A stretch of 64,000 nucleotides of DNA, taken from a candidate division WOR-3 bacterium (GTDB lineage Bacteria > Hydrothermota > Hydrothermia > Hydrothermales > JAJRUZ01). Numbering within the stretch: the first letter of the stretch is position 1; each line of letters starts with the position of its first letter. Below, piece after piece: positions 1 through 64,000 of the stretch. The position numbers and the translations under genes were made by a program. The notes beneath the pieces are model-generated. The model was not told the DNA's origin. It made no database searches and saw only the letters and a list, made by a program, of their open reading frames with translations. The stretch lies in contig JBDRZP010000006.1 in NCBI GenBank assembly GCA_039804025.1, positions 1-64,000 of the forward strand, read 5' to 3'.

Positions 1-334
1 TATAAAAACTAAAAGTAAAAGGAATAGATAAAACCAATAAAATAAGCGGAAATTTGCTCTCTTCATTAAAATACTTTTTATAAAAACCTCTAACCACAAA
101 AAGAGTCAATAAAAAAATTAAAGAATTAAAAATATATGTAAACAAAATAAAAAGATCCTTATTCCTAAAACTCAATATATACAAAAAAGCATAAATAAAG
201 GGATAAAAATAACCTGTTGGAAAATTAGAAACTCCCTCATCAGGATTCAACCTAAAAAAATAACCCTGAGCTATCCTTACACAATAAATCGCCTCCGAAT
301 ATAAATCCAATGTCAAAAAAGGAAAAGATACCAT
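1..334 (-). CDS. Second, partial copy of membrane glycosyltransferase-like gene (runs off window)
   Basis: An ATG at 334 opens a frame that runs off the left edge. It encodes the same first ~111 residues as the gene at 340-1731, with one amino-acid change (Phe to Ser, from the single mismatch at position 27). It begins 6 bases after the stop of the full gene. Unlike that gene it has no promoter and no GGGAGG ribosome site upstream, because the duplicated block ends 11 bases before the ATG. It may be the second member of a tandem gene duplication, a decaying copy, or an assembly artefact at a contig end. Coding content past the edge is unknown. Confidence 0.6.
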   Translation of the reverse strand, partial: MVSFPFLTLDLYSEAIYCVRIAQGYFFRLNPDEGVSNFPTGYFYPFIYAFLYILSFRNKDLFILFTYIFNSLIFLLTLFVVRGFYKKYFNEESKFPLILLVLSIPFTFSFY

Positions 335-345
335 AAAAATTAATC
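1..345. repeat. Direct repeat copy 1 (with 1398-1742)
   Basis: This block matches 1398-1742 base for base at a constant offset of 1397, except position 27 (G here, A at 1424). The match stops after 345: the next bases differ (T at 346, C at 1743). The left end is cut by the window edge, so the repeat may be longer. It covers the 5' part of the minus-strand membrane gene plus 11 bases upstream of its ATG. Confidence 0.95.
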
Positions 346-1731
346 TCTGATTTTTCTCTTGAGCAAGAGATAATCAATTCCTTTATAGTTTTCTTTCCAA
401 ATGGTATCAGGAAATATATCAGGGATTATTTCTTTAAAAACAAATCCTATATTTTCACCATAAAAATAATTTGCATTCCTATAATGGGTATTTAACAATT
501 CCACATAAATGTTTTTTACCATCTTTCTATCAACAAAATTTTTAATCTTTTTTGCAAATAAAGAATTAAAATCCGGAGCAATAGATCTTATTTTCAGTCT
601 ATCCATATTATAAAAAAAGAAGAAGGAATCAGTATAAATAAGAACTTCACTTTTATCAGGAATCATAGAACCTACTTTTAAAGCATTAATTCTCCAAATC
701 TTTGCAGTTTCAATTTGATCCTTTAAACTACCCACAAATGGAATCCATAAAACCAAAAAATAAAATAAATAAATATAAGGCAAAAAAAACTTTATATATC
801 TTAACCCCCTATAAAAAAATAATATCAAAATAGGATAAAAATAAGCAATATGCCTTGAAAAATGAAGACCGGTAAAAATTGTAAAACTATCAAGAAAAAG
901 AATTAAAAGAAAAGGAATAAATAAAAAAGTTTTTAAAAAATCTCTTTCTCTAAAAAGATAAAACATGACAAAAAAAAGAAAAAAAGGGGGGTAAATTATA
1001 TTATAAAAATTCTCAGAAATTTTTATATCCAAAATAGGAAAACCAAAAAAAATCCCTATGAAATGCTTAAAAAAAGTTTTGAAAGCTGTAATCAAGGCAA
1101 TATTAAATTTCATATTAAAAAAAACACTTTGCCCCCTTAGCGAAATAGTTATTAAATAACCTGTTAAAATTTTATTTAAGATAAAAGGCAAAAAAGAAAC
1201 TAAAAAAATTATTACAACATCCTTATTTAATTTTCTTTTTTTAAAAAAATTGTAAAAAAAATAAAAAAGAAAAAGAATTACCCCCTCATTTCTTGTGAAA
1301 ATTAATAATAAATAAAAAAACAAAAACAAACTAAATCTCTCAACAAAATAAAGAGCAAGATAAAAGAAAAGAGTATATAAAGGAAAATTTAAAGTAGTAT
1401 AAAAACTAAAAGTAAAAGGAATAAATAAAACCAATAAAATAAGCGGAAATTTGCTCTCTTCATTAAAATACTTTTTATAAAAACCTCTAACCACAAAAAG
1501 AGTCAATAAAAAAATTAAAGAATTAAAAATATATGTAAACAAAATAAAAAGATCCTTATTCCTAAAACTCAATATATACAAAAAAGCATAAATAAAGGGA
1601 TAAAAATAACCTGTTGGAAAATTAGAAACTCCCTCATCAGGATTCAACCTAAAAAAATAACCCTGAGCTATCCTTACACAATAAATCGCCTCCGAATATA
1701 AATCCAATGTCAAAAAAGGAAAAGATACCAT
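340..1731 (-). CDS. Polytopic membrane protein, GT-C glycosyltransferase-like
   Basis: The 463-residue protein has roughly ten hydrophobic helices through residue ~350, followed by a soluble C-terminal part. That plan (multi-spanning core, short acidic loop near the N terminus, periplasmic tail) fits lipid-linked-sugar glycosyltransferases of the GT-C/PMT type, but no decisive motif is seen and the substrate is unknown. The start at 1731 is supported by a GGGAGG 9-14 bases upstream and by a promoter at 1755-1782. The stop codon lies inside the bases shared with the duplicated block, so the C-terminal end may itself have been created by the duplication joint. Confidence 0.75.
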   Translation of the reverse strand: MVSFPFLTLDLYSEAIYCVRIAQGYFFRLNPDEGVSNFPTGYFYPFIYAFLYILSFRNKDLFILFTYIFNSLIFLLTLFVVRGFYKKYFNEESKFPLILLVLFIPFTFSFYTTLNFPLYTLFFYLALYFVERFSLFLFFYLLLIFTRNEGVILFLFYFFYNFFKKRKLNKDVVIIFLVSFLPFILNKILTGYLITISLRGQSVFFNMKFNIALITAFKTFFKHFIGIFFGFPILDIKISENFYNIIYPPFFLFFVMFYLFRERDFLKTFLFIPFLLILFLDSFTIFTGLHFSRHIAYFYPILILFFYRGLRYIKFFLPYIYLFYFLVLWIPFVGSLKDQIETAKIWRINALKVGSMIPDKSEVLIYTDSFFFFYNMDRLKIRSIAPDFNSLFAKKIKNFVDRKMVKNIYVELLNTHYRNANYFYGENIGFVFKEIIPDIFPDTIWKENYKGIDYLLLKRKIRD

Positions 1732-1742
1732 AAAAATTAATC
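1398..1742. repeat. Direct repeat copy 2 (with 1-345)
   Basis: This is the second copy of the 345-base direct repeat, with one mismatch (A at 1424 against G at 27). It ends just before the GGGAGG ribosome site of the full gene, so that site and the promoter are not duplicated. Confidence 0.95.
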
Positions 1743-1754
1743 CTCCCTTTTAAA

Positions 1755-1782
1755 ATTATAAGACAAGGCTATAATTCTACAA
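1755..1782 (-). promoter_or_regulatory. Sigma70-type promoter for 340-1731
   Basis: On the minus strand TTGTAG and TATAAT are separated by 16 bases, and the GGGAGG ribosome site follows about 7 bases after the -10 box. The match is by eye. Confidence 0.5.
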
Positions 1783-1858
1783 CTTAAATTCTAAATAATA
1801 ATCGCATAAAAATTCAACTTATTTATTAAATCAGCTTTTCAATCTTTCTGAAAATTAT

Positions 1859-1888
1859 TTGATCTTTACAATTATTTTATTTTAATAT
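1859..1888 (+). promoter_or_regulatory. Candidate promoter for short folE
   Basis: TTGATC and TAATAT are 18 bases apart. The start site would be near 1895, giving a leader of ~14 bases without a Shine-Dalgarno before the ATG at 1909. If used, it fixes the shortened folE start, since the missing N-terminal part would lie upstream of the promoter. Confidence 0.4.
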
Positions 1889-1908
1889 TCTATACTGAAA
1901 TTCATCAG

Positions 1909-2274
1909 ATGGTTATTGTTAAGGATATTGATTTTGCCAGTTTATGTGAGCATCACCTGATTCCCTTTTTTGGAAAAATTCACATAGGCTTTATTCCTGA
2001 AAAAAAACTTATTGGTCTTTCAAAAATTCCAAGAATTGTTGAGGTATTTTCAAAGAGATTACAGGTTCAGGAGAGATTAACTGACCAGATTGCTGATTTT
2101 CTTTTTAAAAAAATTGAACCCAAAGGTTTTGGAATAGTTGTTGATGCTACTCATTTATGCACAGTTATAAGGGGAGTTAAAAACAAAAGTGCAAAACTCA
2201 TAACAAGTAAAATGCTTGGAAATTTTAAGGAATCAGAAATTAAAAATGAATTTTTGAATGCGATTAAAGGGTAG
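1909..2274 (+). CDS. folE: GTP cyclohydrolase I, N-terminally shortened
   Basis: FolE converts GTP to 7,8-dihydroneopterin triphosphate, the precursor of folate and of queuosine. The 121 residues match the C-terminal half of the family: CEHH at 13-16 and HLC at 82-84 supply the zinc ligands (Cys13, His16, Cys84) and catalytic histidines. The Cys-to-Cys distance of 71 equals that of the E. coli enzyme (110 to 181). However, about 60-95 residues that normally precede CEHH are absent. In frame, the sequence is open only back to a TGA at 1849, and no FolE-like N terminus is seen in any frame upstream. A promoter-like element sits directly before the ATG. It could be a broken gene or a real short form; QueD and QueE at 58-59 kb use its product. 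Confidence 0.8.
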   Translation: MVIVKDIDFASLCEHHLIPFFGKIHIGFIPEKKLIGLSKIPRIVEVFSKRLQVQERLTDQIADFLFKKIEPKGFGIVVDATHLCTVIRGVKNKSAKLITSKMLGNFKESEIKNEFLNAIKG

Positions 2275-3655
2275 CTTTTTATTTCTATCATTTATTTTTT
2301 TAATATCAGTTTATAAAGCAAGTAAAGTTGAAGCATGTCCTGACTTTTATTGGTATTTAATGGATGGAAAATATTTTGTTGAAAATAATAAATTACCTCA
2401 AAATGATTATATCTTTTTACCTTCAGAAGAGTGGATTGCTCATTCTCTATATTTTGAAGCTTTACTTTATTTAGTTTATAAAAAGTTTGGTAATAAGGGT
2501 ATATATTTTTTAAAAAATTTTTTATTAAGTTTCATATTTTTCTTAATTATTTATTTAATTAAAAGAAAAACTGAAGTTATTTTGAATTTTTTAATTATAT
2601 ATATCCCTATTTATACCTTATTTTTCTGGGGAACTACGTTAAGACCTCATTTTTTTACATACCTATCAACTATTCTAATTTTATTAATCATTGAAAAAGA
2701 AATTTATTTTTTTACCATCCCTGTTTTAATTTTTTTTTCTTTATTTCACGCAGGTATAATAGCACCAATAGGAATTTGTGTTATATATTTACTAAATCTT
2801 TTGATTAAGAAAAATTTTAAAAAAACAATAATTTTATTTATCTACATAATTTTAAGCATAATTTTAATAATAATTTTTAATCCTTATCATATTAAATATT
2901 TTGAATATATATACAAAGCATTAACAGAGAAAATAGTTATATGGTCAAAGTACATAACAGAATGGGAGACAATTTTGATTCCAATATTTGTTGAAAAAAA
3001 TTTTTATTATATAATTTCCTTTATTTTTATTTTATCTTTCATTTCAATATTTTTAATTTCACCATTAAAAAAAGAGTTTTATCATACTCTTTTAATAATT
3101 CTATTCTTTTATTTTTCTTTGAAACATGTAAGGAATATTCCTCTTTTTGCAATAATTTCAGCCTTTATAGTCCCTTCCCACTTTAACAAAATATCAAAAT
3201 TTAAATTAAAATTTGATTTTTTTGAAAATAAAATATTTTTGAAAATTTTTCTATTAATTATAAACATATTTTTAGTGATAAAAATTTTTTTACAGGAAAA
3301 GAAAATCGTAATTGATGAAAATTTTTTTTCTGTAAAAGCAGTTTATTTTCTAAAAAATAACAGAGAAGGCGGTAACATATTATGTCCTTCTGACAGGGGA
3401 GGATTTGTTGAATATTTTCTTTATCCGGATTTTAAAGTCTCTCTTGATGGTAGATTAAGTGTAAAAACATATGTTCTTGAAGAATTTTTCAAATTCTGGA
3501 ATCTTGAAATTGACCCTGAAACTTATATAAAAAAATATAAACCTAACTTTATATTAACTGAAAACAAAATGATTTTAACTAAAAAACTTCTTTCAATACC
3601 TTACCTTAAAGTAATTTATAAGGACAAAAATTTTACTATTTTTGAATTGAAATAA
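2258..3655 (+). CDS. Polytopic membrane protein with soluble C-terminal domain
   Basis: The 465-residue protein begins inside the end of folE (17-base overlap), has about ten hydrophobic segments and ends in a soluble domain of ~110 residues. Near residues 30-60 a stretch of the form D-W-L-G-IP-D-W-H-E resembles the first extracytoplasmic loop of GT-C/PMT-like membrane glycosyltransferases. A DRGG motif in the tail and a following LDGR are also typical of that family of uncharacterised proteins. The substrate cannot be told. There is no Shine-Dalgarno before the ATG, so translation is probably coupled to folE. Confidence 0.7.
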   Translation: MRLKGSFLFLSFIFLISVYKASKVEACPDFYWYLMDGKYFVENNKLPQNDYIFLPSEEWIAHSLYFEALLYLVYKKFGNKGIYFLKNFLLSFIFFLIIYLIKRKTEVILNFLIIYIPIYTLFFWGTTLRPHFFTYLSTILILLIIEKEIYFFTIPVLIFFSLFHAGIIAPIGICVIYLLNLLIKKNFKKTIILFIYIILSIILIIIFNPYHIKYFEYIYKALTEKIVIWSKYITEWETILIPIFVEKNFYYIISFIFILSFISIFLISPLKKEFYHTLLIILFFYFSLKHVRNIPLFAIISAFIVPSHFNKISKFKLKFDFFENKIFLKIFLLIINIFLVIKIFLQEKKIVIDENFFSVKAVYFLKNNREGGNILCPSDRGGFVEYFLYPDFKVSLDGRLSVKTYVLEEFFKFWNLEIDPETYIKKYKPNFILTENKMILTKKLLSIPYLKVIYKDKNFTIFELK

Positions 3656-3675
3656 AAAGAAATATTTCGTAAAAT
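3647..3675 (+). promoter_or_regulatory. Sigma70-type promoter for 3704-5665
   Basis: TTGAAA and TAAAAT are 17 bases apart, overlapping the stop codon of the preceding gene. The expected start near 3682 leaves a short leader containing AAGGAGG. Confidence 0.55.
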
Positions 3676-3703
3676 AAAGAATAATCAATAAGGAGGTAAA
3701 AGT

Positions 3704-5665
3704 ATGCAAATTTTATTTTTCTTTCTATTTAATATAACCCCAATTTCTTACTGGACAGCTGGTAATTCAAGGCTTATTTTAAAAAAAGACACACTTTTAT
3801 ATCTTGCTTCAGGTGGGACTGTTTTAACATACAGATTTGGGACAGGTATACCACAATTTAAAAAAGAAATAGCACTTGAGGGTACAATTTTTGATATTGA
3901 CTTCATAGGTGATACAGTTTTTCTTTCAGGTGAGTTTGGAATCAGAATTTTGAACATTCAAAATCTAAATAATCCACAACTTATTGGAAGCTATTCCAAA
4001 AAGGAAATAAGGTCTTACGAAAACTTCTTCCCTTATGGTTATGGTGTATCTTCTGGGAAAATAAAAATTTTTAATCTAAATACACAGAATCCACCTGAAA
4101 CTTTATATACTTATTCATTACCTTCCTATATAAACAGAATAAAAATATTTTCTAATCTGGGTTTTGCTGTTTCAGGTGATACTATTTATATATTAAATTT
4201 ACAAGATCCTCTTTCACCCTCAGTTTATAGCAAATTAAAAACATCCCTATTTTTCCAGGATGTTTATAAAAGAAATGATTCTCTCTTTGTTGTAGCAGGT
4301 GATTCTTTTAAAATCTTTAGAATTCAAAACCCTTCAGCACCCCAGTATTTATACGGATTTCAAACAAATGGATTTGGACAAAATTTTGAACTTTTTGGAA
4401 ATAATTTAATAGTTGCCCTTTCTTTCTCTGGAGTTGCTACTTACAATTTCACAAACGGAAATGAATTGGCACATAATTACTCTTTTTCTAACTGTGTTTC
4501 TCTAACAAAATCAGGATCTTATGTTTATGCTGCTGACCTTGATCTTGGTCTTATCACCCTTTCTTATCCAACCCTTTTAACCCTTGATACTTTTTCAACT
4601 CCTCAGATTACATACAGAACCAAAGTAATTTCCGATTCCATCCTTGTGTTGGCATCAGGTTTAGGTGGAGTTTTCTTTTTAAATATAAAGGATAAGCAAA
4701 AACCACTTTATATAAACTCAATTGAAACATCCGGAACATCTTTTGATATTGAAGTATATGGAGATACTTTACTTTATGTTGCAGATGGTATTGAGGGAGT
4801 TAAAGTTTTTAAAATTAAAAATATTTATTCGCCAGTTCAAACAGGTTATACAACAGTCAATGGATATGCAAAATCTCTTTCCCTTAATTTCCCCTATCTC
4901 TATACAGCAAATGGTCCAGGATATGGTTTTTCTATTTTACATGTTGGTAATCCAACCAAGCCAAGAGAAATTGTTAATTATCCTACATCAGGGAGTGGAG
5001 AAGATGTGTTATTTTATCCTCCTAATTACCTTTTATTAGCAGATGGAAATTCAGGAACTAAAATTTTTGATATCTCAGATACAAACAATATTATCTTGAT
5101 AACAACTCTTTCTTCCTATGGTTTTGCACAATCTTTAAAGATAAATGGAAATAGTCTTGCCGTTGCAGAAGGATGGATCGGTGGACTTTCTTTATGGAAT
5201 ATCACAAATATAACAGCACCCCAATTTTACAGCAATTTTTCAACACCTGGTTTTGGATTTGATGTTGAGTTTATAAGACAGGATACTCTGATAGTTGCAG
5301 ATGGGCAAGGATACGGTTTAAGAAAAATTTCAATAAGTGACCCATATAACCCTTCAGAAACAGAATATAAAATCTTCTTTGGAGAACCAAGGGGTCTTTT
5401 TTATTTAAACGGATTCCTTTACACTTCTCTTGGTCCACTTGGAATAAGTATTGTTAATCCGCACATAACATACATATCAGAGGTAAGTTTTATTTCAACA
5501 AAAAATGAAAAAGAAAAAAGAATTGGGCTTTTATATTTACCTGAATTTTTAAAAGGAGAAAAAAATTCTTATGACCTTCTTGGAAGGAAGATATATGTAA
5601 AAAATTCTGGAATTTATATAATAAAAAAAGGAAAAACTCTTTATAAATTCATAAAGATTAAATGA
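3704..5665 (+). CDS. Secreted LVIVD-type beta-propeller protein with C-terminal sorting module
   Basis: The 653-residue protein has a short hydrophobic leader, then repeats of about 40-45 residues of the form ...V.GDTLYVADG..GV.VF.I.N...P..., the pattern of LVIVD-repeat propellers that form surface or extracellular scaffolds. The last ~30 residues (DLLGRK turn, a G-I-Y strand, a lysine-rich end) resemble type IX secretion sorting signals. A clear AAGGAGG lies before the ATG. The next gene, 34 bases downstream, carries the same kind of C-terminal module. No enzymatic motif is seen; a structural or adhesive role is inference. Confidence 0.75.
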   Translation: MQILFFFLFNITPISYWTAGNSRLILKKDTLLYLASGGTVLTYRFGTGIPQFKKEIALEGTIFDIDFIGDTVFLSGEFGIRILNIQNLNNPQLIGSYSKKEIRSYENFFPYGYGVSSGKIKIFNLNTQNPPETLYTYSLPSYINRIKIFSNLGFAVSGDTIYILNLQDPLSPSVYSKLKTSLFFQDVYKRNDSLFVVAGDSFKIFRIQNPSAPQYLYGFQTNGFGQNFELFGNNLIVALSFSGVATYNFTNGNELAHNYSFSNCVSLTKSGSYVYAADLDLGLITLSYPTLLTLDTFSTPQITYRTKVISDSILVLASGLGGVFFLNIKDKQKPLYINSIETSGTSFDIEVYGDTLLYVADGIEGVKVFKIKNIYSPVQTGYTTVNGYAKSLSLNFPYLYTANGPGYGFSILHVGNPTKPREIVNYPTSGSGEDVLFYPPNYLLLADGNSGTKIFDISDTNNIILITTLSSYGFAQSLKINGNSLAVAEGWIGGLSLWNITNITAPQFYSNFSTPGFGFDVEFIRQDTLIVADGQGYGLRKISISDPYNPSETEYKIFFGEPRGLFYLNGFLYTSLGPLGISIVNPHITYISEVSFISTKNEKEKRIGLLYLPEFLKGEKNSYDLLGRKIYVKNSGIYIIKKGKTLYKFIKIK

Positions 5666-5678
5666 GGTTCAAATCCTT
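5664..5678 (+). other. T-arm-like hairpin 1 (weak)
   Basis: AGG, loop TTCAAAT, CCT, with a G-T extension. It starts within the TGA stop of the upstream gene and precedes the GGGGG ribosome site of the next. The stem has only 3-4 pairs; it is listed because the loop is the same as in the stronger examples. Confidence 0.35.
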
Positions 5679-5699
5679 TTCATTATAAAGGGGGAAAAA

Positions 5700-7499
5700 A
5701 TGTTAAGTATTATACTTACAACCTTAACTTTATTGAGTGAGGGATTTGAAAATGGAGTAATACCTCCTAAATGGCATATCGGTAATGGAGGAAATTTAAC
5801 CTATTCCTGGAGAATAGCGCAATACGGCGAATATTTTCCTGTTGAACCACCACAGGAAGGCTCATATTATGTAGTATGTGATACAAACCATGTTATATAC
5901 CAAGATAGTCTTATAACACCTTCAATTGATGTTCCCTTTAACTCACAGGGTCTCAAACTTTACTATAATGTTTCTTTTATGAAGGATACCATAATAATAT
6001 CAAAGGGTGAAATAATAATAAGATCTTTTTCAGGTGGAACATGGGGACCTTGGACTGTATTAAAAACATACGGTGGTGATGGAAACCCTGTTTTTGAAAA
6101 TCAAATTGATTCTATAAATCTTCAAGCCTATGTTAGTTATGACAGTATTAAGATAGGTTTTGTTTATTCAAAACCAGCTCAGGATACAGGGTTTTTTATG
6201 ATTGATTTTATAAAGGTGGAAGCAAAACTTTCAGGAGATGTAGGAGCAAAAAGAATCTTATCACCACTTGAGTATTTTGAGCCAAATACACCAACACCTG
6301 TTATAATAGAATATGAAAATTTTTCAAATACTTCACAAAGTTTTTATGTTAAATCTGAAATAAGGGATAGTTCAACTAACGCAAGGGTTTATAGGGATAG
6401 TTCTTTTGTTAGTATAGGACCTTTAAAAAAGGATACAGTTCAATTAAATAACTTTACAGGTTCTCCTCAAAAAACTTATCGTATTTTAGCCTGGACACAA
6501 CTTTCAGGAGATCCTGACCCATCAAATGATACTGTTAAAGCTTATTCAACCACAAAGCCCTTTTTTGGAGCAATTATAAAGGAAATTCCTTTGCCGAGAA
6601 ATGACTCTGCTTTTCAAGATATTACCTTTAAAACTAATGAAAATAATATTTACATTGTTAATTCTCCAAGAGATACTGTTTTTGCAATTAATGAAAATGG
6701 AAACATACTTTCAAAGTATAAGTTAATAGATCTCTCCCAAGATTCAACTCAAGATAATCCCTTTGGAATATATTATGATATTGAAACAGGAACTTTTTAT
6801 ACAAGTCAGTTAGGAATAAGTGGAACCAATATAAATTGGTGTTATATAGTTCATTACAGTGCTAACTTCAACTTAATTGATAGTTTTAATCTTGTAGGAA
6901 AAGGGGTTGGATTAAGAATTTTTGCTCTTTCAAATGCTCAGGGTTCAAATTTATGTTTTGTTCACAGGGCTATTTTCCCTTCAAAATATAGGATTTACAA
7001 ACTTGATTTATTAAATGAACCAAGTCCAAAGATTGATTCAATTACCTTAACACAACCTCTTTATTTTATAGCAGGTGCACTTGAAGCAGTAAATGATACG
7101 ATTTTTATTTCGGCTGGATTAGGCTCAAATAAAATAAATCTCTTTACAAAATCCGGAAATATTCTTGGAGATAGAACCTTTGAGGACGAAGTAAGAGGAA
7201 TATGTGTTGAAAGGAAACAGATTGGCGAATATATAAATGCCTATGTAAATATCGGAGGATACAAGCTATATAAGATATCAACAGGATTAAAATGGGTTCA
7301 AAATATTAATGAAAAAAATGTAACTAACATAAGCCTTGCTGTTCCAACCTTTATAAAAGACATTAAGGATATAAGAAGCTCTCTCAAAAATCCAGAATTT
7401 TTTGATATTAGTGGCAGAAAATCAGAACCACTTAAGATTAATAAAATACTTTTTATTAAGGATAAAAATAAAACCCATAAGGTTATTTTAGTGAAATAA
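5700..7499 (+). CDS. Secreted protein with choice-of-anchor/adhesin-type domain and sorting module
   Basis: The 599-residue protein opens with a signal peptide, then a region starting E-G-F-E-N-G-x-x-P-x-x-W, the start typical of cleaved-adhesin / choice-of-anchor J beta-sandwich domains (about residues 14-175). A CARDB-like segment follows (~180-290), then a propeller-like half. The end has FDISGRK and a basic strand, as in the other sorted proteins here. AAAGGGGG precedes the ATG. It probably works at the cell surface or is released; ligand unknown. Its 3' end overlaps the convergent gene at 7483 by 17 bases. Confidence 0.75.
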   Translation: MLSIILTTLTLLSEGFENGVIPPKWHIGNGGNLTYSWRIAQYGEYFPVEPPQEGSYYVVCDTNHVIYQDSLITPSIDVPFNSQGLKLYYNVSFMKDTIIISKGEIIIRSFSGGTWGPWTVLKTYGGDGNPVFENQIDSINLQAYVSYDSIKIGFVYSKPAQDTGFFMIDFIKVEAKLSGDVGAKRILSPLEYFEPNTPTPVIIEYENFSNTSQSFYVKSEIRDSSTNARVYRDSSFVSIGPLKKDTVQLNNFTGSPQKTYRILAWTQLSGDPDPSNDTVKAYSTTKPFFGAIIKEIPLPRNDSAFQDITFKTNENNIYIVNSPRDTVFAINENGNILSKYKLIDLSQDSTQDNPFGIYYDIETGTFYTSQLGISGTNINWCYIVHYSANFNLIDSFNLVGKGVGLRIFALSNAQGSNLCFVHRAIFPSKYRIYKLDLLNEPSPKIDSITLTQPLYFIAGALEAVNDTIFISAGLGSNKINLFTKSGNILGDRTFEDEVRGICVERKQIGEYINAYVNIGGYKLYKISTGLKWVQNINEKNVTNISLAVPTFIKDIKDIRSSLKNPEFFDISGRKSEPLKINKILFIKDKNKTHKVILVK

Positions 7500-8445
7500 G
7501 TTCAAAAAGGGAATAATTCTCTTTCTTTTCAAGAAGGATAATATGGGGATAATTTAACCATTTCCCTTCAATTCCTTTTCTTTTAATTATTTCTTTTTGA
7601 CTTTTAATTTTATTTTTATGAATTTTCAATAAAAGAATTTTTTCAGGTATAAATTCTTCAGATAAGCTTAATAAGGCAAAGAGTGTATCCTTTTTCAAAA
7701 AGAAGGATGGTTTAATAATTATGTGATTTTCCGATTCAAAAAGAAGATTTAAATTTAATAAAGAGTCAATAATATAAACCTTTTCAGGCAATAGGTCATT
7801 ATCACTATCTGTTAAAAAAAATAGAAAATTATTTTCTTTATCCAATTCCAGAACTGTTTCTCTATCAAAAACAACTTTTTTATCTTCACCTTCTTTTATT
7901 TTGAATAGAGAATTAACTTTTCCCTCTTCTTTACCATGCAGAAAGAAAATATAAGAATTAAAAAAAACCGGAAAAATCCCTGTGGATATTTCTTTTTCTT
8001 TATCTTTACTTAAAAAAATTATTTTTCCCCTTTTATCTACTAATATACCTTTATTTTCTTTGTCTTCATAAAAATCAAATTTATAAAAAAAATAATTTTT
8101 TCTTTTTTCTTCAAAAATTTTATTTATTTTCCCATTTTTATAAAGAAAAATTTTTTTTAATTTTTTTGTTTTTTTATCCTTTAAATAATCATAAAGAGAA
8201 AAAAACAAAGTATCATTTTTTATTTTTATATCACCGATTCCATTTTTATCTCGATAAATTCTTTTTGTTTTAACCTTATTTTTTTTTAAATCAAATCTTA
8301 AAACTCTAAGCTCTTCAGCATATCGATCAAAATTTTTATCAATAGTATAGTAAATAATAAAACTATCTTTCTTTTGATGAATAAGCCAATTTTTAACAAT
8401 ACCCTTTTCTTTTAAAAAAACAATAGTAATTAAAAAGAAATACAT
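7483..8445 (-). CDS. Hypothetical exported protein, possible beta-propeller
   Basis: The 320 residues are lysine-rich with alternating hydrophobic strands and repeated motifs of the form D-T-L-F-x-L / N-F-L-F-F-L-T-D, suggesting a propeller. A short hydrophobic start could be a signal peptide. I do not recognise the family. The ATG follows directly after a GC-rich hairpin and T-tract (8455-8477) and has no Shine-Dalgarno. The gene converges on 5700-7499, overlapping it by 17 bases. Confidence 0.6.
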   Translation of the reverse strand: MYFFLITIVFLKEKGIVKNWLIHQKKDSFIIYYTIDKNFDRYAEELRVLRFDLKKNKVKTKRIYRDKNGIGDIKIKNDTLFFSLYDYLKDKKTKKLKKIFLYKNGKINKIFEEKRKNYFFYKFDFYEDKENKGILVDKRGKIIFLSKDKEKEISTGIFPVFFNSYIFFLHGKEEGKVNSLFKIKEGEDKKVVFDRETVLELDKENNFLFFLTDSDNDLLPEKVYIIDSLLNLNLLFESENHIIIKPSFFLKKDTLFALLSLSEEFIPEKILLLKIHKNKIKSQKEIIKRKGIEGKWLNYPHIILLEKKENYSLFELISLK

Positions 8446-8454
8446 AAAAAATAA

Positions 8455-8477
8455 AAGGGGGGAATTTAACCCCCCTT
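8455..8477 (-). terminator. Intrinsic terminator / hairpin with T-loop-like loop
   Basis: AAGGGGGG and CCCCCCTT form an 8-pair stem around the seven-base loop TTAAATT (minus strand), followed by TTTTATTTTTT. This looks like a rho-independent terminator for the lipoprotein gene at 8505-9173. The loop keeps T54, T55, A58 and T60 of the T-arm pattern seen elsewhere. The ATG of the next gene lies directly behind the T-tract. Confidence 0.7.
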
Positions 8478-8504
8478 ATAAATAAAAAAATTTAAGCCTT
8501 ACTC

Positions 8505-9173
8505 TTAAAACTGATAAACAGCGTGGAAAACTGGGTTCCAGTCGTATTGACCGTTAGAAAACTGGTGATCAGTTGTTATATCAACGGAAACTCCACCAGT
8601 TTCACTTGTCCAGACTACAAATCCAGCATTAAAAGCTACATGGGAGTTGTCATTATAATTATAGTTCATCATAACTGTATCGAGATGATTGTTTATATAT
8701 ACTATTGTCATAAGTCCGAGTTCCTGAGTTCCTGCAATCGAACCTGAAAAGCCAGCATAACCAGCTGCTCCAAGATAACCATATAAATCTATTGCATAAG
8801 CAAGCTGTCCTGCAATCCAGAGGTCAAAGGATGGTTTATACATGAATTTTCCCCTTGCCTTACATCTTGCATTAGAAAGATCAACTCCCACAAGCTCTTC
8901 AATATATCTTATTAATCTATCGCATGGAATTGGAAATTCAAGCCCACCACCTGAAAGAGCTTTCATATCTTCCAGAAATCTTTCATCATTCCTCATTGCG
9001 TTAAGAACTTTTTCAAAATCAGCCTGATTAATTGCATAACCACCCCTCTCCTGAATTTCACTGGCACTTGCAAACCTTATTCCAGGTTCCTTGGTAACTG
9101 TAATTTCTTCTTTCTTTTTGCACCCTGAAAACACAAGGAGGAGTATCATTGCTCCTCCAAAGATTTTTCTCAT
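8505..9173 (-). CDS. Predicted lipoprotein, unknown function
   Basis: The 222-residue protein has a lipoprotein signal: a hydrophobic stretch ending LVFSGC with the lipidated cysteine near residue 18, followed by a lysine/glutamate run. The mature part is rich in glycine, alanine and aromatic residues with no family I recognise. It has its own promoter, a 5'-terminal hairpin, an AAGGAGGT ribosome site and a strong terminator, so it is a single-gene unit and may be well expressed. Envelope location is inferred from the lipobox. Confidence 0.75.
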   Translation of the reverse strand: MRKIFGGAMILLLVFSGCKKKEEITVTKEPGIRFASASEIQERGGYAINQADFEKVLNAMRNDERFLEDMKALSGGGLEFPIPCDRLIRYIEELVGVDLSNARCKARGKFMYKPSFDLWIAGQLAYAIDLYGYLGAAGYAGFSGSIAGTQELGLMTIVYINNHLDTVMMNYNYNDNSHVAFNAGFVVWTSETGGVSVDITTDHQFSNGQYDWNPVFHAVYQF

Positions 9174-9198
9174 ACTTTAAACCTCCTTTTTAAATTCC

Positions 9199-9217
9199 AA
9201 AGGGACTTGAACCCTTT
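9199..9217 (-). other. T-arm-like hairpin 2 at predicted mRNA 5' end
   Basis: Minus strand: AAAGGG, loop TTCAAGT, CCCTTT, a perfect 6-pair stem. The predicted transcription start from the promoter at 9226-9255 is about one or two bases before the stem, so the hairpin would cap the mRNA. AAGGAGGT and the ATG follow. Confidence 0.7.
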
Positions 9218-9225
9218 TATTATAT

Positions 9226-9255
9226 ATTATACCATAATTTTTTATCATTTTACAA
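9226..9255 (-). promoter_or_regulatory. Promoter for lipoprotein gene 8505-9173
   Basis: Minus strand TTGTAA, 18 bases, TATAAT; a second TATAAT (9219-9224) follows seven bases later. It lies partly within the 3' end of the protease gene. Confidence 0.55.
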
Positions 9256-12220
9256 TCACAACCTTATTTATGTTTTTCTCTCTGTAATTATAAGGAATAA
9301 AGAAGTAAACTCCTGCAGCCTTATTTTTAATCTTCTTGAATTCTGAAACACTTAACTTTCTACCTGTAATATCATATATATCAAATTTTGAATAGGGGTT
9401 TTCAATAAGTTCATAAGCTTCCCTGTTACCAATAAACTTAATATCTCCCTTATCTCCAGATGATGCAAAGACACTAACCTGGGATTGAGGAACAAATTCT
9501 ATTGCTGAGTTACTCCTTGGAAGTACACTACCTGTTCCATAAGCATAAAGGTAAGCATTAGCTCCATTTGCATCTTCTATTCCGACTGAAGTCATCTGTT
9601 CATCAGTAACAGTCTGATAATTAAACCTTATTGTTCCATTTTTGTAAAGTATTGCCTGAAAGGTTTGTTTGTTAGCATTAGAATAATTCTTAATTTTATA
9701 CCAGGTTACAGCAAAATATGATGAATTAGAAGCATAGGTTATCTTTGCACCCTGTGTGGTATCAGGTGGATAGAGGTCCCTCCAGTAAGGAGCAATAACT
9801 GCATTGGGAGCTGTGGAATTGGGCATCTTCTGAGGTGTATAGGATGTAGAATTTGAGGTGAAGGAGAGCCATCCATTACTGCATACATATACTGAGGAGT
9901 AAGAGGAACCAAAGAAAGTGAATGAGAAGGGAAGGGTGAACTTGATTGTTTGATCATCACCTGTTATTCCTGTTGGTGTTGAAGTTGTAACCCAAGAATA
10001 AGAAGCCTGTCTCATATCATACCGTGCACTTGAACCACCTATCCCGTGTCTTGCAAAAGCTTGAATTATTTGACTTTCATGAGAACCTCCATAGAGATCC
10101 TTATCAGCCTGAATCATTGCATTTCTACCTGCAAGAAAGTCTTTTGGATAATAGGTATAAGCTCTCCATGTTACTCTATCAGCAGTTGTTTTATCAGTAT
10201 AGACCCTGAAATCCCATAATGCACCTGAATAAATTCTTGAATCATCATGAACCTCCCCCACCCAGTCATCAGGATATTTATAGTTATTCTGTAAATTCCT
10301 CTGATACTGGGATGGCATAACCCATTCTCCCATAACAGGGTCACCTGATTGAGTGCATGCCCAGTAATCAGCCCATGCTTCATTCATAGCGCCTGACTGT
10401 CCACTATATGGCAAACCACCTGCATTTGCATAAATTTTATCTACAACTCCATGCGTGTATTCATGGTATATAACATCAGCAGACCTTGCCATATTCTGAA
10501 TTTGATAACTTGAATTTCCCCTTCCAAAATGCATTGTTCCATTGTAATAATAGGCATTAGCTCCCTGATACTGCTGGTCCACTGAGTGAGAATAAACAGT
10601 TGCTTTGATCTGATAATCCATTCCTGTAAAACCGAAGGTTCCTTTATAAAAATCATGTATTTTGTTCACATGATAAAACACCATAACCTCAGTTGTATGT
10701 TTTCCCTCTGTTGATTCGTCAGAAGGATACTTCCACTCCCATGAAACTTCACTTCCTCCTCCACCCTGTTGTGGAACTAATCTATATGCAGTATTATTTG
10801 AAGGTGTTGGAACTGTAACACCAGCTGTTCCGTTTTCATTTTCAACACCAATTGTAGTTGTATAGTCATTGGTTATTGACTTATATCTAAATTCTATATT
10901 ACCATTAGGATACAAAACCACCTGAAAACTCTGTCTGTTTGAATTACTGTAATTTTTAATGTTATCCCAGGTAACAACAAACTTATCTGAACCAGAATAA
11001 TAGGTTATTGAACCACCGCCTGCAGCAGGATTAAGGTCTCTCCAGAAAACAGCTATAAGAGCATTTGGAGCATTGGTATTGGGAATAGGGTCAGGTGTAT
11101 ACTTGTTTGAATTGGAAGTAAAACTTAAAAATCCATTTGTGCAAATATAAACTGATGTATAATTCTTTCCATAGAAGGGGAAAGAAAAGGGAAGAGTAAA
11201 CTGCTTTGTCTGATCATCACCTGTTAAACCAGTTGAAGTGGATGTATTATCCCATATGTAAGATACGTTTTGAACACTATATGTTACCGACCCTCCAGAA
11301 GAAGTAAAAACTGCTCTTCCAGGTGGATTATCATCGTTAAAAACTTTAACATAGGGACCTTCAAGATAAGCTGTTATGTTTCCAGAAGCTGAACTTGAAT
11401 AGTATCCACTTGAATTTGTTGTTGCAGTTGAAGAACCAATGTAAACATACTGGTTTGCCATTGGATACTTCTGAAGTCCGTCAGCACCGGTATTTGGGAA
11501 ACACCATCCATATACATAGCCATAAACAGATTTTAATTCATTTCTTCTCTCAATAATTGAACCATTGATAGCATCAATATAATATACAAAATCACCAAGC
11601 GGATCTTCTGAAACAAACCTTATTTTGTACACAAGAATAAGGGAATTTTCATAGGGATAATAAACAAGTTCGCTCTTATACTCTTCTGGAAAAACCTTCA
11701 AACCTAAATCAGAATAAATAATACTTAAAGCCTCTCTTTCTGTTATTCTTGAATTAGTTTTAAGAGGAGTCCCATCATAAGGAAAGTAATCAGAGGAGAC
11801 ATAATAAACATTACCTCTCTTATTTATATGAACTCCTACAAAAGAATTTTCAACTCTTATTCCATTTATAACTTCCTCAAAACTTACATGAGTATAACCT
11901 AACTCATCTTCTATACTATTTATTAAGGAAAGATACTTATAATCTATTCCTAATACTTCCCCTTTCAAACTCAAGAAGTTATATGCTTTTTCAAGTCCAT
12001 TTTTCCCTGGAACAGAGAGCTCAAAATTTGAAATAAGTCTTGGAAACCCAAAATTACCAAATAATACATCTACACTGTTCCCAAACTCAGAATTTAAAAT
12101 TTCAGTTGCATAAGAGGGTGCATACTTAGCACAGGGTTTTAAAAGTTCTTTTGAAGGAGTATAAACCCTGTTAAAATCTCCATTTAAAGAGATAAAAGAT
12201 ATAAGAAAGAATAAATACAT
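9245..12220 (-). CDS. Secreted thermolysin-family (M4) metalloprotease with two extra beta-sandwich domains
   Basis: The 991-residue protein is a secreted zinc endopeptidase. Order: signal peptide, FTP/PepSY-type propeptide (~30-230), a first beta-sandwich module (~315-480), the M4 catalytic domain with HEYTH near residue 585 and the downstream zinc-ligand glutamate in NEAWADY, a second copy of the sandwich module (~750-910), and a C-terminal sorting module (DITGRK, then GVYFF and a basic end). The two modules share the phrases TGDDQT, LPFSF, S-F-TSNS, WRDL and IKNYSN. They resemble nidogen-like or fibronectin-like extracellular domains. One copy interrupts the usual propeptide-catalytic junction. 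GGAGG precedes the ATG. Confidence 0.9.
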   Translation of the reverse strand: MYLFFLISFISLNGDFNRVYTPSKELLKPCAKYAPSYATEILNSEFGNSVDVLFGNFGFPRLISNFELSVPGKNGLEKAYNFLSLKGEVLGIDYKYLSLINSIEDELGYTHVSFEEVINGIRVENSFVGVHINKRGNVYYVSSDYFPYDGTPLKTNSRITEREALSIIYSDLGLKVFPEEYKSELVYYPYENSLILVYKIRFVSEDPLGDFVYYIDAINGSIIERRNELKSVYGYVYGWCFPNTGADGLQKYPMANQYVYIGSSTATTNSSGYYSSSASGNITAYLEGPYVKVFNDDNPPGRAVFTSSGGSVTYSVQNVSYIWDNTSTSTGLTGDDQTKQFTLPFSFPFYGKNYTSVYICTNGFLSFTSNSNKYTPDPIPNTNAPNALIAVFWRDLNPAAGGGSITYYSGSDKFVVTWDNIKNYSNSNRQSFQVVLYPNGNIEFRYKSITNDYTTTIGVENENGTAGVTVPTPSNNTAYRLVPQQGGGGSEVSWEWKYPSDESTEGKHTTEVMVFYHVNKIHDFYKGTFGFTGMDYQIKATVYSHSVDQQYQGANAYYYNGTMHFGRGNSSYQIQNMARSADVIYHEYTHGVVDKIYANAGGLPYSGQSGAMNEAWADYWACTQSGDPVMGEWVMPSQYQRNLQNNYKYPDDWVGEVHDDSRIYSGALWDFRVYTDKTTADRVTWRAYTYYPKDFLAGRNAMIQADKDLYGGSHESQIIQAFARHGIGGSSARYDMRQASYSWVTTSTPTGITGDDQTIKFTLPFSFTFFGSSYSSVYVCSNGWLSFTSNSTSYTPQKMPNSTAPNAVIAPYWRDLYPPDTTQGAKITYASNSSYFAVTWYKIKNYSNANKQTFQAILYKNGTIRFNYQTVTDEQMTSVGIEDANGANAYLYAYGTGSVLPRSNSAIEFVPQSQVSVFASSGDKGDIKFIGNREAYELIENPYSKFDIYDITGRKLSVSEFKKIKNKAAGVYFFIPYNYREKNINKVVIVK

Positions 12221-12252
12221 ACTTCAAACCTCCATTCTAAAAATCTTTTTTA

Positions 12253-12290
12253 AACCCGCTTTTTTAATTTCTTTTTTATATATGCGGGTT
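12253..12290 (-). other. Leader hairpin upstream of M4 protease
   Basis: Minus strand AACCCGC and GCGGGTT pair over a 24-base AT-rich loop, between T-arm-like hairpin 3 and the GGAGG site. It has no T-tract directly after it, so an mRNA-stability or regulatory leader structure is more likely than a terminator. Confidence 0.45.
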
Positions 12291-12291
12291 A

Positions 12292-12308
12292 GGGAGATTT
12301 GAACTCTC
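12292..12308 (-). other. T-arm-like hairpin 3
   Basis: Minus strand GAGAG, loop TTCAAAT, CTCCC: three pairs next to the loop, one A-C mismatch, then a G-C pair. It begins at the TGA stop of the prepilin peptidase and lies upstream of the M4 protease. Confidence 0.5.
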
Positions 12309-12852
12309 ATAGTGAAAAATTAATTATTAAACCTAAAAAGGTCCCAGATGCTATTGCTAAAGAATAGGGAACATAAAGTTTAAATTCCCTATTTTTATCC
12401 AAAAATTCTGGATTTTTTGCAATAAGAGAAAAGATAAAATTTCTAACACTTTCTTTTCCTTCCCTAAAAGCACCCTTTAAAACAAATTCAATTTTACCCT
12501 TAAAAAGACTCACCAAGATAGATATAAAAAGACCAGAAATAGAAGTCATAAAAATAATCCAAAGAACCTCAGGATAACCAACCCAGGAACCTATACCTGC
12601 AAGAAGTTTCACATCACCACCACCAACACCACCCAGTTGAAAAAAAATAAAAAAGGGAATAAAAGATACCAAAAAACCTATAAAGGAAGAAACTAAACCA
12701 GAAAATCCTTTAAACATAAAGTTATAAAGAAATCCTGTAAAAAAGAAAGGGAATGTCAATTTATTAAAAATCTTACCGTATTTTAAATCTGTATATACAG
12801 AAATTATCACAACAAGTCCAACAATCTGAAATTTAATAATATCATAAATCAT
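12307..12852 (-). CDS. tadV: Prepilin peptidase (TadV/CpaA type, A24 family)
   Basis: This is the membrane aspartic peptidase that trims prepilins after the glycine of their leader. The 181 residues have about six membrane helices and both catalytic aspartates in their usual motifs: Asp22 in TDLKYG, and Asp80 in GGGDVK. As in CpaA/TadV, there is no N-terminal methyltransferase domain. Its ATG overlaps the TGA of the last pilin gene (ATGA), so it is translationally coupled to its substrates. Confidence 0.9.
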   Translation of the reverse strand: MIYDIIKFQIVGLVVIISVYTDLKYGKIFNKLTFPFFFTGFLYNFMFKGFSGLVSSFIGFLVSFIPFFIFFQLGGVGGGDVKLLAGIGSWVGYPEVLWIIFMTSISGLFISILVSLFKGKIEFVLKGAFREGKESVRNFIFSLIAKNPEFLDKNREFKLYVPYSLAIASGTFLGLIINFSL

Positions 12853-13061
12853 TCAGGACCAGCATGGATAGTCATAAATTTAAACTTCATCCATACAATT
12901 ATCCTATGTACCTCTTTTCCAAGTGCCTTATAAGCTGCAAAAGCAAATAATGCTATCAAACCTATAATCATTGCATACTCAACAGCAGTAGCACCTTTCT
13001 CATTTTTATAATATTTCCTAAAAATCTCATTCTTATAATATTTCTTAAAAAAACTTTTCAT
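12849..13061 (-). CDS. flp: Flp/Fap-type pilin
   Basis: A 70-residue type IVb pilin. It has a positively charged leader, then G-ATAVEY, where the peptidase cuts after Gly and leaves Glu at +5 and Tyr at +6, and a hydrophobic helix (AMIIGLIALFAFAAYKALG). The leader is longer than in its paralogues because a KYYKNE unit is repeated. The start at 13061 was chosen over upstream codons because a GGGGG site lies six bases before it. The tail ends HAGPE, like that of the pilin at 13461. Confidence 0.85.
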   Translation of the reverse strand: MKSFFKKYYKNEIFRKYYKNEKGATAVEYAMIIGLIALFAFAAYKALGKEVHRIIVWMKFKFMTIHAGPE

Positions 13062-13063
13062 AA

Positions 13064-13234
13064 TTACCCCCCTGCTTTTGTCAGTTGACTCCACATATTT
13101 TTTATCACCAGATAAGTCACTTTAGAAAGTGCCCTATAAGCAGCAAAGGAATAAAGAGAAATAAGTCCTATAAGCATCGCATATTCAACTGCTGATGCAC
13201 CATTCTCTTCTCTTAAAAAACTTTTCTTTTTCAT
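13064..13234 (-). CDS. flp: Flp-type pilin
   Basis: A 56-residue pilin: basic leader MKKKSF, cleavage motif NG-ASAVEYAM, one helix, then a short amphipathic tail. The start at 13234 is set by GGGGGTG eight bases upstream, which lies inside the end of the preceding pilin gene. Here +1 to +4 is ASAV rather than ATAV, so it is the most divergent of the four in this cluster. Confidence 0.85.
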   Translation of the reverse strand: MKKKSFLREENGASAVEYAMLIGLISLYSFAAYRALSKVTYLVIKNMWSQLTKAGG

Positions 13235-13238
13235 TTTC

Positions 13239-13415
13239 TTATTCACCCCCCGCTGATATATCCTTGGACATCTTTCTCCACATTTCATATATTATCCTCC
13301 AAACTTCTTGACCCAAAGCTCTATAAGCAGCAAATGAAAATAAGGCTATAAGCCCTATAATCATTGCGTATTCGACAGCTGTTGCTCCTTTTTCACAATC
13401 TAAAATACCTTTCAT
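13239..13415 (-). CDS. flp: Flp-type pilin
   Basis: A 58-residue pilin with motif KG-ATAVEYAM and a single hydrophobic helix. The start at 13415 (MKGILDCEKG) gives a leader matching its neighbours. An in-frame ATG at 13448 exists but lies in the T-arm-like hairpin and would add an unlikely Phe/Pro-rich leader. No Shine-Dalgarno precedes 13415; instead there is a GGGG/CCCC hairpin and a T-rich run, so expression may be attenuated. Confidence 0.8.
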   Translation of the reverse strand: MKGILDCEKGATAVEYAMIIGLIALFSFAAYRALGQEVWRIIYEMWRKMSKDISAGGE

Positions 13416-13431
13416 ATCAAAAAAAAGAAAA

Positions 13432-13446
13432 GGGGATTTGAACCCC
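13432..13446 (-). terminator. T-arm-like hairpin 4 with T-tract (attenuator-like)
   Basis: Minus strand GGGG, loop TTCAAAT, CCCC followed by TTTTCTTTTTTTT. It separates the first pilin of this cluster (13461-13631) from the next. The layout is that of a leaky intrinsic terminator; the loop is exactly a tRNA T-loop. Confidence 0.55.
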
Positions 13447-13460
13447 ATAAATTTTAAAAA

Positions 13461-13631
13461 TTATTCAGGACCAGCAGAAGCACTCGTCATCTGCCTCCAC
13501 ATTAGACTTATTATCCTTTGAACCTGCTGTCCCAGAGCCCTATATGCAGCAAAAGCAAATAGGGCTATAAGCCCTATTATCATCGCATACTCCACTGCTG
13601 TAGCTCCTCTCTCACACCTTAAAAACTTCAT
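13461..13631 (-). CDS. flp: Flp-type pilin, first of the four-gene cluster
   Basis: A 56-residue type IVb pilin with leader MKFLRCERG, then ATAVEYAMIIG, one transmembrane helix and a polar tail ending SAGPE. GGAGGTG is correctly spaced before the ATG. It is preceded by T-arm-like hairpin 5 and followed by a terminator-like hairpin, the only member so bracketed, which suggests it is the major pilin; that is inference. Confidence 0.88.
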   Translation of the reverse strand: MKFLRCERGATAVEYAMIIGLIALFAFAAYRALGQQVQRIISLMWRQMTSASAGPE

Positions 13632-13652
13632 TTTAACACCTCCTATGTTTTT

Positions 13653-13667
13653 TGGGATTTGAACCCA
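13653..13667 (-). other. T-arm-like hairpin 5
   Basis: Minus strand TGGG, loop TTCAAAT, CCCA. It starts two bases after the TGA of the lipoprotein gene 13669-14187, and 20 bases before the GGAGGTG site of the pilin. Confidence 0.6.
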
Positions 13668-13668
13668 T

Positions 13669-14187
13669 TCAATTAGGTATAACCTTTTGTAAAGTAACGG
13701 TTAAAAAAAGTTTAAAATTATGTTCATTCCCGTCTTTTCCGTAAAAGGTTAAAAAGGCATTAATAGGACCTTTAAAATCACCCTTAAGAGGATTGAATAA
13801 ATCTTCCACTTCATCTGTAACTAAATCAAATTCCGTCGTTACTTGATTATTAGATGGAACATAAAAAGAAAAACCCCTTGCATAAGTAGGTAATGTTTCA
13901 ACTATAGAATCTCTTACAGGATCTATACCAGGATAATAGTAATCAACCCTTAATGAATCAATTATTCCATATGTTCCACCATATATTTCTCTAAAACTGA
14001 TGAGCAACTTGGGATATGTCAATGTTATTTCTGTTCCCATAGGAGTTTGCTTAATTTCATAAACTAAAGTTACAACCTGGGGTTCGCACCATACAATAAT
14101 TTCTGCTTTTGGATATAAAGGATTATTAAACTTACAGTTTAAGATAATTATAAAAAACATTAAGATTAATTTTTTCATCATATTCAT
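13669..14187 (-). CDS. Predicted lipoprotein in pilus operon
   Basis: A 172-residue protein with a hydrophobic leader ending IILNC (lipobox, cysteine near residue 18) and a mature beta-rich part. No family recognised. It sits three bases behind the TadE-like gene and before the pilin cluster, so an envelope role in the pilus machine is likely. In-frame ATGs at 14187, 14181 and 14178 cannot be separated by ribosome site. Confidence 0.65.
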   Translation of the reverse strand: MNMMKKLILMFFIIILNCKFNNPLYPKAEIIVWCEPQVVTLVYEIKQTPMGTEITLTYPKLLISFREIYGGTYGIIDSLRVDYYYPGIDPVRDSIVETLPTYARGFSFYVPSNNQVTTEFDLVTDEVEDLFNPLKGDFKGPINAFLTFYGKDGNEHNFKLFLTVTLQKVIPN

Positions 14188-14190
14188 ATT

Positions 14191-14949
14191 CTACTTAAAG
14201 TATGTCGAAATGTCAAATAATGCTTTAAATAAGGGTGGTGTTTTTGAAACAACATGAACAAAAGGCATAGGAGCAGGAAATGCACAACTTGCAATAGCTT
14301 TTCCTTGTTTTAAATCACCCCTAAACCCTACTGATCTAAATATGGGATTTAAAAGATTGAGTATTGATTCTCCAAGTGGATATTCCACCCTTACCCTAAC
14401 AACCCATATATCACATGGAATTCTGTATTCTGTGTATCTATACCTTGGAACATCGTCAAACTCTCTCTTAAGTTCCTGTCTGACAAGTCCCGAATGGCAT
14501 CTTGTTTCACAGTTGTTTCCACCTAACATGTCTGTGTAAAGAGCATGAACTGTTGCTCTTCCGTTTTGACCAGGATTTTGAACACTTCCTTCTTTAAAAG
14601 GAGGAACAAAAGGAACAGGGAACCAATCAATATTTATTTTTGCCTTATCTGGATTTAAACCATTCCTTTTTAAAACATCTTTAACCCTCTTTTCAACCTC
14701 ATCTCTTTTACCCTGAGAGAGAGCCATCCATACACCCATTTTTGCCATACGCTCACTATAAACAGGATCAGGATAAACAGCATACTGAGCCCCTGCTCTT
14801 GCTGCAAGTGTAACTACCTGCTTCCTGTGCAATATCATTCCTAACATAAAAATCCAGGATAAAAGTAAAACAAAAATAGGAAGTATGATCGCAAGTTCTA
14901 CAAGAAATGTTCCTTTCCTCTTATTTAATTTTATCTTATTACCCTTCAT
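14191..14949 (-). CDS. TadE/TadF-like pseudopilin
   Basis: A 252-residue protein with an N-terminal RKG-TFLVELAIILPIF segment: a prepilin-like site followed by a glutamate and a hydrophobic helix, as in TadE-like minor pilins. A periplasmic domain with four cysteines (two in a CETRC-type pair) follows. The start at 14949 was chosen because GGGGG stands 8 bases upstream; an upstream in-frame start would overlap the previous gene. Likely a minor pilin of the Tad system. Confidence 0.78.
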   Translation of the reverse strand: MKGNKIKLNKRKGTFLVELAIILPIFVLLLSWIFMLGMILHRKQVVTLAARAGAQYAVYPDPVYSERMAKMGVWMALSQGKRDEVEKRVKDVLKRNGLNPDKAKINIDWFPVPFVPPFKEGSVQNPGQNGRATVHALYTDMLGGNNCETRCHSGLVRQELKREFDDVPRYRYTEYRIPCDIWVVRVRVEYPLGESILNLLNPIFRSVGFRGDLKQGKAIASCAFPAPMPFVHVVSKTPPLFKALFDISTYFK

Positions 14950-14966
14950 TTTAAAACCCCCTTTAT

Positions 14967-15986
14967 TTAATGATAAGGCCATTGACCCTCAATTGGGTTA
15001 TTACCTTCTACTCTTATCGTAGGTATAAGCTGTGGAAAACTCCAGTATCCATCTTCAGAAAGTGAGCTTATTAAAGGTATATTTTCAGGAAGTCCTATTC
15101 TTATAGGAATTTCTTTAGGACCAGAAGCAGCATCACTCCTCACAACAAATGGAAAACCTTCAAGAAAACTGAAAGGTTCTTTAATAGCACCAATCTTACC
15201 CCAGTTTCTTGAAACAAAAGTCCTCATCAAAAAATTTGAAGGTGGTATAACGACATAAGCTTCACTGTAAGCTCTACCAAGTTTTTTATTCATTTCAATC
15301 TCATCCTGCTTATTTCTTATTCTTCTATGGGGGTGAGGCCCATCAACTTCCTCACCATAATCAACCCTTAAACCAGGTGGAGCCCACCCTGGACCTTCCT
15401 TATCAAATCTTAGATTGACCCATCCAATTTCATTACCTTCAACCTGATTCTCATCATATAAATTAAAGTAACTCATAAACCACGCAACCCATTTCATTCT
15501 ATTTCTTGTAACTGGAAAATGATTTTCTGCTTCCTCTTTTATAAAATCTCTGAAAAATATTTTGGAATCATAAGCAGCAAGCATTCTTGTAACAGCAAAA
15601 TCCTGAATATGGAAAAGAAAATGATAAAGTTTAACAAAGTTTGCAGCAGTTTCATCCGGTAAATCATTAACAAAAAGATCTTTCTTATACCAGGAATATC
15701 CTATAAGACCTATATATAACCATGGCATACTTAAGGGAAAATCTCTTGATGTTGTCGTAACTGCAATTCTTCTGAAAAGATCTGCTGTCATATAATGAGT
15801 TGTTGCTATATTCCTTAAATTGGAAAGAACAGTTTGAGCTCCCATAGCAGATGCATCAGCTGCATTCTGTGCCCTCATCTTTGCAATTGTCATTCTTCCC
15901 ATTTCATAAACATAACCCATTACAGCAAAAACTATCAACATAAAAAATATACCAAAAACTAAAATTGCACCTTTTCTTTTCTTCAT
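14967..15986 (-). CDS. TadG-like pilus assembly protein
   Basis: A 339-residue protein. Residues 1-30 are KKRKG-AILVFGIFFMLIVFAVMG, followed by the helix AQNAADASAMGAQ, the signature of the TadG / Flp-pilus-assembly N-terminal region (the helix that follows the membrane anchor carries an AADAAALA-like phrase). The rest is periplasmic. GGAGGTG precedes the ATG at 15986. It lies between two TadE-like genes, as in many tad loci. Confidence 0.78.
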   Translation of the reverse strand: MKKRKGAILVFGIFFMLIVFAVMGYVYEMGRMTIAKMRAQNAADASAMGAQTVLSNLRNIATTHYMTADLFRRIAVTTTSRDFPLSMPWLYIGLIGYSWYKKDLFVNDLPDETAANFVKLYHFLFHIQDFAVTRMLAAYDSKIFFRDFIKEEAENHFPVTRNRMKWVAWFMSYFNLYDENQVEGNEIGWVNLRFDKEGPGWAPPGLRVDYGEEVDGPHPHRRIRNKQDEIEMNKKLGRAYSEAYVVIPPSNFLMRTFVSRNWGKIGAIKEPFSFLEGFPFVVRSDAASGPKEIPIRIGLPENIPLISSLSEDGYWSFPQLIPTIRVEGNNPIEGQWPYH

Positions 15987-15997
15987 ATTACACCTCC

Positions 15998-17413
15998 TTA
16001 TTGTTTTTCTGTGCCATCCCACTCATCCCATGGGCTCTCATACCATAAACAATCCCACTTTGTCCCCCATCCCCTTAAATCATCCTTAAAAGGAAGAGAT
16101 TTTCCATGATCAGGATGATCTACCATAAAACCTTCAACCATATATATCCATTCAATCTCATTAAAAGTAGCTACATAAAAGGCAGCATCGTAAAGTCTCC
16201 TTGTTCCTTTCCAATCCCAGGGTGAGCCAGTTCCCCTGTAATTTGCAAACCATCCATTAAAAATTGTAAATTGAAAATCATCACCAACTCCTGCTCCAGG
16301 AATACATCCCCATGGAGTATCAATCGGATCCCAACAGGCATCAGCATATGCTGTTCCCCATCCTGAAATATAATTGTCCTCATCTTTGTAATACTCTCCC
16401 CATGGATCTGAAAACCACTGATTACCCATTCCTATATAGTAAATTCCTGTAACAAGGTCAGCACAACCAACAGGTGTCCACCACAATGCCTCATACCTTG
16501 GCCAGAAACCAAACCATCCGGGTATAGCATATCCCTGAGAATAAAAATATTCCAGGAAATCCCCCCTGTAAGGATGAGCATCACTACCCTTACTTATATT
16601 ATTACCATGACCAAATCCAGTAATTGCCCTTGACCAGTAAGGTTTATTTTCAGGATAAAAAGTCAAAAAGGGAGAAAAAGATGGTCCTATTAACATTGCT
16701 TCAACAAAATAATACTGGTCAATTAAAGCCTGATTTCCTGTTCTATCCTTCTCAGGATTCTTATTTCTCAAAATTCCATAAGGAGGATACCATGTTCCAA
16801 GATGAAAAGGATCATTATGTTCATCCTTTCCACCAACCTTGACTTCTGCTTCACCTCCACCACCATATTCCCCAAAAGGTCCCCACCCGGGATTCCATCT
16901 CTCATACCTATTATTCTCACACCTTATAAAAGCCCTTAAATACCTGTCATAAGTTAAAATTCCAGCTTCCTTTTCATCTTCCATATCTGAAGAATTCCAT
17001 AAAGCAGGATAATATGTGCTGTAACCTTTATATTTATAAGGAAATTCCTTATTCTGAAAATGACCTTTTGTAAGTCTTGAATAACCTACAAAAACTAATG
17101 AATCCACATTAACAAAAGGAATCAAGGGGTGAAAGGTTTTTCTAACAACTAAAGAGTATTCATCTCCTTCATCCTTTAATTCAAATTTAGCATCTTTTAT
17201 GTGTGTTGAAATAGATTGAAGTGCCTTTCTAACAGCAGTCGTATCACCCTTATTAACAATAGCAACCCTATTTGCCTGAAAGGATGCATAAGTAATCTGA
17301 ATTCTCCTCAAAGCAAATCTCGCTGTTTCAATGGCACCAAGAGTAAGCATCAAAAATAAAGCCATACCAATTGCTGCCTCTACCATTACCTGACCTTTTC
17401 TCTTTTTACTCAT
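15998..17413 (-). CDS. TadE-like protein with large aromatic/glycine-rich domain
   Basis: A 471-residue protein beginning KKRKG-QVMVEAAIGMALFLMLTLGAIE, a TadE-type anchor with Glu at +5. It continues into a periplasmic domain of about 400 residues unusually rich in Trp, Tyr, Gly and Asp (W-G-P-F-G-E-Y, G-W-G-T, WDPIDTPWG). TadE proteins are normally below 200 residues, so the extra domain is distinctive and may be an exposed tip or adhesin. GGAGGTG precedes the ATG. Confidence 0.75.
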   Translation of the reverse strand: MSKKRKGQVMVEAAIGMALFLMLTLGAIETARFALRRIQITYASFQANRVAIVNKGDTTAVRKALQSISTHIKDAKFELKDEGDEYSLVVRKTFHPLIPFVNVDSLVFVGYSRLTKGHFQNKEFPYKYKGYSTYYPALWNSSDMEDEKEAGILTYDRYLRAFIRCENNRYERWNPGWGPFGEYGGGGEAEVKVGGKDEHNDPFHLGTWYPPYGILRNKNPEKDRTGNQALIDQYYFVEAMLIGPSFSPFLTFYPENKPYWSRAITGFGHGNNISKGSDAHPYRGDFLEYFYSQGYAIPGWFGFWPRYEALWWTPVGCADLVTGIYYIGMGNQWFSDPWGEYYKDEDNYISGWGTAYADACWDPIDTPWGCIPGAGVGDDFQFTIFNGWFANYRGTGSPWDWKGTRRLYDAAFYVATFNEIEWIYMVEGFMVDHPDHGKSLPFKDDLRGWGTKWDCLWYESPWDEWDGTEKQ

Positions 17414-17429
17414 ACCTTACACCTCCTTT

Positions 17430-17582
17430 TTACCATAATAAAACATATAAAAGCCTCATTACAACAAGTCTTAAAACAAAACCTAACATTTTCCAGGCTG
17501 CGTAAGAAAATAGGGCAATAACTCCTATAATAAGAGCATACTCGATAGCAGCAGCACCCTCTTCCCTTTTTATGATTTTCAT
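17430..17582 (-). CDS. flp: Flp-type pilin (50 residues)
   Basis: A 50-residue pilin-like protein read directly from the sequence: leader MKIIKREEG, then AAAIEYALIIGVIALFSYAAW. Gly at -1, Glu at +5 and Tyr at +6 fit the prepilin peptidase. The tail after the helix is hydrophobic and arginine-containing, without the polar end of the 13-kb pilins. Its ATG overlaps the TGA of the preceding pilin. It may be a minor pilin. Confidence 0.78.
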   Translation of the reverse strand: MKIIKREEGAAAIEYALIIGVIALFSYAAWKMLGFVLRLVVMRLLYVLLW

Positions 17583-17752
17583 GGTTTTAATCTGTAAAAA
17601 AAATTATACCATTTATAAAGAAGATCACTTCCGAGGAGGAAAAGAGCATAATTTAATAGAAAAATACCAAGAAATCCAAAAATTCCTATCAAGACCGCAT
17701 ATTCAACTGCGGCCTCACCCCTTTCGTTATATATTAATTTTATTACTTTCAT
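17579..17752 (-). CDS. flp: Flp-type pilin (57 residues), first gene of promoter block
   Basis: A 57-residue protein with leader MKVIKLIYNERG, then EAAVEYAVLIGIFGFLGIFLL. Glu at +5 and Tyr at +6 are present, though +1 is Glu rather than Ala. GGGAGG lies before the ATG and a consensus promoter about 32 bases upstream. It is the first gene of the pilin/TadE/TadG/peptidase transcription block. Confidence 0.78.
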   Translation of the reverse strand: MKVIKLIYNERGEAAVEYAVLIGIFGFLGIFLLNYALFLLGSDLLYKWYNFFYRLKP

Positions 17753-17783
17753 TTTTGCCTCCCACTATCTTAAGCTCATTATT

Positions 17784-17812
17784 ATTATACATAAAAAAAT
17801 TTTTCCTGTCAA
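17784..17812 (-). promoter_or_regulatory. Perfect consensus sigma70 promoter for pilin operon
   Basis: Minus strand TTGACA, 17-base spacer, TATAAT: full match to both consensus hexamers at ideal spacing. It overlaps the stop codon of the upstream gene. Start expected near 17777. Confidence 0.75.
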
Positions 17813-19347
17813 GGGTATGTGGAAAACTTTTTATACCCATATATAGATAAGAATCTTTTTAATTTTAATTTTTCTCTCTCTTCAATATTATCACTCAATT
17901 CATAAAGAAATTTAAGTATATTTTCACTTTCAACTCTTGGATTTAAAACAGAGAGTGCTGTCATATATAAAAGGGAGTAATCTTTCTCTTTTAAAAATCT
18001 TTCCTTTTCCAGTTTCCAGAAATCTACCCGCTGATCTATTGATCTATAGTGAGGAGGGGCTGAAATATATTTAATCTGTGCTATTTCAAGAAAAATATCA
18101 AAATCTACAAAATCCCCATTTAAAAAAGATAACTCTGATAATTTAAAGTAATCATAGAATTCCTTTTTGGAAATCCTTGATAAAAGATTAATTGCTTTAG
18201 CATATTTTTTCTCTTTCTTATAGAAATCGGCTGATAATCTGAAAATATGATTTTTAAAATCAGGAAAAGGAATTTTACTTCCAAGAGCAAAGAAAGTAAG
18301 TCCTATAATTAAAGAATAAATTAAAAACAAAAAGTTATATAGGAAGGGATAATTTCTGTAAACATAAAAACATACTGAAAAAACAAAAAAAGCAACTATT
18401 GTAGCTGAAGATTGGATAGAAATCAAGAGAAAGGACAGGATTAAAGGTAAAATGTATAGTTTTTCTCTATTAAAGGATATGTATAAAAAAAACACCGAGA
18501 GGGTTTGTAATATAATATAAAGGATATTACCAGGCAAAAAGAGAAATCTCGGAACAAATTCACTAATTTTAATAGAATATAAAACAATTACTAAAAGAGT
18601 TATAAAAGAAAATATAAAGGAAAAAATATTTACTTTTTCTGGGAAATATTCCTTAAAAGCAAAAAAAGAAAGAACTAAGATTATTATTATAAAAAAAAGA
18701 TTTGGAATTGTAGGCTTTGCAATAAAAATTGGTGTAACAAGTGAATAATAATAAAGTTCTTCTATAGCAAAAATTGAGCTCAAAAGAAGAGGGAAAAAAG
18801 GAAAGATAAAAAAATTTAAAATCGGTATTACCTTCTTTTTAATTCCACTTAATCTAAAAAAAATATAAATAGAAAGAAAAAAATCAATAATTAAAACTTC
18901 AATTTTAACTCCCGGTGTTGCACCAAAGGTTACTGTGAAAGGTGAAGTAAAGAGAGAAAAATATATAGTAGGTATTTGTGAAGTTTTTGTTAAATAGCTC
19001 AAAACAAAACCTTTTCCAGCTGATAGTATGTAATCAACAAAAGGTGGAAGTATTATAATAAAAAAACCATAACATATAAGTTTAAATATAAATTCTTTTT
19101 CAAAAAAAAACCTTAAATAAATATAAATCAAAATGAAAAGCGCTACAAAAAAGAGGTAAAAATGTAAAATAAAATCAAACTTATTTTCAACAGCATGTGC
19201 AGATTCTAATAAAGTTTCAAAGAAAAATCTTAAACCTATAAAAGATAAAAAAGTTAAAAAGGCTTCAGTTTTCGATTTCCTTTTTACAAAATATTCAAAT
19301 CTTTTAACTATTTTTTCAGGACTTATTTTTTTAATATATTTTATCAG
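17809..19347 (-). CDS. Polytopic membrane protein, YIP1-like, non-canonical start
   Basis: From a TTG at 19131 the protein is 440 residues. But the same frame stays open and protein-like for 72 more codons (charged helix ISPEKIVKRFEYF..., then a membrane segment), back into the end of cpaB, with no ATG, GTG or TTG among them. The CTG at 19347, overlapping the cpaB stop TGA, or a nearby ATT/ATA is the probable start, giving up to 512 residues. There are about 7-10 membrane helices and then ~130 soluble residues with a TPR-like stretch. The opening resembles YIP1-domain proteins. It is the last gene of the upstream pilus block; role unknown. Confidence 0.65.
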   Translation of the reverse strand: MIKYIKKISPEKIVKRFEYFVKRKSKTEAFLTFLSFIGLRFFFETLLESAHAVENKFDFILHFYLFFVALFILIYIYLRFFFEKEFIFKLICYGFFIIILPPFVDYILSAGKGFVLSYLTKTSQIPTIYFSLFTSPFTVTFGATPGVKIEVLIIDFFLSIYIFFRLSGIKKKVIPILNFFIFPFFPLLLSSIFAIEELYYYSLVTPIFIAKPTIPNLFFIIIILVLSFFAFKEYFPEKVNIFSFIFSFITLLVIVLYSIKISEFVPRFLFLPGNILYIILQTLSVFFLYISFNREKLYILPLILSFLLISIQSSATIVAFFVFSVCFYVYRNYPFLYNFLFLIYSLIIGLTFFALGSKIPFPDFKNHIFRLSADFYKKEKKYAKAINLLSRISKKEFYDYFKLSELSFLNGDFVDFDIFLEIAQIKYISAPPHYRSIDQRVDFWKLEKERFLKEKDYSLLYMTALSVLNPRVESENILKFLYELSDNIEEREKLKLKRFLSIYGYKKFSTYP

Positions 19348-20471
19348 AAACAGGTATCGCAGGGAACTTGTAAATTAGCAGGGACTTTAACACCTGCCTG
19401 TTTTAAAACATTTTCTATTCCTTTCATATAAGAACCCATAAAGGTTTCCATAATTTTACCAGGTTCAAATCTTTCCCTTCTTCCTTCTTCCCAAGGTTTT
19501 TGTTCAACTACTTCACTTCCTCTTAGTTTTACCTGTTCCAAATCCGTTCTTTTATATATATTTATATAAGAATAAGGAGAAACCTGGGAGGTTTGTGCTG
19601 CCTTCGCAACTTTTTTGGGTTTTGGCTTTGGAGTATATTTTTCTAAAATATCAAATACAGTTAATGGTTTCTCTATTATTGTATCTTCACCCGGAAGTTT
19701 TATCTCTCTCACAGACCTCAAAACAAGTCTAATATTTGCAACTTTTTCAAGAAGAGCAAGTTCTTTTGCGATTTCCTTTGGAACCGCAAAAGTCACAGAT
19801 GAAACACTTCCCGCTTCATATGTTTCTGGCATTCCCATAAAACCAGTTTTTTTCTCTGTAACTGTTGGTGGTAAAGCAAGAAGTGATCTTCCAACTGCAA
19901 GTACCCTAACTGCCTTATATGTAATTGTCGCAAAAGAAGAATATGGTCCTTTTACCCTGTAAAGCTGAGGACTTCTTAAATATCGTTCAAGCTCTTGTTC
20001 TGGAATGTATCTCCTTAAATCTTCAAGAGAAAAGGTTGCTACTACATCTACCTCATCTCCAGGAAGTATTAACCCTCCGACTCCTGAAACCTCATCTACA
20101 TGAATTGTTATAGCTCTATAACCTTCAGGTATAAGGGAAGAAAGAACTGTCCAAGTCTGTAAAGGTAAGAGTAAATTTTTTGTTATTTGTTCCCCTTTCC
20201 TTATATCAGTAATTGCAACCATTCCGATAATTTCACCAATATTTGAAACCGCAAGTGGTTCTATAAATGGTTTAGGAATTTCCCTGTATTCCACTAGATC
20301 TTCTGAAATAATTGTTCTTGAGCTTATATCTTTTTTTGCTACAAGAACTCTCTCAGGGGCACCCTTCATTAAAGTCTTCCTTTCCACATCCTGAATATAG
20401 CTTATTAATAAAAGAGAAGCTATCCCAGCCAAAGATAAGGCTATTAAAAGTCTCCTTACATTTGGTCTCAT
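19344..20471 (-). CDS. cpaB: Flp pilus assembly protein CpaB/RcpC
   Basis: A 375-residue protein with one N-terminal membrane helix. A SAF-type domain follows (VLVAKKDI...RTIISEDLVE...P; then IGMVAITDIRKGEQI), then the RcpC/CpaB domain (ITIHVDEVSGVGGLILPGDEVDV). CpaB proteins act in the periplasm with the secretin and gate pilus exit. The last residues are CDTC, a possible metal or disulfide pair unusual for the family. The ATG is preceded by GGAGG and lies 3 bases behind the propeller gene. Confidence 0.9.
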   Translation of the reverse strand: MRPNVRRLLIALSLAGIASLLLISYIQDVERKTLMKGAPERVLVAKKDISSRTIISEDLVEYREIPKPFIEPLAVSNIGEIIGMVAITDIRKGEQITKNLLLPLQTWTVLSSLIPEGYRAITIHVDEVSGVGGLILPGDEVDVVATFSLEDLRRYIPEQELERYLRSPQLYRVKGPYSSFATITYKAVRVLAVGRSLLALPPTVTEKKTGFMGMPETYEAGSVSSVTFAVPKEIAKELALLEKVANIRLVLRSVREIKLPGEDTIIEKPLTVFDILEKYTPKPKPKKVAKAAQTSQVSPYSYINIYKRTDLEQVKLRGSEVVEQKPWEEGRRERFEPGKIMETFMGSYMKGIENVLKQAGVKVPANLQVPCDTCF

Positions 20472-20474
20472 TTT

Positions 20475-23048
20475 TTACCTCCTTCTATATATTTCAAGCC
20501 CATAAGTATCAGAAATTAAATAATAATCCTCCATTTTATTTACATCTTGGGCATTTCCGGGAGTATCTATATGATTTAAATAAATTAAATCTCCATCTTC
20601 TTTTAATTTATACTCAATCACACCATAAGCACCACATATGGCAAATACCCGATCATCAAGAATTTTCAATCTAAATACAGGAAATCCGGGATTTATTATT
20701 TTTTTCAATCTTGGGAAATGGGGAACACTCATATCAATTATTCCTATACCTTCATCTCCAAAAGAAGCATAAACATAATTACCAAATGATTCAAGATCAA
20801 GTACCGGAAATTTTAATTCCGAAAATTCGGAAATCTGTGAGAACACACCGCCACGCATATCATAAACCTTTATAATACCCGTTCTATCTCCAGCAACCAG
20901 AAAAGTATTATTAACTACATCAATTGAAAGAACATCACCTTTAATTTTTGTAAAAAACTTAGGTTTTTTATTAGAGAGAAGCTCAAAAACCTCTATTCCT
21001 CCTTCAAGGTTAGCACATATTAAAAACCTCTGAGAAATCAGAATATCATAAGTTACTCCTTCTGAAGGTATGTGATGAAAGAAGAGTTCAGGAGAATAAA
21101 TATTTGTTAAATCAATTCCTATTAAACCCGAAGAACCTCCAGCAATATATAGGACATTATCTTCTTTCAAAGGCACCGCTCTGTAAAGTTCTCCGTAAGT
21201 TAAATAATATGAGATTTCTGTTGGTGCTTCAAATCTATAGAATCTGTAAGTTTCTATAAATCTTTCTTCCCCAACATAAATACCTGATTCCGAAAAATCA
21301 AGTGATCTTATACTTTTCTTCGTTCTTATACTATTTACAAACTCAGGTACATCTTTCCCAACATTATATATGAAAATTCTATCACTAACACCATAGATAA
21401 AAAGATAAGGATACTTCATTTTTAAATAATAAACTGGCTCAGGTAAATCAAAACTGAACTTCAAATTTTTTGCGGGTATTGAGTAAACTCTTATTTTATT
21501 AGTTGCATCGGCAACATATATTTCGTTTTTACCAACAACAAAATCAGTAACAGGAACTTTTATAGAAAAAAGAAAACTCATATTTTGAAGTGTCTCTTCA
21601 AATTTGTAAAGTTTCCCAGTCATATCACATACAAAAACCTCTCTACCTCTTAAGGTGTATAAGTAAGGTGAGATGTCCATTTTGTGTTCTATGATTTTAC
21701 CGTCATAATCATAAATAAAAAGACCATTTTCCTGAAGACTTGCAAATTTTTTACCAATCTGAATTAACTTTAAAGTTTTTGTATCTGTCTTAATACTAAA
21801 AGTTTCAGATAGTTTTCCATCTTTATATTCAAGACCAATAATACCCTTCTCAGTTGCAACAAAAATTTTATTTTCAATGTTTATACAATCATTCACAAAA
21901 CCTTCTATTGGGAGAAACCCTCTTATCTCATTTATTCTATCAGCATTTAAAATCCATATTCCACCTTCTCTTATTGCTGCTATTATCAAATCTTTAAATT
22001 TTAAAATTTTCACAAAAGTTCCAAAAAGCTCAGTTTCTTCTTCTTTTTGAGGATCATGGGGAGAGAAGAAAGATATAAATCTTATTCCAAGAAGAGGATC
22101 AAGAAGATAAAGTACTTCCCTCGTCATTATATTGGCAGATACAAGGGAACCAAAACCACCAAGAGTTTTGATCTCTTCCAGCTCTGGTAATCTTAAAACA
22201 GAAATACCAGCTCTTCCAACTGAAGCCATAAGTATATTACCAATAGCAACAAAATCATTAATCTGACCAACCAATTGGGCTGTTGAAATAATATTCAAAT
22301 CAGGGTAACTAAGTAAATATAACCTTCCATCCTCTGTTCCCACAAAAACCTGGGATCCATAGATCTGAAGACCTGTAATTACGTAGGTTGGAATAATTTC
22401 CTTTACTATCTCTATAAAGGGTTTTGAAAACTTTCCAAGGTAAAATCCTCCCTCCTTTTTACCAAATAAAATGAGGGTATCAAGAACTAAAAATTTTGTA
22501 AGCTTTGATGGAGATACATATTCTTCACCTACGGTTATGTTACCTTCTTTCAAAAATTTTATATGAGATAAAATTGAGTCAGAAATAAGTGCTACTAATC
22601 CCTGTGGAGCAATTTGAATTGAATTTAGGGGCCCATTTAACTTAATTTTACCTTTTCCCTTTAAATTAAATCCGTTTACTTCGTATATTTCAATAAAACC
22701 ATCAGATGTCCCGACATATAAGTAAGGAGGAATTGAAATAATTGAATTTGCATTTTTAACTTTGAATGTATTTTTCTTCACTCTCTCTTTTAAAGAATAA
22801 ACTATAATTCCTTCCTGTGAATCAAGAATATAAAGATTATTACCTGAGATTGCAAGATCCATGGATATTCCTTGTGTTGGTATTTCATATTCGGTAAAAG
22901 GATCCTGTGGGTTTTCTACATTTATAATAGCAACACCTCTCTGAGAAACCTCGTATATATATTTTCCAGAAGGAAAAGACTTTATATAATCTCCTCCTAC
23001 AAGTGTTGAAATAGTTTGGGATAAAAGAAAAAAGACAAATAAATTCAT
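20475..23048 (-). CDS. Large beta-propeller (LVIVD-like) protein inside pilus operon
   Basis: The 857 residues start with a signal peptide and are built almost wholly of ~40-residue units (Y-V-G-T-S-D-G-F-I-E-I-Y, V-G-T-E-D-G-R-L-Y-L-L, G-L-I-G-I-D-L-T-N-I-Y-S-P-E-L). That is enough for two or more seven-bladed propellers. The ATG overlaps the stop of the preceding sensor gene (ATGA), so it belongs to the operon. A periplasmic or surface scaffold that binds pilus or secretin parts is plausible; I know of no standard tad gene of this kind. Confidence 0.75.
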   Translation of the reverse strand: MNLFVFFLLSQTISTLVGGDYIKSFPSGKYIYEVSQRGVAIINVENPQDPFTEYEIPTQGISMDLAISGNNLYILDSQEGIIVYSLKERVKKNTFKVKNANSIISIPPYLYVGTSDGFIEIYEVNGFNLKGKGKIKLNGPLNSIQIAPQGLVALISDSILSHIKFLKEGNITVGEEYVSPSKLTKFLVLDTLILFGKKEGGFYLGKFSKPFIEIVKEIIPTYVITGLQIYGSQVFVGTEDGRLYLLSYPDLNIISTAQLVGQINDFVAIGNILMASVGRAGISVLRLPELEEIKTLGGFGSLVSANIMTREVLYLLDPLLGIRFISFFSPHDPQKEEETELFGTFVKILKFKDLIIAAIREGGIWILNADRINEIRGFLPIEGFVNDCINIENKIFVATEKGIIGLEYKDGKLSETFSIKTDTKTLKLIQIGKKFASLQENGLFIYDYDGKIIEHKMDISPYLYTLRGREVFVCDMTGKLYKFEETLQNMSFLFSIKVPVTDFVVGKNEIYVADATNKIRVYSIPAKNLKFSFDLPEPVYYLKMKYPYLFIYGVSDRIFIYNVGKDVPEFVNSIRTKKSIRSLDFSESGIYVGEERFIETYRFYRFEAPTEISYYLTYGELYRAVPLKEDNVLYIAGGSSGLIGIDLTNIYSPELFFHHIPSEGVTYDILISQRFLICANLEGGIEVFELLSNKKPKFFTKIKGDVLSIDVVNNTFLVAGDRTGIIKVYDMRGGVFSQISEFSELKFPVLDLESFGNYVYASFGDEGIGIIDMSVPHFPRLKKIINPGFPVFRLKILDDRVFAICGAYGVIEYKLKEDGDLIYLNHIDTPGNAQDVNKMEDYYLISDTYGLEIYRRR

Positions 23049-24328
23049 CCCTCTACCTCCTTTATTTTCTTTAAGAATAAAAGCAAAATGCCTTCTTTAA
23101 TTTTACTTTCTTCATACAAAAATTTAAAATTTTCAATAACTTTTTTAATATCCTCTTCATCCCTTATATCTTTAATTTTTTCAATAAGTTCATTAAATCT
23201 AAACCATCTGTAAAAATTACCAGTAACTAAAATTAAAAAGTCTTCTCTTTCAATTTCAAAGTATCTTACCTCTGAAGCTCTGATTGAAAAATCATAAAAT
23301 CTTGCTGGTTCATAGACGGGAAGGATTTCATTATTTCTTTTTCTATAAAGAATATGGTCACCGAAACTTGCCCCTCTTATTTTACTTTTTTCCTCATCAA
23401 AAAATAAAAGAGAACCCTCAACAATACCATCATTTATCATAAGCTTTGAAAATTCATCCTGCAAATTTTTCAAAACAACAAAAGGGTCCTCCTCTGTGAA
23501 AAGGTATTTATCGAGAAAAGAATTTATAAAGGGAAATAAAATTGACCAGGTATAACCACCACTTATTATCTGGAAACTAAAGATTCCCCATCTTTCAGGA
23601 GAAATTCTAAAAACTTTATAAAAAATATTTGGAATTTCTCCTTTTTCATAAAAAGGATAAAGGGACCATCCCTCTGGTTTATATCCACCAGATTCAGGAA
23701 TATGATAAGAAAGGAAATCAGAATATTTGGGTTCAAAAATTATTTTCCTTCTCTCAACTGGTGTTGAAATAAAAACAAGTATTGCAGATAAAAAAAGAAA
23801 TAAAGCAGAGAGCGCTACAACAAAAAGAAAAAGGATTCTTCTTAGAGAATCTCTTCCCTCTCTTAAAGATCTTGGTTTTAATGTAAGGTATATATAACCT
23901 AAAGTATCACCAAGGGTGCTTAAAGTGGGCTTATATATATATACTTTATCATTCCTTATTGAAAAACCAACCCCTCTTAAATCAAAGGGGGCTTCATCTG
24001 GAAATTTAAATTTACTCAAAATATAGTCAGTATTCGTATGGGCAATTATAGTATTTTCTCTATCAATTATTGAAATTTCTTCGATATCTCTATTTTCCTT
24101 TTTCATACGAGATACAATGTAACTTAAACTTATCTCATCTCCTGTTTCCCAGGGAATTTTTATACTTTCCACAAGACTGCTAAAAACTGCATTGGAAAAA
24201 TTTTCCGCATCACTTGTTAGCCATCTATTTGTTTCATTTAAGACCCACCTTCCAAAGAAATATAATAGAATAACTAAAGAAATTACAGATATAAAAAGCC
24301 CTGTAATAATAAAGTTTCTTCTTTCCAT
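23045..24328 (-). CDS. Membrane sensor with degenerate SpoIIE/PP2C phosphatase domain
   Basis: A 427-residue protein. An N-terminal helix, a ~130-residue periplasmic sensor region (~35-160, Cache/PAS-like) and a second helix are followed by a cytoplasmic part (~200-427). That part has the strand order of RsbU/SpoIIE phosphatases: a helix after G-G-Y-T-W, a helix PFVVLKNL, strands leading to ASFGDHILYRK, and DFLILVTG. The metal-binding aspartates expected at GDVSGHG and at TDG are replaced (ISGG and TGN), so the domain is probably catalytically dead. It may be a regulatory platform for the pilus. Confidence 0.6.
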   Translation of the reverse strand: MERRNFIITGLFISVISLVILLYFFGRWVLNETNRWLTSDAENFSNAVFSSLVESIKIPWETGDEISLSYIVSRMKKENRDIEEISIIDRENTIIAHTNTDYILSKFKFPDEAPFDLRGVGFSIRNDKVYIYKPTLSTLGDTLGYIYLTLKPRSLREGRDSLRRILFLFVVALSALFLFLSAILVFISTPVERRKIIFEPKYSDFLSYHIPESGGYKPEGWSLYPFYEKGEIPNIFYKVFRISPERWGIFSFQIISGGYTWSILFPFINSFLDKYLFTEEDPFVVLKNLQDEFSKLMINDGIVEGSLLFFDEEKSKIRGASFGDHILYRKRNNEILPVYEPARFYDFSIRASEVRYFEIEREDFLILVTGNFYRWFRFNELIEKIKDIRDEEDIKKVIENFKFLYEESKIKEGILLLFLKKIKEVEG

Positions 24329-25101
24329 TATCTCCTCCCCCTTAATCTTTCCTCTATAACTGCAAGATTTCTCCTTACCTTTGTATTTTGAGGATCAATT
24401 TTTAGTATCTCTCTAAAAATTTCCCTTGCTTCTTCTAATTTTCCCTCACTGTAAAGTGAAACACCTCTTTTATAAAGTTCCTGAACTTTTGCCTGAACAT
24501 CTTCTTCCACCTTAATAGCCTTTTCAGCTTCAACAGGTCTTTCAACAGGTTTTTTCACTACCTCCCTTCTTTCAACTGTCAAGGGTTTTTTCTCTTCAAC
24601 CTTCGGTATTTTGCTAAAGTAATAATTGATTTTTTCTTCAATTTCAGGGTAACTGGGATAAATATTTTTAATCTCAAGGGCAAGCTTATGGGCTGACTGA
24701 TAGTCTTTTCTCCTTTCAGTATTAATTAAAAGCGAATAAAGCTTCCTTAAAGTATCAACAGTCCATAAACATTTTTGGTAAAAATTAATTATTTCAGGAT
24801 CAAAATAAAATTTGTCGTATAAAATTTTTGATAGATATAAGGCAGAATCAAGTTCTCCGTTATTATATTTAAATAAAGCTTTTTCCAAAATTTTTTTATC
24901 AATTTTCAGAGAATTTTTTTCAATATATTTATTTGCACTGAATAAGAGTTTTTCTCTTAATTTTTTATCTTCAGGTTTTTTAAAAATCAAATCAGAATAT
25001 TCCATTACAGCATTTTTATAATCAGCAAGCTTTATGTAAAGATCAGCCCTTTCTTCAGGGCTCTGATTTATAAGTATTATAAAAAATAAAAAACCTTTCA
25101 T
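24328..25101 (-). CDS. TPR-containing protein in tad operon (TadD-like position)
   Basis: A 257-residue protein with a signal peptide, helical repeats, a Lys/Glu/Val/Pro linker (~165-205) and a C-terminal TPR (LYKRGVSLYSEGKLEEAREIFREILKIDPQN). The start at 25101 is preferred: the codon lies one base behind the tadC stop and GGAGGAGG is at proper distance. TPR lipoproteins called TadD act in secretin or pilus assembly in other tad loci; here the lipobox is missing, so equivalence is inference. Confidence 0.75.
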   Translation of the reverse strand: MKGFLFFIILINQSPEERADLYIKLADYKNAVMEYSDLIFKKPEDKKLREKLLFSANKYIEKNSLKIDKKILEKALFKYNNGELDSALYLSKILYDKFYFDPEIINFYQKCLWTVDTLRKLYSLLINTERRKDYQSAHKLALEIKNIYPSYPEIEEKINYYFSKIPKVEEKKPLTVERREVVKKPVERPVEAEKAIKVEEDVQAKVQELYKRGVSLYSEGKLEEAREIFREILKIDPQNTKVRRNLAVIEERLRGRR

Positions 25102-25102
25102 T

Positions 25103-26005
25103 TTACATACCTCCTCCGAATAGATAATATAAAACAAAAGGACCAAAAATTATAATAAATATTGTAGGCAAAATTAAAAGAATTGTGGGTATTACTATAA
25201 GAACAGGGGTTTTTGCAGCTTTTTCTTCTGCTTGATCCCATCTCTTCCTTCTAACTTCATCAGCAAGAGAAGCTAATGTCTGGGTTATTGGTGCACCAAG
25301 CTCCTCACCATGGGCTATTGTAATTGCTACAAGTGTAAGATCTGGATGTTGAGTTCTATCAGCAAGGGCTCTTAAAGCCTCAGTCCTTTTTTTACCTAAT
25401 CTAAGCTCCGAGAGCATTAAGGCAAATTCTTCTCTGAGTGGACATGGGTGCATGGCTTCTGTTACATACTGAAAAGCTGCATTGAATCCCAAACCTGCCT
25501 GTACTGCTGTGTTTAATTGGTCTAATGCATCACCAAGATCTTTTTGTATTAAATAATGTCTCCTTTTTATCTCCTGGTTTAAACTAAAATCCTTATAAAA
25601 AAATCCCACAAAAAGAACTACAAATCCCATAACAAGACTGAAAGAAAAAGGTGCATTAAAAATAAGCATCATTATTATAATTGAAACAACAAAAAATACA
25701 AAACCACTTATTACTTTTTCCATAAGAACTGCTTCCACAGGTTTACCTCTTTCTCCCGCCATTTCCATTTTCCTTTCAAGAGAATGTAAATAATCCTCTG
25801 GTAGATATCTTTTTAAAATCTTAACAATTATCTCGGCAAAGGGGGCCAAGTAAGCAAGAATTTTTGAGGCAATTTCAATTCTAACCCTCCTTCTCCTTAA
25901 TCTCTCAAGACGTGAAGATAAAGCAACTTCTTCAGGTGAAGGAATAAAAGAGAGAACAAGGTAATAAAAAGCAATAAAAGATAATATAAAAATTAAAAGT
26001 ATCAT
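25103..26005 (-). CDS. tadC: Tad inner-membrane platform protein TadC
   Basis: A 300-residue protein of the T2SS-F (GspF) fold: N-terminal helix, cytoplasmic four-helix domain with the conserved phrases AGLGFNAAFQYV, LRLGKKRTEALRALA and GEELGAPITQTLA, and two or three C-terminal helices. With TadB it forms the membrane platform driven by TadA. The ATG at 26005 overlaps the tadB stop (ATGA), which is why it is preferred to an upstream TTG. Confidence 0.9.
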   Translation of the reverse strand: MILLIFILSFIAFYYLVLSFIPSPEEVALSSRLERLRRRRVRIEIASKILAYLAPFAEIIVKILKRYLPEDYLHSLERKMEMAGERGKPVEAVLMEKVISGFVFFVVSIIIMMLIFNAPFSFSLVMGFVVLFVGFFYKDFSLNQEIKRRHYLIQKDLGDALDQLNTAVQAGLGFNAAFQYVTEAMHPCPLREEFALMLSELRLGKKRTEALRALADRTQHPDLTLVAITIAHGEELGAPITQTLASLADEVRRKRWDQAEEKAAKTPVLIVIPTILLILPTIFIIIFGPFVLYYLFGGGM

Positions 26006-26838
26006 ATTTCTATAGTAATTATTTTTCTTATCCAAAGGGCTGCTATTAAATCAAGCAATGCTGCTATAAAAAGCATTAAAATACCGATAGGTTCTTCAAG
26101 CATGGGGGCAAAAAGGTCTGGTTGTGTTATTCTTAATAAAATTAACAAAAAAAGGGGTAAAAGAGTAAGGACTATTGCTGATAACCTTCCTTCCGCAGTA
26201 AGGGTATCTATCCTTCTTTTCAATCTTCTTCTTGCTTTTATTGTATCTGCTATACCTGAAAGAACATCAACAAGAGAACCGCCAGTTTTCCTCTGCAAAA
26301 TTACCGCACTTGTAAATATTTTAAGTTCTCTTGAAGGAATCCTTTCTTCCAGATGATGAAGAGCTTCCTCAAGAGGTACCCCAAGAGAAACCTCATCAAG
26401 AACCCTTTTAAATTCTGTTTTCATTGGAGGAGGCATCTGCTGAACAACTATCCTTAAACAGTGATTAAAACCAAGACCAGCCCTCAATCCACTCACAATT
26501 AATCTCATCCCTTCCTCCAGTTGGTCATTAAATTTCTCTATCCATTTATTCCTTATCGTATAAGCATACTGAGGGAAGAAAATAATTATAAGAACCGCAA
26601 ATAAAACTATAACAAAAATTTTTGTAACAAGATTTTTACCAAGAAAGAGGTATGTAATAATGGAGAGAGCAAACAAAACTCTGAATTCAAGTAAAATAAA
26701 ATTTTTAACAGGAAAATCAGCAGGATCCAGTTTTTGCTGAATATTCCTTATATAATAGATAAAGAATTCTTCAAGAAAAATTATTAAAATATAAATAGCA
26801 CCTATAATTGAAAGGATAATCAGAATTAAAGTTACCAT
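26002..26838 (-). CDS. tadB: Tad inner-membrane platform protein TadB
   Basis: A 278-residue T2SS-F domain protein with the typical RLIVSGLRAGLGFNHCLRIV, LGVPLEEALHHLEERIPS, QRKTGGSLVDVL and RRRLKRRIDTLTAEGRLSA motifs, two N-terminal and two C-terminal membrane helices. It partners with TadC in the platform. Its start overlaps the end of the tadZ-tadA fusion gene by seven bases, so the genes are coupled. Confidence 0.92.
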   Translation of the reverse strand: MVTLILIILSIIGAIYILIIFLEEFFIYYIRNIQQKLDPADFPVKNFILLEFRVLFALSIITYLFLGKNLVTKIFVIVLFAVLIIIFFPQYAYTIRNKWIEKFNDQLEEGMRLIVSGLRAGLGFNHCLRIVVQQMPPPMKTEFKRVLDEVSLGVPLEEALHHLEERIPSRELKIFTSAVILQRKTGGSLVDVLSGIADTIKARRRLKRRIDTLTAEGRLSAIVLTLLPLFLLILLRITQPDLFAPMLEEPIGILMLFIAALLDLIAALWIRKIITIEI

Positions 26839-29006
26839 GATTCCTCTTTCCTCCCTTTATAATATATACTCTGATCAATTTTAACACCCTTAATTTCAAA
26901 CTCTTCGTGAACTTTTGGTCTTATTCCAGTCCCCATAAATTCACCTATAATCTCACCTTTTTCGGAGACCCCCTTCTGTTTAAAAATAAATATATCCTGC
27001 ATTGTTATTATATCTCCCTCAATACCTGTAATCTCTGATATTTTTGTAACCCTCCTTTTTCCATCTCTCATTCTTTCTACAAAAACTATAAAATCAATGG
27101 CAGAAGCAATGTAATTTCTTATTGCTGAAACAGGAAGCTCAGTTCCAGCCATTAAAACCATTGTTTCAAGCCTGTATAATGTATCCCTTGGTGAGTTTGC
27201 GTGAACTGTTGTTAATGACCCCTCATGCCCTGTGTTCATAGCCTGGAGCATATCAAGTGCTTCTCCTCCTCTACACTCACCAACTATTATCCTATCGGGT
27301 CTCATTCTTAAAGCATTTCTAACAAGATCTCTTATTGTGATTTCTCCTTTTCCCTCTATATTGGGTGGTCTTGCTTCAAGTCTTACTATATGAGGTTGCT
27401 GGAGTCTCAGCTCAGCAGTATCTTCAATCGTGACTATCCTTTCATCCTCAGGAATGAATGAAGATAAAACATTTAAAAGGGTTGTTTTACCTGAACCAGT
27501 TCCACCTGCCACAACTATATTTTTCTTTACATATACACAAGCTTTTAAAAAATCAACCATAAAATCTGCTATAGAACCAAAATTAATGAGATCCTTATAG
27601 GTGAATGGTTCTTTCCTAAATTTTCTTATAGTTATCGTGGGACTGTCAATAGAAACAGGAGGAAGTGTTATATTTACTCTTGAACCATCAGGCAATCTTG
27701 CATCACATAGAGGGGAAGCCTCATCAACCCTTCTTCCAATTGGTGCAACAATTCTTTCTATCACCATCCTCAGTTGAGCTTCATTGAAAAAGCTTCTATC
27801 AGTCAAATAAATTTTTCCTCCTTTTTCTATGTAAATCTTATTAGGAGCATTAACCATAATTTCAGTAACCTCAGGATCAGCAAGAAGATCTTCAAGTGGA
27901 CCAAGTCCGAGTATTTCTTTTATCATATCCTCCACAAATTTTTTTCTAACCTCTTGAGACGGTAAAGGAATATTAAATTCATCCAATTTTTCCACTATTA
28001 ACTTTTCCACCTTTTTTCTAATTTCTTCTCTCGATGCAGCACTCTCCACTGTTGCTGTAAGTTCACCAGATAATGTCATTTCTCTGATAATATGTGCATG
28101 GATTAACTTTTTTACTTCAAAAGGAACCTCTTCTACAACTTCTTCCACTATAACACTCTCAACTGGTCTTGATTCAGCTACTACCTCTGTTACTTTTTTC
28201 TCATCTTTATCTTCTCTTTTCCTTCTTTTAAAAATACCACTTAAAAAATCTCTTTTTACCTCTTTCCTCTTTTCCAAAAAATCTTCCCTCTTTAATTCAC
28301 CTAAAATAAAACTTGAAATCTCCTTAATTTTATCTTTAATGACCTGTGAGATCTTTTCCTTGCCTGTATCAAAACCAAATTCAGTAATACTTAAAACTGA
28401 CTCATCCTCCGGTAAAATAAAAAGAACCTCTTTTTCCAAAATCTTTTCTATTTCTTCAAGAGAAATTCCCTCTTCATTAAAGAAGTTTATTACATATTCT
28501 ATCTTCTGGGGAGGATAATACCTTAATCTGAAAATTTCCCTTAAATTCTTTGATTTTGCAAGTGATAGAAAATCATTTTTCATTACAACAAAAATTAGAT
28601 CCACAACATCAAGAATATTCAAAATTTTTTCATCAATGGTGTGCCCACAATCAAAAAGCACATAATCATAATCAGGCTCAATTCTCTTTAATAAGGGACT
28701 TATAAATTCGTATTCCTTATCCCATATTTCACCAGTTTTAGAAAATATCATATGAAGTTTTGAGGGATAAGAAGAATAACCGTATATAAATTCACCTTTA
28801 AACTTTTTCTCCTTTTTGAAACTATCAAGGGCTTCTTTAAAACTCTTCTTTGAATCTGAGCCGAAAATGTAGGGAAGATCCCCGTGATTTTCTGCTTCAA
28901 TTAAAAGTGCACTCTTTTTTTTCAGAGAAATTTCATAAGATAAAAGTGAGGACAAAACAGATACCCCTACACCTCCCTTTGCACCTATCAAAGCATATTT
29001 CTTCAT
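26832..29006 (-). CDS. Fused TadZ/CpaE-TadA/CpaF pilus ATPase
   Basis: The 724-residue chain joins two normally separate proteins. Residues 1-~245 are a MinD/ParA-like TadZ domain with a deviant Walker A of the form KGGVGVS: Lys10 is kept but the second invariant lysine is Val15, so ATP hydrolysis is doubtful. A basic linker (~255-300) precedes a TadA/CpaF secretion ATPase (~310-690) with GGTGSGKTT near residue 500, VTIEDTAELRL, the Walker B-side RPDRIIVGE, and HANSPRDTL. TadZ normally localises the apparatus and TadA powers it. One uninterrupted frame, with no internal ribosome site seen at the junction, supports a true fusion. Confidence 0.9.
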   Translation of the reverse strand: MKKYALIGAKGGVGVSVLSSLLSYEISLKKKSALLIEAENHGDLPYIFGSDSKKSFKEALDSFKKEKKFKGEFIYGYSSYPSKLHMIFSKTGEIWDKEYEFISPLLKRIEPDYDYVLFDCGHTIDEKILNILDVVDLIFVVMKNDFLSLAKSKNLREIFRLRYYPPQKIEYVINFFNEEGISLEEIEKILEKEVLFILPEDESVLSITEFGFDTGKEKISQVIKDKIKEISSFILGELKREDFLEKRKEVKRDFLSGIFKRRKREDKDEKKVTEVVAESRPVESVIVEEVVEEVPFEVKKLIHAHIIREMTLSGELTATVESAASREEIRKKVEKLIVEKLDEFNIPLPSQEVRKKFVEDMIKEILGLGPLEDLLADPEVTEIMVNAPNKIYIEKGGKIYLTDRSFFNEAQLRMVIERIVAPIGRRVDEASPLCDARLPDGSRVNITLPPVSIDSPTITIRKFRKEPFTYKDLINFGSIADFMVDFLKACVYVKKNIVVAGGTGSGKTTLLNVLSSFIPEDERIVTIEDTAELRLQQPHIVRLEARPPNIEGKGEITIRDLVRNALRMRPDRIIVGECRGGEALDMLQAMNTGHEGSLTTVHANSPRDTLYRLETMVLMAGTELPVSAIRNYIASAIDFIVFVERMRDGKRRVTKISEITGIEGDIITMQDIFIFKQKGVSEKGEIIGEFMGTGIRPKVHEEFEIKGVKIDQSIYYKGRKEESW

Positions 29007-29008
29007 AA

Positions 29009-30307
29009 CTACTCTTTTTCTTTCAAGGTCTCAAGAACATAGAAATCATTTGTGTAAGGGTCCCAAAATCCTGATAAACCTATCGTTTCAAAAAAGGAAA
29101 AGGGAACAAATAAAACTTTATCAATAATTTTTACCTCAGGCTGAAGCGGAAAAGCAACCCCATCCATCTCAAGAGTTGACTTTTCAACTGATAAGAAAGA
29201 TTGTCTTTTACCAAAATTTATTTCAGCCAACTTTCCTTCCTCTATCCATTTATATCCAATATCAAGTTCTTTTTTAAATAAATCTGAAAGTTCAAAATAG
29301 GTATTACCATCAATAATTTTTGTAGGAATATAAAATTCCTTTGTTTTTGTCCCTTTAAAAATATGAATCTGTGCTGCTCCTCTTTCATAGGGTAATACAT
29401 AAGGCGTGACAATAAAAACCACATCCTTTATAACATCATTACGAGTAACCCTTGAAAATAGTAGCTTCCCAAGTAAAGGAATTTTACCGAGGATTGGTAA
29501 ATAACTTCTAAATTCCTGAACATTTTTTCTTTTTAAGCCCCCTATCAGAATACTCTCACCTGGTAAGAGTTTAACTTCAACTTTTGCACTATTCTTCCTT
29601 ATAGCTGGTACAACAGCTCCTTGAAAAGTAACAGCATTTGCATAATCAAGATCAGAAATTTCTGGTTCCAAATTTAATATTATATAACCTTCATCATCAA
29701 GTTTACCTGAAATTTTAAGTTTTACACCGTATTCTTTCCATTCAATAGTAGCAGTTCCAAGTGCCTGTGCTATCACTACAGGTATCTCTCCGCCACTCAG
29801 AAATTCTGATGTTTTGTCTTCAAGAACCACAAGGGATGGATTGGATAAGATTTTCAATACACCTTTTTCCTCAAGAAAATTAAGTGTACTTGATAAATTA
29901 GTTGTTCTCTTTATTGGTCCTATATCGAGAGGAAAAGTTTCTGGAATTTTATATTCTGAAAATCCGATTTGCTTTAGCCACTCCCAACCATAATCAGTAT
30001 TAATGCTTCTTTCCACTTCAAGAACCCAAACATCAGTTCTTAAGGTTTTAGGTTTATAAAATTGGAGAGGATCTCTCTTTTTTATTACACACTCTATTTC
30101 CTGTGTTCCCCTGTCTGTAAAAATTATAATGTTTGTTACACCTTCCTTCATCGCATTCAGTAAAACTTCTCGGTCAGAAAGGAGTCTCATTCCCAGAATA
30201 TCAGGATTACCGATAGCAACACTTTTAACGGGTCTCACAAACTTAAAAAGTTTTGAATATCCCTCAAATAATACAAGATATGAAACAATAAACAGTTTTA
30301 AAATCAT
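29009..30307 (-). CDS. cpaC: Tad/type II secretin (CpaC/RcpA) with extra C-terminal domain
   Basis: A 432-residue outer-membrane secretin. Signal region and pilus N-terminal domain (~25-75), then the secretin core (~130-310) with VLKILSNPSLVVLEDKTSEFLSGG split across it, IGGL, and PILGKIPLLGKLLFS. The last ~110 residues form an added domain (strand-turn units and W-D-P-Y-T-N-D-F-Y) resembling a copper-amine-oxidase N-terminal-like substrate or peptidoglycan-binding module, unusual on a secretin. The ATG overlaps the stop of the preceding lipoprotein gene. Confidence 0.88.
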   Translation of the reverse strand: MILKLFIVSYLVLFEGYSKLFKFVRPVKSVAIGNPDILGMRLLSDREVLLNAMKEGVTNIIIFTDRGTQEIECVIKKRDPLQFYKPKTLRTDVWVLEVERSINTDYGWEWLKQIGFSEYKIPETFPLDIGPIKRTTNLSSTLNFLEEKGVLKILSNPSLVVLEDKTSEFLSGGEIPVVIAQALGTATIEWKEYGVKLKISGKLDDEGYIILNLEPEISDLDYANAVTFQGAVVPAIRKNSAKVEVKLLPGESILIGGLKRKNVQEFRSYLPILGKIPLLGKLLFSRVTRNDVIKDVVFIVTPYVLPYERGAAQIHIFKGTKTKEFYIPTKIIDGNTYFELSDLFKKELDIGYKWIEEGKLAEINFGKRQSFLSVEKSTLEMDGVAFPLQPEVKIIDKVLFVPFSFFETIGLSGFWDPYTNDFYVLETLKEKE

Positions 30308-30681
30308 TTTTCCACCTCTTCTTTTTCAAGATAAAAGGTAAGTGATGTATTTTGAAAAACATTAATTTCTTTAATTACATCTTTATAATTTTTAGCAGAA
30401 AATTTAAATCTGTATCTTCCGGGAGGAATTATTAATTCTTTTTTTCCCTTTTCGAGAGTATAAGGCGGTAAAGGGGTACCAAGTATAACCAGTTTAACAT
30501 CTGGGATATTTTGCATGGTTTTTGCATCCACTACTTCCAATATAAGTGAAACCTTTTGAAGCTCAGGTTTATTCATAGTTTCTTCAATAGGAATTTCTAT
30601 TTTATAAGGATCCGACTCTGGGGAATAATAAAAGCATCCCCCACTGAGGATCAAAATTAAAGCCCATCTAATCGTTTTCAT
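30304..30681 (-). CDS. Lipoprotein with PEGA-like domain, first gene of tad block
   Basis: A 125-residue protein with lipobox LSGGC (cysteine near residue 16) and a mature beta-sandwich with ...PPGRYRFKFSAKNYKD...I, the pattern of PEGA surface-layer-type domains. As the first gene, overlapping the secretin, it may act as a pilotin for it; that is inference. The promoter -10 box ends about a dozen bases before the ATG, so the mRNA is nearly leaderless. Confidence 0.72.
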   Translation of the reverse strand: MKTIRWALILILSGGCFYYSPESDPYKIEIPIEETMNKPELQKVSLILEVVDAKTMQNIPDVKLVILGTPLPPYTLEKGKKELIIPPGRYRFKFSAKNYKDVIKEINVFQNTSLTFYLEKEEVEK

Positions 30682-30692
30682 AGTATTCTAAT

Positions 30693-30722
30693 ATTTTATT
30701 ATTTTAAATTAAAAATTTTCAA
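30693..30722 (-). promoter_or_regulatory. Promoter of the tad block
   Basis: Minus strand TTGAAA, 18 bases, TAAAAT. Predicted start near 30686, only about five bases before the ATG at 30681; no ribosome site. Confidence 0.55.
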
Positions 30723-30771
30723 CCTACAATTTTAAAAAAAAATTTTACAAAAGTCAAGCTATTATAGAAAT

Positions 30772-30800
30772 TTGATTTTTGAAAAAAATTTTGTTATAAT
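30772..30800 (+). promoter_or_regulatory. spc operon promoter P1
   Basis: TTGATT, 17-base spacer, TATAAT. First of two tandem promoters before rpsQ. Confidence 0.65.
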
Positions 30801-30807
30801 TCTATAC

Positions 30808-30836
30808 TTGAATTTTAAAAAATAAACTCTTATAAT
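30808..30836 (+). promoter_or_regulatory. spc operon promoter P2
   Basis: TTGAAT, 17-base spacer, TATAAT. The predicted start near 30843 leaves a ~12-base leader without Shine-Dalgarno before rpsQ. Both promoters share spacing and -10 sequence. Confidence 0.65.
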
Positions 30837-30854
30837 TTAACTTTTAAAACAACC

Positions 30855-31133
30855 ATGAAAGGAAAAAGGAAGGAATTTACCGGTATAGTTGTTTCTGATA
30901 AAATGGATAAAACCGTCGTTGTGCTTGTAGAAAGACGGGTGAGGCATCCTTTGTATAAAAAGGAAATAAAGAAAAGGAAAAAATTCTATGCTCATGATGA
31001 AAAAAATGAATGTAAAATAGGAGATAAGGTAAGAATTATGGAAACAAGACCGCTTTCAAAATTGAAAAGATGGAGAGTTGTTGAAATAATTGAAAGGGCA
31101 CCAGGATTTGAGGAAGAAGGAGGGGAAAAATGA
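30855..31133 (+). CDS. rpsQ: 30S ribosomal protein S17
   Basis: A 92-residue S17, an OB-fold protein binding 16S rRNA. The opening [25 protein letters not shown] and the later [13 protein letters not shown] are diagnostic. It is the first gene after two tandem promoters, so rplP and rpmC, which usually precede it, are encoded elsewhere. It overlaps rplN by four bases. Confidence 0.96.
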
Positions 31134-31498
31134 TACAGCAGCAATCAAGACTTAAAGTTGCTGACAATACAGGTGCTCTTGAAGTAATGGTAATTAGGGT
31201 TCTTGGCGGGAGTTCAAGAAAATATGGCACTGTGGGAGATATATGCAGAGCAACTGTCAAAAAAATAGGAACAGGCTCACAGATAAAGGAAGGTGAAAAG
31301 GTTTGGGTTGTAATTGTTAGAACAAAAAAAGAAATAAATAGGAAAGATGGTTCAACAATAAGATTTGATGATAATGCAGCAGTTATTATTGATCCAAGTG
31401 GAGAGCCAAAGGGAACAAGAGTCTTTGGTCCAGTAGCAAGAGAATTAAGGGAAAAAAGATTTATGAAAATTGTTTCTCTTGCTCCGGAGGTATGGTAA
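31130..31498 (+). CDS. rplN: 50S ribosomal protein L14
   Basis: A 122-residue L14 at the subunit interface. [16 protein letters not shown] and ...[13 protein letters not shown] are standard. GGAGG lies upstream within the rpsQ end; the gene abuts rplX directly. Confidence 0.97.
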
Positions 31499-31819
31499 AT
31501 GGCAAGGAAAATCAAAAAAGGTGACCAGGTCATGGTTATATCAGGAGACGATAGAGGAAAAATTGGTAAAGTTATTAAGGTTTTACCGGAAAAAGAAAGA
31601 GTAATAGTAGAGGGTGTAAATATAGTAAAAAGGCATAGAAGGTTTATAAGTGCTGATAGACCCCATGGAATAGTTGAAATGCCTGCACCCATTCATATAT
31701 CAAATGTCTCACTTTTATGCCCTAATTGTGGAAAAAAAACAAGAGTGGGATTTAGGTTTGAAGGAGAAAAAAAAGTTAGATACTGTAAAAAATGTAATGA
31801 AACAATAGATAAGGTGTAA
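31499..31819 (+). CDS. rplX: 50S ribosomal protein L24
   Basis: A 106-residue L24 with an N-terminal KOW motif ([21 protein letters not shown]) and a C-terminal zinc ribbon (CPNCGKK...CKKC). It acts early in 50S assembly. GGAGG from the rplN end precedes the ATG. Confidence 0.96.
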
Positions 31820-31821
31820 AA

Positions 31822-32391
31822 ATGGCAAGATTACTTGAACATTATAGAAAAAATGTGATACCAAAGTTAATGAAGGAATTCAAATATAAAAATCCCTTTG
31901 AGGTTCCAAGAATTGAAAAAGTAGTTGTTAATGTGGGATATGGGGAAGCAGTAAACGATCCAAAATTAATAGAGATAATTCAGAAGGAAGTGGCTAATAT
32001 TACAGGACAATGGCCAAGTATAAGAAGAGCCAAAAAACATGTTGCAGCTTATAAGTTAAGAAAAGGAATGCCCATAGGAGTTAAGGTAACGTTAAGAGGA
32101 AAAAGGGCTTATGAATTTATTGACAGAACAATAACCTTTGCCTTACCGAGGGTGAGAGATTTTAGAGGTTTAAAAAGAAATTCATTTGATGGAAGAGGAA
32201 ACTACAATTTTGGGCTCGAGGAGTATATAGTTTTTCCAGAGGTTGATATAGATAAGGTAAAAGTAAATTTCGGTATGGATATAGCAATTGTAACAACCGC
32301 AAAAACTGATTATGAAGCTTTAAGGCTTCTTGAAGAACTTGGATTCCCCTTTGAAAGAAAAAAGGAGGTAAAAAGTGGCAAGAAAGGCTAA
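31822..32391 (+). CDS. rplE: 50S ribosomal protein L5
   Basis: A 189-residue L5, binding 5S rRNA in the central protuberance. Diagnostic phrases are [31 protein letters not shown] and [17 protein letters not shown]. It overlaps the start of the S14 gene by 17 bases. Confidence 0.97.
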
Positions 32392-32563
32392 AGTTATGCG
32401 ATGGCTTATGTATGAACCAAAATTTAAAGTAAGGTACAGAAATAGATGCAAAATTTGTGGAAGACCAAGAGGATACCTGCGGAAATTCGGTATTTGCAGA
32501 ATATGCTTCAGAGAATTAGCTGTTCAGGGTTTAATTCCCGGAGTAAAAAAGGCAAGCTGGTAA
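32375..32563 (+). CDS. rpsZ: 30S ribosomal protein S14, zinc type
   Basis: A 62-residue S14 of the short zinc-binding form: Cys25, Cys28, Cys41 and Cys44 in C-x2-C-x12-C-x2-C. The start is a GTG with AAAGGAGG seven bases upstream, inside the end of rplE. Confidence 0.96.
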
Positions 32564-32564
32564 A

Positions 32565-32960
32565 ATGGTTAATGATAGCATTTCTGATATGCTTATAAGA
32601 ATTAAAAATGCACTAATGAGAAAAAAAGATAAAGTTAGTGTAAGTTATTCAAAATTACTTGAAAGGGTAGCGGAATTACTGAAAAGGGAAGGATTTATTA
32701 ATGATTATGAAATTAAGGGTGAAAGTGTTAAAAAAGAATTAATAATACACTTGAAATACGACGAAGAGGGTAATCCATTAATTACTGATGTCAAAAGAGT
32801 TTCAAAACCTGGAAGGAGAATTTATGTAAAAAAGGACAATATTCCCTGGGTTAATAATGGAATGGGTATTGCAATTTTGTCCACTTCAAAAGGAATAATA
32901 ACAGACAGAGAAGCAAGAAGATTAAAAATTGGTGGTGAACTTTTATGTGAGGTATGGTAA
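32565..32960 (+). CDS. rpsH: 30S ribosomal protein S8
   Basis: A 131-residue S8 that binds 16S rRNA and, in many bacteria, represses the spc operon. Its N terminus DSISDMLIRIKNA and C terminus STSKGIITDREARRLKIGGE are typical. Confidence 0.97.
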   Translation: MVNDSISDMLIRIKNALMRKKDKVSVSYSKLLERVAELLKREGFINDYEIKGESVKKELIIHLKYDEEGNPLITDVKRVSKPGRRIYVKKDNIPWVNNGMGIAILSTSKGIITDREARRLKIGGELLCEVW

Positions 32961-32961
32961 A

Positions 32962-33513
32962 ATGAGTAAAATAGGAAAAAAACCGATTTTAATACCAAAA
33001 GGTGTTGAGGTTAATTTAACCGGTAATATATTAAAAGTAAAAGGTCCTAAAGGAGAACTTAAGCAAGTTATACACGAAAGTGTTGAAGTGGAGATAAAGG
33101 ATGGAGAGATCAGGGTAAAAAGAAAAAATGATGAGAAAATTGCTAAGGCAATGCACGGAACAACAAGGGCACTGATAAATAATATGATTAAAGGTGTTAC
33201 AGAAGGATACGTTAAAGAACTCCTTGTTGTAGGTGCTGGTTATAAGGCAGATTTAAAAGGAAAGGAACTCATACTTGATGTAGGTTATGCTGAACCCAAG
33301 AAATACATAATTCCTGAGGGAATCAAAGCAGAAGTAAAAAGAGAAGGACAGAATATAAAAATAAGAATTGAAGGAATTGATAAGCAGAAAGTGGGACAGG
33401 TAGCTGCAGAAATCAGAAGGATAAGGGAACCTGATCCTTATAAAGGTAAAGGTATAAGATATGCAGATGAAGTAATAAGGCTCAAACCCGGAAAAGCAGG
33501 AGCGGCAAAATAA
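32962..33513 (+). CDS. rplF: 50S ribosomal protein L6
   Basis: A 183-residue L6 beginning MSKIGKKPI, one base behind the rpsH stop; that start is preferred to an upstream codon that would lie in rpsH. KGPKGEL and the C-terminal [16 protein letters not shown] are diagnostic. Confidence 0.97.
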
Positions 33514-33890
33514 TGGATGTAAAAGAAAAAATATTAAGAAGAAAAAGAAGACATAAAAGAGTTAGAAAAAAGGTAATTGGAACACCTGAAAGACCAAGAT
33601 TATGTGTTTATAAATCAAGGAAACATATATATGCACAGATTATAATTGATCCACCTTTTGGACCCTCAAAAGTATTAACAGGAGCCTCTACCCTTTCACC
33701 TGAAATAAGAGATGAAATTAAAAACATTAAGGGTAAAGTTAAAAAAGCTTTTTTAGTAGGTAAATTAATTGCAGAAAAGGCAAAGAAACTTTCTATTACA
33801 AAAGTTGTTTTCGATAGAGCTGGTTACAAATACCATGGAAGAGTAAAAGCACTTGCTGATGGAGCAAGAGAAGGAGGGCTTGAGTTTTAA
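33513..33890 (+). CDS. rplR: 50S ribosomal protein L18
   Basis: A 125-residue L18, a 5S rRNA binder. [18 protein letters not shown] and [24 protein letters not shown] are standard. Its ATG overlaps the rplF stop (TAATG). In most bacteria rpsE and rpmD follow; here a glycosyltransferase gene does. Confidence 0.97.
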
Positions 33891-35049
33891 TTTCAAAAAA
33901 AAATTAAAAATACTATTTATATCCCATGAATTTAATAATTATTCTAATGGTGAAATTAAGTTTATTTACAATTTAGCATTACACTTTTTAGAAAAAGGAA
34001 ATGAGGTTCATCTTCTTGGTTTTGGTGCAGACCCTGAGATCATAGAAAAAAAAGCAGAATTTCACAGAATTAAAAGAATTATTGAAAGACCTCATTTTTT
34101 AAAATCATTAATATTTCTTATATTTTCAACAATCTTTGTTTTAAGAAATAGAAAAAAATTTGATTTGATTCATGCTTCAGGTCCAAATGTTTTTGCTTAT
34201 CATCACATAAATACATGCCAATTTGTTCATTCTGCTTACAAAAGATATTTAAAATTTTTTAAATTTCCTTTGATAAAAAAAATTTACTATTATTTTTTTC
34301 ATAATTTTTTTTCTTTCTTGGAAAAATTAATTTATAAAAAATCAAAAATAATAATAGCTGTTTCTGAAAAAATAAAAAAAGAACTTATCAATTTCGCAAA
34401 AGTTAATCCTTCAAAAATTGAAATAATTTATAATGGCATTAATCCATCTGAATTTCCCTTTAAATCAGAAAAAGAAAAAGAAGAACTTTTAAAAGAATAC
34501 CCCTTTTTGAAAAATAAAACAATTTTCCTATTTGCAGGTGATATAACAACAAACAGAAAGGGAGTGGAATTTTTAATTAAAGCCTTTAAAGATTTAAATG
34601 AAAAAGCTTTTCTTTTAATAATCGGAAATGAAAAAAATTCCCCTTATCCTTATCTGGTAAAAAAATTAAACTTGGAAAATAAAATAAAATTCTTAGGATT
34701 TAAAAAAGATATTTCCTTTTATTATAGAGCATCAGATTTTTTTATCTTCCCGAGCTTATATGACCCTTGTCCCATAGTAGTCTTTGAGGCCATGAAAAGT
34801 CTCTCGCCTTGTATTGTTTCTGATAAAAAATTCTGCGGAAGCGCTGAAATAATTGAAAATGAAAAAGAAGGTTTTATAATAAAGAATCCTTTCAATACTT
34901 ATGAAATAAAAGAGAAAATTTTAAAGGCAATAAAAAATAAAGAAAAAATAAAAGAAATGGAAAAAAATATAAAAGAAAAAATAAAAATGGTATATTTTGA
35001 AAATATTTTTAAAAAATATGAGGAAATTTATTACAAGTTACTTTCTTAA
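33880..35049 (+). CDS. Glycosyltransferase family 4 protein
   Basis: A GT-B fold enzyme of about 389 residues. The N-terminal Rossmann half starts [16 protein letters not shown]; the C-terminal half has [19 protein letters not shown], the nucleotide-sugar site ...[35 protein letters not shown] with its E-x7-E style acidic residues. It probably adds a sugar to a surface polysaccharide or lipid. The start is uncertain: TTG at 33880 within the rplR end, or ATG at 33859. It replaces rpsE/rpmD in the expected gene order. Confidence 0.8.
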
Positions 35050-35052
35050 CTT

Positions 35053-35772
35053 TTATTTAATTATTATTTTACCCTTTTTTATTTTTGGTAAGGGAAGATA
35101 GTTGCCATCAGAATCAGTAAGAACTATCTTGAAGGGAATTATATCTGAGACCCCCGTATTATTTTTTGAGAAATAAACATTCAAAACTTTTCCTGAACCT
35201 GAAAAAGGAAGAGCACCCCTCTTTTTTGTAACAGCAAAAAATATAGTATCTTGTTTCACAGTGCTGAAAAATAGATCATCCTGACTCCAGAGAGAGCCCT
35301 TCTTTATGCTATCCACTTTTAAAAAAGAATTTTCAAAAAGAATTCTTCCTGAAATCCCAAAAACTTTATTAATGTTATATATTTTAAGAGAAAGATTAAA
35401 ACTCTTATCAGTTTCAAGATAGATGGGCTCAGGAACTAAAATATAATCAGAAGGCACAGGAGTTTTTACATTTAAACTTGTTTCCTTTACACTTGAACCT
35501 TTTACTTTTATCAAATATTTATAGGAAAAATCAGGGTTTAAAAGAGTATCTGTGAAACTTTTTATTAAACCTCTGAAAGAAAATTTCAAAGGTGAATAAG
35601 GTTCCTGGAATCTCACTATAATTACAGAATCAACATAATCAAAATTTTTGATTTCAAGGGAAAGCTCAACATAAAATGGTTTTAAATTTATAACTTTCGC
35701 TATAACTTCTGGCTCTCCCTTCTTACAGAATAAGAAAAATAAAAAAAAGAAAATTATAATATACTTTTTCAT
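35053..35772 (-). CDS. Lipoprotein with cohesin-like domain
   Basis: A 239-residue protein with a hydrophobic leader ending FLFCKK (lipidated Cys near residue 16). A fibronectin-like region (~20-110) comes first. Then a ~125-residue domain shows cohesin features: strand SLKIYNINKVFGISGRILFENSFLKV, the residue pattern KKGSLWSQ, a strand-rich GSGKVLNVYF, and DSDGN...GKIIIK at the end. Cohesins bind dockerins. The gene directly upstream (4-base overlap, same strand) encodes a subtilase carrying a dockerin, so this lipoprotein probably anchors that protease. The domain call is by pattern only. Confidence 0.68.
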   Translation of the reverse strand: MKKYIIIFFFLFFLFCKKGEPEVIAKVINLKPFYVELSLEIKNFDYVDSVIIVRFQEPYSPLKFSFRGLIKSFTDTLLNPDFSYKYLIKVKGSSVKETSLNVKTPVPSDYILVPEPIYLETDKSFNLSLKIYNINKVFGISGRILFENSFLKVDSIKKGSLWSQDDLFFSTVKQDTIFFAVTKKRGALPFSGSGKVLNVYFSKNNTGVSDIIPFKIVLTDSDGNYLPLPKIKKGKIIIK

Positions 35773-37613
35773 TTTACAATCACCCTTTTTTCCTTATCAA
35801 TTTTACCTTCTTTATATAAAATAAAGAAAATACCTTTATAATTATAAGGTATCATATTATTATAATTTATTTTTCTGCCTGAAATATCAAAAATTTTTAT
35901 TTTCTTAAAGTTACCTTCAATTTTCCTTTCAAAAATAACTATTTTACCATCTGACTCTTCATAAGTAATATTCAAAAGCTCAGATAAAAATTTTTTTATT
36001 TCTTTATTATCACTTGTTCTGTAAAGTAAATAAAAGAAATCCCTTTTTTCTTCAATTTCTGGAATAAAAGTTAAAAAGGAATTTAAAAAATAGCTCAAAG
36101 GATGAGTTAGACCAAAATTTTTACCAATTGTCAAAACATCCTGTTCATTTATTACTCCATCACCGTTACAATCGGCAAAAGTAGCCATTCTTGGAATCCA
36201 CTTCTGAGCAGGCTGAGGGGAAAAATTATCCCCAAGGTTCCTTGCAGGTCCTGTTAAACCGAAGTAAATTCCAAGAGGTAAAACATCCATCTCATTCACA
36301 ATTCCATTTGCATCAGCATCTCCTGGATAAACAATGTATTGAGTTTGAGCAGAAAAGGAAACCGCCTTTTGGGCAGAAACTCTTCCAAATCCATAAATTG
36401 TATCATAACCTTTTTCTCCAAGGTCAATTGCTGTTCCGGTTAAAATTCTCCTTAAATCAAGATTTGTTAGATATTGGTCAAGGGAAAGACAAAGGGCTGC
36501 TATTCCAGCTACATGAGGGGAAGCCATTGATGTTCCTTGAAAGAAGAAGTAAGCAAAGGAATCAACACGAGGTTTTCCCTGTGATTCGTAACATGTATTC
36601 TGTAAAACTCCGTCGGCATAGCCATCATTATTTCTATCAACTTTTACATCCCCTCCTGGTGCTACAATATCAAGACCAAAGCCGTATTGAGAATAATAGG
36701 AAAGGGAATCCCTATAATCTGTTGCTCCTACTGCAATACATTCTTTAAAAGCTGCAGGATAAGAAAGTTTTGAAACAGAACTATTGCCTGCAGCTGCTAT
36801 TACTAAAACACCTTGAGTGTAAGCATTTTTTAAAGCAAGATGTATAACACTCATTCCTGTTGAATCTCCAGGTGGTCCTCCAAGACTCATATTTATAATT
36901 TTTGCACCATTCTGAACAGCAAAGGAAATACCATCTGCAATCTGAGAAGCAGTTCCACCCTGAGGACCTAAAACCTGAGCAAGAATAATGGATACGGAAG
37001 GTGCAATTCCCGCAACTCCTATATTGTTATCAGTAGTCTGTGCTATTGTTCCCAAAACATGTGTTCCATGTGGTGAAGACGGGTCAGGATAAGGGTCATT
37101 ATGGTAAAAATCATAAGCAGCTAAAACACTTAAACCCTGTAAATCAGGTGCTATGTGATAATAACCATCAGAACTTATAACCTCATTTTGTTCATAAGAA
37201 GGAATAGGACCATTTCTGTAAGCAAATCCATCATCAAGCACAGCGAGCCTTATTGAGGAACTCCCAAAACCAAAATTCCAGGCTGTTTCCATTCCTATCT
37301 TTTTAAAGTGCCACTGATAAGGATAATAAGGGTCATTGGGTATATAAAAGGGGGTGAGGATTGCATTTTTTGTTACTTTTTTAACACCTTTTAAATTTTT
37401 CAATTTTTCTATTACATTTTCAATATCTTCCTTTTCTGGATCAAATTTAACAACAAAAAAGGGAAGGTATTTACTCACATAAGAAATTTTAAAACCCTTT
37501 TCAGAAATCAGATTTAAAACTTCAGTTTTTAAATCATCTTCACATATTACCACTACTTCATCTTTTTTATAATTTGAACTTAAAAGGAAAAATAAAAAAA
37601 GAAATATTTTCAT
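35769..37613 (-). CDS. Subtilisin-family (S8) serine protease with dockerin and sorting module
   Basis: A 614-residue secreted protease. Signal peptide, inhibitor-like propeptide (~20-105), S8 catalytic domain with the Asp in AVLDDGFAYRNG, the His in SPHGTHVLGT and the Ser in GTSMASPHVAG. Two dockerin-like calcium repeats follow (GDADANGIVNEMDVLPLGIYFG; DCNGDGVINEQDVLTIGKNFG, about 60 residues apart), then a C-terminal FDISGRK...GIFFILY sorting module. The start at 37613 is chosen because a promoter lies directly upstream; the longer frame would read through that promoter. Likely held at the surface by the cohesin-like lipoprotein encoded next. Confidence 0.9.
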   Translation of the reverse strand: MKIFLFLFFLLSSNYKKDEVVVICEDDLKTEVLNLISEKGFKISYVSKYLPFFVVKFDPEKEDIENVIEKLKNLKGVKKVTKNAILTPFYIPNDPYYPYQWHFKKIGMETAWNFGFGSSSIRLAVLDDGFAYRNGPIPSYEQNEVISSDGYYHIAPDLQGLSVLAAYDFYHNDPYPDPSSPHGTHVLGTIAQTTDNNIGVAGIAPSVSIILAQVLGPQGGTASQIADGISFAVQNGAKIINMSLGGPPGDSTGMSVIHLALKNAYTQGVLVIAAAGNSSVSKLSYPAAFKECIAVGATDYRDSLSYYSQYGFGLDIVAPGGDVKVDRNNDGYADGVLQNTCYESQGKPRVDSFAYFFFQGTSMASPHVAGIAALCLSLDQYLTNLDLRRILTGTAIDLGEKGYDTIYGFGRVSAQKAVSFSAQTQYIVYPGDADANGIVNEMDVLPLGIYFGLTGPARNLGDNFSPQPAQKWIPRMATFADCNGDGVINEQDVLTIGKNFGLTHPLSYFLNSFLTFIPEIEEKRDFFYLLYRTSDNKEIKKFLSELLNITYEESDGKIVIFERKIEGNFKKIKIFDISGRKINYNNMIPYNYKGIFFILYKEGKIDKEKRVIVK

Positions 37614-37637
37614 AAAAAAATTATAGTAATTTATAAT
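37609..37637 (+). promoter_or_regulatory. Candidate promoter for rrf2-type regulator
   Basis: TTCATA, 17 bases, TATAAT; start near 37644, eight bases before the ATG at 37652. Its -35 overlaps the start codon of the divergent protease gene. Confidence 0.45.
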
Positions 37638-37648
37638 TAAAAATTCAA
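37620..37648 (-). promoter_or_regulatory. Leaderless-type promoter for subtilase
   Basis: Minus strand TTGAAT, 17 bases, TATAAT. The -10 box ends six bases before the ATG at 37613. It overlaps the divergent promoter for 37652. Confidence 0.6.
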
Positions 37649-37651
37649 AAT

Positions 37652-38065
37652 ATGAGAATAAAAAGGGAAACGGATTATGCGATAAGGATAGTTCTTTATA
37701 TGAGTCAGAATAATAAAAAAATTTATAGTGTAAAGGAAATATCACAAAAAACTCTTATTCCAAAAGAATTCCTTTCAAAGATAATTCAGAAACTTAAAAA
37801 AAATAGAATATTGAAATCAATAAGAGGTATAAAGGGAGGTTATTCATTAATAAAAAAACCGGAGGAAATTTCTCTTCTTGATATTATATTAATTTTTGAA
37901 AAATCTCTTGCAATGAACATCTGCGCAGTAGAAAAAAGATACTGCAATCTTTCAAATATATGCTCAGTACATCCTATATGGATTGAGATAAGAAAATATG
38001 TAGAGAAAAAATTAAAAAAAGAAAATTTTTATAAACTTGCAAAAAGATATAAAAAAATTTTATAA
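37652..38065 (+). CDS. Rrf2-family Fe-S transcriptional regulator
   Basis: A 137-residue Rrf2 protein (IscR/NsrR/RsrR relatives). N-terminal winged helix: TDYAIRIVLYMS, VKEISQKTLIPKEFLSKIIQKLKKNRILKSIRGIKGGY split by the wing. Three cysteines, Cys91, Cys98 and Cys104, are placed to bind an iron-sulfur cluster that senses redox state, NO or O2. It lies before a bd-like oxidase operon and divergent from the subtilase, with overlapping promoters, so it could control both. The mRNA is nearly leaderless (eight bases). Confidence 0.88.
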   Translation: MRIKRETDYAIRIVLYMSQNNKKIYSVKEISQKTLIPKEFLSKIIQKLKKNRILKSIRGIKGGYSLIKKPEEISLLDIILIFEKSLAMNICAVEKRYCNLSNICSVHPIWIEIRKYVEKKLKKENFYKLAKRYKKIL

Positions 38066-38066
38066 T
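38037..38066 (+). promoter_or_regulatory. Promoter for winged-helix / bd-like oxidase operon
   Basis: TTGCAA, 18 bases, TATAAT at the very end of the rrf2-type gene; start near 38073. The leader then holds two hairpins and a GGGAGGG site. Confidence 0.5.
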
Positions 38067-38073
38067 TAAAATA

Positions 38074-38088
38074 GGACTAATTCAGTCC
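38074..38088 (+). other. 5'-terminal leader hairpin
   Basis: GGACT, loop AATTC, AGTCC: a perfect five-pair stem at the predicted transcript start, six bases before the T-arm-like hairpin. Confidence 0.5.
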
Positions 38089-38093
38089 AGTTT

Positions 38094-38110
38094 TAAGGTT
38101 CAAATCCTTA
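38094..38110 (+). other. T-arm-like hairpin 6
   Basis: TAAGG, loop TTCAAAT, CCTTA: a perfect five-pair stem upstream of the GGGAGGG ribosome site of the winged-helix gene. Confidence 0.65.
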
Positions 38111-38128
38111 ATTTAAAGGGAGGGAAAT

Positions 38129-38299
38129 ATGGAAGAAAAAATCTTAGAAATTCTAAAAAAAGAGGGAAAACCAATGAGACCTTCTGATATTGCAAAAAAA
38201 ATAGGAATGGACCAGAAAGAAGTTACAAAAATTTTATCAAAACTGAAAAAGGAAGGAAAAGTTATAATACCAAAAAGGTGCTATTATTCTGTAAAATGA
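38129..38299 (+). CDS. Small winged-helix DNA-binding protein (56 residues)
   Basis: The 56 residues form a compact winged helix: ILEILKKEGKPMRPSDIAK, then MDQKEVTKILSKLKKEGKV, then a wing with KRCYYSVK. Similar tiny MarR/DsrD-like proteins are common near redox genes. GGGAGGG precedes the ATG. It lies between the Rrf2 regulator and the oxidase genes, and has a single cysteine in the wing. Confidence 0.75.
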   Translation: MEEKILEILKKEGKPMRPSDIAKKIGMDQKEVTKILSKLKKEGKVIIPKRCYYSVK

Positions 38300-38320
38300 A
38301 TTAGAATAAGGAGGGTCAAT

Positions 38321-39637
38321 ATGTATCCAATATTTTATTTACCACAGATAACCTCTGGGTGGCTTATAGCAATATTAGCTACCTTTCATATTTTACCCTC
38401 TCATCTTTCTACTTCTGCTATGTGGTTTAATGTTTATATGGAATGGAAGGCTTACAAGGAAAACAGGGAAGAACTTCTTGAATTTGTTAAAAAATTTGCC
38501 CTTTTACTAATTGTTTTTGCCTATATTTTTGGTTCTCTTTCAGGTGTTGGAATATGGTTTGCCACAATGGTCGCCTCACCAAGGGGAATTTCAAGCATAA
38601 TACATAATTATGTTTGGGGTTGGGCTACAGAATGGGTGTTTTTTATAATTGAAGTTCTTGGAATATTTATCTATTACTATACCTTTGGAAAAGTTGATAA
38701 GAAAACCCATCTTTTAATAGGGCTTATCTTTGCAATCGGGTCCTGGACGACCATGGCTATAATTGTGGGTATTCTCTCCTTTATGATTTCAACAGGTAAA
38801 TGGAACTTAAATGGAAACTTCTTTTACGGATTTTTCAATCCCAACTACTTTCCTCACTTTTTATTAAGAACAGTATTAATGTTTTCCATAACAGCACTTT
38901 ATGCAATATTTATAACTAATTTTGTAAAAAATGAAAATGTTAAAAATGAGGTAATTAAAAAGGCTTCATTACTCGGTATTTTGAGTATACTTATCTCCAT
39001 TCCCTTTTTATATTTATATTTAAAATCTTTACCATCTCACTCAAAAGAAATATATCCCCTTCTTGTTACAAAGGGTCTTAAAATGGGTTTTGTTATACCT
39101 TTAATTATTGTTTTTTTATATTTTGTTTTAAACAACTTTACTACACTTCTCTCAAAATTCATACCTTCTCTTTTAATGATAATAATTTTATTTGGAGGTA
39201 TATTTGCAGGTGAAAGGATAAGGGAAATATTGAGAAAACCCTATATAATTCCGGGATTTATATATTCAAACTGTATTATAGGTTTTGACCATAAAGTAAA
39301 AGGAGTTGAAAGTGATGTATCAAAAATAAATGGAAAGGGAATTCTTGAAATCTATCCTTTTACACCTCCTGAAATGAAAAATATTGATGAAAAAAATATT
39401 TTAAAAGCAGGAAAATTAATAGCACTTATTGAATGTTCTTCATGCCATTCCTTAGAAAATAAAGGAGTAAGACCTTTAAAAGAAATGATAGAGAGAATAG
39501 GTTTTGAGGATGTGGAAGGTATAATGGAGTTTCTTGATTTAATGGGTGAAAATTATAAATATATGCCACCATTTTTTGGTAGTGAAATAGAAAAAAGAGC
39601 TCTTGCTGAATATTTAATATCTTTAAAAGGGAGGTAA
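38321..39637 (+). CDS. Cytochrome bd-like oxidase subunit I with fused cytochrome c domain
   Basis: A 438-residue CydA-type protein. About nine membrane helices carry His23 and His28 in helix I, a Glu pair in TEWVFFIIEV, and a His in NPNYFPHFLLRT matching the b558-ligand region. It is shorter than E. coli CydA (522) and no Q-loop is seen. The last ~80 residues are soluble with CSSCH (~residue 370) and a Met in YKYMPPFF, a class I cytochrome c. This fits the bd superfamily branches that take electrons from cytochrome c or another donor rather than quinol. GGAGGG precedes the ATG. Confidence 0.82.
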   Translation: MYPIFYLPQITSGWLIAILATFHILPSHLSTSAMWFNVYMEWKAYKENREELLEFVKKFALLLIVFAYIFGSLSGVGIWFATMVASPRGISSIIHNYVWGWATEWVFFIIEVLGIFIYYYTFGKVDKKTHLLIGLIFAIGSWTTMAIIVGILSFMISTGKWNLNGNFFYGFFNPNYFPHFLLRTVLMFSITALYAIFITNFVKNENVKNEVIKKASLLGILSILISIPFLYLYLKSLPSHSKEIYPLLVTKGLKMGFVIPLIIVFLYFVLNNFTTLLSKFIPSLLMIIILFGGIFAGERIREILRKPYIIPGFIYSNCIIGFDHKVKGVESDVSKINGKGILEIYPFTPPEMKNIDEKNILKAGKLIALIECSSCHSLENKGVRPLKEMIERIGFEDVEGIMEFLDLMGENYKYMPPFFGSEIEKRALAEYLISLKGR

Positions 39638-39640
39638 AAA

Positions 39641-40852
39641 ATGGAAGTTAAAAATATAATTAAAATTTTACAGGACCAAATGGGAGTACCCTTTTTCCCT
39701 CTTTTATTCCAATTCCTTATGGTTTTAACCTTTACTCTTCATATATTTTTTGTAAATTTAACAATCGGAACACTTTTAATTTCTCTTTATTTATCATTTA
39801 AAAGAGATGAATTCAGCAAAAGGCTATCATCCTCTTTAATTAAAATGACACCAATCTCTATTTCACTTGCGATACTTTTTGGTATAGCACCCCTTCTTTT
39901 TGTTCAGGTAATATACGATGTTTTCTTTTATACAGCAAGCACTCTTCTTGGAGTTTATGTGACACTATTTATATTCTCAATGATGATTGCTTACACTTCA
40001 GTATATATCGGATATTACAATAAGGAAAAAAGAGAAGGTATTTTTAAATTTTTTGTCCTTTTATCTCTTTTACTCTTTTTGTTCTCTGGTTTTATAATTC
40101 ATTCATTGAGCTATTTATCCCTATTACCTGATAAATGGATGTCTCTTTATACATCACTTTCACCTGTTAATACCTCAGGTCTTAACTTAAAGTATTTCCA
40201 AATTTCAAGATTTTTGCATTTTATAATACCTTCTTTAATTCAGACTGGAATTATCATAATGCTTTATTCGGATTACTTTAAAAATAGAGAGGATTTTGAA
40301 AAAACTTATCTTGAATGGTCTTATAAATTTGGCTCTAAAATTGCTTTATTATTTTTGATTATACAGATTTTAATTGGAATATGGTTTTTATTAGAAGTTC
40401 CCTTTGAGTTTAAATTTTTCTTAAATCCCTTTCTTATTATAGGAATCATATTTTCTCTTGTTCTCTTTTATTTCCTTTATGTAAGTTCAAAAAAGGTTTA
40501 TGCATTTCCCAAAATCATTTTACTTTTATCACTTATTACAATTTTTTTCATGAGTTATGGAAGGGAAATTTTGAGAATGAATTATCTTTCTCAGTATGAT
40601 TACTCAATTTTTAACTATAAGATAAATTTAGACCTGGGAAGCACTCTCCTATTTTTACTCACATTTATTATGGGTCTTGTAGTTATTTCCTTTCTTATTT
40701 ACATCTCCTTCAAGGCAGGAAAAATCAAAGGTATCTATACTTCTAATGAAAAGGAAATAAAGTGGGGGAAAATAAGTATTTTCCTTATGATTTTCTGGCT
40801 CCTTGTGATAGTTTTCTTGGGAATTATAATAACAATAAAAAATATATCATAG
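39641..40852 (+). CDS. Second CydA-like membrane subunit of bd-like oxidase
   Basis: A 403-residue protein with about nine or ten membrane helices and no soluble domain. Its opening (LHIFFVNLTIGTLLISLYL) parallels subunit I (FHILPSHLSTSAMWFNVYM), and both end their core with a similar R-E-I-L-R motif, so it looks like a CydA paralogue instead of a CydB. Paired CydA-like subunits are known in the bd superfamily (CydAA' types). It follows subunit I by three bases with GGGAGG upstream. Confidence 0.7.
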   Translation: MEVKNIIKILQDQMGVPFFPLLFQFLMVLTFTLHIFFVNLTIGTLLISLYLSFKRDEFSKRLSSSLIKMTPISISLAILFGIAPLLFVQVIYDVFFYTASTLLGVYVTLFIFSMMIAYTSVYIGYYNKEKREGIFKFFVLLSLLLFLFSGFIIHSLSYLSLLPDKWMSLYTSLSPVNTSGLNLKYFQISRFLHFIIPSLIQTGIIIMLYSDYFKNREDFEKTYLEWSYKFGSKIALLFLIIQILIGIWFLLEVPFEFKFFLNPFLIIGIIFSLVLFYFLYVSSKKVYAFPKIILLLSLITIFFMSYGREILRMNYLSQYDYSIFNYKINLDLGSTLLFLLTFIMGLVVISFLIYISFKAGKIKGIYTSNEKEIKWGKISIFLMIFWLLVIVFLGIIITIKNIS

Positions 40853-40886
40853 GTTAAGGAAACTGAATTATAATTTAATTTAACCT
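40851..40886 (+). other. Hairpin after bd-like oxidase operon
   Basis: AGGTTAA and TTAACCT pair over a 22-base AT-rich loop starting in the stop codon. No strong T-tract follows, so a terminator role is weak. Confidence 0.3.
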
Positions 40887-40888
40887 GT

Positions 40889-40918
40889 TTGTTTGTTGGA
40901 GATACTTACATTTAAAAT
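40889..40918 (+). promoter_or_regulatory. Leaderless-type promoter for 40924-42792
   Basis: TTGTTT, 18 bases, TAAAAT; the -10 box ends five bases before the ATG at 40924. Confidence 0.45.
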
Positions 40919-40923
40919 AATAA

Positions 40924-42792
40924 ATGATTACATTTTTGATTTTATTAAATTTTATCTTCCCTGAAGAGAGATATTTTTTAAAGGTTTCAAAAGAACTTAA
41001 CATTTCTTTAAATGAAATATCAATTGAAAAAGAAGGTTTTGAAATTTATGGATATGGTAAATACAGATTAAAAATTTTTGATAATTTAATTTTCTCACCA
41101 TTGAAGATACCTACTTATATAAAAATAATTTCAGAAGGAATACTTGAAAATTGTGACTCCCTATGGTCTTTAACATACTTTGGATTTGCAAGAATCGATG
41201 AAGGAGTAAGGAGAGGATTAATTGAAAGACCACATAAATTTTTAATGGATTCTCTAAAAGAGATTAATCTAAGTAAATATATTAATAACATTTTAAAGCA
41301 AATTGGTATTAAAGAGGAGCTTACAGTTTCTGATGAGAATTTGTTAAAGGGTTTAATATTAATTTTTAAGGGAATAAAAATTTATTTAAATGAAATAGAT
41401 GAATTCACAAAAAATATAGAAAAAGAAGATATAAAGAAAATAATTAAAGGTTTTGAAGAAGAAGGTGAAGATGGTCTTTCAAATCCTCATATTGAAAAAA
41501 TTATTGAAAGTTTAGATTTTAAAATAATCTCAAAACTTTCAAGTGATATAAGTTTTTTCATTCAAAAAGGGCTTTTATTCTTAAAAAATTCAAAATTTGA
41601 AAATACCTTTGAGTTAAATTCAAATTACGGGAAGGTAGTTATAGGGAAAAAAGAAAATGATATTTATAACTCTCCTCCTTACCTTTTAATAATAGATCCT
41701 GATGGAAATGATGAATACCTAAATTCTTCAATTACAGATAAAGATTATCCCTTGAGTATTTTGATTGATTTAAATGGTAAAGATAAATATAGAGGAAGAA
41801 ATGGTGCGGGTTTATGTGGAACTTCAATATTAATTGATTTAAAAGGGGATGACGAATATTCTGGCGAAAAAATTAGTATTGGAACAGGTTTATTTGGATA
41901 CGGAATAGTTTTAGATTTTGAGGGAAATGATAAATATTTTTGTGATGCCTATGGAGAAGGTGCAGGTTTATTTGGAGCAGGTATTTTATGTGATTTAAAA
42001 GGCGATGATTACTATGAAGGGTTTCAGGGTATTCAGGGATTTGGATTTGTTAAGGGATGTGGTTTATTAATCGATAAAGAGGGCAATGATTTTTATATTG
42101 CAAGGGATGATACGGTAAAGTATCCCTCCCCTCAGAGTGATAAACACAATGTATCTCTTGCTCAGGGTATGGGATTTGGAATAAGGGCTGACTTCACTGA
42201 TGGTCACTCCCTTGCAGGAGGTGCAGGTTTTTTGATTGATGGAAATGGTGATGATAAATATTTTTCAGGAGTCTTTGGACAGGGTTGCGGATACTGGATG
42301 GGTTCAGGTTTTTTAATAGATTTTAATGGTAATGATGAATATAATGGTATATGGTATACACAGGGATCTTCAGCCCATTTTGCTATTGGCACACTTTTAG
42401 ATTTAAACGGAAATGATAAATATAAAACAGAGATGAATATGGGTATTGGAGCAGGACATGATTTTTCTCTTGGATATTTAGTGGATTATAAAGGTAATGA
42501 TTTATATGAAGCGCCTAATTTAAGTTTAGGAGCAGGTAATGCAAATGGAATTGGAATATTTATTGATTATGAAGGAATTGATGAGTATAAAACAAAGGGA
42601 GGAATAACACTTGGAAGAGCAAATATTGATACAGGGAAAATACCTTCCTTAAGAAATTATATAAAATGCATAGGAATATTTATAGATGGAAAAGGAAAAG
42701 ATAAATATTATGAAAAATTTGCAGGAAATAAGAAAATATGGAAACATAAGAAAAAAATTGATTCAGAAATAAATATTGGAGTTGATTTCTAG
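40924..42792 (+). CDS. Exported protein with about twelve D-x-x-G-N-D-x-Y repeats
   Basis: The 622 residues start with a short leader. A helical region (~20-240) is followed by about twelve repeats of 23-27 residues (~250-600). Each has the core I-x-I/L-D-x-x-G-N/D-D-x-Y preceded by a glycine-rich G-x-G-x-x-x-G turn. One unit (~405-425) has a longer insert. The regular glycine and paired aspartates suggest a beta-helix or roll stabilised by calcium, as in RTX-like proteins, but the motif differs from the RTX nonapeptide. I do not recognise an enzyme. It follows the oxidase operon from its own leaderless promoter; no C-terminal sorting module is seen. Confidence 0.75.
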   Translation: MITFLILLNFIFPEERYFLKVSKELNISLNEISIEKEGFEIYGYGKYRLKIFDNLIFSPLKIPTYIKIISEGILENCDSLWSLTYFGFARIDEGVRRGLIERPHKFLMDSLKEINLSKYINNILKQIGIKEELTVSDENLLKGLILIFKGIKIYLNEIDEFTKNIEKEDIKKIIKGFEEEGEDGLSNPHIEKIIESLDFKIISKLSSDISFFIQKGLLFLKNSKFENTFELNSNYGKVVIGKKENDIYNSPPYLLIIDPDGNDEYLNSSITDKDYPLSILIDLNGKDKYRGRNGAGLCGTSILIDLKGDDEYSGEKISIGTGLFGYGIVLDFEGNDKYFCDAYGEGAGLFGAGILCDLKGDDYYEGFQGIQGFGFVKGCGLLIDKEGNDFYIARDDTVKYPSPQSDKHNVSLAQGMGFGIRADFTDGHSLAGGAGFLIDGNGDDKYFSGVFGQGCGYWMGSGFLIDFNGNDEYNGIWYTQGSSAHFAIGTLLDLNGNDKYKTEMNMGIGAGHDFSLGYLVDYKGNDLYEAPNLSLGAGNANGIGIFIDYEGIDEYKTKGGITLGRANIDTGKIPSLRNYIKCIGIFIDGKGKDKYYEKFAGNKKIWKHKKKIDSEINIGVDF

Positions 42793-42820
42793 AAAATAAA
42801 ATTAAACTAATTATAAATTT

Positions 42821-42849
42821 TTGAAATAATTAAAATTTAAGGTTAAAAT
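42821..42849 (+). promoter_or_regulatory. Leaderless promoter for ispH
   Basis: TTGAAA, 17 bases, TAAAAT. The -10 box ends six bases before the ATG, so transcription should start at or within a base of the start codon. Confidence 0.6.
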
Positions 42850-42855
42850 ATACCT

Positions 42856-43788
42856 ATGGGATTTAAAATTTATCTTGCGAAACCAAGAGGCTTTTGTGCA
42901 GGTGTTGAAAGGGCAATTGAGATACTTGACCTTGCTTTGAAAAAATTTGGTCCCCCTATTTATGTAAGGCATGCAATTGTTCATAATGAAAAAGTGGTTA
43001 AGGAATTTGAAAAAAGGGGAGCAATATTTGTTGAGGATATTGAAGAAATTCCAGAAAAAAGTATTTTAATATTTTCAGCTCATGGGGTTTCTCCTGAAAT
43101 CAGGGAGAAGGCAAAGAAAAAAAAATTAAAAGTCATAGATGCCACATGTCCACTTGTTACAAAAGTTCATCTTGAGGCAAAGTATTATGCAAAAAACGAT
43201 TATTTAATTCTTTTAATAGGTCATAAAAACCATGTGGAAGTTCAGGGAACCTTAGGTGAAGCTCCTGATAGAATAATTGTTATTGAAAAAAAAGAAGACC
43301 TGGATAAACTTGATGGAAAAAAATTTGAAAAAATAGCAATATTAACGCAAACAACTCTTTCAGTTGATGATACAAAGGATTTAATTACGGAAATTCAGAA
43401 AAGATTTAAAAATATAGTTAAACCAAAAGCAGATGATATATGCTATGCAACCCAGAACAGACAGGATATGGTAAAAAGAATTGCTCCTTTTACCGATATA
43501 TTTCTTGTCATAGGATCGCAAAAAAGCTCAAATTCAAATAGATTAAAGGAAATAGCAGAAAAATATGGAGCAAAAGCATACCTTATAAATGATAAAAGTG
43601 AAATTCCCTTGAAAGAAATTGAAAATATAAAATCACTTGGTATAACTTCTGGTGCTTCAACTCCGGAAAGTCTTGTTCAGGAAATTATTGAAGAATTAAA
43701 AAAATATGGTGCAGAAGAGGTTATTGAAATAAGTGGAATAGAGGAAAATATTAAGTTTTCTTTACCTTTGGAACTTGAATCTTTTTGA
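42856..43788 (+). CDS. ispH: 4-hydroxy-3-methylbut-2-enyl diphosphate reductase
   Basis: IspH (LytB) is the last enzyme of the MEP isoprenoid pathway and makes IPP and DMAPP with a [4Fe-4S] cluster. The 310 residues carry the three cluster cysteines in RGFCAGV (Cys14), DATCPLV (~98) and DDICYATQNRQ (~197), plus SAHGV and TSGASTPE. It leads an operon with a Xer recombinase, a nucleotidyltransferase and an aminotransferase. The mRNA appears leaderless. Confidence 0.97.
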   Translation: MGFKIYLAKPRGFCAGVERAIEILDLALKKFGPPIYVRHAIVHNEKVVKEFEKRGAIFVEDIEEIPEKSILIFSAHGVSPEIREKAKKKKLKVIDATCPLVTKVHLEAKYYAKNDYLILLIGHKNHVEVQGTLGEAPDRIIVIEKKEDLDKLDGKKFEKIAILTQTTLSVDDTKDLITEIQKRFKNIVKPKADDICYATQNRQDMVKRIAPFTDIFLVIGSQKSSNSNRLKEIAEKYGAKAYLINDKSEIPLKEIENIKSLGITSGASTPESLVQEIIEELKKYGAEEVIEISGIEENIKFSLPLELESF

Positions 43789-44695
43789 TTTAAAAAATAA
43801 ATTTATTGAATATATTCTACTTGAAAGAGGTTATTCAATAAATACAAAGGAAAGTTATGAAAATGACCTTGAAAAATTTTTTACATTTATAAATAAAAAT
43901 GAAATTAATTTATTTGAAATTGATAACCTTGATATAACACTTTTTATTGCTGAATTAAAAAAAGAAAATTATTCAGAAAGTTCAATTTTAAGAATTTTAT
44001 CTACTTTAAGAAGTTTTTTTAAATTTTTATCAGAAAGGGAAAATTTTAAAAAGGATCCAACACTATTAATAGAACTTCCTAAAAAATCTCTAAGATTACC
44101 TTATTTTTTAACTTATGAGGAATTTGAAGCCTTAAGTAACTCAATTGATATTGAAAAACCTTATGGATTAAGAGATAAAGCTTTAATAGAAATTTTATAC
44201 GCCACAGGAATGAGGGTGAGTGAAGCTTTAAACTTAAAGAGAAGTGATGTAAACTTTGAAGAAGAAGTAATAAGAGTTAAAGGAAAAGGTGAAAAGGAGA
44301 GAATAATTCCTGTAAATAAAATATGTCTTTTTTACCTAAAGGAATACATAGAAAAAGAAAGAAATAAAATTTTAAAAAATAAAAATTCGGATTTTCTGTT
44401 TTTAAACAAAAATGGAACAAAACTCTCAAGGGTGGGGTTTTGGAAAATATTAAAAAAATATTCAATAAAAGCAGGAATTAAAAAATTACATCCCCATATA
44501 TTGAGGCATACTTTCGCTACACATATGCTTTTAAATGGCTGCGATTTAAAAACTTTAAAAATAATTTTGGGACATTCCTCAATCTCAACTACACAGATTT
44601 ATACCCATGTAACAAGAACACATTTACATGAAGTAATTGAAAAGTATCATCCAAGAGGTAAGTTTAAAAATGGTAGATTTTCAAAAATTACTTAG
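43775..44695 (+). CDS. Tyrosine recombinase, XerC/XerD family
   Basis: A 306-residue recombinase. N-terminal SAM-like domain (~1-90), catalytic domain with the first Arg in ATGMRVSEAL, HILRHTFATH (His-x-x-Arg), LGHSS and the nucleophile Tyr in TTQIYTHV. Length and the lack of neighbouring att repeats or cargo favour a chromosome-dimer-resolving Xer over a mobile-element integrase. The start is a TTG overlapping the end of ispH; the end overlaps the next gene. Confidence 0.92.
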   Translation: MNLFDLKNKFIEYILLERGYSINTKESYENDLEKFFTFINKNEINLFEIDNLDITLFIAELKKENYSESSILRILSTLRSFFKFLSERENFKKDPTLLIELPKKSLRLPYFLTYEEFEALSNSIDIEKPYGLRDKALIEILYATGMRVSEALNLKRSDVNFEEEVIRVKGKGEKERIIPVNKICLFYLKEYIEKERNKILKNKNSDFLFLNKNGTKLSRVGFWKILKKYSIKAGIKKLHPHILRHTFATHMLLNGCDLKTLKIILGHSSISTTQIYTHVTRTHLHEVIEKYHPRGKFKNGRFSKIT

Positions 44696-45827
44696 AAATA
44701 AATACATAAAAGACATTTATGAAATAGCAAAAAAATTAAATAGTGAACTCTTCCTTGTAGGTGGTGCAGTTAGAGATTTAATTTTAGGAAAAGAGGAAAT
44801 AAGAGATTTCGATTTTGTTCTACTATTAGATCCCAAGGAATTTATTGAAGAACTTTCAAAAAAATGGAAAAAACCTTATAAAAGTTACCCCTTTAAAACC
44901 TATGAATTTGAATTTGATAATTTTGAGTTTGATTTTGCAATGGCAAGAAAGGAAAATTATTTGAAGGAAGGAAGTTTACCCCAAATTGAAAAAGCAGAAA
45001 GAATTGAGGAGGATTTAAAAAGAAGGGATTTTACAATTAATGCAGTTGCCCTTTTAATTTACCCTGAAATGAAAATAATTGATGTTTATAATGGAATTAA
45101 TGATATTAAAAATAAAAAAATAAAAATTTTAAAAAATGGAAGTTTCCGTGAAGACCCTACAAGGGCAATAAGAGCAATAAAGTATAAAGTAAAACTTGAT
45201 TTTGATTTAGAAATAGCTGAAGAAGAATTTGAAATGGCTAAAAAATTTATTAAAAATGTAAGTTTTCCAAGAATAAAAAAAGAAATAAGAGAAATAAGCA
45301 TACTGAAAGAAAGAAAAAAAATCATTGAAGAACTTTTAAAATTTAACCTTTTAAAAAGTTATTTTGAAGAAAATCTGGAAGAAGAAAATAAAATATTAAA
45401 ATTTCTTGAACTTTTTGATAAAAATTCAAGGGAATTTTCAAAGGAAGACTGGATATATATTCTCGCAATAATTCTAAAAAATGAAAATTATATAGAAAAA
45501 ATAGATTCATTTCTTGAAAAAAATGAAAAGAGAGAATTTTTAAATTCTTTTAAAAATCAAAAAAAAGAAAGGTGTTATGAAATGAAGGATAAAAGTTTAT
45601 TTATTTCTCTTTTAAAATCAGATTTTCCTTATTATAAAATTAAAAGTGTTATAAAAAACTTTTGTAATTTAAGAATTTTTGTTAATGGTGATTTTTTAAT
45701 TAAAATGGGATTCAAAGGTGAAAAAATTGGTAAAATTCTAAAAGAAATAAAAATAAACAAAATAGAAGGTAAAATAGAGGATAAATTTGAGGAAATAAAA
45801 TTTATTGAAAATTATTTTAAAAGATGA
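44670..45827 (+). CDS. CCA-adding enzyme / poly(A) polymerase family nucleotidyltransferase
   Basis: A 385-residue class II nucleotidyltransferase: head with LFLVGGAVRDLILG and the metal-binding DFDF, a RRDFTINA motif, and EDPTRAIRA for nucleotide recognition, then helical neck and body. tRNA-Pro in this window lacks an encoded CCA, so a CCA-adding activity is needed. It could be a split A- or CC-adding form; sequence alone does not decide. The start at 44670 has AAGAGGT upstream. Confidence 0.88.
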   Translation: MVDFQKLLRNKYIKDIYEIAKKLNSELFLVGGAVRDLILGKEEIRDFDFVLLLDPKEFIEELSKKWKKPYKSYPFKTYEFEFDNFEFDFAMARKENYLKEGSLPQIEKAERIEEDLKRRDFTINAVALLIYPEMKIIDVYNGINDIKNKKIKILKNGSFREDPTRAIRAIKYKVKLDFDLEIAEEEFEMAKKFIKNVSFPRIKKEIREISILKERKKIIEELLKFNLLKSYFEENLEEENKILKFLELFDKNSREFSKEDWIYILAIILKNENYIEKIDSFLEKNEKREFLNSFKNQKKERCYEMKDKSLFISLLKSDFPYYKIKSVIKNFCNLRIFVNGDFLIKMGFKGEKIGKILKEIKINKIEGKIEDKFEEIKFIENYFKR

Positions 45828-46927
45828 AAATTCCCTATTTTAAAATAAAGTTAAAAGAAGAAGAAAAGGCTTATTTACTTGATGTTCTTGAAAAAGGGCA
45901 ATTATCCTTCGGAAAGGAATGTTTAAAATTTGAAAAGAATATTGCAGAGTTAACTAAAAGTAAAGCAGTTTTTGTTTCTTCTGCTACTACAGGACTTCAC
46001 CTTGTTTATAAAGCACTTGAAATAGGTAAATATGATGAAGTTCTTGTTCCCTCTTTTACTTTCACAGCAACAGTTGAACCCTTAATTCATCTTGGTGCAA
46101 CACCTGTTTTTGTTGATGTTATATCAGAAAAGTATCCTGTAATAGATTTAAAGGATGCTGAAAAGAAATTATCAAAAAAAACAAGAGCACTTGTTTTTAT
46201 GTATTATGCAGGATTTATTGTTGATATGAAAGAATATATAGAATTCTGTAAAGAAAATAAAATTTATCTTATTGAGGATGCAGCCCATGCCTTTCCAGCT
46301 GAAAGAGAAAATAGGTATGCTGGAACTTTTGGTATAGCAGGAGTTTATAGTTTTTACGGTAATAAGAATCTTCATTTAGGTGAAGGTGGTATGGTTTTAA
46401 CAAATGATGAAAGGTTATATGAAAGAATAAAATTACTGAGAAATCATGGTATAAAAGATTTATCTGTAGAAAAGAAAGATCTTGTATCTAATTATGATAT
46501 AAATTTTCCTGGATTTAATTTTAGACCAACTGAACTTCAGGGTGCCCTCGGGAATATTTTATTAAAAAGACTAAAAGAAATGCAGGAAAAAAGAAAAAGA
46601 ATTTATTTTAAAATAAGGGAAGAAATTGAAGGTAAATTTACATTTCCCTATGATGAAAATGAACCTTCTTCCTATCATATAAATCCTATTTTTACAGGAG
46701 ATGAAAAAGAAAGGAAGGAACTTCTAAGATATTTAAGGGAGAAGGAGATACAGTGTTCCTATCATTATCCCCCTGTTCATCTTTTTTCTTATATCAAGGA
46801 AAGGTATGGAAGAATTTATCTTGATGTAACAGAAGATTTATCAAAAAGGGAAGTTACCTTGCCACTTTACCCTTGTTTGGAAGATGAAGAGGTAGATTAC
46901 ATAATTGAAATGTTAAAAAAATTCTAA
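45824..46927 (+). CDS. DegT/DnrJ/EryC1/StrS-family PLP aminotransferase
   Basis: A 367-residue type I-fold aminotransferase or dehydratase acting on keto-sugars. VSSATTGLHLVYKAL binds the cofactor phosphate, EDAAHAFP carries the PLP-ring aspartate region, and the Schiff-base lysine is in FYGNKNLHLGEGGM. It likely makes an amino-sugar for a surface glycan. It overlaps the preceding gene by four bases (ATGA). Confidence 0.92.
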   Translation: MKIPYFKIKLKEEEKAYLLDVLEKGQLSFGKECLKFEKNIAELTKSKAVFVSSATTGLHLVYKALEIGKYDEVLVPSFTFTATVEPLIHLGATPVFVDVISEKYPVIDLKDAEKKLSKKTRALVFMYYAGFIVDMKEYIEFCKENKIYLIEDAAHAFPAERENRYAGTFGIAGVYSFYGNKNLHLGEGGMVLTNDERLYERIKLLRNHGIKDLSVEKKDLVSNYDINFPGFNFRPTELQGALGNILLKRLKEMQEKRKRIYFKIREEIEGKFTFPYDENEPSSYHINPIFTGDEKERKELLRYLREKEIQCSYHYPPVHLFSYIKERYGRIYLDVTEDLSKREVTLPLYPCLEDEEVDYIIEMLKKF

Positions 46928-47026
46928 CATAACATTCTCAATACTCTTTACTTTTTATAAGACATAATCTTATTTATATTTTTATCGGGGTTGTTGCTCC
47001 TTTGCTGGGATTGTTGCTGTTACAAT

Positions 47027-47128
47027 ATGATTTGCAATATGGGACAGAAGAACTGCATTACAGCCTTAAAGGAATATTCAAAGAAAAATCCTGAACTTGC
47101 CGAAATAAATAAAAATTTTGGACTATAA
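47027..47128 (+). other. Possible cysteine-rich coding remnant in 46928-47201 gap
   Basis: The gap between the aminotransferase and the surface protein holds a short frame ending in TAA at 47126. From the ATG at 47027 it gives 33 residues with C-N-M-G-Q-K-N-C and a well-formed charged helix. The frame is also open upstream, with several more cysteines (C-W-D-C-C-C) but no good start. It looks like the C-terminal end of a metal- or Fe-S-binding protein whose front is lost, or a micro-protein. No ribosome site. Confidence 0.25.
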
Positions 47129-47201
47129 TATCACCTTCAAGTATCTTATCACTCTTATAATATTAAAAAACAGAAAAAGAGTATTTAAAAATTCTAATTT
47201 T

Positions 47202-47930
47202 TTATCTCCATACTATAAGATTACTTGTTGCTTTTCCACCTTCGTTCATATATAAAGTAGCAACATTGGTACACCACTGAACCTTTATCGTATGGGTTCC
47301 TGCTGAGAGATTTTCATACCAGGAAAGAACAATTTCTTTTGTATCATTTGTAAAACCGTATATAACTTCTTCATATACCTTTTGAACACCATCAATTAAT
47401 AGCCTATAATACCCAATACTTCCTGAAGAAAAATGTTTGGTTCTTCTCAAGACTGCCAATACAAAAACACCTTGATTACCTGTTGTAATAGTAATAGACA
47501 TTCCGGGTACATCCACCCATGTATTAGAAGATGTACTTGCCTCCGAAGTATAAACAACTTGATTTCCTGTACCACCTGCATCTGCGTCTGGAATAAATGC
47601 ATTTTGGGCTGCATTCCACTTTAAAACCTGTCCTGCACTCGGAGCTGATTGTATCCTAATTGGCCATGAATTTATATATAAATCACCCTGAATCCTTGAA
47701 TTACCAACAACATCAAGTTTATAGATAGGTGTACTTGTTCCTATTCCAACATTATAAGTTGATACTGCTGTCCATAAATATGTTCCATTTTCAGCCCATC
47801 CTCTTTGCCCTTCAATAAATACCTTTTGAGGTTTTTCATATTCTCCCTTAAGTTCTTTCATACTAACCTGACCCTGATAGAAAAATCCTATAAGAACAAA
47901 GGATAAAACTTTTAAAATTTTGAAGCCCAT
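47202..47930 (-). CDS. Secreted protein with tail-fibre-like GIGT motif
   Basis: A 242-residue protein with a signal peptide, then NVGIGTSTPIYKLDVVGNSRIQGDLYI, the phrase that marks tail-fibre, collagen-like and S74-type surface proteins in Bacteroidetes relatives. A beta-rich C-terminal domain with two cysteines follows. GGAGG precedes the ATG. A surface or filament role is likely; no chaperone domain or sorting module is present. Confidence 0.65.
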   Translation of the reverse strand: MGFKILKVLSFVLIGFFYQGQVSMKELKGEYEKPQKVFIEGQRGWAENGTYLWTAVSTYNVGIGTSTPIYKLDVVGNSRIQGDLYINSWPIRIQSAPSAGQVLKWNAAQNAFIPDADAGGTGNQVVYTSEASTSSNTWVDVPGMSITITTGNQGVFVLAVLRRTKHFSSGSIGYYRLLIDGVQKVYEEVIYGFTNDTKEIVLSWYENLSAGTHTIKVQWCTNVATLYMNEGGKATSNLIVWR

Positions 47931-47959
47931 AGTTTAACCTCCATTTTTAAACCCCTATT

Positions 47960-47989
47960 ATAATACTTTTTTTAGAATACTTTTTTCAA
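47960..47989 (-). promoter_or_regulatory. Candidate promoter for 47202-47930
   Basis: Minus strand TTGAAA, 18 bases, TATTAT; an alternative TATAAT at 47957-47962 gives a 21-base spacer. A leader with GGAGG follows. The rest of 47990-48175 holds no feature I can support. Confidence 0.35.
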
Positions 47990-48175
47990 TTTAATAGAAT
48001 ACCATAAAGACTTTAGATTTCTAATGTTTATTTTTTTAAACCTCCAGATTAATTGTTAAATTTTAATCAAGAAAGGTGAAAATTGTTATTTCCTTTAGGG
48101 TTAAAAATCTTAAAGCTTGTTAAGTAATATAAAAAGCATATGGTTCTCTTCCTAAATATGATGAATTCTTTATAT

Positions 48176-48952
48176 CTATAGAGTAGCACCTTCATATCTT
48201 CTAATACCTTTTTTCCACATAAATTCAAAAATAATAAAAAATACAAAAAGAATAAAAGCCTGATAAAAAAGGAAAAAGAAATTTCTCTCTTTTAATAAAA
48301 ATTTTACCGGATAGTTTGAAAGTATTATAACAGGAATTATCGTAATAAAAATTTTTCTGAAAATTCCTTTATAAATTTTTTCTGGATATCTTGCAAGGTC
48401 ATAAAAATCATAAATTATGTAGTAAAGATTATAAACTTCAATTATCCAGAAAGTTAAAAGAACAATATTGTAATGTAAAAATAAATAAATCATAAAAGAA
48501 ATTAAAAAGGAAAAAAGATAAAGTAAAATATCAGTAAATGAAGGGAAAGTTTTTAAAAGATAAAATCCATAAACAAGAAGGGCAAAATAGGAAGGAAATC
48601 TGTAAAACCAATCAAATCTTGGATCTCTGAGAGCAATAATAATTTTAGGATTAAAGGGTTTTATTAAATACTTTTCAAGCCTTCCTTCTTTAACAAGTTG
48701 TGAAAGAGAAATGATACCTGCTCCAAAAATACTTTTGTATAATGAATCAAGTAAATACGCAGTGCCTGTTAAAATATAAATTTCTCCTTTTTCAAAACCA
48801 ACAATACTATTTACATAAGAATAGACAACTTGGAAAAATAAAAATGCAAATAAGGAATCTAAAAAGCCAAAAAGGATCTGCAAAAATGCATCAAGCCGAA
48901 AGGCTATATGAGATTTTAATTTTAAAAATAAAAATTTTAATATAGTTTTCAT
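48176..48952 (-). CDS. ABC-2 type permease subunit
   Basis: A 258-residue protein with six membrane helices of the ABC-2 permease type; loop motifs such as LVKEGRLEKYLIKPFNP are typical of the COG3694-like half of a two-permease exporter. It overlaps the other permease gene and follows the ATPase gene. Exported substrate unknown; such trios move lipids, polysaccharide precursors or peptides. Confidence 0.82.
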   Translation of the reverse strand: MKTILKFLFLKLKSHIAFRLDAFLQILFGFLDSLFAFLFFQVVYSYVNSIVGFEKGEIYILTGTAYLLDSLYKSIFGAGIISLSQLVKEGRLEKYLIKPFNPKIIIALRDPRFDWFYRFPSYFALLVYGFYLLKTFPSFTDILLYLFSFLISFMIYLFLHYNIVLLTFWIIEVYNLYYIIYDFYDLARYPEKIYKGIFRKIFITIIPVIILSNYPVKFLLKERNFFFLFYQAFILFVFFIIFEFMWKKGIRRYEGATL

Positions 48953-49752
48953 ATACTCCCAGGAGCACTATATCTTTTTCTACCAAAATAAAAAACTATC
49001 TGTGAAAGAAAATAAAAGAATATTATCCATAAAATTAACATAAATAGTTCAATCACAATATTTACACTCTGTGCTTTACCAATAAAAATCTGCGCCGGGA
49101 AAAAACTTATATATTTAAAAGGGAGAAAAAGAAAAATTTTTTTAAAAGGAAGTAAATCAAGAGGAATTATTGAACCTGATAAAAAATATACTGATAGATC
49201 TAAGATTCTTAAAAAAGCAAAAGGCCTCTCAATCCAGAAGGCAAGGAGATTTAATAAGTATTCAATTATATAACCTAAAACACCACCTAAAAAACCAAAT
49301 AAAAAAGATAAAAAGAAAGGCAAAAGCCCATAGGGTAAAATTATGTAATTTTTTAAAACAAAAAATAATAAAATTACACCCAAAATAGCAAAAATCCACC
49401 AGGTAAATAAATAAGAATATGCAGAGAAAAAATAAAATAAAAAATAGTTAATAGGTTTTGTTATATATTTAGAAAATGTTCCATTCTTTATTGAATCTGC
49501 TATTTCCCACCATGCGTGTGGTTTTGTTTCAAGAAAAAAATAAGAAATTATATAATATGTTATTAATTCAGATAATTTATAATCACCAATAATTTCTTGT
49601 TGATCATAAACTGATTTCCATAAGAAAAAATAAGTAAGAGGCGGAATTATTATAATTGATAAAAGAAAAAATGTGTTTACCTTATACTGGAGAGATTGAA
49701 GAATACTGATCTTTGAAACACTTATATATTTATAAGCTTTCTTCAAAAACAT
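48949..49752 (-). CDS. ABC-2 type permease subunit
   Basis: A 267-residue, six-helix permease with a conserved WWEIADSIKNGTFSKYITKPINYF-like amphipathic loop (COG4587-like). It pairs with the product of 48176-48952. Its start overlaps the end of the ATPase gene by 23 bases. Confidence 0.82.
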   Translation of the reverse strand: MFLKKAYKYISVSKISILQSLQYKVNTFFLLSIIIIPPLTYFFLWKSVYDQQEIIGDYKLSELITYYIISYFFLETKPHAWWEIADSIKNGTFSKYITKPINYFLFYFFSAYSYLFTWWIFAILGVILLFFVLKNYIILPYGLLPFFLSFLFGFLGGVLGYIIEYLLNLLAFWIERPFAFLRILDLSVYFLSGSIIPLDLLPFKKIFLFLPFKYISFFPAQIFIGKAQSVNIVIELFMLILWIIFFYFLSQIVFYFGRKRYSAPGSI

Positions 49753-50728
49753 CCCTTAACACCTCCTCAAGTTCAGGCTCTTCTATTACAATATCGCTTA
49801 TTTCAAAATTTTGGAACAAATTCCTTGCAATTAGAAGTGCATCAGATTTATTAACTAAAATTCTATAAACCCCCTCCTCTTCCTCATCCTTATGAATTTT
49901 AGAATAAATTTTCTCCAGTTCATCCTTTTTCTTTTCATTTTTCAAACTGAACTTTATCAATTTCTTACCTGAAAATTTTTCAATTGCACCCTTTACTTTT
50001 CCCTCATAAATTATTTCACCTTTGTTTATAACTATAAGTCTATCAGATAACTCCTCAACATCCTTCATATAATGACTTGTTAGAATACATGTTGCTTTAT
50101 TCTTTTCAACATAATATTTTATGAATTCCCTTATATTTTTCTGTGAAACAATATCAAGACCGAGTGTTGGCTCATCTAAAAATAATACCTCTGGATTATA
50201 AATTAAACTTGCAATAAGTTCAAGCCTCATCTTTTGACCCTTTGAAAGTCTTCTTAAAGGAACATCAAGAATATCTTTCACATCAAGTATTTCTACCATT
50301 TCATTCAAATTATTCTTAAATATTTTATCATCAACTTCATATAAGTCTTTTATAAAATCAAGACCATCTCTTGCTGATATATCCCATACTATCTCCTCTA
50401 AAAACCCTTCAAGCCCCATAACAAATGTTATCTTTTTTAAAAACTCTTTTTCCCTTTTAAATGGATCAAAACCAAGAACACTCACATAACCCTCTGTTTT
50501 ATAAAGAACACCTGATAGAATCTTCATACATGTTGTTTTACCTGCACCATTTGGCCCAACAAAACCAAGAATCTCTCCCTTATAAACTTCAAAACTAATT
50601 CCCTTTAATGCATAAACTTCTTCATATTTTCTTTTAAAAAATTCTTTCAGGGCTCCTTTAAGCCCTTTCTCTTTAATTGGTCTTTTATAAATTTTATGAA
50701 GATTCCTAACTTTTATAACCGTATTCAT
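49730..50728 (-). CDS. ABC transporter ATP-binding protein
   Basis: A 332-residue ATPase with Walker A GPNGAGKTT, signature LSKGQKMRLEL, Walker B LFLDEPTLGLD and the switch His in LTSHYMKD. A ~90-residue C-terminal extension resembles the regulatory tail of COG4586-type exporters. It heads an operon with two ABC-2 permeases. The ATG follows GGGGG. Confidence 0.95.
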   Translation of the reverse strand: MNTVIKVRNLHKIYKRPIKEKGLKGALKEFFKRKYEEVYALKGISFEVYKGEILGFVGPNGAGKTTCMKILSGVLYKTEGYVSVLGFDPFKREKEFLKKITFVMGLEGFLEEIVWDISARDGLDFIKDLYEVDDKIFKNNLNEMVEILDVKDILDVPLRRLSKGQKMRLELIASLIYNPEVLFLDEPTLGLDIVSQKNIREFIKYYVEKNKATCILTSHYMKDVEELSDRLIVINKGEIIYEGKVKGAIEKFSGKKLIKFSLKNEKKKDELEKIYSKIHKDEEEEGVYRILVNKSDALLIARNLFQNFEISDIVIEEPELEEVLRDVFEESL

Positions 50729-50875
50729 AACTAACCCCCTGTTTTATTTGAAAGTTAAATTAATAAAACTCTATCACATCATTACTTGCAAAATAAGATA
50801 TAATTATCTCTTTATAATTTTCTGTTATGTTATATTTATACCATCAAATCTTCTTTTTTTCAATATTTCCAATAT

Positions 50876-52249
50876 TTACAAAACATATTTTATTTTACAT
50901 AAATAAACATTAAAATATTTAAAAGTATCTACAAAAAAGAAATTTTTTTCTTTAAATTCTCGAATTTCCCTGTTATCAAGAATAAGCCAAAATCTGTCTT
51001 TATTTTTTAAATAAGCAAAAATTTGGTTTTTTTCAATAACTTTTATATTTTTTTCATAAATTTTAAATGGCATCACTAAACTTCCTGAAACATAAACATA
51101 TTTAACATTTTCTCTTTTTAGAATTGAAATTGCCTTTTTTATTTCAATTCTGTGTGGATATAATAAAAGTTTTAAATCATAAAAAAATGTTTTAACAAAA
51201 ATTATAAAAAATGCTATGTAAAATATTTTCTTTAAAAAAAAATTTTTTATTGAATAATTCATAGAAATGATGCAAATTAAAACTGGAACTAAAAATAAAA
51301 GAAGCCTTCCGTGAAAGGGATAAATTCTCAGAAAAGAAAAGGATGAAACTGTCAAAATACAAATAACAAAAAATAAAAAAAGAATTTTATCTTTTCTATA
51401 AATAAGCAAAAGACCACTTATAAAAAAAAGAAAAACTAAAATTGGGATTCTAAGACCAAGAGTTCCGTGAAAAATTGAAATAAAAACACCTAAAAATCTT
51501 ACATATTCTGAAATTTTAAAAGGATTAAAATAAAATTCATTCCAGTAATCAATCAAACCTTTAACTTCTCTATAAGGCAATAAAAAAATTTTGTAATAAA
51601 AAATTGAGAAAACTAAAAAAATTAAACTTGAAAAAATTAAAAAATAAATTTTTTTTAAAAACTTATTTTTATAAAAATGATAAAAGGAAACTAAAATAAT
51701 TGAAGGAAAAAAGAAAAAAATCGTGAAGGAAAAAAATGGCAAAATTAAACTTGAAAGAAAAAATAAAATGGAATATTTTAATGAATAATCTTTTAAAAAC
51801 TTAAAAAAAATAAACAAAAATAAACATGTTGTAAAAACATCTAAGGAATAGTGTTTGAATTCTGAAGAATAAAGTAAAAGAGTTTCTGAAATTAAAAAAA
51901 CAATAAGAGAAATTAACAGAAATCCAATATTATCATCTAATTCCTTTATTAAAAAATAAAAAACAAAAAATGATAAAAGGGAAAATAAAAAGGGGAAAAA
52001 TCTTATGATAAGTTCATTGTTTTTATCATTATCTAAAATTACTGAAACTTTATTTAAAATCAAAAAAAATAAAGGTGCCATTTGATTGTATTCAAGTTTT
52101 TCATTAATTAGTTCAACAAAAGATTTTTCTTTTAAATTCATTAAAAGAGCAGCTTCATCATGCCATAGATCTCTTCTCTGAATGTAAAGTAAAAAACGAA
52201 TTAAAAAACCTGATAAAAAAATTAAATAAATTAACTTTCTATTCATCAT
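50876..52249 (-). CDS. GT39/PMT-like membrane glycosyltransferase
   Basis: A GT-C protein of about 457 residues: first loop with RRDLWHDEAALLMNL, where the Asp-Glu pair is the likely catalytic acid site of PMT/ArnT-type enzymes, ~11 membrane helices and a small C-terminal domain. It transfers a sugar from a polyprenyl donor on the periplasmic side. The start is placed at 52249 (ATGATG), overlapping the end of the GH63-like gene; no ribosome site is visible. Confidence 0.75.
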   Translation of the reverse strand: MMNRKLIYLIFLSGFLIRFLLYIQRRDLWHDEAALLMNLKEKSFVELINEKLEYNQMAPLFFLILNKVSVILDNDKNNELIIRFFPFLFSLLSFFVFYFLIKELDDNIGFLLISLIVFLISETLLLYSSEFKHYSLDVFTTCLFLFIFFKFLKDYSLKYSILFFLSSLILPFFSFTIFFFFPSIILVSFYHFYKNKFLKKIYFLIFSSLIFLVFSIFYYKIFLLPYREVKGLIDYWNEFYFNPFKISEYVRFLGVFISIFHGTLGLRIPILVFLFFISGLLLIYRKDKILFLFFVICILTVSSFSFLRIYPFHGRLLLFLVPVLICIISMNYSIKNFFLKKIFYIAFFIIFVKTFFYDLKLLLYPHRIEIKKAISILKRENVKYVYVSGSLVMPFKIYEKNIKVIEKNQIFAYLKNKDRFWLILDNREIREFKEKNFFFVDTFKYFNVYLCKIKYVL

Positions 52250-53489
52250 GTTTAAAATCAACTATAAGGGTACTCCAGGAAAAATCTCTCATAGCCTTAC
52301 CAGGATAACCTGTTAGAGGGTCATAAAACTCACAGAATCCAAATTTTTCAATAAGTTCTTCTGTTTTCTTTTTTATTATATCAGCCAGATCTTTTTTGTT
52401 ATGCCTTAAAAGACCTTTATAGATAAACCAGTTCGTATTTACCCATGTAGTTCCCCTCCATAAAAATCTTGTATCTGTTAAAGGTCCGAAACTCTTTTCA
52501 TCCCTTGAAACACTTGGGACAGGATAATTTAGAAAAAATTTTTCAGGATCTGTTAAATGTGATAAAAGGTGATTTACATAATACTCAGGAATATCAAGAC
52601 ATAAAGGGAAAAGTGAAGAAATTGTTTTAACTTTCATTTTCTCTTCTTTTTTATTCCTGTGATATAAACTGTAAAAAATTTTATCTTCTTCATTCCAGAA
52701 TTTTTTAATTATCTTATCTTTAACTTCTTCATATTTTTTTCTGTAATATTCACTTTTATTTTCTTCTCCTATCTCCTTAAACAAAAAGGAGAGGGAATTT
52801 AGGGAAAGAGCATAAATTGTGTTAAAGGCAACATCCTCAACATCAAAAATTTCTTTTTCAAAAATTATATTTAAATCCCAATTTATCTTTTTATAAAAAA
52901 ATAAAATTTCAGTAATTTTCTTAACTGAGTTTTGAGGGTCAAATTCAAAATTTTGAAAAACAATATCATATTGAGGAGAAAGGTCCATTCCTGATTCCAT
53001 TGGAGTTATAATTGAAATAAGTGAATCTCTATCAGGGTCTCTTTCCCTTTCTAAATATTCATAGTATCTTTCAATTTTAAATATAAATTTTTTTAACATT
53101 TCTTTATCACCTGATTTTTTATATAATTTTTTAAGGGAAAGAGCAATAACAGGAGGTTGAATTTCAGCAGTGAAAAATTTATAGTCCGGATCTTGCTCCT
53201 TTTTCCACCATATTTTAAAACGATCTTTTAATCTAAAATTCCAGAAAATTATATGGGGAATAAAACCATTATCTTTTTGCACACTTAAAAGGGTTTCAAG
53301 TTCATTAATTGCATATTGAGTATTAAATTCAGACATAACAATAATATGAAAACAGGAATCCCAGAACCACTGGTGATAATGCTCTTTATCAGGTGAAATA
53401 TAAAAGTAATTTTTTTTAAGATTTTTACTGAAACCCTTTTTTAAATTTTTAAGTAAAATTTTTTGTGCCTTTTCCCTTAATTTTTCCAT
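52239..53489 (-). CDS. GH63-like glycoside hydrolase
   Basis: A 416-residue (alpha/alpha)6-barrel enzyme. YHQWFWDSCFH near residue 40, a central D-V-E-D-V-A-F-N, and the C-terminal block LWRGTTWVNTNWFIYKGL ... FCEFYDPLTGYPG ... FSWS are features of bacterial GH63 relatives such as mannosylglycerate or glucosylglycerate hydrolases. No signal peptide, so likely cytoplasmic, possibly turning over a compatible solute. Its ATG is only 11 bases from that of the divergent AsmA gene. Confidence 0.82.
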   Translation of the reverse strand: MEKLREKAQKILLKNLKKGFSKNLKKNYFYISPDKEHYHQWFWDSCFHIIVMSEFNTQYAINELETLLSVQKDNGFIPHIIFWNFRLKDRFKIWWKKEQDPDYKFFTAEIQPPVIALSLKKLYKKSGDKEMLKKFIFKIERYYEYLERERDPDRDSLISIITPMESGMDLSPQYDIVFQNFEFDPQNSVKKITEILFFYKKINWDLNIIFEKEIFDVEDVAFNTIYALSLNSLSFLFKEIGEENKSEYYRKKYEEVKDKIIKKFWNEEDKIFYSLYHRNKKEEKMKVKTISSLFPLCLDIPEYYVNHLLSHLTDPEKFFLNYPVPSVSRDEKSFGPLTDTRFLWRGTTWVNTNWFIYKGLLRHNKKDLADIIKKKTEELIEKFGFCEFYDPLTGYPGKAMRDFSWSTLIVDFKHDE

Positions 53490-53500
53490 ATAATTTTATT

Positions 53501-55672
53501 ATGAGAAAAATTATATTTATAATTCTTTCCTTTTTTGCCTTAATTTTTATTTTACTTTTAACAATTTTCTTTATCATAAAAAGCTACCTTACACCTGAAA
53601 GAATAAAAGAATTCACCCAGAAAACTTTGAGCGATGCACTCAAAAAGGATGTGAAAATTGAAAAGGTGGAACCCCATATTTCCTTAAGAAAAATAGGTAT
53701 AAGTGCAAAAAATATAAAAGTTAAGGAAGATGAAAAAAGAGATTTTCTTGATGTTGAAAAAATTGAATTTTCCTTAAAAATCCTTCCCCTTATTTTTAAA
53801 AGAACTCTTGAAATAGACGCAATTTATATCAAAAACCCCTCTGTATTTTTATATCAGAAAGAAGAAGTTCCTGTTAAAAAACCTGAAAAGGAAAAAGAAG
53901 CTCAAAAGATTGAAATTCCTGTATTTTTTATTCTTAAAAGTCTTGAAATTGAAAAAGCGAAAATAGAGATAGTACTTTTAAAGGGAAAAAGAACAATTGT
54001 TTACCCCTTTAATTTAAAAATTTCTTCAAAAAGTATCACAAAGAATACCTTTGAATTTAAGGGTAATGGTGATGTTTCTTTAAAGGATTTTGAATTTGTT
54101 TCTCCCATTAAATACTCTTTCAATCTGAATTTTGACTTAACAAAGGATAAACTGGAAATAAAAAATTACGATCTTAAGGTAAAAGATATAAATTTAAATG
54201 GAAAGGGTGAGATTTTAAAATTACTTGTAGGAGAGCCTGAATATAAAATATCCCTTGAATCAAAAAATATACCTCTTACATTTGTTAAAGAAATTTTAAA
54301 AGTTAAAGAAATTGATTTAAGTGGTAATCTTGATGTTTTAATCAATGTAAGTGGTAATTATAAAGATATAATTCCTGATATAAAAGGTAAAATTGATGGA
54401 AAATCCCTTTATGTAAAAACACCTTTAAGAAAAGTGGATTTTACGAAATTTTTGATAGAATTTAAGGGTAAAAGAGGTGAATTAAACTTAGACTTTGCTT
54501 CAGAAAAACAAAAGGGTAATTTAAATATTGAATTTTCCCTTTTATTTCCAAATGAATTTAGTGGAAAAGGAAAAATAAATGGGGACCTTTTTGAATTTAC
54601 AGGCAAAAGTTTAAATTATTCTCTGGATTTCAATGCAAAAGGGAGTGCAAAGGGTAATTTAGATATTTCAGGGAAATTTTATGCAGGAAAAAATGATTTA
54701 GCCTTTAATTTAAATAGTGAAACAAAAGGTAAAATAACTGTTTTAAAAGGTTTTTTAAATTCAAACAATTTAAATTTAAATGAAGTTCTGCCAGAGGAGA
54801 AAAAAACTGGTGAGGGTAAAAAAGAAACAAAAAAGCCTGAACTTATTCTTCCTGAGAATGTAAAAATTTTTATGGAAGGAAATATAAGGAATTTTGTTTA
54901 TAAGGAAGACAACTTAAGGGATATAAAAGTTGAGATTGAAATTGATGAAAGGGGTATAAGAATTAAAAATTTAAAGGGAAAAGTTTATGGAGGAGAATTT
55001 GAAGGTAATATTGAAATTACAAAGGGCAGTATATTAGTGAGGTCAAATTTGAAGGGTAAAAATTTAGAATTTTCGGAACTTTTGAGAAATCATAAGTTTT
55101 ACCTCGGAGAAATAAAAGGTATTTTAAACATAGAAACGGATAGTAAGTTTGACCTCAATGATATTCTCGGGACTCTTTATGCTTCAAACACTGTAATTGC
55201 TTTTAATGGAGAATTTAAAAAGGACCCGATTCTTGATAAAATAGCAGAGATTTTAAATATAGAGGAATTAAAAAATTTAAAGTTTAAAAACATAAATTTA
55301 AAAATAAAAATAGAAAAAGGTTTTATAGATTTTCCTGATTTTAAAATAGATGCTTCTGATTACTTTTTAGAACCAAAAGGTAGAGCATCTTTGAAAGGAG
55401 ACCTTGATTTTGATATTCTGTTTAAATTCAGGGGAAGGGGGGCAGAGCTTTTGAGAAGGTATTCAGCTCTTGCAAATTATTTTACAGATAAGTCAGGAGA
55501 TTTTGAGCTTTTCTTTAAAATAAAGGGGACATATAAAAATCCTTCTATTTCTCTTAATACCCAAAAATTTGAAGAAAAAATAAAGGAAGAATTAAAGAAA
55601 AAAGGAAAGGAAAAACTTGAAGAGGGTGTTAAAAAGGGACTTGAAGAGTTAAAAAAGAGGTTTGGTTTTTAG
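53501..55672 (+). CDS. AsmA-family protein
   Basis: A 723-residue inner-membrane protein with one N-terminal helix, then a long beta-strand-rich periplasmic part with AsmA-like repeats (ISLRKIGISAKNIKV, DIDFDILFKFRG-like strands). A Lys/Glu-rich coil closes it. AsmA/TamB relatives act as bridges for lipid transport to the outer membrane. The ATG at 53501 lies six bases after TATAAT (53489-53494), so the mRNA should be leaderless. An upstream GTG would lie before that -10 box. Confidence 0.82.
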   Translation: MRKIIFIILSFFALIFILLLTIFFIIKSYLTPERIKEFTQKTLSDALKKDVKIEKVEPHISLRKIGISAKNIKVKEDEKRDFLDVEKIEFSLKILPLIFKRTLEIDAIYIKNPSVFLYQKEEVPVKKPEKEKEAQKIEIPVFFILKSLEIEKAKIEIVLLKGKRTIVYPFNLKISSKSITKNTFEFKGNGDVSLKDFEFVSPIKYSFNLNFDLTKDKLEIKNYDLKVKDINLNGKGEILKLLVGEPEYKISLESKNIPLTFVKEILKVKEIDLSGNLDVLINVSGNYKDIIPDIKGKIDGKSLYVKTPLRKVDFTKFLIEFKGKRGELNLDFASEKQKGNLNIEFSLLFPNEFSGKGKINGDLFEFTGKSLNYSLDFNAKGSAKGNLDISGKFYAGKNDLAFNLNSETKGKITVLKGFLNSNNLNLNEVLPEEKKTGEGKKETKKPELILPENVKIFMEGNIRNFVYKEDNLRDIKVEIEIDERGIRIKNLKGKVYGGEFEGNIEITKGSILVRSNLKGKNLEFSELLRNHKFYLGEIKGILNIETDSKFDLNDILGTLYASNTVIAFNGEFKKDPILDKIAEILNIEELKNLKFKNINLKIKIEKGFIDFPDFKIDASDYFLEPKGRASLKGDLDFDILFKFRGRGAELLRRYSALANYFTDKSGDFELFFKIKGTYKNPSISLNTQKFEEKIKEELKKKGKEKLEEGVKKGLEELKKRFGF

Positions 55673-55815
55673 ATAGGATAAATAGAGTTGAATTAGGAAG
55701 TTTAAGTTTTTACTGGATAAAAGTTGGTGGAGTATAAGGGGAAAAGTTTATTTCGGGCAAAAGTCAGATTTCCTATAAAAAAATAGGCTAATATGGGGAG
55801 GGGTAAAATATTTAA

Positions 55816-55891
55816 TCGGGGCGCGGGGATTTGAACCCCGGACCTCTACCACCCCAAGGTAGCGCGCTAAACCGGACTGCGCTACGCCCCG
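55816..55891 (-). tRNA. tRNA-Pro (anticodon GGG)
   Basis: The minus strand folds into a full cloverleaf: acceptor CGGGGCG/CGCCCCG with discriminator A, D-stem GCGC/GCGC, anticodon stem CTACC/GGTAG with loop TTGGGGT (anticodon GGG), T-arm CGGGG-TTCAAAT-CCCCG. CCA is not encoded. 55673-55815 holds only a weak CCTAT/ATAGG hairpin. Confidence 0.95.
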
Positions 55892-55961
55892 ATTAAAATA
55901 ATTATATAAAAAAAATATAAAAATTTCAACTTTGAATAATTAAACATTTCCTTTCTGTTTC

Positions 55962-55991
55962 TTGATTATATAAGATATCTAAAAATAAAAT
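55962..55991 (+). promoter_or_regulatory. Promoter for 56018-57217
   Basis: TTGATT, 18 bases, TAAAAT, then a leader with AAGGAGG. Confidence 0.45.
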
Positions 55992-56017
55992 AAAAATTAT
56001 CAAAGAAGGAGGTAATT

Positions 56018-57217
56018 ATGGATATTTTTGAAAAATGCAGGAATTTAACTCCTTTGAATCCACTTTATGAAGCAAAAATTGCAATTGAAAAAGGTGTTTA
56101 CCCTTTCTTTCTTCCCCTTGAAAACAATGAAGGAACTGAAGCAATATTTAATGGAAGAAGGGTTTTAATGTTTGGTTCAAATAATTATTTAGGACTTACA
56201 ACTGATAGAAGGGTAAGGGAAGCAGCAATTGAAGCAATTAAAAAATATGGAACAAGTGTAACAGGTTCCCGCTTTATGAACGGAACTTTAAAGATTCATC
56301 TTGAACTTGAAGAAAAACTTGCAGAATTTTTAAGGAAAGAAAAATGTATTGTATTTTCAACAGGTTATCAAACTAATGTTGGAACAATTTCTGCAATTGT
56401 TGGAAAGGATGATTATGCAATTGTTGATAAAGAAGACCATGCCTCAATAATTGATGGATGTAAGATGTCCTTTGGTAAGATGGAAAGGTTTAAGCATAAT
56501 GATTTAGAAGATTTAGAAAAAGTTTTAAAAAAGTTACCAGAAGACAAAGGCAAACTTGTCATAGTTGATGGTGTTTATTCAATGACCGGTGAAATTGCTC
56601 CATTACCTGAAATTATAAAAATATGTAAAAAATACAATGCAAGAATTATGGTTGATGATGCCCATTCAATAGGTGTCCTTGGTGAATGCGGAAGGGGAAC
56701 GGCAAATTATTTTGGTGTTGAAAAGGATGTTGATTTAATAATGGGAACATTCAGTAAATCCTTTGCAAGTCTTGGTGGTTTTATTGCCGGTGATGAGGAT
56801 GTTATATTTTACATTCAGCACGTTGCAAGGTCTTTTATTTTCAGTGCAGCAATCTCACCACCGAATCTTGCAAGTGCATTAAAGGCACTTGAAATTATGC
56901 AAAAAGAGCCCGAGAGAATTGAGAATTTAAAAAGAGTATCTGAAAAATGGAGAAACGGTTTAAAATCACTTGGATTTGATATAGGGAAAACCCAAACTCC
57001 AATTGTTCCTGTATATATGAGGGATAAATGGAAAACAGTTTATATGTGGAAAGAACTTTTAGAAGAAGGTATTTATGTTAATCCTGTTGTTCCACCAGGT
57101 GTTCCGCCGGGTGATTCACTTTTAAGAACAAGTTGTATGGCAACCCATACAGATGAGCATATAGAAAAGGGTCTTGAAATTTTCAAAAAGGTTGGGAAAA
57201 AATTAGGAGTTATATAA
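56018..57217 (+). CDS. Alpha-oxoamine synthase, serine palmitoyltransferase-like
   Basis: A 399-residue PLP enzyme that condenses an amino acid with an acyl-CoA. SNNYLGL, GSRFMNGTLKIHLELE, FSTGYQTN, DHASIIDG, VDDAHSIGVLG and the lysine in GTFSKSFASLGG are all present. GSRFMNGT and TGYQTNVGTIS are closer to bacterial serine palmitoyltransferase than to glycine C-acetyltransferase or BioF, so sphingolipid synthesis is possible. Its stop abuts that of the convergent alcohol dehydrogenase gene. Confidence 0.85.
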   Translation: MDIFEKCRNLTPLNPLYEAKIAIEKGVYPFFLPLENNEGTEAIFNGRRVLMFGSNNYLGLTTDRRVREAAIEAIKKYGTSVTGSRFMNGTLKIHLELEEKLAEFLRKEKCIVFSTGYQTNVGTISAIVGKDDYAIVDKEDHASIIDGCKMSFGKMERFKHNDLEDLEKVLKKLPEDKGKLVIVDGVYSMTGEIAPLPEIIKICKKYNARIMVDDAHSIGVLGECGRGTANYFGVEKDVDLIMGTFSKSFASLGGFIAGDEDVIFYIQHVARSFIFSAAISPPNLASALKALEIMQKEPERIENLKRVSEKWRNGLKSLGFDIGKTQTPIVPVYMRDKWKTVYMWKELLEEGIYVNPVVPPGVPPGDSLLRTSCMATHTDEHIEKGLEIFKKVGKKLGVI

Positions 57218-58435
57218 TTATTTAAAGATAAATGCTGATTTTATAAGTTTATATTTCCCCTTATTTAAATTTGCCTCAATTGCCTTTTTATAATCCTCTA
57301 TTTTAAATTTATGGGTTAAAAGATTTTTTAAACTTATCTTTTTATTTTTTAATAAATCAATGGCAATTTCATAGCATCTTTTTCTTTCATTTAAATAATT
57401 TTCAGTGCTTGAAGAATTTGTTCCTATAAGTTTTGCCTCTTTAAACCAGAGTAATGTTAAATCAATAAAACTAAAAATTCCAAATGTTCCTATTAAAACA
57501 ATTTTTCCACCAGGTTTTATCCATCTCAAAGAATTTTCTATCATATTTTTATTTCCAGTGCATTCAAAAATTATATCAAATCCTGAATTTAAAAATTCTT
57601 TTCCTAAAATTGGTTTTAAAATTTTTGAATCTGTTATTTCAGCAAATTTCTTTAAATAATCTTCTTTTAAATATATAACTTCTGCAAAATCCTTTATCTT
57701 TTCTGCTTGAAATTCATACTTTGCTAAAACAAAAATTTTTGATTTACTAAGAAGTGCCCTTAAAGCATAAACCGCACAAATTCCTATTGTTCCTGCACCT
57801 ATAATCAAAACTTTATCAGTATCATCTGGAAAATTTCTTATAACCGGGTGAAGGGCAGAACAGAAAGAATCAATTAAAATTGCATCTTCATCTGAGATTT
57901 CTTCAGGTATTTTAAAAGTCTGGAATTCATTTGCAATAAAATATTCACTCCAAGAACCAGAGGTGTTTCTGCATGCCCCTATTATAATTCCTTCACTTAA
58001 TTTACCTTTCTCAGAAAAATTCAAACATCTTGAATATTCACCCTTTTTACAGTTTTCACATAAATTTTCTATTTCCTTTGCCCTGCATGATAAAACAGGG
58101 TCAACTATAACTCTATCTCCCTTTTTAAAATTTTGAGCATCTTCACTTTTTTCATAAACAATTCCAACATTTTCATGCCCTATAACAAAAGGAGAAGAAG
58201 AGTAAGGTGATAGGGTAGGTGAGTCCTTTAAAGTGATTAAATTTATATCACTTCCACATATTCCACCATAAATTGTTTTTATTTTTAAATATTTTCCCCC
58301 TGGTATCTCAGGCTCTTTTATTTCTGTAAGTTTGGTACAGGAAAAAAATGAATAATAAAATGATTTATTCAATTTACCAAGAATTTTAGTTAAAAAATAC
58401 TTTGGGACGCTTTCTTCAAAGATTATTGCTTTCAT
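57218..58435 (-). CDS. Zinc-dependent alcohol dehydrogenase (MDR family)
   Basis: A 405-residue medium-chain dehydrogenase. Catalytic zinc ligands in GGICGSD and GHENVG, structural-zinc cysteines in the C-x2-C-x-group around NLCENCKKGEYSRCLNF, and a GAGTIG Rossmann motif for NAD(P). Substrate unknown; relatives act on threonine, sorbitol or aldehydes. It follows queE by one base, so it is the last gene of the rplO-to-queE operon. Confidence 0.88.
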   Translation of the reverse strand: MKAIIFEESVPKYFLTKILGKLNKSFYYSFFSCTKLTEIKEPEIPGGKYLKIKTIYGGICGSDINLITLKDSPTLSPYSSSPFVIGHENVGIVYEKSEDAQNFKKGDRVIVDPVLSCRAKEIENLCENCKKGEYSRCLNFSEKGKLSEGIIIGACRNTSGSWSEYFIANEFQTFKIPEEISDEDAILIDSFCSALHPVIRNFPDDTDKVLIIGAGTIGICAVYALRALLSKSKIFVLAKYEFQAEKIKDFAEVIYLKEDYLKKFAEITDSKILKPILGKEFLNSGFDIIFECTGNKNMIENSLRWIKPGGKIVLIGTFGIFSFIDLTLLWFKEAKLIGTNSSSTENYLNERKRCYEIAIDLLKNKKISLKNLLTHKFKIEDYKKAIEANLNKGKYKLIKSAFIFK

Positions 58436-58436
58436 A

Positions 58437-59093
58437 TCATCTTACACCCATTAGAATATGAAGTCTATCACTAAATTTAAAACCATATTTTTTTGATAAT
58501 TCAAAAACCATCCTTTTTCTTTCCATTAATTCCTTAATATTTTTTGACTCTGGCATTAGATATATTCTCCTTTTATCTATTCCTAACTTTTCTTTCAAAT
58601 CAAGAACTTCGTATATATCTTCCTCTTTTTTTATTACAAACTTAAAAATTGCTTTTTCCCTCTCATTAAAACTTTTTAAAACATTTATCTTTATCCTCTT
58701 TCCATAAGGCTCACCTGAATTAGAAAGTTTTGGAGATACATTAAAATGAACATCTTGAGGTAAAAAACTTTCTATTGTACCATTAGTCTCAACCTCTATT
58801 AAAAATCTTTTGGCAAGAAGATTTTCAACAAGAGGAAAAAAAAATTTTTCCCACAAAAGAGGCTCCCCTCCTGTAATTACAATATGATTAATATTATATT
58901 TTAAAATTTTTTCTTCAATTTCCTTTAAACTCATCCTTTTATATATAATCTTTCCCTTCCATGTATAATCAGTATCACAGAAGGAACACCTTAAATTACA
59001 GAAGGCAAGCCTTAAAAAAACTGCCCTTTTACCTATAAAAGGTCCTTCACCCTGAATTGATTCAAAAATTTCTGAAACTGGTAAATTATTCAA
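58437..59093 (-). CDS. queE: 7-carboxy-7-deazaguanine synthase
   Basis: A 218-residue radical SAM enzyme forming the deazaguanine core of queuosine from 6-carboxytetrahydropterin. ESIQGEGPFIGKRAVFLR is diagnostic; cluster cysteines are Cys32, Cys36 and Cys39 (C-x3-C-x2-C); VITGGEPLLW follows. It overlaps queD by eight bases. QueC, the next enzyme, is not in the window. Confidence 0.95.
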   Translation of the reverse strand: MNNLPVSEIFESIQGEGPFIGKRAVFLRLAFCNLRCSFCDTDYTWKGKIIYKRMSLKEIEEKILKYNINHIVITGGEPLLWEKFFFPLVENLLAKRFLIEVETNGTIESFLPQDVHFNVSPKLSNSGEPYGKRIKINVLKSFNEREKAIFKFVIKKEEDIYEVLDLKEKLGIDKRRIYLMPESKNIKELMERKRMVFELSKKYGFKFSDRLHILMGVR

Positions 59094-59469
59094 AATAAAT
59101 TGCTTGTGAAAAGGGGGTTTCCTCTATCTTAACTGATTTAACATTCAACCCCCTTTCCTTCAATTTATAATATGCCCATTTTGAAAGATTTTCACAGGTT
59201 GGATTAAAGGGTAAATTTATAACTCCCTTTATATCCTTTACTCTTTCATCCTTTTCATGTTTAAAGAAAACATGATCAGGAAAAATTTCCTTTATTATCC
59301 TTTCAAGTTCCTCAAAATCCATTCCCATTCCAATTTCATCAAGTTTATCAAATAAAACTTCAACTTCTATCCAGAAAGTATGACCATGGGGAAAATTACA
59401 TTTCCCTTCATAATTAAATAACATATGACCTATTTCCCTTTTTATTCTTTTTTTTAAAATCCAGGGCAT
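59086..59469 (-). CDS. queD: 6-carboxy-5,6,7,8-tetrahydropterin synthase
   Basis: A 127-residue QueD/PTPS-family enzyme using FolE product. Zinc histidines are His15, His28 and His30 (HGH); catalytic Cys24 lies in GKCNFPHGH; DH and the C-terminal VKIEET complete the site. The ATG follows the rpmI stop directly. Confidence 0.93.
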   Translation of the reverse strand: MPWILKKRIKREIGHMLFNYEGKCNFPHGHTFWIEVEVLFDKLDEIGMGMDFEELERIIKEIFPDHVFFKHEKDERVKDIKGVINLPFNPTCENLSKWAYYKLKERGLNVKSVKIEETPFSQAIYFE

Positions 59470-59664
59470 TTATACATCAATCAGTCTTCTTATTCTCTTT
59501 TCATCTGATCCTTTTAAATAATCAGGTTTTCTTAACCTCCTTTTCCTTTTAGCATTTTTGCTTCCTGCAAGATGTGAATGAAAAGCATGATAGTATTTAA
59601 CCTTCCCTTTTTTTGTTAATTTAAATCTTTTTTTTGCTGTTTTTTTTGATTTTAACTTTGGCAT
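59470..59664 (-). CDS. rpmI: 50S ribosomal protein L35
   Basis: A 64-residue, very basic L35: MPKLKSKKTAKKRFKLT is diagnostic. It usually sits with infC and rplT; here it follows infA in the spc operon. A strong hairpin (59684-59704) and AAGGAG precede the ATG. Confidence 0.95.
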   Translation of the reverse strand: MPKLKSKKTAKKRFKLTKKGKVKYYHAFHSHLAGSKNAKRKRRLRKPDYLKGSDEKRIRRLIDV

Positions 59665-59683
59665 TTTTTCTCCTTAGAACTTT

Positions 59684-59704
59684 TTAAGGGAATAGAACCC
59701 TTAA
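59684..59704 (-). other. T-arm-like hairpin 7 (infA-rpmI)
   Basis: Minus strand TTAAGGG, loop TTCTATT, CCCTTAA: a perfect seven-pair stem starting in the infA stop codon. No T-tract follows. The loop keeps T54, T55, C56, A58 and T60 of a T-loop. Confidence 0.7.
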
Positions 59705-59919
59705 GACTTTCTGTAAATTATCCTTCCCCTTGTAAGATCGTAGGGAGAAAGCTCTATCACAACTCTATCACCAGGCAATATCTTTATAAAATTCAGCCTC
59801 ATCTTACCTGAAAGATGACATAAAACAAGGGGACCTGAATCAAGCTTAACCCTGAACATTGTATTAGGTAAAACTTCCTGAACAGTTCCCTCCATTCTTA
59901 TTACACCCTTTTTTGCCAT
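59701..59919 (-). CDS. infA: Translation initiation factor IF-1
   Basis: A 72-residue S1/OB-fold protein: [24 protein letters not shown] and the C-terminal [12 protein letters not shown] are typical. It follows map, as in most bacteria. rpmJ, rpsM and rpsK, which normally come next, are absent. Confidence 0.97.
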
Positions 59920-59932
59920 AATTTTTCCTCCC

Positions 59933-60682
59933 TTAATCCAATGTAGTTAAAATAACAGGCTCATCATCAATCAAAACAGTATGCTCAAAATGAGCAGAAG
60001 GCTTTCCATCAAGCGTAACAATAGTCCATTTATCTCTTAAGACCTTAACTTCATGGGTACCCATATTTACCATAGGCTCAATTGCAATAACAAGCCCTTT
60101 TTTTAATAAAGGGCCCTCTCCTCTTTTACCATAATTAGGAATAATTGGCTCCTCATGTAGATAGTGTCCAACTCCGTGACCCGCAAGTTCTCTTACAACA
60201 CTAAAACCTTCACATTCGACTAAACTCTGGATTTCAAAACCAATATCACCTACCCTGTTACCCGCTCTTGCCTTTTCAATCCCTGCATAAAGGGCTTTCT
60301 CAGTAACCTGAAGCAATTTATCTAATTTACCATTTACTTTTCCCACCTTATATGTTTTAGCTCCGTCTCCAAAAAACCCATTTTTATTAACACCCACATC
60401 TATTTTAACAATACTTCCTTCTTCTAAAATCTTATTTTCAGAGGGTATTCCATGAACAACCTCCTCATTTATAGAAATACAGGAAGAGGCAGGATAACCC
60501 TTATAGCCAAGAAATGCTGGAAAGCCTCCCATTTTTCTTATCATCCTGTCAATTATATCATTTAACTTTTTTGTCGATATTCCGGGTTTTATATACTCTT
60601 CTATATCATAAAGAACCTTTGCAACTATTTTTGATGCTTTTTTTATATTCTCTATCTCTTCTCTTGATTTTAAGATTATCAT
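59933..60682 (-). CDS. map: Methionine aminopeptidase type I
   Basis: A 249-residue MetAP with the pita-bread fold: NEEVVHGIP, the metal ligands in [18 protein letters not shown] (two Asp), GHGVG (His), and IEPMVNMG and EHTVL (Glu). It removes N-terminal Met. Its ATG overlaps the adk stop. Confidence 0.97.
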
Positions 60683-61311
60683 AGAAAAATTTCTTTAATT
60701 TTACTCTCTATTTCTTCCGCTTTTCCTTTTCCATCAATTACATGAAGAATTCCTCTTTTTTTGTAATAATCAACAAGGGGATATGTGTTTTCTCTAAAAA
60801 CACTTAGTCTTTTTCTTATAACTTCTTCCTTATCATCATCTCTTGTAATCAATTTAACATCACACTCATCACAAACTTCATCTTTTTCTGGTGGATTAAA
60901 AATAAGATTGTAAATTCTATTACACTTTGGACAAACCCTTCTTGAAGAAAGCCTCCTTATTATTTCCTCATCATCCACATCAAAATATATAACATGAGTT
61001 AAACTTTTATTTAATTTTTTTAAAATAATATCAAGACCCTCTGCCTGAGGTATTGTTCTCGGAAATCCATCAAGAATAAACTCATTTAGATCTCTTATAG
61101 CTTCTTCAACAATTTTCAACATAATTTCATCAGGAACAAGGGTTCCCTCATCCATATATTTTTTAGCAAGTTTTCCAAGCTCAGTCCCTCTTTTAACATT
61201 ATCTCTCAAAAGATCACCGGTTGCAATTACAGGAATATTGTAATCCTCTGATATTTTCTTTGCCTGTGTTCCTTTACCTGCTCCGGGTGGTCCAAGGAAT
61301 AAAACTCTCAT
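60679..61311 (-). CDS. adk: Adenylate kinase, zinc-lid type
   Basis: A 210-residue kinase with P-loop GPPGAGKGTQ, ATGDLLRD and DGFPRT. The lid has four cysteines (CPKC...CDEC), the metal-stabilised form common in Gram-positives and thermophiles. Coupled to secY and map. Confidence 0.97.
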   Translation of the reverse strand: MRVLFLGPPGAGKGTQAKKISEDYNIPVIATGDLLRDNVKRGTELGKLAKKYMDEGTLVPDEIMLKIVEEAIRDLNEFILDGFPRTIPQAEGLDIILKKLNKSLTHVIYFDVDDEEIIRRLSSRRVCPKCNRIYNLIFNPPEKDEVCDECDVKLITRDDDKEEVIRKRLSVFRENTYPLVDYYKKRGILHVIDGKGKAEEIESKIKEIFL

Positions 61312-62642
61312 TAACCTCTTCTTCCTCTGAATCTACCTTTCTGTAATAAACCTTCATACTGTCTTGTCAAAAGATGGGATTCTATCTGCTGAAGCGTGTC
61401 CTGTGCAACACCTATTATTATTAAAAGCCTTGTCCCACCAAAATAAAAGGGAACATTTGTAATTTTTGAAATATAATAAGGCAAAATAGCAATAAGGGCT
61501 ATAAAAATTCCTCCGGGAAGAAGTATCCTTTTTAAAACATTATCAATATATTCAGCAGTTTTATCTCCAGGTCTAACTCCAGGAATAAAACCTGAGAATT
61601 TCTGTAAGTTATCAGCTATATCTTTTGGATTTAGAATTACTGCTGTATAGAAATAATTAAAAAATATTATAAGAATTCCATAAACTAAATCATAAAGTAA
61701 GTGTCCTGGGTTGAAAAGCTGGGTGTATATCATAATGTCCTGTAATTGCGGAAAAAAGGAACCAAGTGAATAGGGTAAAATCATTAAACTCTGGGCAAAA
61801 ATTATTGCCATTACACCAGCAGTTGTCATTTTAAGGGGTAAATGAGTTGAGGCTCCTCCATAAACTTTTCTTCCAATTATTCTCCTTGCATACTGAACAG
61901 GAATTTTTCTTGAGGATAAATTCATAAAAACTATTGCATAGGTGATTAAAAATAATATAGCACCTGCAAATATAATTGCTGCAAGGGATATTGCTCCATT
62001 TTTTAAAAGCCCAAAAGTCTGAAATACTTCCTGTGGAACTGTATCAAGGGAACCCACAAAAATTAAAAGGGAAGCCCCATTTCCTATACCCCTATCTGTA
62101 ATCTGTTCACCCAGCCACATACAAAAAACTGCTCCTGCTGAAAGTGTAATAACTGTTAAAAGAGTAAAACCAATTCCAGGATGTGGAACAATCGGTAGTC
62201 CTGAGGGAGAAGTAAATCTTGTTAGAAGCGAAGAAATTCCAAAAGATTGAATTGCAGCAACTAAAACTGTTAAATATCTTGTCCATTGCTCTATCCTCCT
62301 TCTCCCTGCTTCTCCTTCTCTCTGAATTTTTTCGAGATAAGGAACAGAAGTAGTTAAAATCTGGAATATAATTGAAGCAGAAATATAAGGCATTATTCCA
62401 ATACCTAAAATAGAAGCTCTTGATAAAGCACCACCAACAAACAAATCAAAAAGACCAAGGAAAGAACCCCTTAATTGCTGGGCAAATAGTTCTCCAAGGG
62501 CTCTTGTATCAATCCCGGGAATAGGAATATGGGTTCCAAGTCTGAAAATTATAAGAACAATAGCAGTAAATAAAAATCTTTCCTTTAAATCCTTTATTTT
62601 AAAAAGATTTTTAATCCTCTCAATTGCAGGTTCAGATGCCAT
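61311..62642 (-). CDS. secY: Preprotein translocase subunit SecY
   Basis: A 443-residue, ten-helix SecY: PGIDT near the N terminus, RIEQWTRYLTV, the cytoplasmic PVQYARRIIGRKVYGGASTHLPLK loop region and the C-terminal GTRLLIIIGVAQDTLQQIESHL are diagnostic. It follows rplO by three bases. Confidence 0.97.
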   Translation of the reverse strand: MASEPAIERIKNLFKIKDLKERFLFTAIVLIIFRLGTHIPIPGIDTRALGELFAQQLRGSFLGLFDLFVGGALSRASILGIGIMPYISASIIFQILTTSVPYLEKIQREGEAGRRRIEQWTRYLTVLVAAIQSFGISSLLTRFTSPSGLPIVPHPGIGFTLLTVITLSAGAVFCMWLGEQITDRGIGNGASLLIFVGSLDTVPQEVFQTFGLLKNGAISLAAIIFAGAILFLITYAIVFMNLSSRKIPVQYARRIIGRKVYGGASTHLPLKMTTAGVMAIIFAQSLMILPYSLGSFFPQLQDIMIYTQLFNPGHLLYDLVYGILIIFFNYFYTAVILNPKDIADNLQKFSGFIPGVRPGDKTAEYIDNVLKRILLPGGIFIALIAILPYYISKITNVPFYFGGTRLLIIIGVAQDTLQQIESHLLTRQYEGLLQKGRFRGRRG

Positions 62643-62645
62643 TTT

Positions 62646-63092
62646 TTAATTTATAAATTTAACCTCTCCCCCAGCTTTACAAATCTTTTCAATTGCCTTT
62701 TTTGAAGCCTTATGAACATAGACCTTTAAAGGGAAATTAATTTCCCCTTTAGAAAGAAGTTTAACTTTTAAGTTCTTTCTCAAAAGTCTCCTTTTTTCCA
62801 TCTCTTCATAGGTTGCTTCCTCACCCTCTTTGAATTTTCTCACAAGATCCCTTATGTTTATAACTTCATATTTTTCAGCAAAAGGATTATTAAAACCTAC
62901 TTTTGGTAACCTTCTGTAAATGGGCATCTGTCCTCCTTCAAATTCTGGCCCTTTTTCCTTACCTGACCTTGATTTTGCTCCCTTATGACCTCTACCTGAA
63001 GTTTTACCATGACCTGAACCAATACCTCTTCCAACTCTTTTTCTTTTTTTAACAGAACCTTTTGCAGGTTTTAATTTACTTAAATCAAGCAT
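62646..63092 (-). CDS. rplO: 50S ribosomal protein L15
   Basis: A 148-residue L15 with the glycine/lysine-rich opening RVGRGIGSGHGKTSGRGHKG and EGGQMPIYRRLPKVGF. It is the first gene of a minus-strand operon with its own promoter; rpsE and rpmD, which normally precede it, are missing. GGAGG lies before the ATG. Confidence 0.97.
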   Translation of the reverse strand: MLDLSKLKPAKGSVKKRKRVGRGIGSGHGKTSGRGHKGAKSRSGKEKGPEFEGGQMPIYRRLPKVGFNNPFAEKYEVINIRDLVRKFKEGEEATYEEMEKRRLLRKNLKVKLLSKGEINFPLKVYVHKASKKAIEKICKAGGEVKFIN

Positions 63093-63145
63093 TATATTTC
63101 CTCCTTTTTAATTCAGTTATCGGGAATTTTTAATTTTAACTTATT

Positions 63146-63174
63146 ATTATAAAAAAACTTTTTAAAATTTTCAA
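63146..63174 (-). promoter_or_regulatory. Promoter of rplO-secY operon
   Basis: Minus strand TTGAAA, 17 bases, TATAAT; start near 63139, giving a ~47-base leader with GGAGG. Confidence 0.55.
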
Positions 63175-63189
63175 GCTATTAATTTAAAT

Positions 63190-63218
63190 TTGACTTTTTT
63201 TAAGTAAAATTTTAAAAT
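63190..63218 (+). promoter_or_regulatory. Leaderless promoter of PAS kinase gene
   Basis: TTGACT, 17 bases, TAAAAT; the -10 box ends seven bases before the ATG at 63226. Confidence 0.6.
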
Positions 63219-63225
63219 AAAATTA

Positions 63226-64000
63226 ATGGGAAGATTACCTCCCCCTTTTAAAATTTTCATCATATATTTAATCATAGGGGGATTCTGGATAATTTTTAGC
63301 GATAAAATTACATATTTAATTTTCAGAGAACCTGATTTATATCTATTGGTTCAGCATTTCAAAGGAATTTTCTATATATTAACAAGTGGAATAATTTTTA
63401 TGTTTATCATAAATTTTTATTTCAAAAGATTAGAAGAGGAAAAGGAAAAATTAGAATCAATTATTAAAAATTCACCCCTTGCAATATTTATTTCTGAAGA
63501 TTCCAAAATAATATTTTTAAACCCCTCTCTTTTAAAAATTCTCGGATATTCTGAAGAAGAAATTAAAGAAAAAAAATTAGAAGATTTAATATCAAAAGAG
63601 GAAATTGAAAATTTTAAGAGCAAGTCAAAAGAGACTCTTGAAGGAAAGATAAATAATTTTTCATCAAAATTCCTTAGAAAAGATGGTGAAATTATAGATG
63701 TAGAAATCTGGCAAATTAAACTTAAAATTAAAAATAAAAAGAAACTCCTTAATATATGTGTTGACATTACTGAAAAATTAAAATTAATAGAAGAAAAAGA
63801 AAAATTAAAAGAATATTACTATGAAATCTCAAAAACGGAAGCAATAGGTAAAATAGCAAGTGGAATAGTCCATGACTTTAACAATTTACTTACAGCCATT
63901 TACGGTTTTTCAGAACTTTCCCTGATGGAAATAGGAGAAAAACACCCAGTTTCTAATAACCTTAAAGAGATAATAAATCTTGTTGAAAGGGGTTCAAATT
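63226..64000 (+). CDS. PAS-domain sensor histidine kinase (3' end outside window)
   Basis: Read from the ATG at 63226, the frame is open to the window end (258 residues so far). Two membrane helices (~8-26 and ~48-66), a PAS domain (~70-190: IIKNSPLAIFI, NPSLLKILGYSEEEI, FLRKDGEIIDVEIW), a short coiled coil, then a HisKA-type H-box IASGIVHDFNNLLTAIYGF with the phosphoacceptor His. The HDFNN form is typical of hybrid or NtrB-like kinases. The ATP-binding domain must lie beyond 64000. Divergent from the rplO operon. Confidence 0.88.
   Translation, partial: MGRLPPPFKIFIIYLIIGGFWIIFSDKITYLIFREPDLYLLVQHFKGIFYILTSGIIFMFIINFYFKRLEEEKEKLESIIKNSPLAIFISEDSKIIFLNPSLLKILGYSEEEIKEKKLEDLISKEEIENFKSKSKETLEGKINNFSSKFLRKDGEIIDVEIWQIKLKIKNKKKLLNICVDITEKLKLIEEKEKLKEYYYEISKTEAIGKIASGIVHDFNNLLTAIYGFSELSLMEIGEKHPVSNNLKEIINLVERGSN

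Follow-up and report, generated by a model that had tools for sequence, protein, structure and literature searches.

A single-copy cohesin lipoprotein next to a subtilase with a long-linker dockerin and a type IX-like tail: a proposed surface tether in a WOR-3 bacterium

A two-gene unit encoding a cohesin and a dockerin

The window (the whole 64,000-nucleotide stretch of WOR-3 DNA that was analysed) carries an isolated two-gene unit on its minus strand. The upstream gene, P0002 (35769..37613, ATG at 37613), encodes a 614-aa subtilase with a dockerin, as deduced from its ORF and Pfam matches, and with a probable type IX tail; the downstream gene, P0001 (35053..35772), encodes a probable lipoprotein of 239 aa that bears a cohesin according to Pfam, AlphaFold and Foldseek. 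The two adjacent reading frames described by the sequence-only reading were found at their coordinates, and the four bases that they share are 35769-35772. A glycosyltransferase-like gene lies downstream in convergent orientation and an Rrf2-like regulator lies upstream in divergent orientation (both named by inspection). Promoter and terminator scans gave no signal above shuffle level. Elsewhere in the window, positions 40924-42792 encode a 622-aa repeat protein with a G-N-D-x-Y motif.

P0001 begins with a signal peptide and Cys16 (35725..35772, minus strand). Its lipobox, FLF-C, is non-canonical and lipidation of this cysteine is therefore putative: the lipoboxes of P0001 and of its ortholog in the congeneric genome G002 do not have a small residue at -1 (Phe in both), and in the listed relatives outside the genus this residue is G, A, S or N, which makes their lipoboxes canonical or near-canonical. 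Another relaxed lipobox of this WOR-3 genome is found in a predicted lipoprotein encoded at 13669-14187 of the window, which has Asn at -1 (ILN-C). In Bacteroidetes, the sequences K-(D/E)2 or SDDDD after the lipoprotein cysteine are surface export signals (PMC5080379). Many relatives of P0001 carry acidic residues after the cysteine that resemble such a signal, and the corresponding stretch of P0001, CKKGEPE, fits it loosely.

The AlphaFold2 model of P0001 (mean pLDDT 90.3) contains two beta domains after the signal. The N-terminal one (residues about 22-110; 35443..35709, minus strand) is an FN3-like beta-sandwich spacer, as indicated by its AlphaFold strands and by Foldseek matches to FNIII. 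The C-terminal one (residues 112-239; 35056..35439, minus strand) is matched by the Pfam cohesin family PF00963 over residues 122-236 with 25.1 bits, barely above the cut-off of 24.1, and the same family matches 8 of 12 related lipoproteins at E<=0.1. The top PDB match found by Foldseek is 2xdh, a non-cellulosomal cohesin from Archaeoglobus fulgidus (E 8.9e-10, TM 0.79 of target); the best 50 matches are mostly cohesins, which after 2xdh are mostly cellulosomal and include the OlpC cohesin 4dh2. The cohesin profile retrieved only scaffoldin cohesins from the PDB sequences. The single sequence of P0001 had no match among PDB sequences with phmmer, so that profile and fold searches were required, and none in NCBIfam. 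The C-terminal region, which had been read from the letters as a cohesin, thus scores above the Pfam cut-off and adopts a cohesin fold rather than another one in the model; the call of a cohesin lipoprotein holds for the cohesin and not for a canonical lipobox.

P0002 comprises a peptidase S8 catalytic domain (residues 121-410; 36384..37253, minus strand; PF00082, 175.2 bits) with the expected Asp, His and Ser motifs (D127/128, H182, S362). Among NCBIfam models, only subtilase families match it, all below cut-off. The catalytic domain is followed by a long-linker dockerin (residues 426-505; 36099..36338, minus strand), delimited from PF00404, alignments A3, A4 and A6 and the AlphaFold model. 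Dockerin_1 (PF00404) matches residues 430-498 with 25.0 bits, barely above the cut-off of 22.9. Calcium loop 1, DADANGIVNEMD (residues 432-443; 36285..36320, minus strand), and loop 2, DCNGDGVINEQD (residues 481-492; 36138..36173, minus strand), both keep the canonical ligands D-x-D/N-x-D/N-G-x-x-x-x-x-D, as expected from the dockerin-type repeats that had been proposed for this protein. Loop positions 1, 3, 5, 6 and 12 are kept in 19 of 19 sequences, the exceptions being three sequences with Ser at position 5 of loop 2. The distance from the first D of loop 1 to that of loop 2 is 49-52 residues in all 19, which is not the short spacing typical of type I dockerins, and between the loops an Arg is invariant and a Trp mostly conserved (alignment A6). 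Accordingly, the PF00404 match spans 69 residues for 54 profile positions in the P0002 family, versus 45-59 residues in the other dockerins that related genomes encode. The model of this region (pLDDT about 90) shows two loop-helix units, and the linker between them adds a short helix. When searched against the PDB, the dockerin profile retrieved 2y3n from Pseudobacteroides cellulosolvens first and then 8x39 (named serine protease), before calmodulins. A Foldseek search with the C-terminal fragment returned type IX tails and no dockerins, because the tail dominates this small model. The dockerin identity of this region is thus founded on its sequence and its predicted helix pattern.

A helical segment (residues about 517-547; 35973..36065, minus strand; AlphaFold helices, alignment A7) connects the dockerin to a probable type IX secretion C-terminal sorting domain (35772..35939, minus strand). 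TIGR04183 matches this tail weakly (13.5 bits, below cut-off), and its fold resembles, at modest E-values of 0.03-0.05, those of the RgpB CTD (probability 1.00, E 0.046), HBP35 and NucA-GldL. For the type IX-like module reported earlier, the sequence signal is thus weak and the fold matches solved CTDs. Most of the relatives that have a long-linker dockerin exceed the PF18962 or PF13860 cut-off in their tails. The window genome encodes the type IX translocon component SprA (305.9 bits, cut-off 200); its type IX sorting tails that exceed the cut-off number more than 50.

Copy number, relatives and exchange of cargo

The window assembly (2.12 Mb, 95.6% complete) contains one cohesin and one dockerin: P0001 and P0002 are the sole matches to the two families at E<=1, in agreement with the one-to-one pairing that had been supposed. 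For roughly 2,000 genes, the chance that the sole cohesin and the sole dockerin are adjacent is estimated to be of the order of one in a thousand. Within the phylum, the dockerin profile finds 5 of 147 genomes, and a full-length lipoprotein is present in four of these five, the fifth being interrupted by a contig end. In G002, the pair lies in the same gene context (93% and 94% identity). In G003, from the same family (contig JAJRUZ010000050.1, locus L121), the lipoprotein and the subtilase share 43% and 65% identity with those of the window; their neighbourhood differs and the genes again overlap by 4 bp. In G001, from the same genus, the subtilase and its dockerin are present and the contig stops just after the dockerin. 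G072, from another family, carries a lipoprotein relative one base after the gene of a 627-aa papain-type cysteine protease (PF00112, 153 bits), which has a dockerin 51% identical to that of P0002 and a type IX-like tail. The catalytic domains of this protein and of P0002 are unrelated; the dockerin and the lipoprotein are what they have in common.

Other cohesin and dockerin genes were encountered in related genomes. Three genomes from the same class, G009, G013 and G020 (L059-L061, L048, L054, L093-L095), harbour 9 to 25 dockerins, and G013 also has five cohesin matches; these may be cellulosome-like systems in WOR-3 relatives. In G039 (L044, 2-3686), the gene of a 280-aa cohesin lipoprotein directly follows that of a 945-aa protein, which has a type IX-like tail and possibly a degenerate dockerin; this pair may be a diverged relative of P0001-P0002. 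G053 (L041, 9279-13111) has three consecutive same-strand cohesin or dockerin genes that are arranged differently from P0001-P0002, and a type IX-like tail is found at the end of both cohesin proteins. The cohesin proteins of G035, G037, G053 and G094 were not retained as being of the same kind, as their architecture differs and no long-linker dockerin accompanies them.

The dockerin-only alignment A4 was scanned against one genome per species (84,980 species), the neighbouring genes being left out of the selection. Thirty loci were obtained, nearly all from the FCB group (WOR-3, Marinimicrobia, Zixibacteria, Caldithrix, Krumholzibacteria, Electryonea, Ignavibacteria, Kapabacteria and Saprospiraceae); one, L150 from Planctomycetota, is spurious. 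A cohesin lipoprotein gene adjoins the long-linker dockerin gene in 18 of 23 genomes, and exactly one long-linker dockerin is present in 20 of the 23. The lipoprotein ORF generally lies within a few tens of bases downstream (L121, L127, L128, L129, L131, L132, L134, L135, L136, L137 and L140); in L126 it is downstream from a later in-frame start, and in L141 it ends just upstream of the dockerin gene. In G147, the pair is split over two contigs, which overlap exactly over 55 bases at their ends, within a PKD repeat of the lipoprotein. In the Zixibacteria G150 and G154, the lipoprotein gene is directly upstream of a second dockerin gene. In each of these two genomes (L125 and L171, L130 and L172), two long-linker dockerin proteins are accompanied by a single cohesin lipoprotein, which may thus anchor both of them. 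The five genomes that lack adjacency are G148, G157 and G162, in which a cohesin was not found, G163, in which it is away from the dockerin gene, and G001 with its contig end. As the cohesin profile A8 was made from adjacent lipoproteins, unrelated cohesins elsewhere in these other genomes could be missed.

Among the 245 genomes of the phylum Marinimicrobia, 16 carry one copy of the dockerin each, including eight new ones that had not been used in the profiles. In this new set, a lipoprotein is encoded directly downstream in seven of seven readable cases, the contig of G334 ending 116 bases after the dockerin gene. The cohesin of the downstream lipoprotein is strong in G246, G335 and G330 with the custom HMM, and Pfam gives 27.3 bits for G329 (over cut-off) and 21.5 bits for G321 (below cut-off); it is weak in G327 and was not detected in G328. 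No paper in the literature searched names cohesin, dockerin and Marinimicrobia together. In Saprospiraceae, Ignavibacteria and Kapabacteria (L142-L149), a long-linker dockerin and a downstream domain resembling a cohesin are found in one polypeptide. The resemblance is clearest in the Ignavibacteria-like L145-L147 (profile comparison E 1e-4, with a probability of only 57%), and this arrangement is possibly a cis version of the cohesin-dockerin pair.

The dockerin, the sorting tail and the lipoprotein persist while the cargo varies (S8 subtilase, C1 papain, CotH, FG-GAP, laminin-G). CotH kinase and lamin-tail domains are found in L127, L129 and L137, FG-GAP repeats in L131 and L140, laminin-G in L132, and a beta-helix with PKD in L171; further dockerin proteins have no known cargo domain. 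Nearly all end in a Por_Secre_tail or FlgD-type sorting domain. The stretch ahead of the cohesin differs between the lipoproteins: some lack a spacer, some have one FN3 or two, and others carry PKD domains, from one to several. The simple pair that had been read as an anchor for a protease is therefore upheld in its one cohesin, its one dockerin and their adjacency, and not in its specificity for a protease, since other phyla use non-protease cargo; nor is it the oddity of a single genome.

Rough dN/dS estimates between G000 and G002, which come from short sequences, are 0 for the dockerin, 0.135 for the cohesin, 0.21 for the S8 domain, 0.36 for the region after the dockerin and 0.60 for the FN3 spacer. 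The spacer of P0001 is thus under weaker purifying selection than the cohesin. Across 16 pairs, and with the species tree uncorrected, the correlation between cohesin and dockerin distances is r 0.80, that of the dockerin with the tail of its own protein being lower, at r 0.47.

A proposed tether and its alternatives

The best reading, to which we give a probability of about three in four, is that a dedicated one-to-one cohesin-dockerin pair tethers type IX cargo to the outer membrane, because the cohesin and the dockerin are real, single-copy and adjacent, and because the pair is kept in relatives amid different surrounding genes. The following steps can be proposed. The subtilase P0002 would be exported by Sec, and its C-terminal sorting domain would then direct it through the outer membrane by the type IX system; a type IX-like tail and SprA are both observed. 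Its long-linker dockerin, loaded with calcium through the conserved ligands seen in its loops, would then plug into the C-terminal domain of P0001, which has the fold of a cohesin. The lipid of P0001 would fix this protein to the outer membrane with the cohesin facing outward, and the spacer (FN3 in P0001; PKD, two FN3 or none elsewhere) would set its reach. Both modules are present in one copy and adjoin each other across phyla; each dockerin would have a single cohesin as its partner, and the domain carried as cargo would be exchangeable between lineages. P0002 would presumably cut a substrate, and nutrition or the processing of surface proteins are candidate roles for this protease.

The recurrence of the pair with other cargo in several little-known phyla suggests that it is a simple means by which secreted proteins are attached to the cell surface. 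We lean, with little more than even confidence, towards a wider proposal: the cassette of a single-copy cohesin lipoprotein and a long-linker dockerin may be a general non-covalent anchor for type IX cargo across the FCB superphylum, with a catalytic or binding domain that is swapped freely, and by a route separate from A-LPS.

The orientation of the lipoprotein leaves room for a different role. If P0001 faced the periplasm, its cohesin would hold the folded cargo, or present it to the type IX translocon, ahead of secretion, and would not anchor anything outside. This is consistent with the sorting tail of the cargo and with the weak surface export signal of P0001, whose outward side we infer. 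However, dozens of other proteins of the genome have type IX tails while there is one cohesin only, which indicates that type IX secretion in general is independent of the cohesin, and the spacers, which are long and vary in type (FN3, PKD repeats), fit a protein that reaches out from the surface; we consider a periplasmic role unlikely. It is far less probable that P0001 serves the protease specifically, as its chaperone, its inhibitor or a factor in its maturation. The 4-bp overlap suggests translational coupling and protease-inhibitor pairs are often adjacent, but a like lipoprotein is found beside papain, CotH, FG-GAP and laminin-G cargo, the dockerin being the constant part.

It is slightly less credible still that the dockerin of P0002 binds other scaffold proteins in a larger, cellulosome-like complex, even though such a system was reported in Cloacimonadota (PMC8542988) and dockerins number 9-25 in some genomes from the same class, one of which also has several cohesins. 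Instead of the multi-cohesin scaffoldin and several dockerin enzymes of a cellulosome, the window genome has a single cohesin and a single dockerin, and 20 of the 23 carriers have one long-linker dockerin. Finally, that P0001 and P0002 are mere neighbours without functional contact, the calcium repeats only stabilising the protease, is barely plausible: such repeats are found in many secreted proteases and the Pfam scores are near the cut-offs, but the adjacency recurs in several phyla with different cargo and surroundings.

Under the tether reading, P0001-P0002 is a minimal and repeatedly conserved two-gene case, whose architecture (type IX cargo, dockerin and lipid-anchored cohesin) suggests its purpose. 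The role of a non-cellulosomal cohesin-dockerin interaction becomes directly testable with two small soluble domains, and the long-linker pairs offer new private coupling pairs. The tether model also proposes how uncultured FCB bacteria may retain secreted proteins on the cell.

Comparison with known cohesin-dockerin systems and anchors

Cohesins and dockerins are widespread outside cellulosomes, where their role is usually unclear (PMC9012536). Strong and specific binding was reported for a dockerin-cohesin pair of Archaeoglobus fulgidus, ORF2375/ORF2376 (PMC9705933). Like P0001-P0002, these are consecutively numbered ORFs from a non-cellulosomal organism, and 2xdh is the best fold match of P0001. 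Unlike P0001-P0002, the pair is archaeal and has no type IX tail, and a loop spacing of 49-52 residues marks the dockerins of the P0002 family. To our knowledge, it is not known as a lipoprotein anchoring exchangeable cargo. In the literature searched, mainly from outside subscription journals, no private cohesin lipoprotein that serves type IX cargo was found to be described.

In cellulosomes, S8 proteases, cysteine peptidases and CotH proteins also carry dockerins (PMC12484212). The double dockerin dDoc_0689 of an S8 protease from Clostridium thermocellum prefers the cell-bound ScaD; like P0002, this protein is a dockerin subtilase proposed to be fastened to the surface, outside the main enzyme-scaffoldin complex (PMC12484212). 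In contrast to P0002, it belongs to a many-cohesin cellulosome in a Gram-positive host. We know of no lipoprotein and no adjacent private cohesin in that case. In Ruminococcus flavefaciens, ScaE binds a cysteine peptidase (PMC12484212). ScaE and the OlpA/OlpC proteins of C. thermocellum resemble P0001 in that a single surface-anchored cohesin receives a dockerin protein. They are anchored by an SLH domain or by sortase and serve many dockerins.

Among the cellulosome-like proteins of Candidatus Stygibacter (Cloacimonadota) are S8 and C25 peptidases with dockerins, along with a scaffoldin whose C-terminal domain is type IX-like (PMC8542988). These dockerin peptidases and the type IX-like domain recall P0002; its scaffoldin is large and has many cohesins, whereas P0001 is a one-cohesin lipoprotein. 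In Porphyromonas, type IX cargo proteins carry a C-terminal sorting domain and are kept on the surface via A-LPS, to which they are joined covalently by the PorU sortase. Compared to this covalent attachment, the link proposed for P0002 is a non-covalent one between cohesin and dockerin, which would act in addition to it or instead of it.
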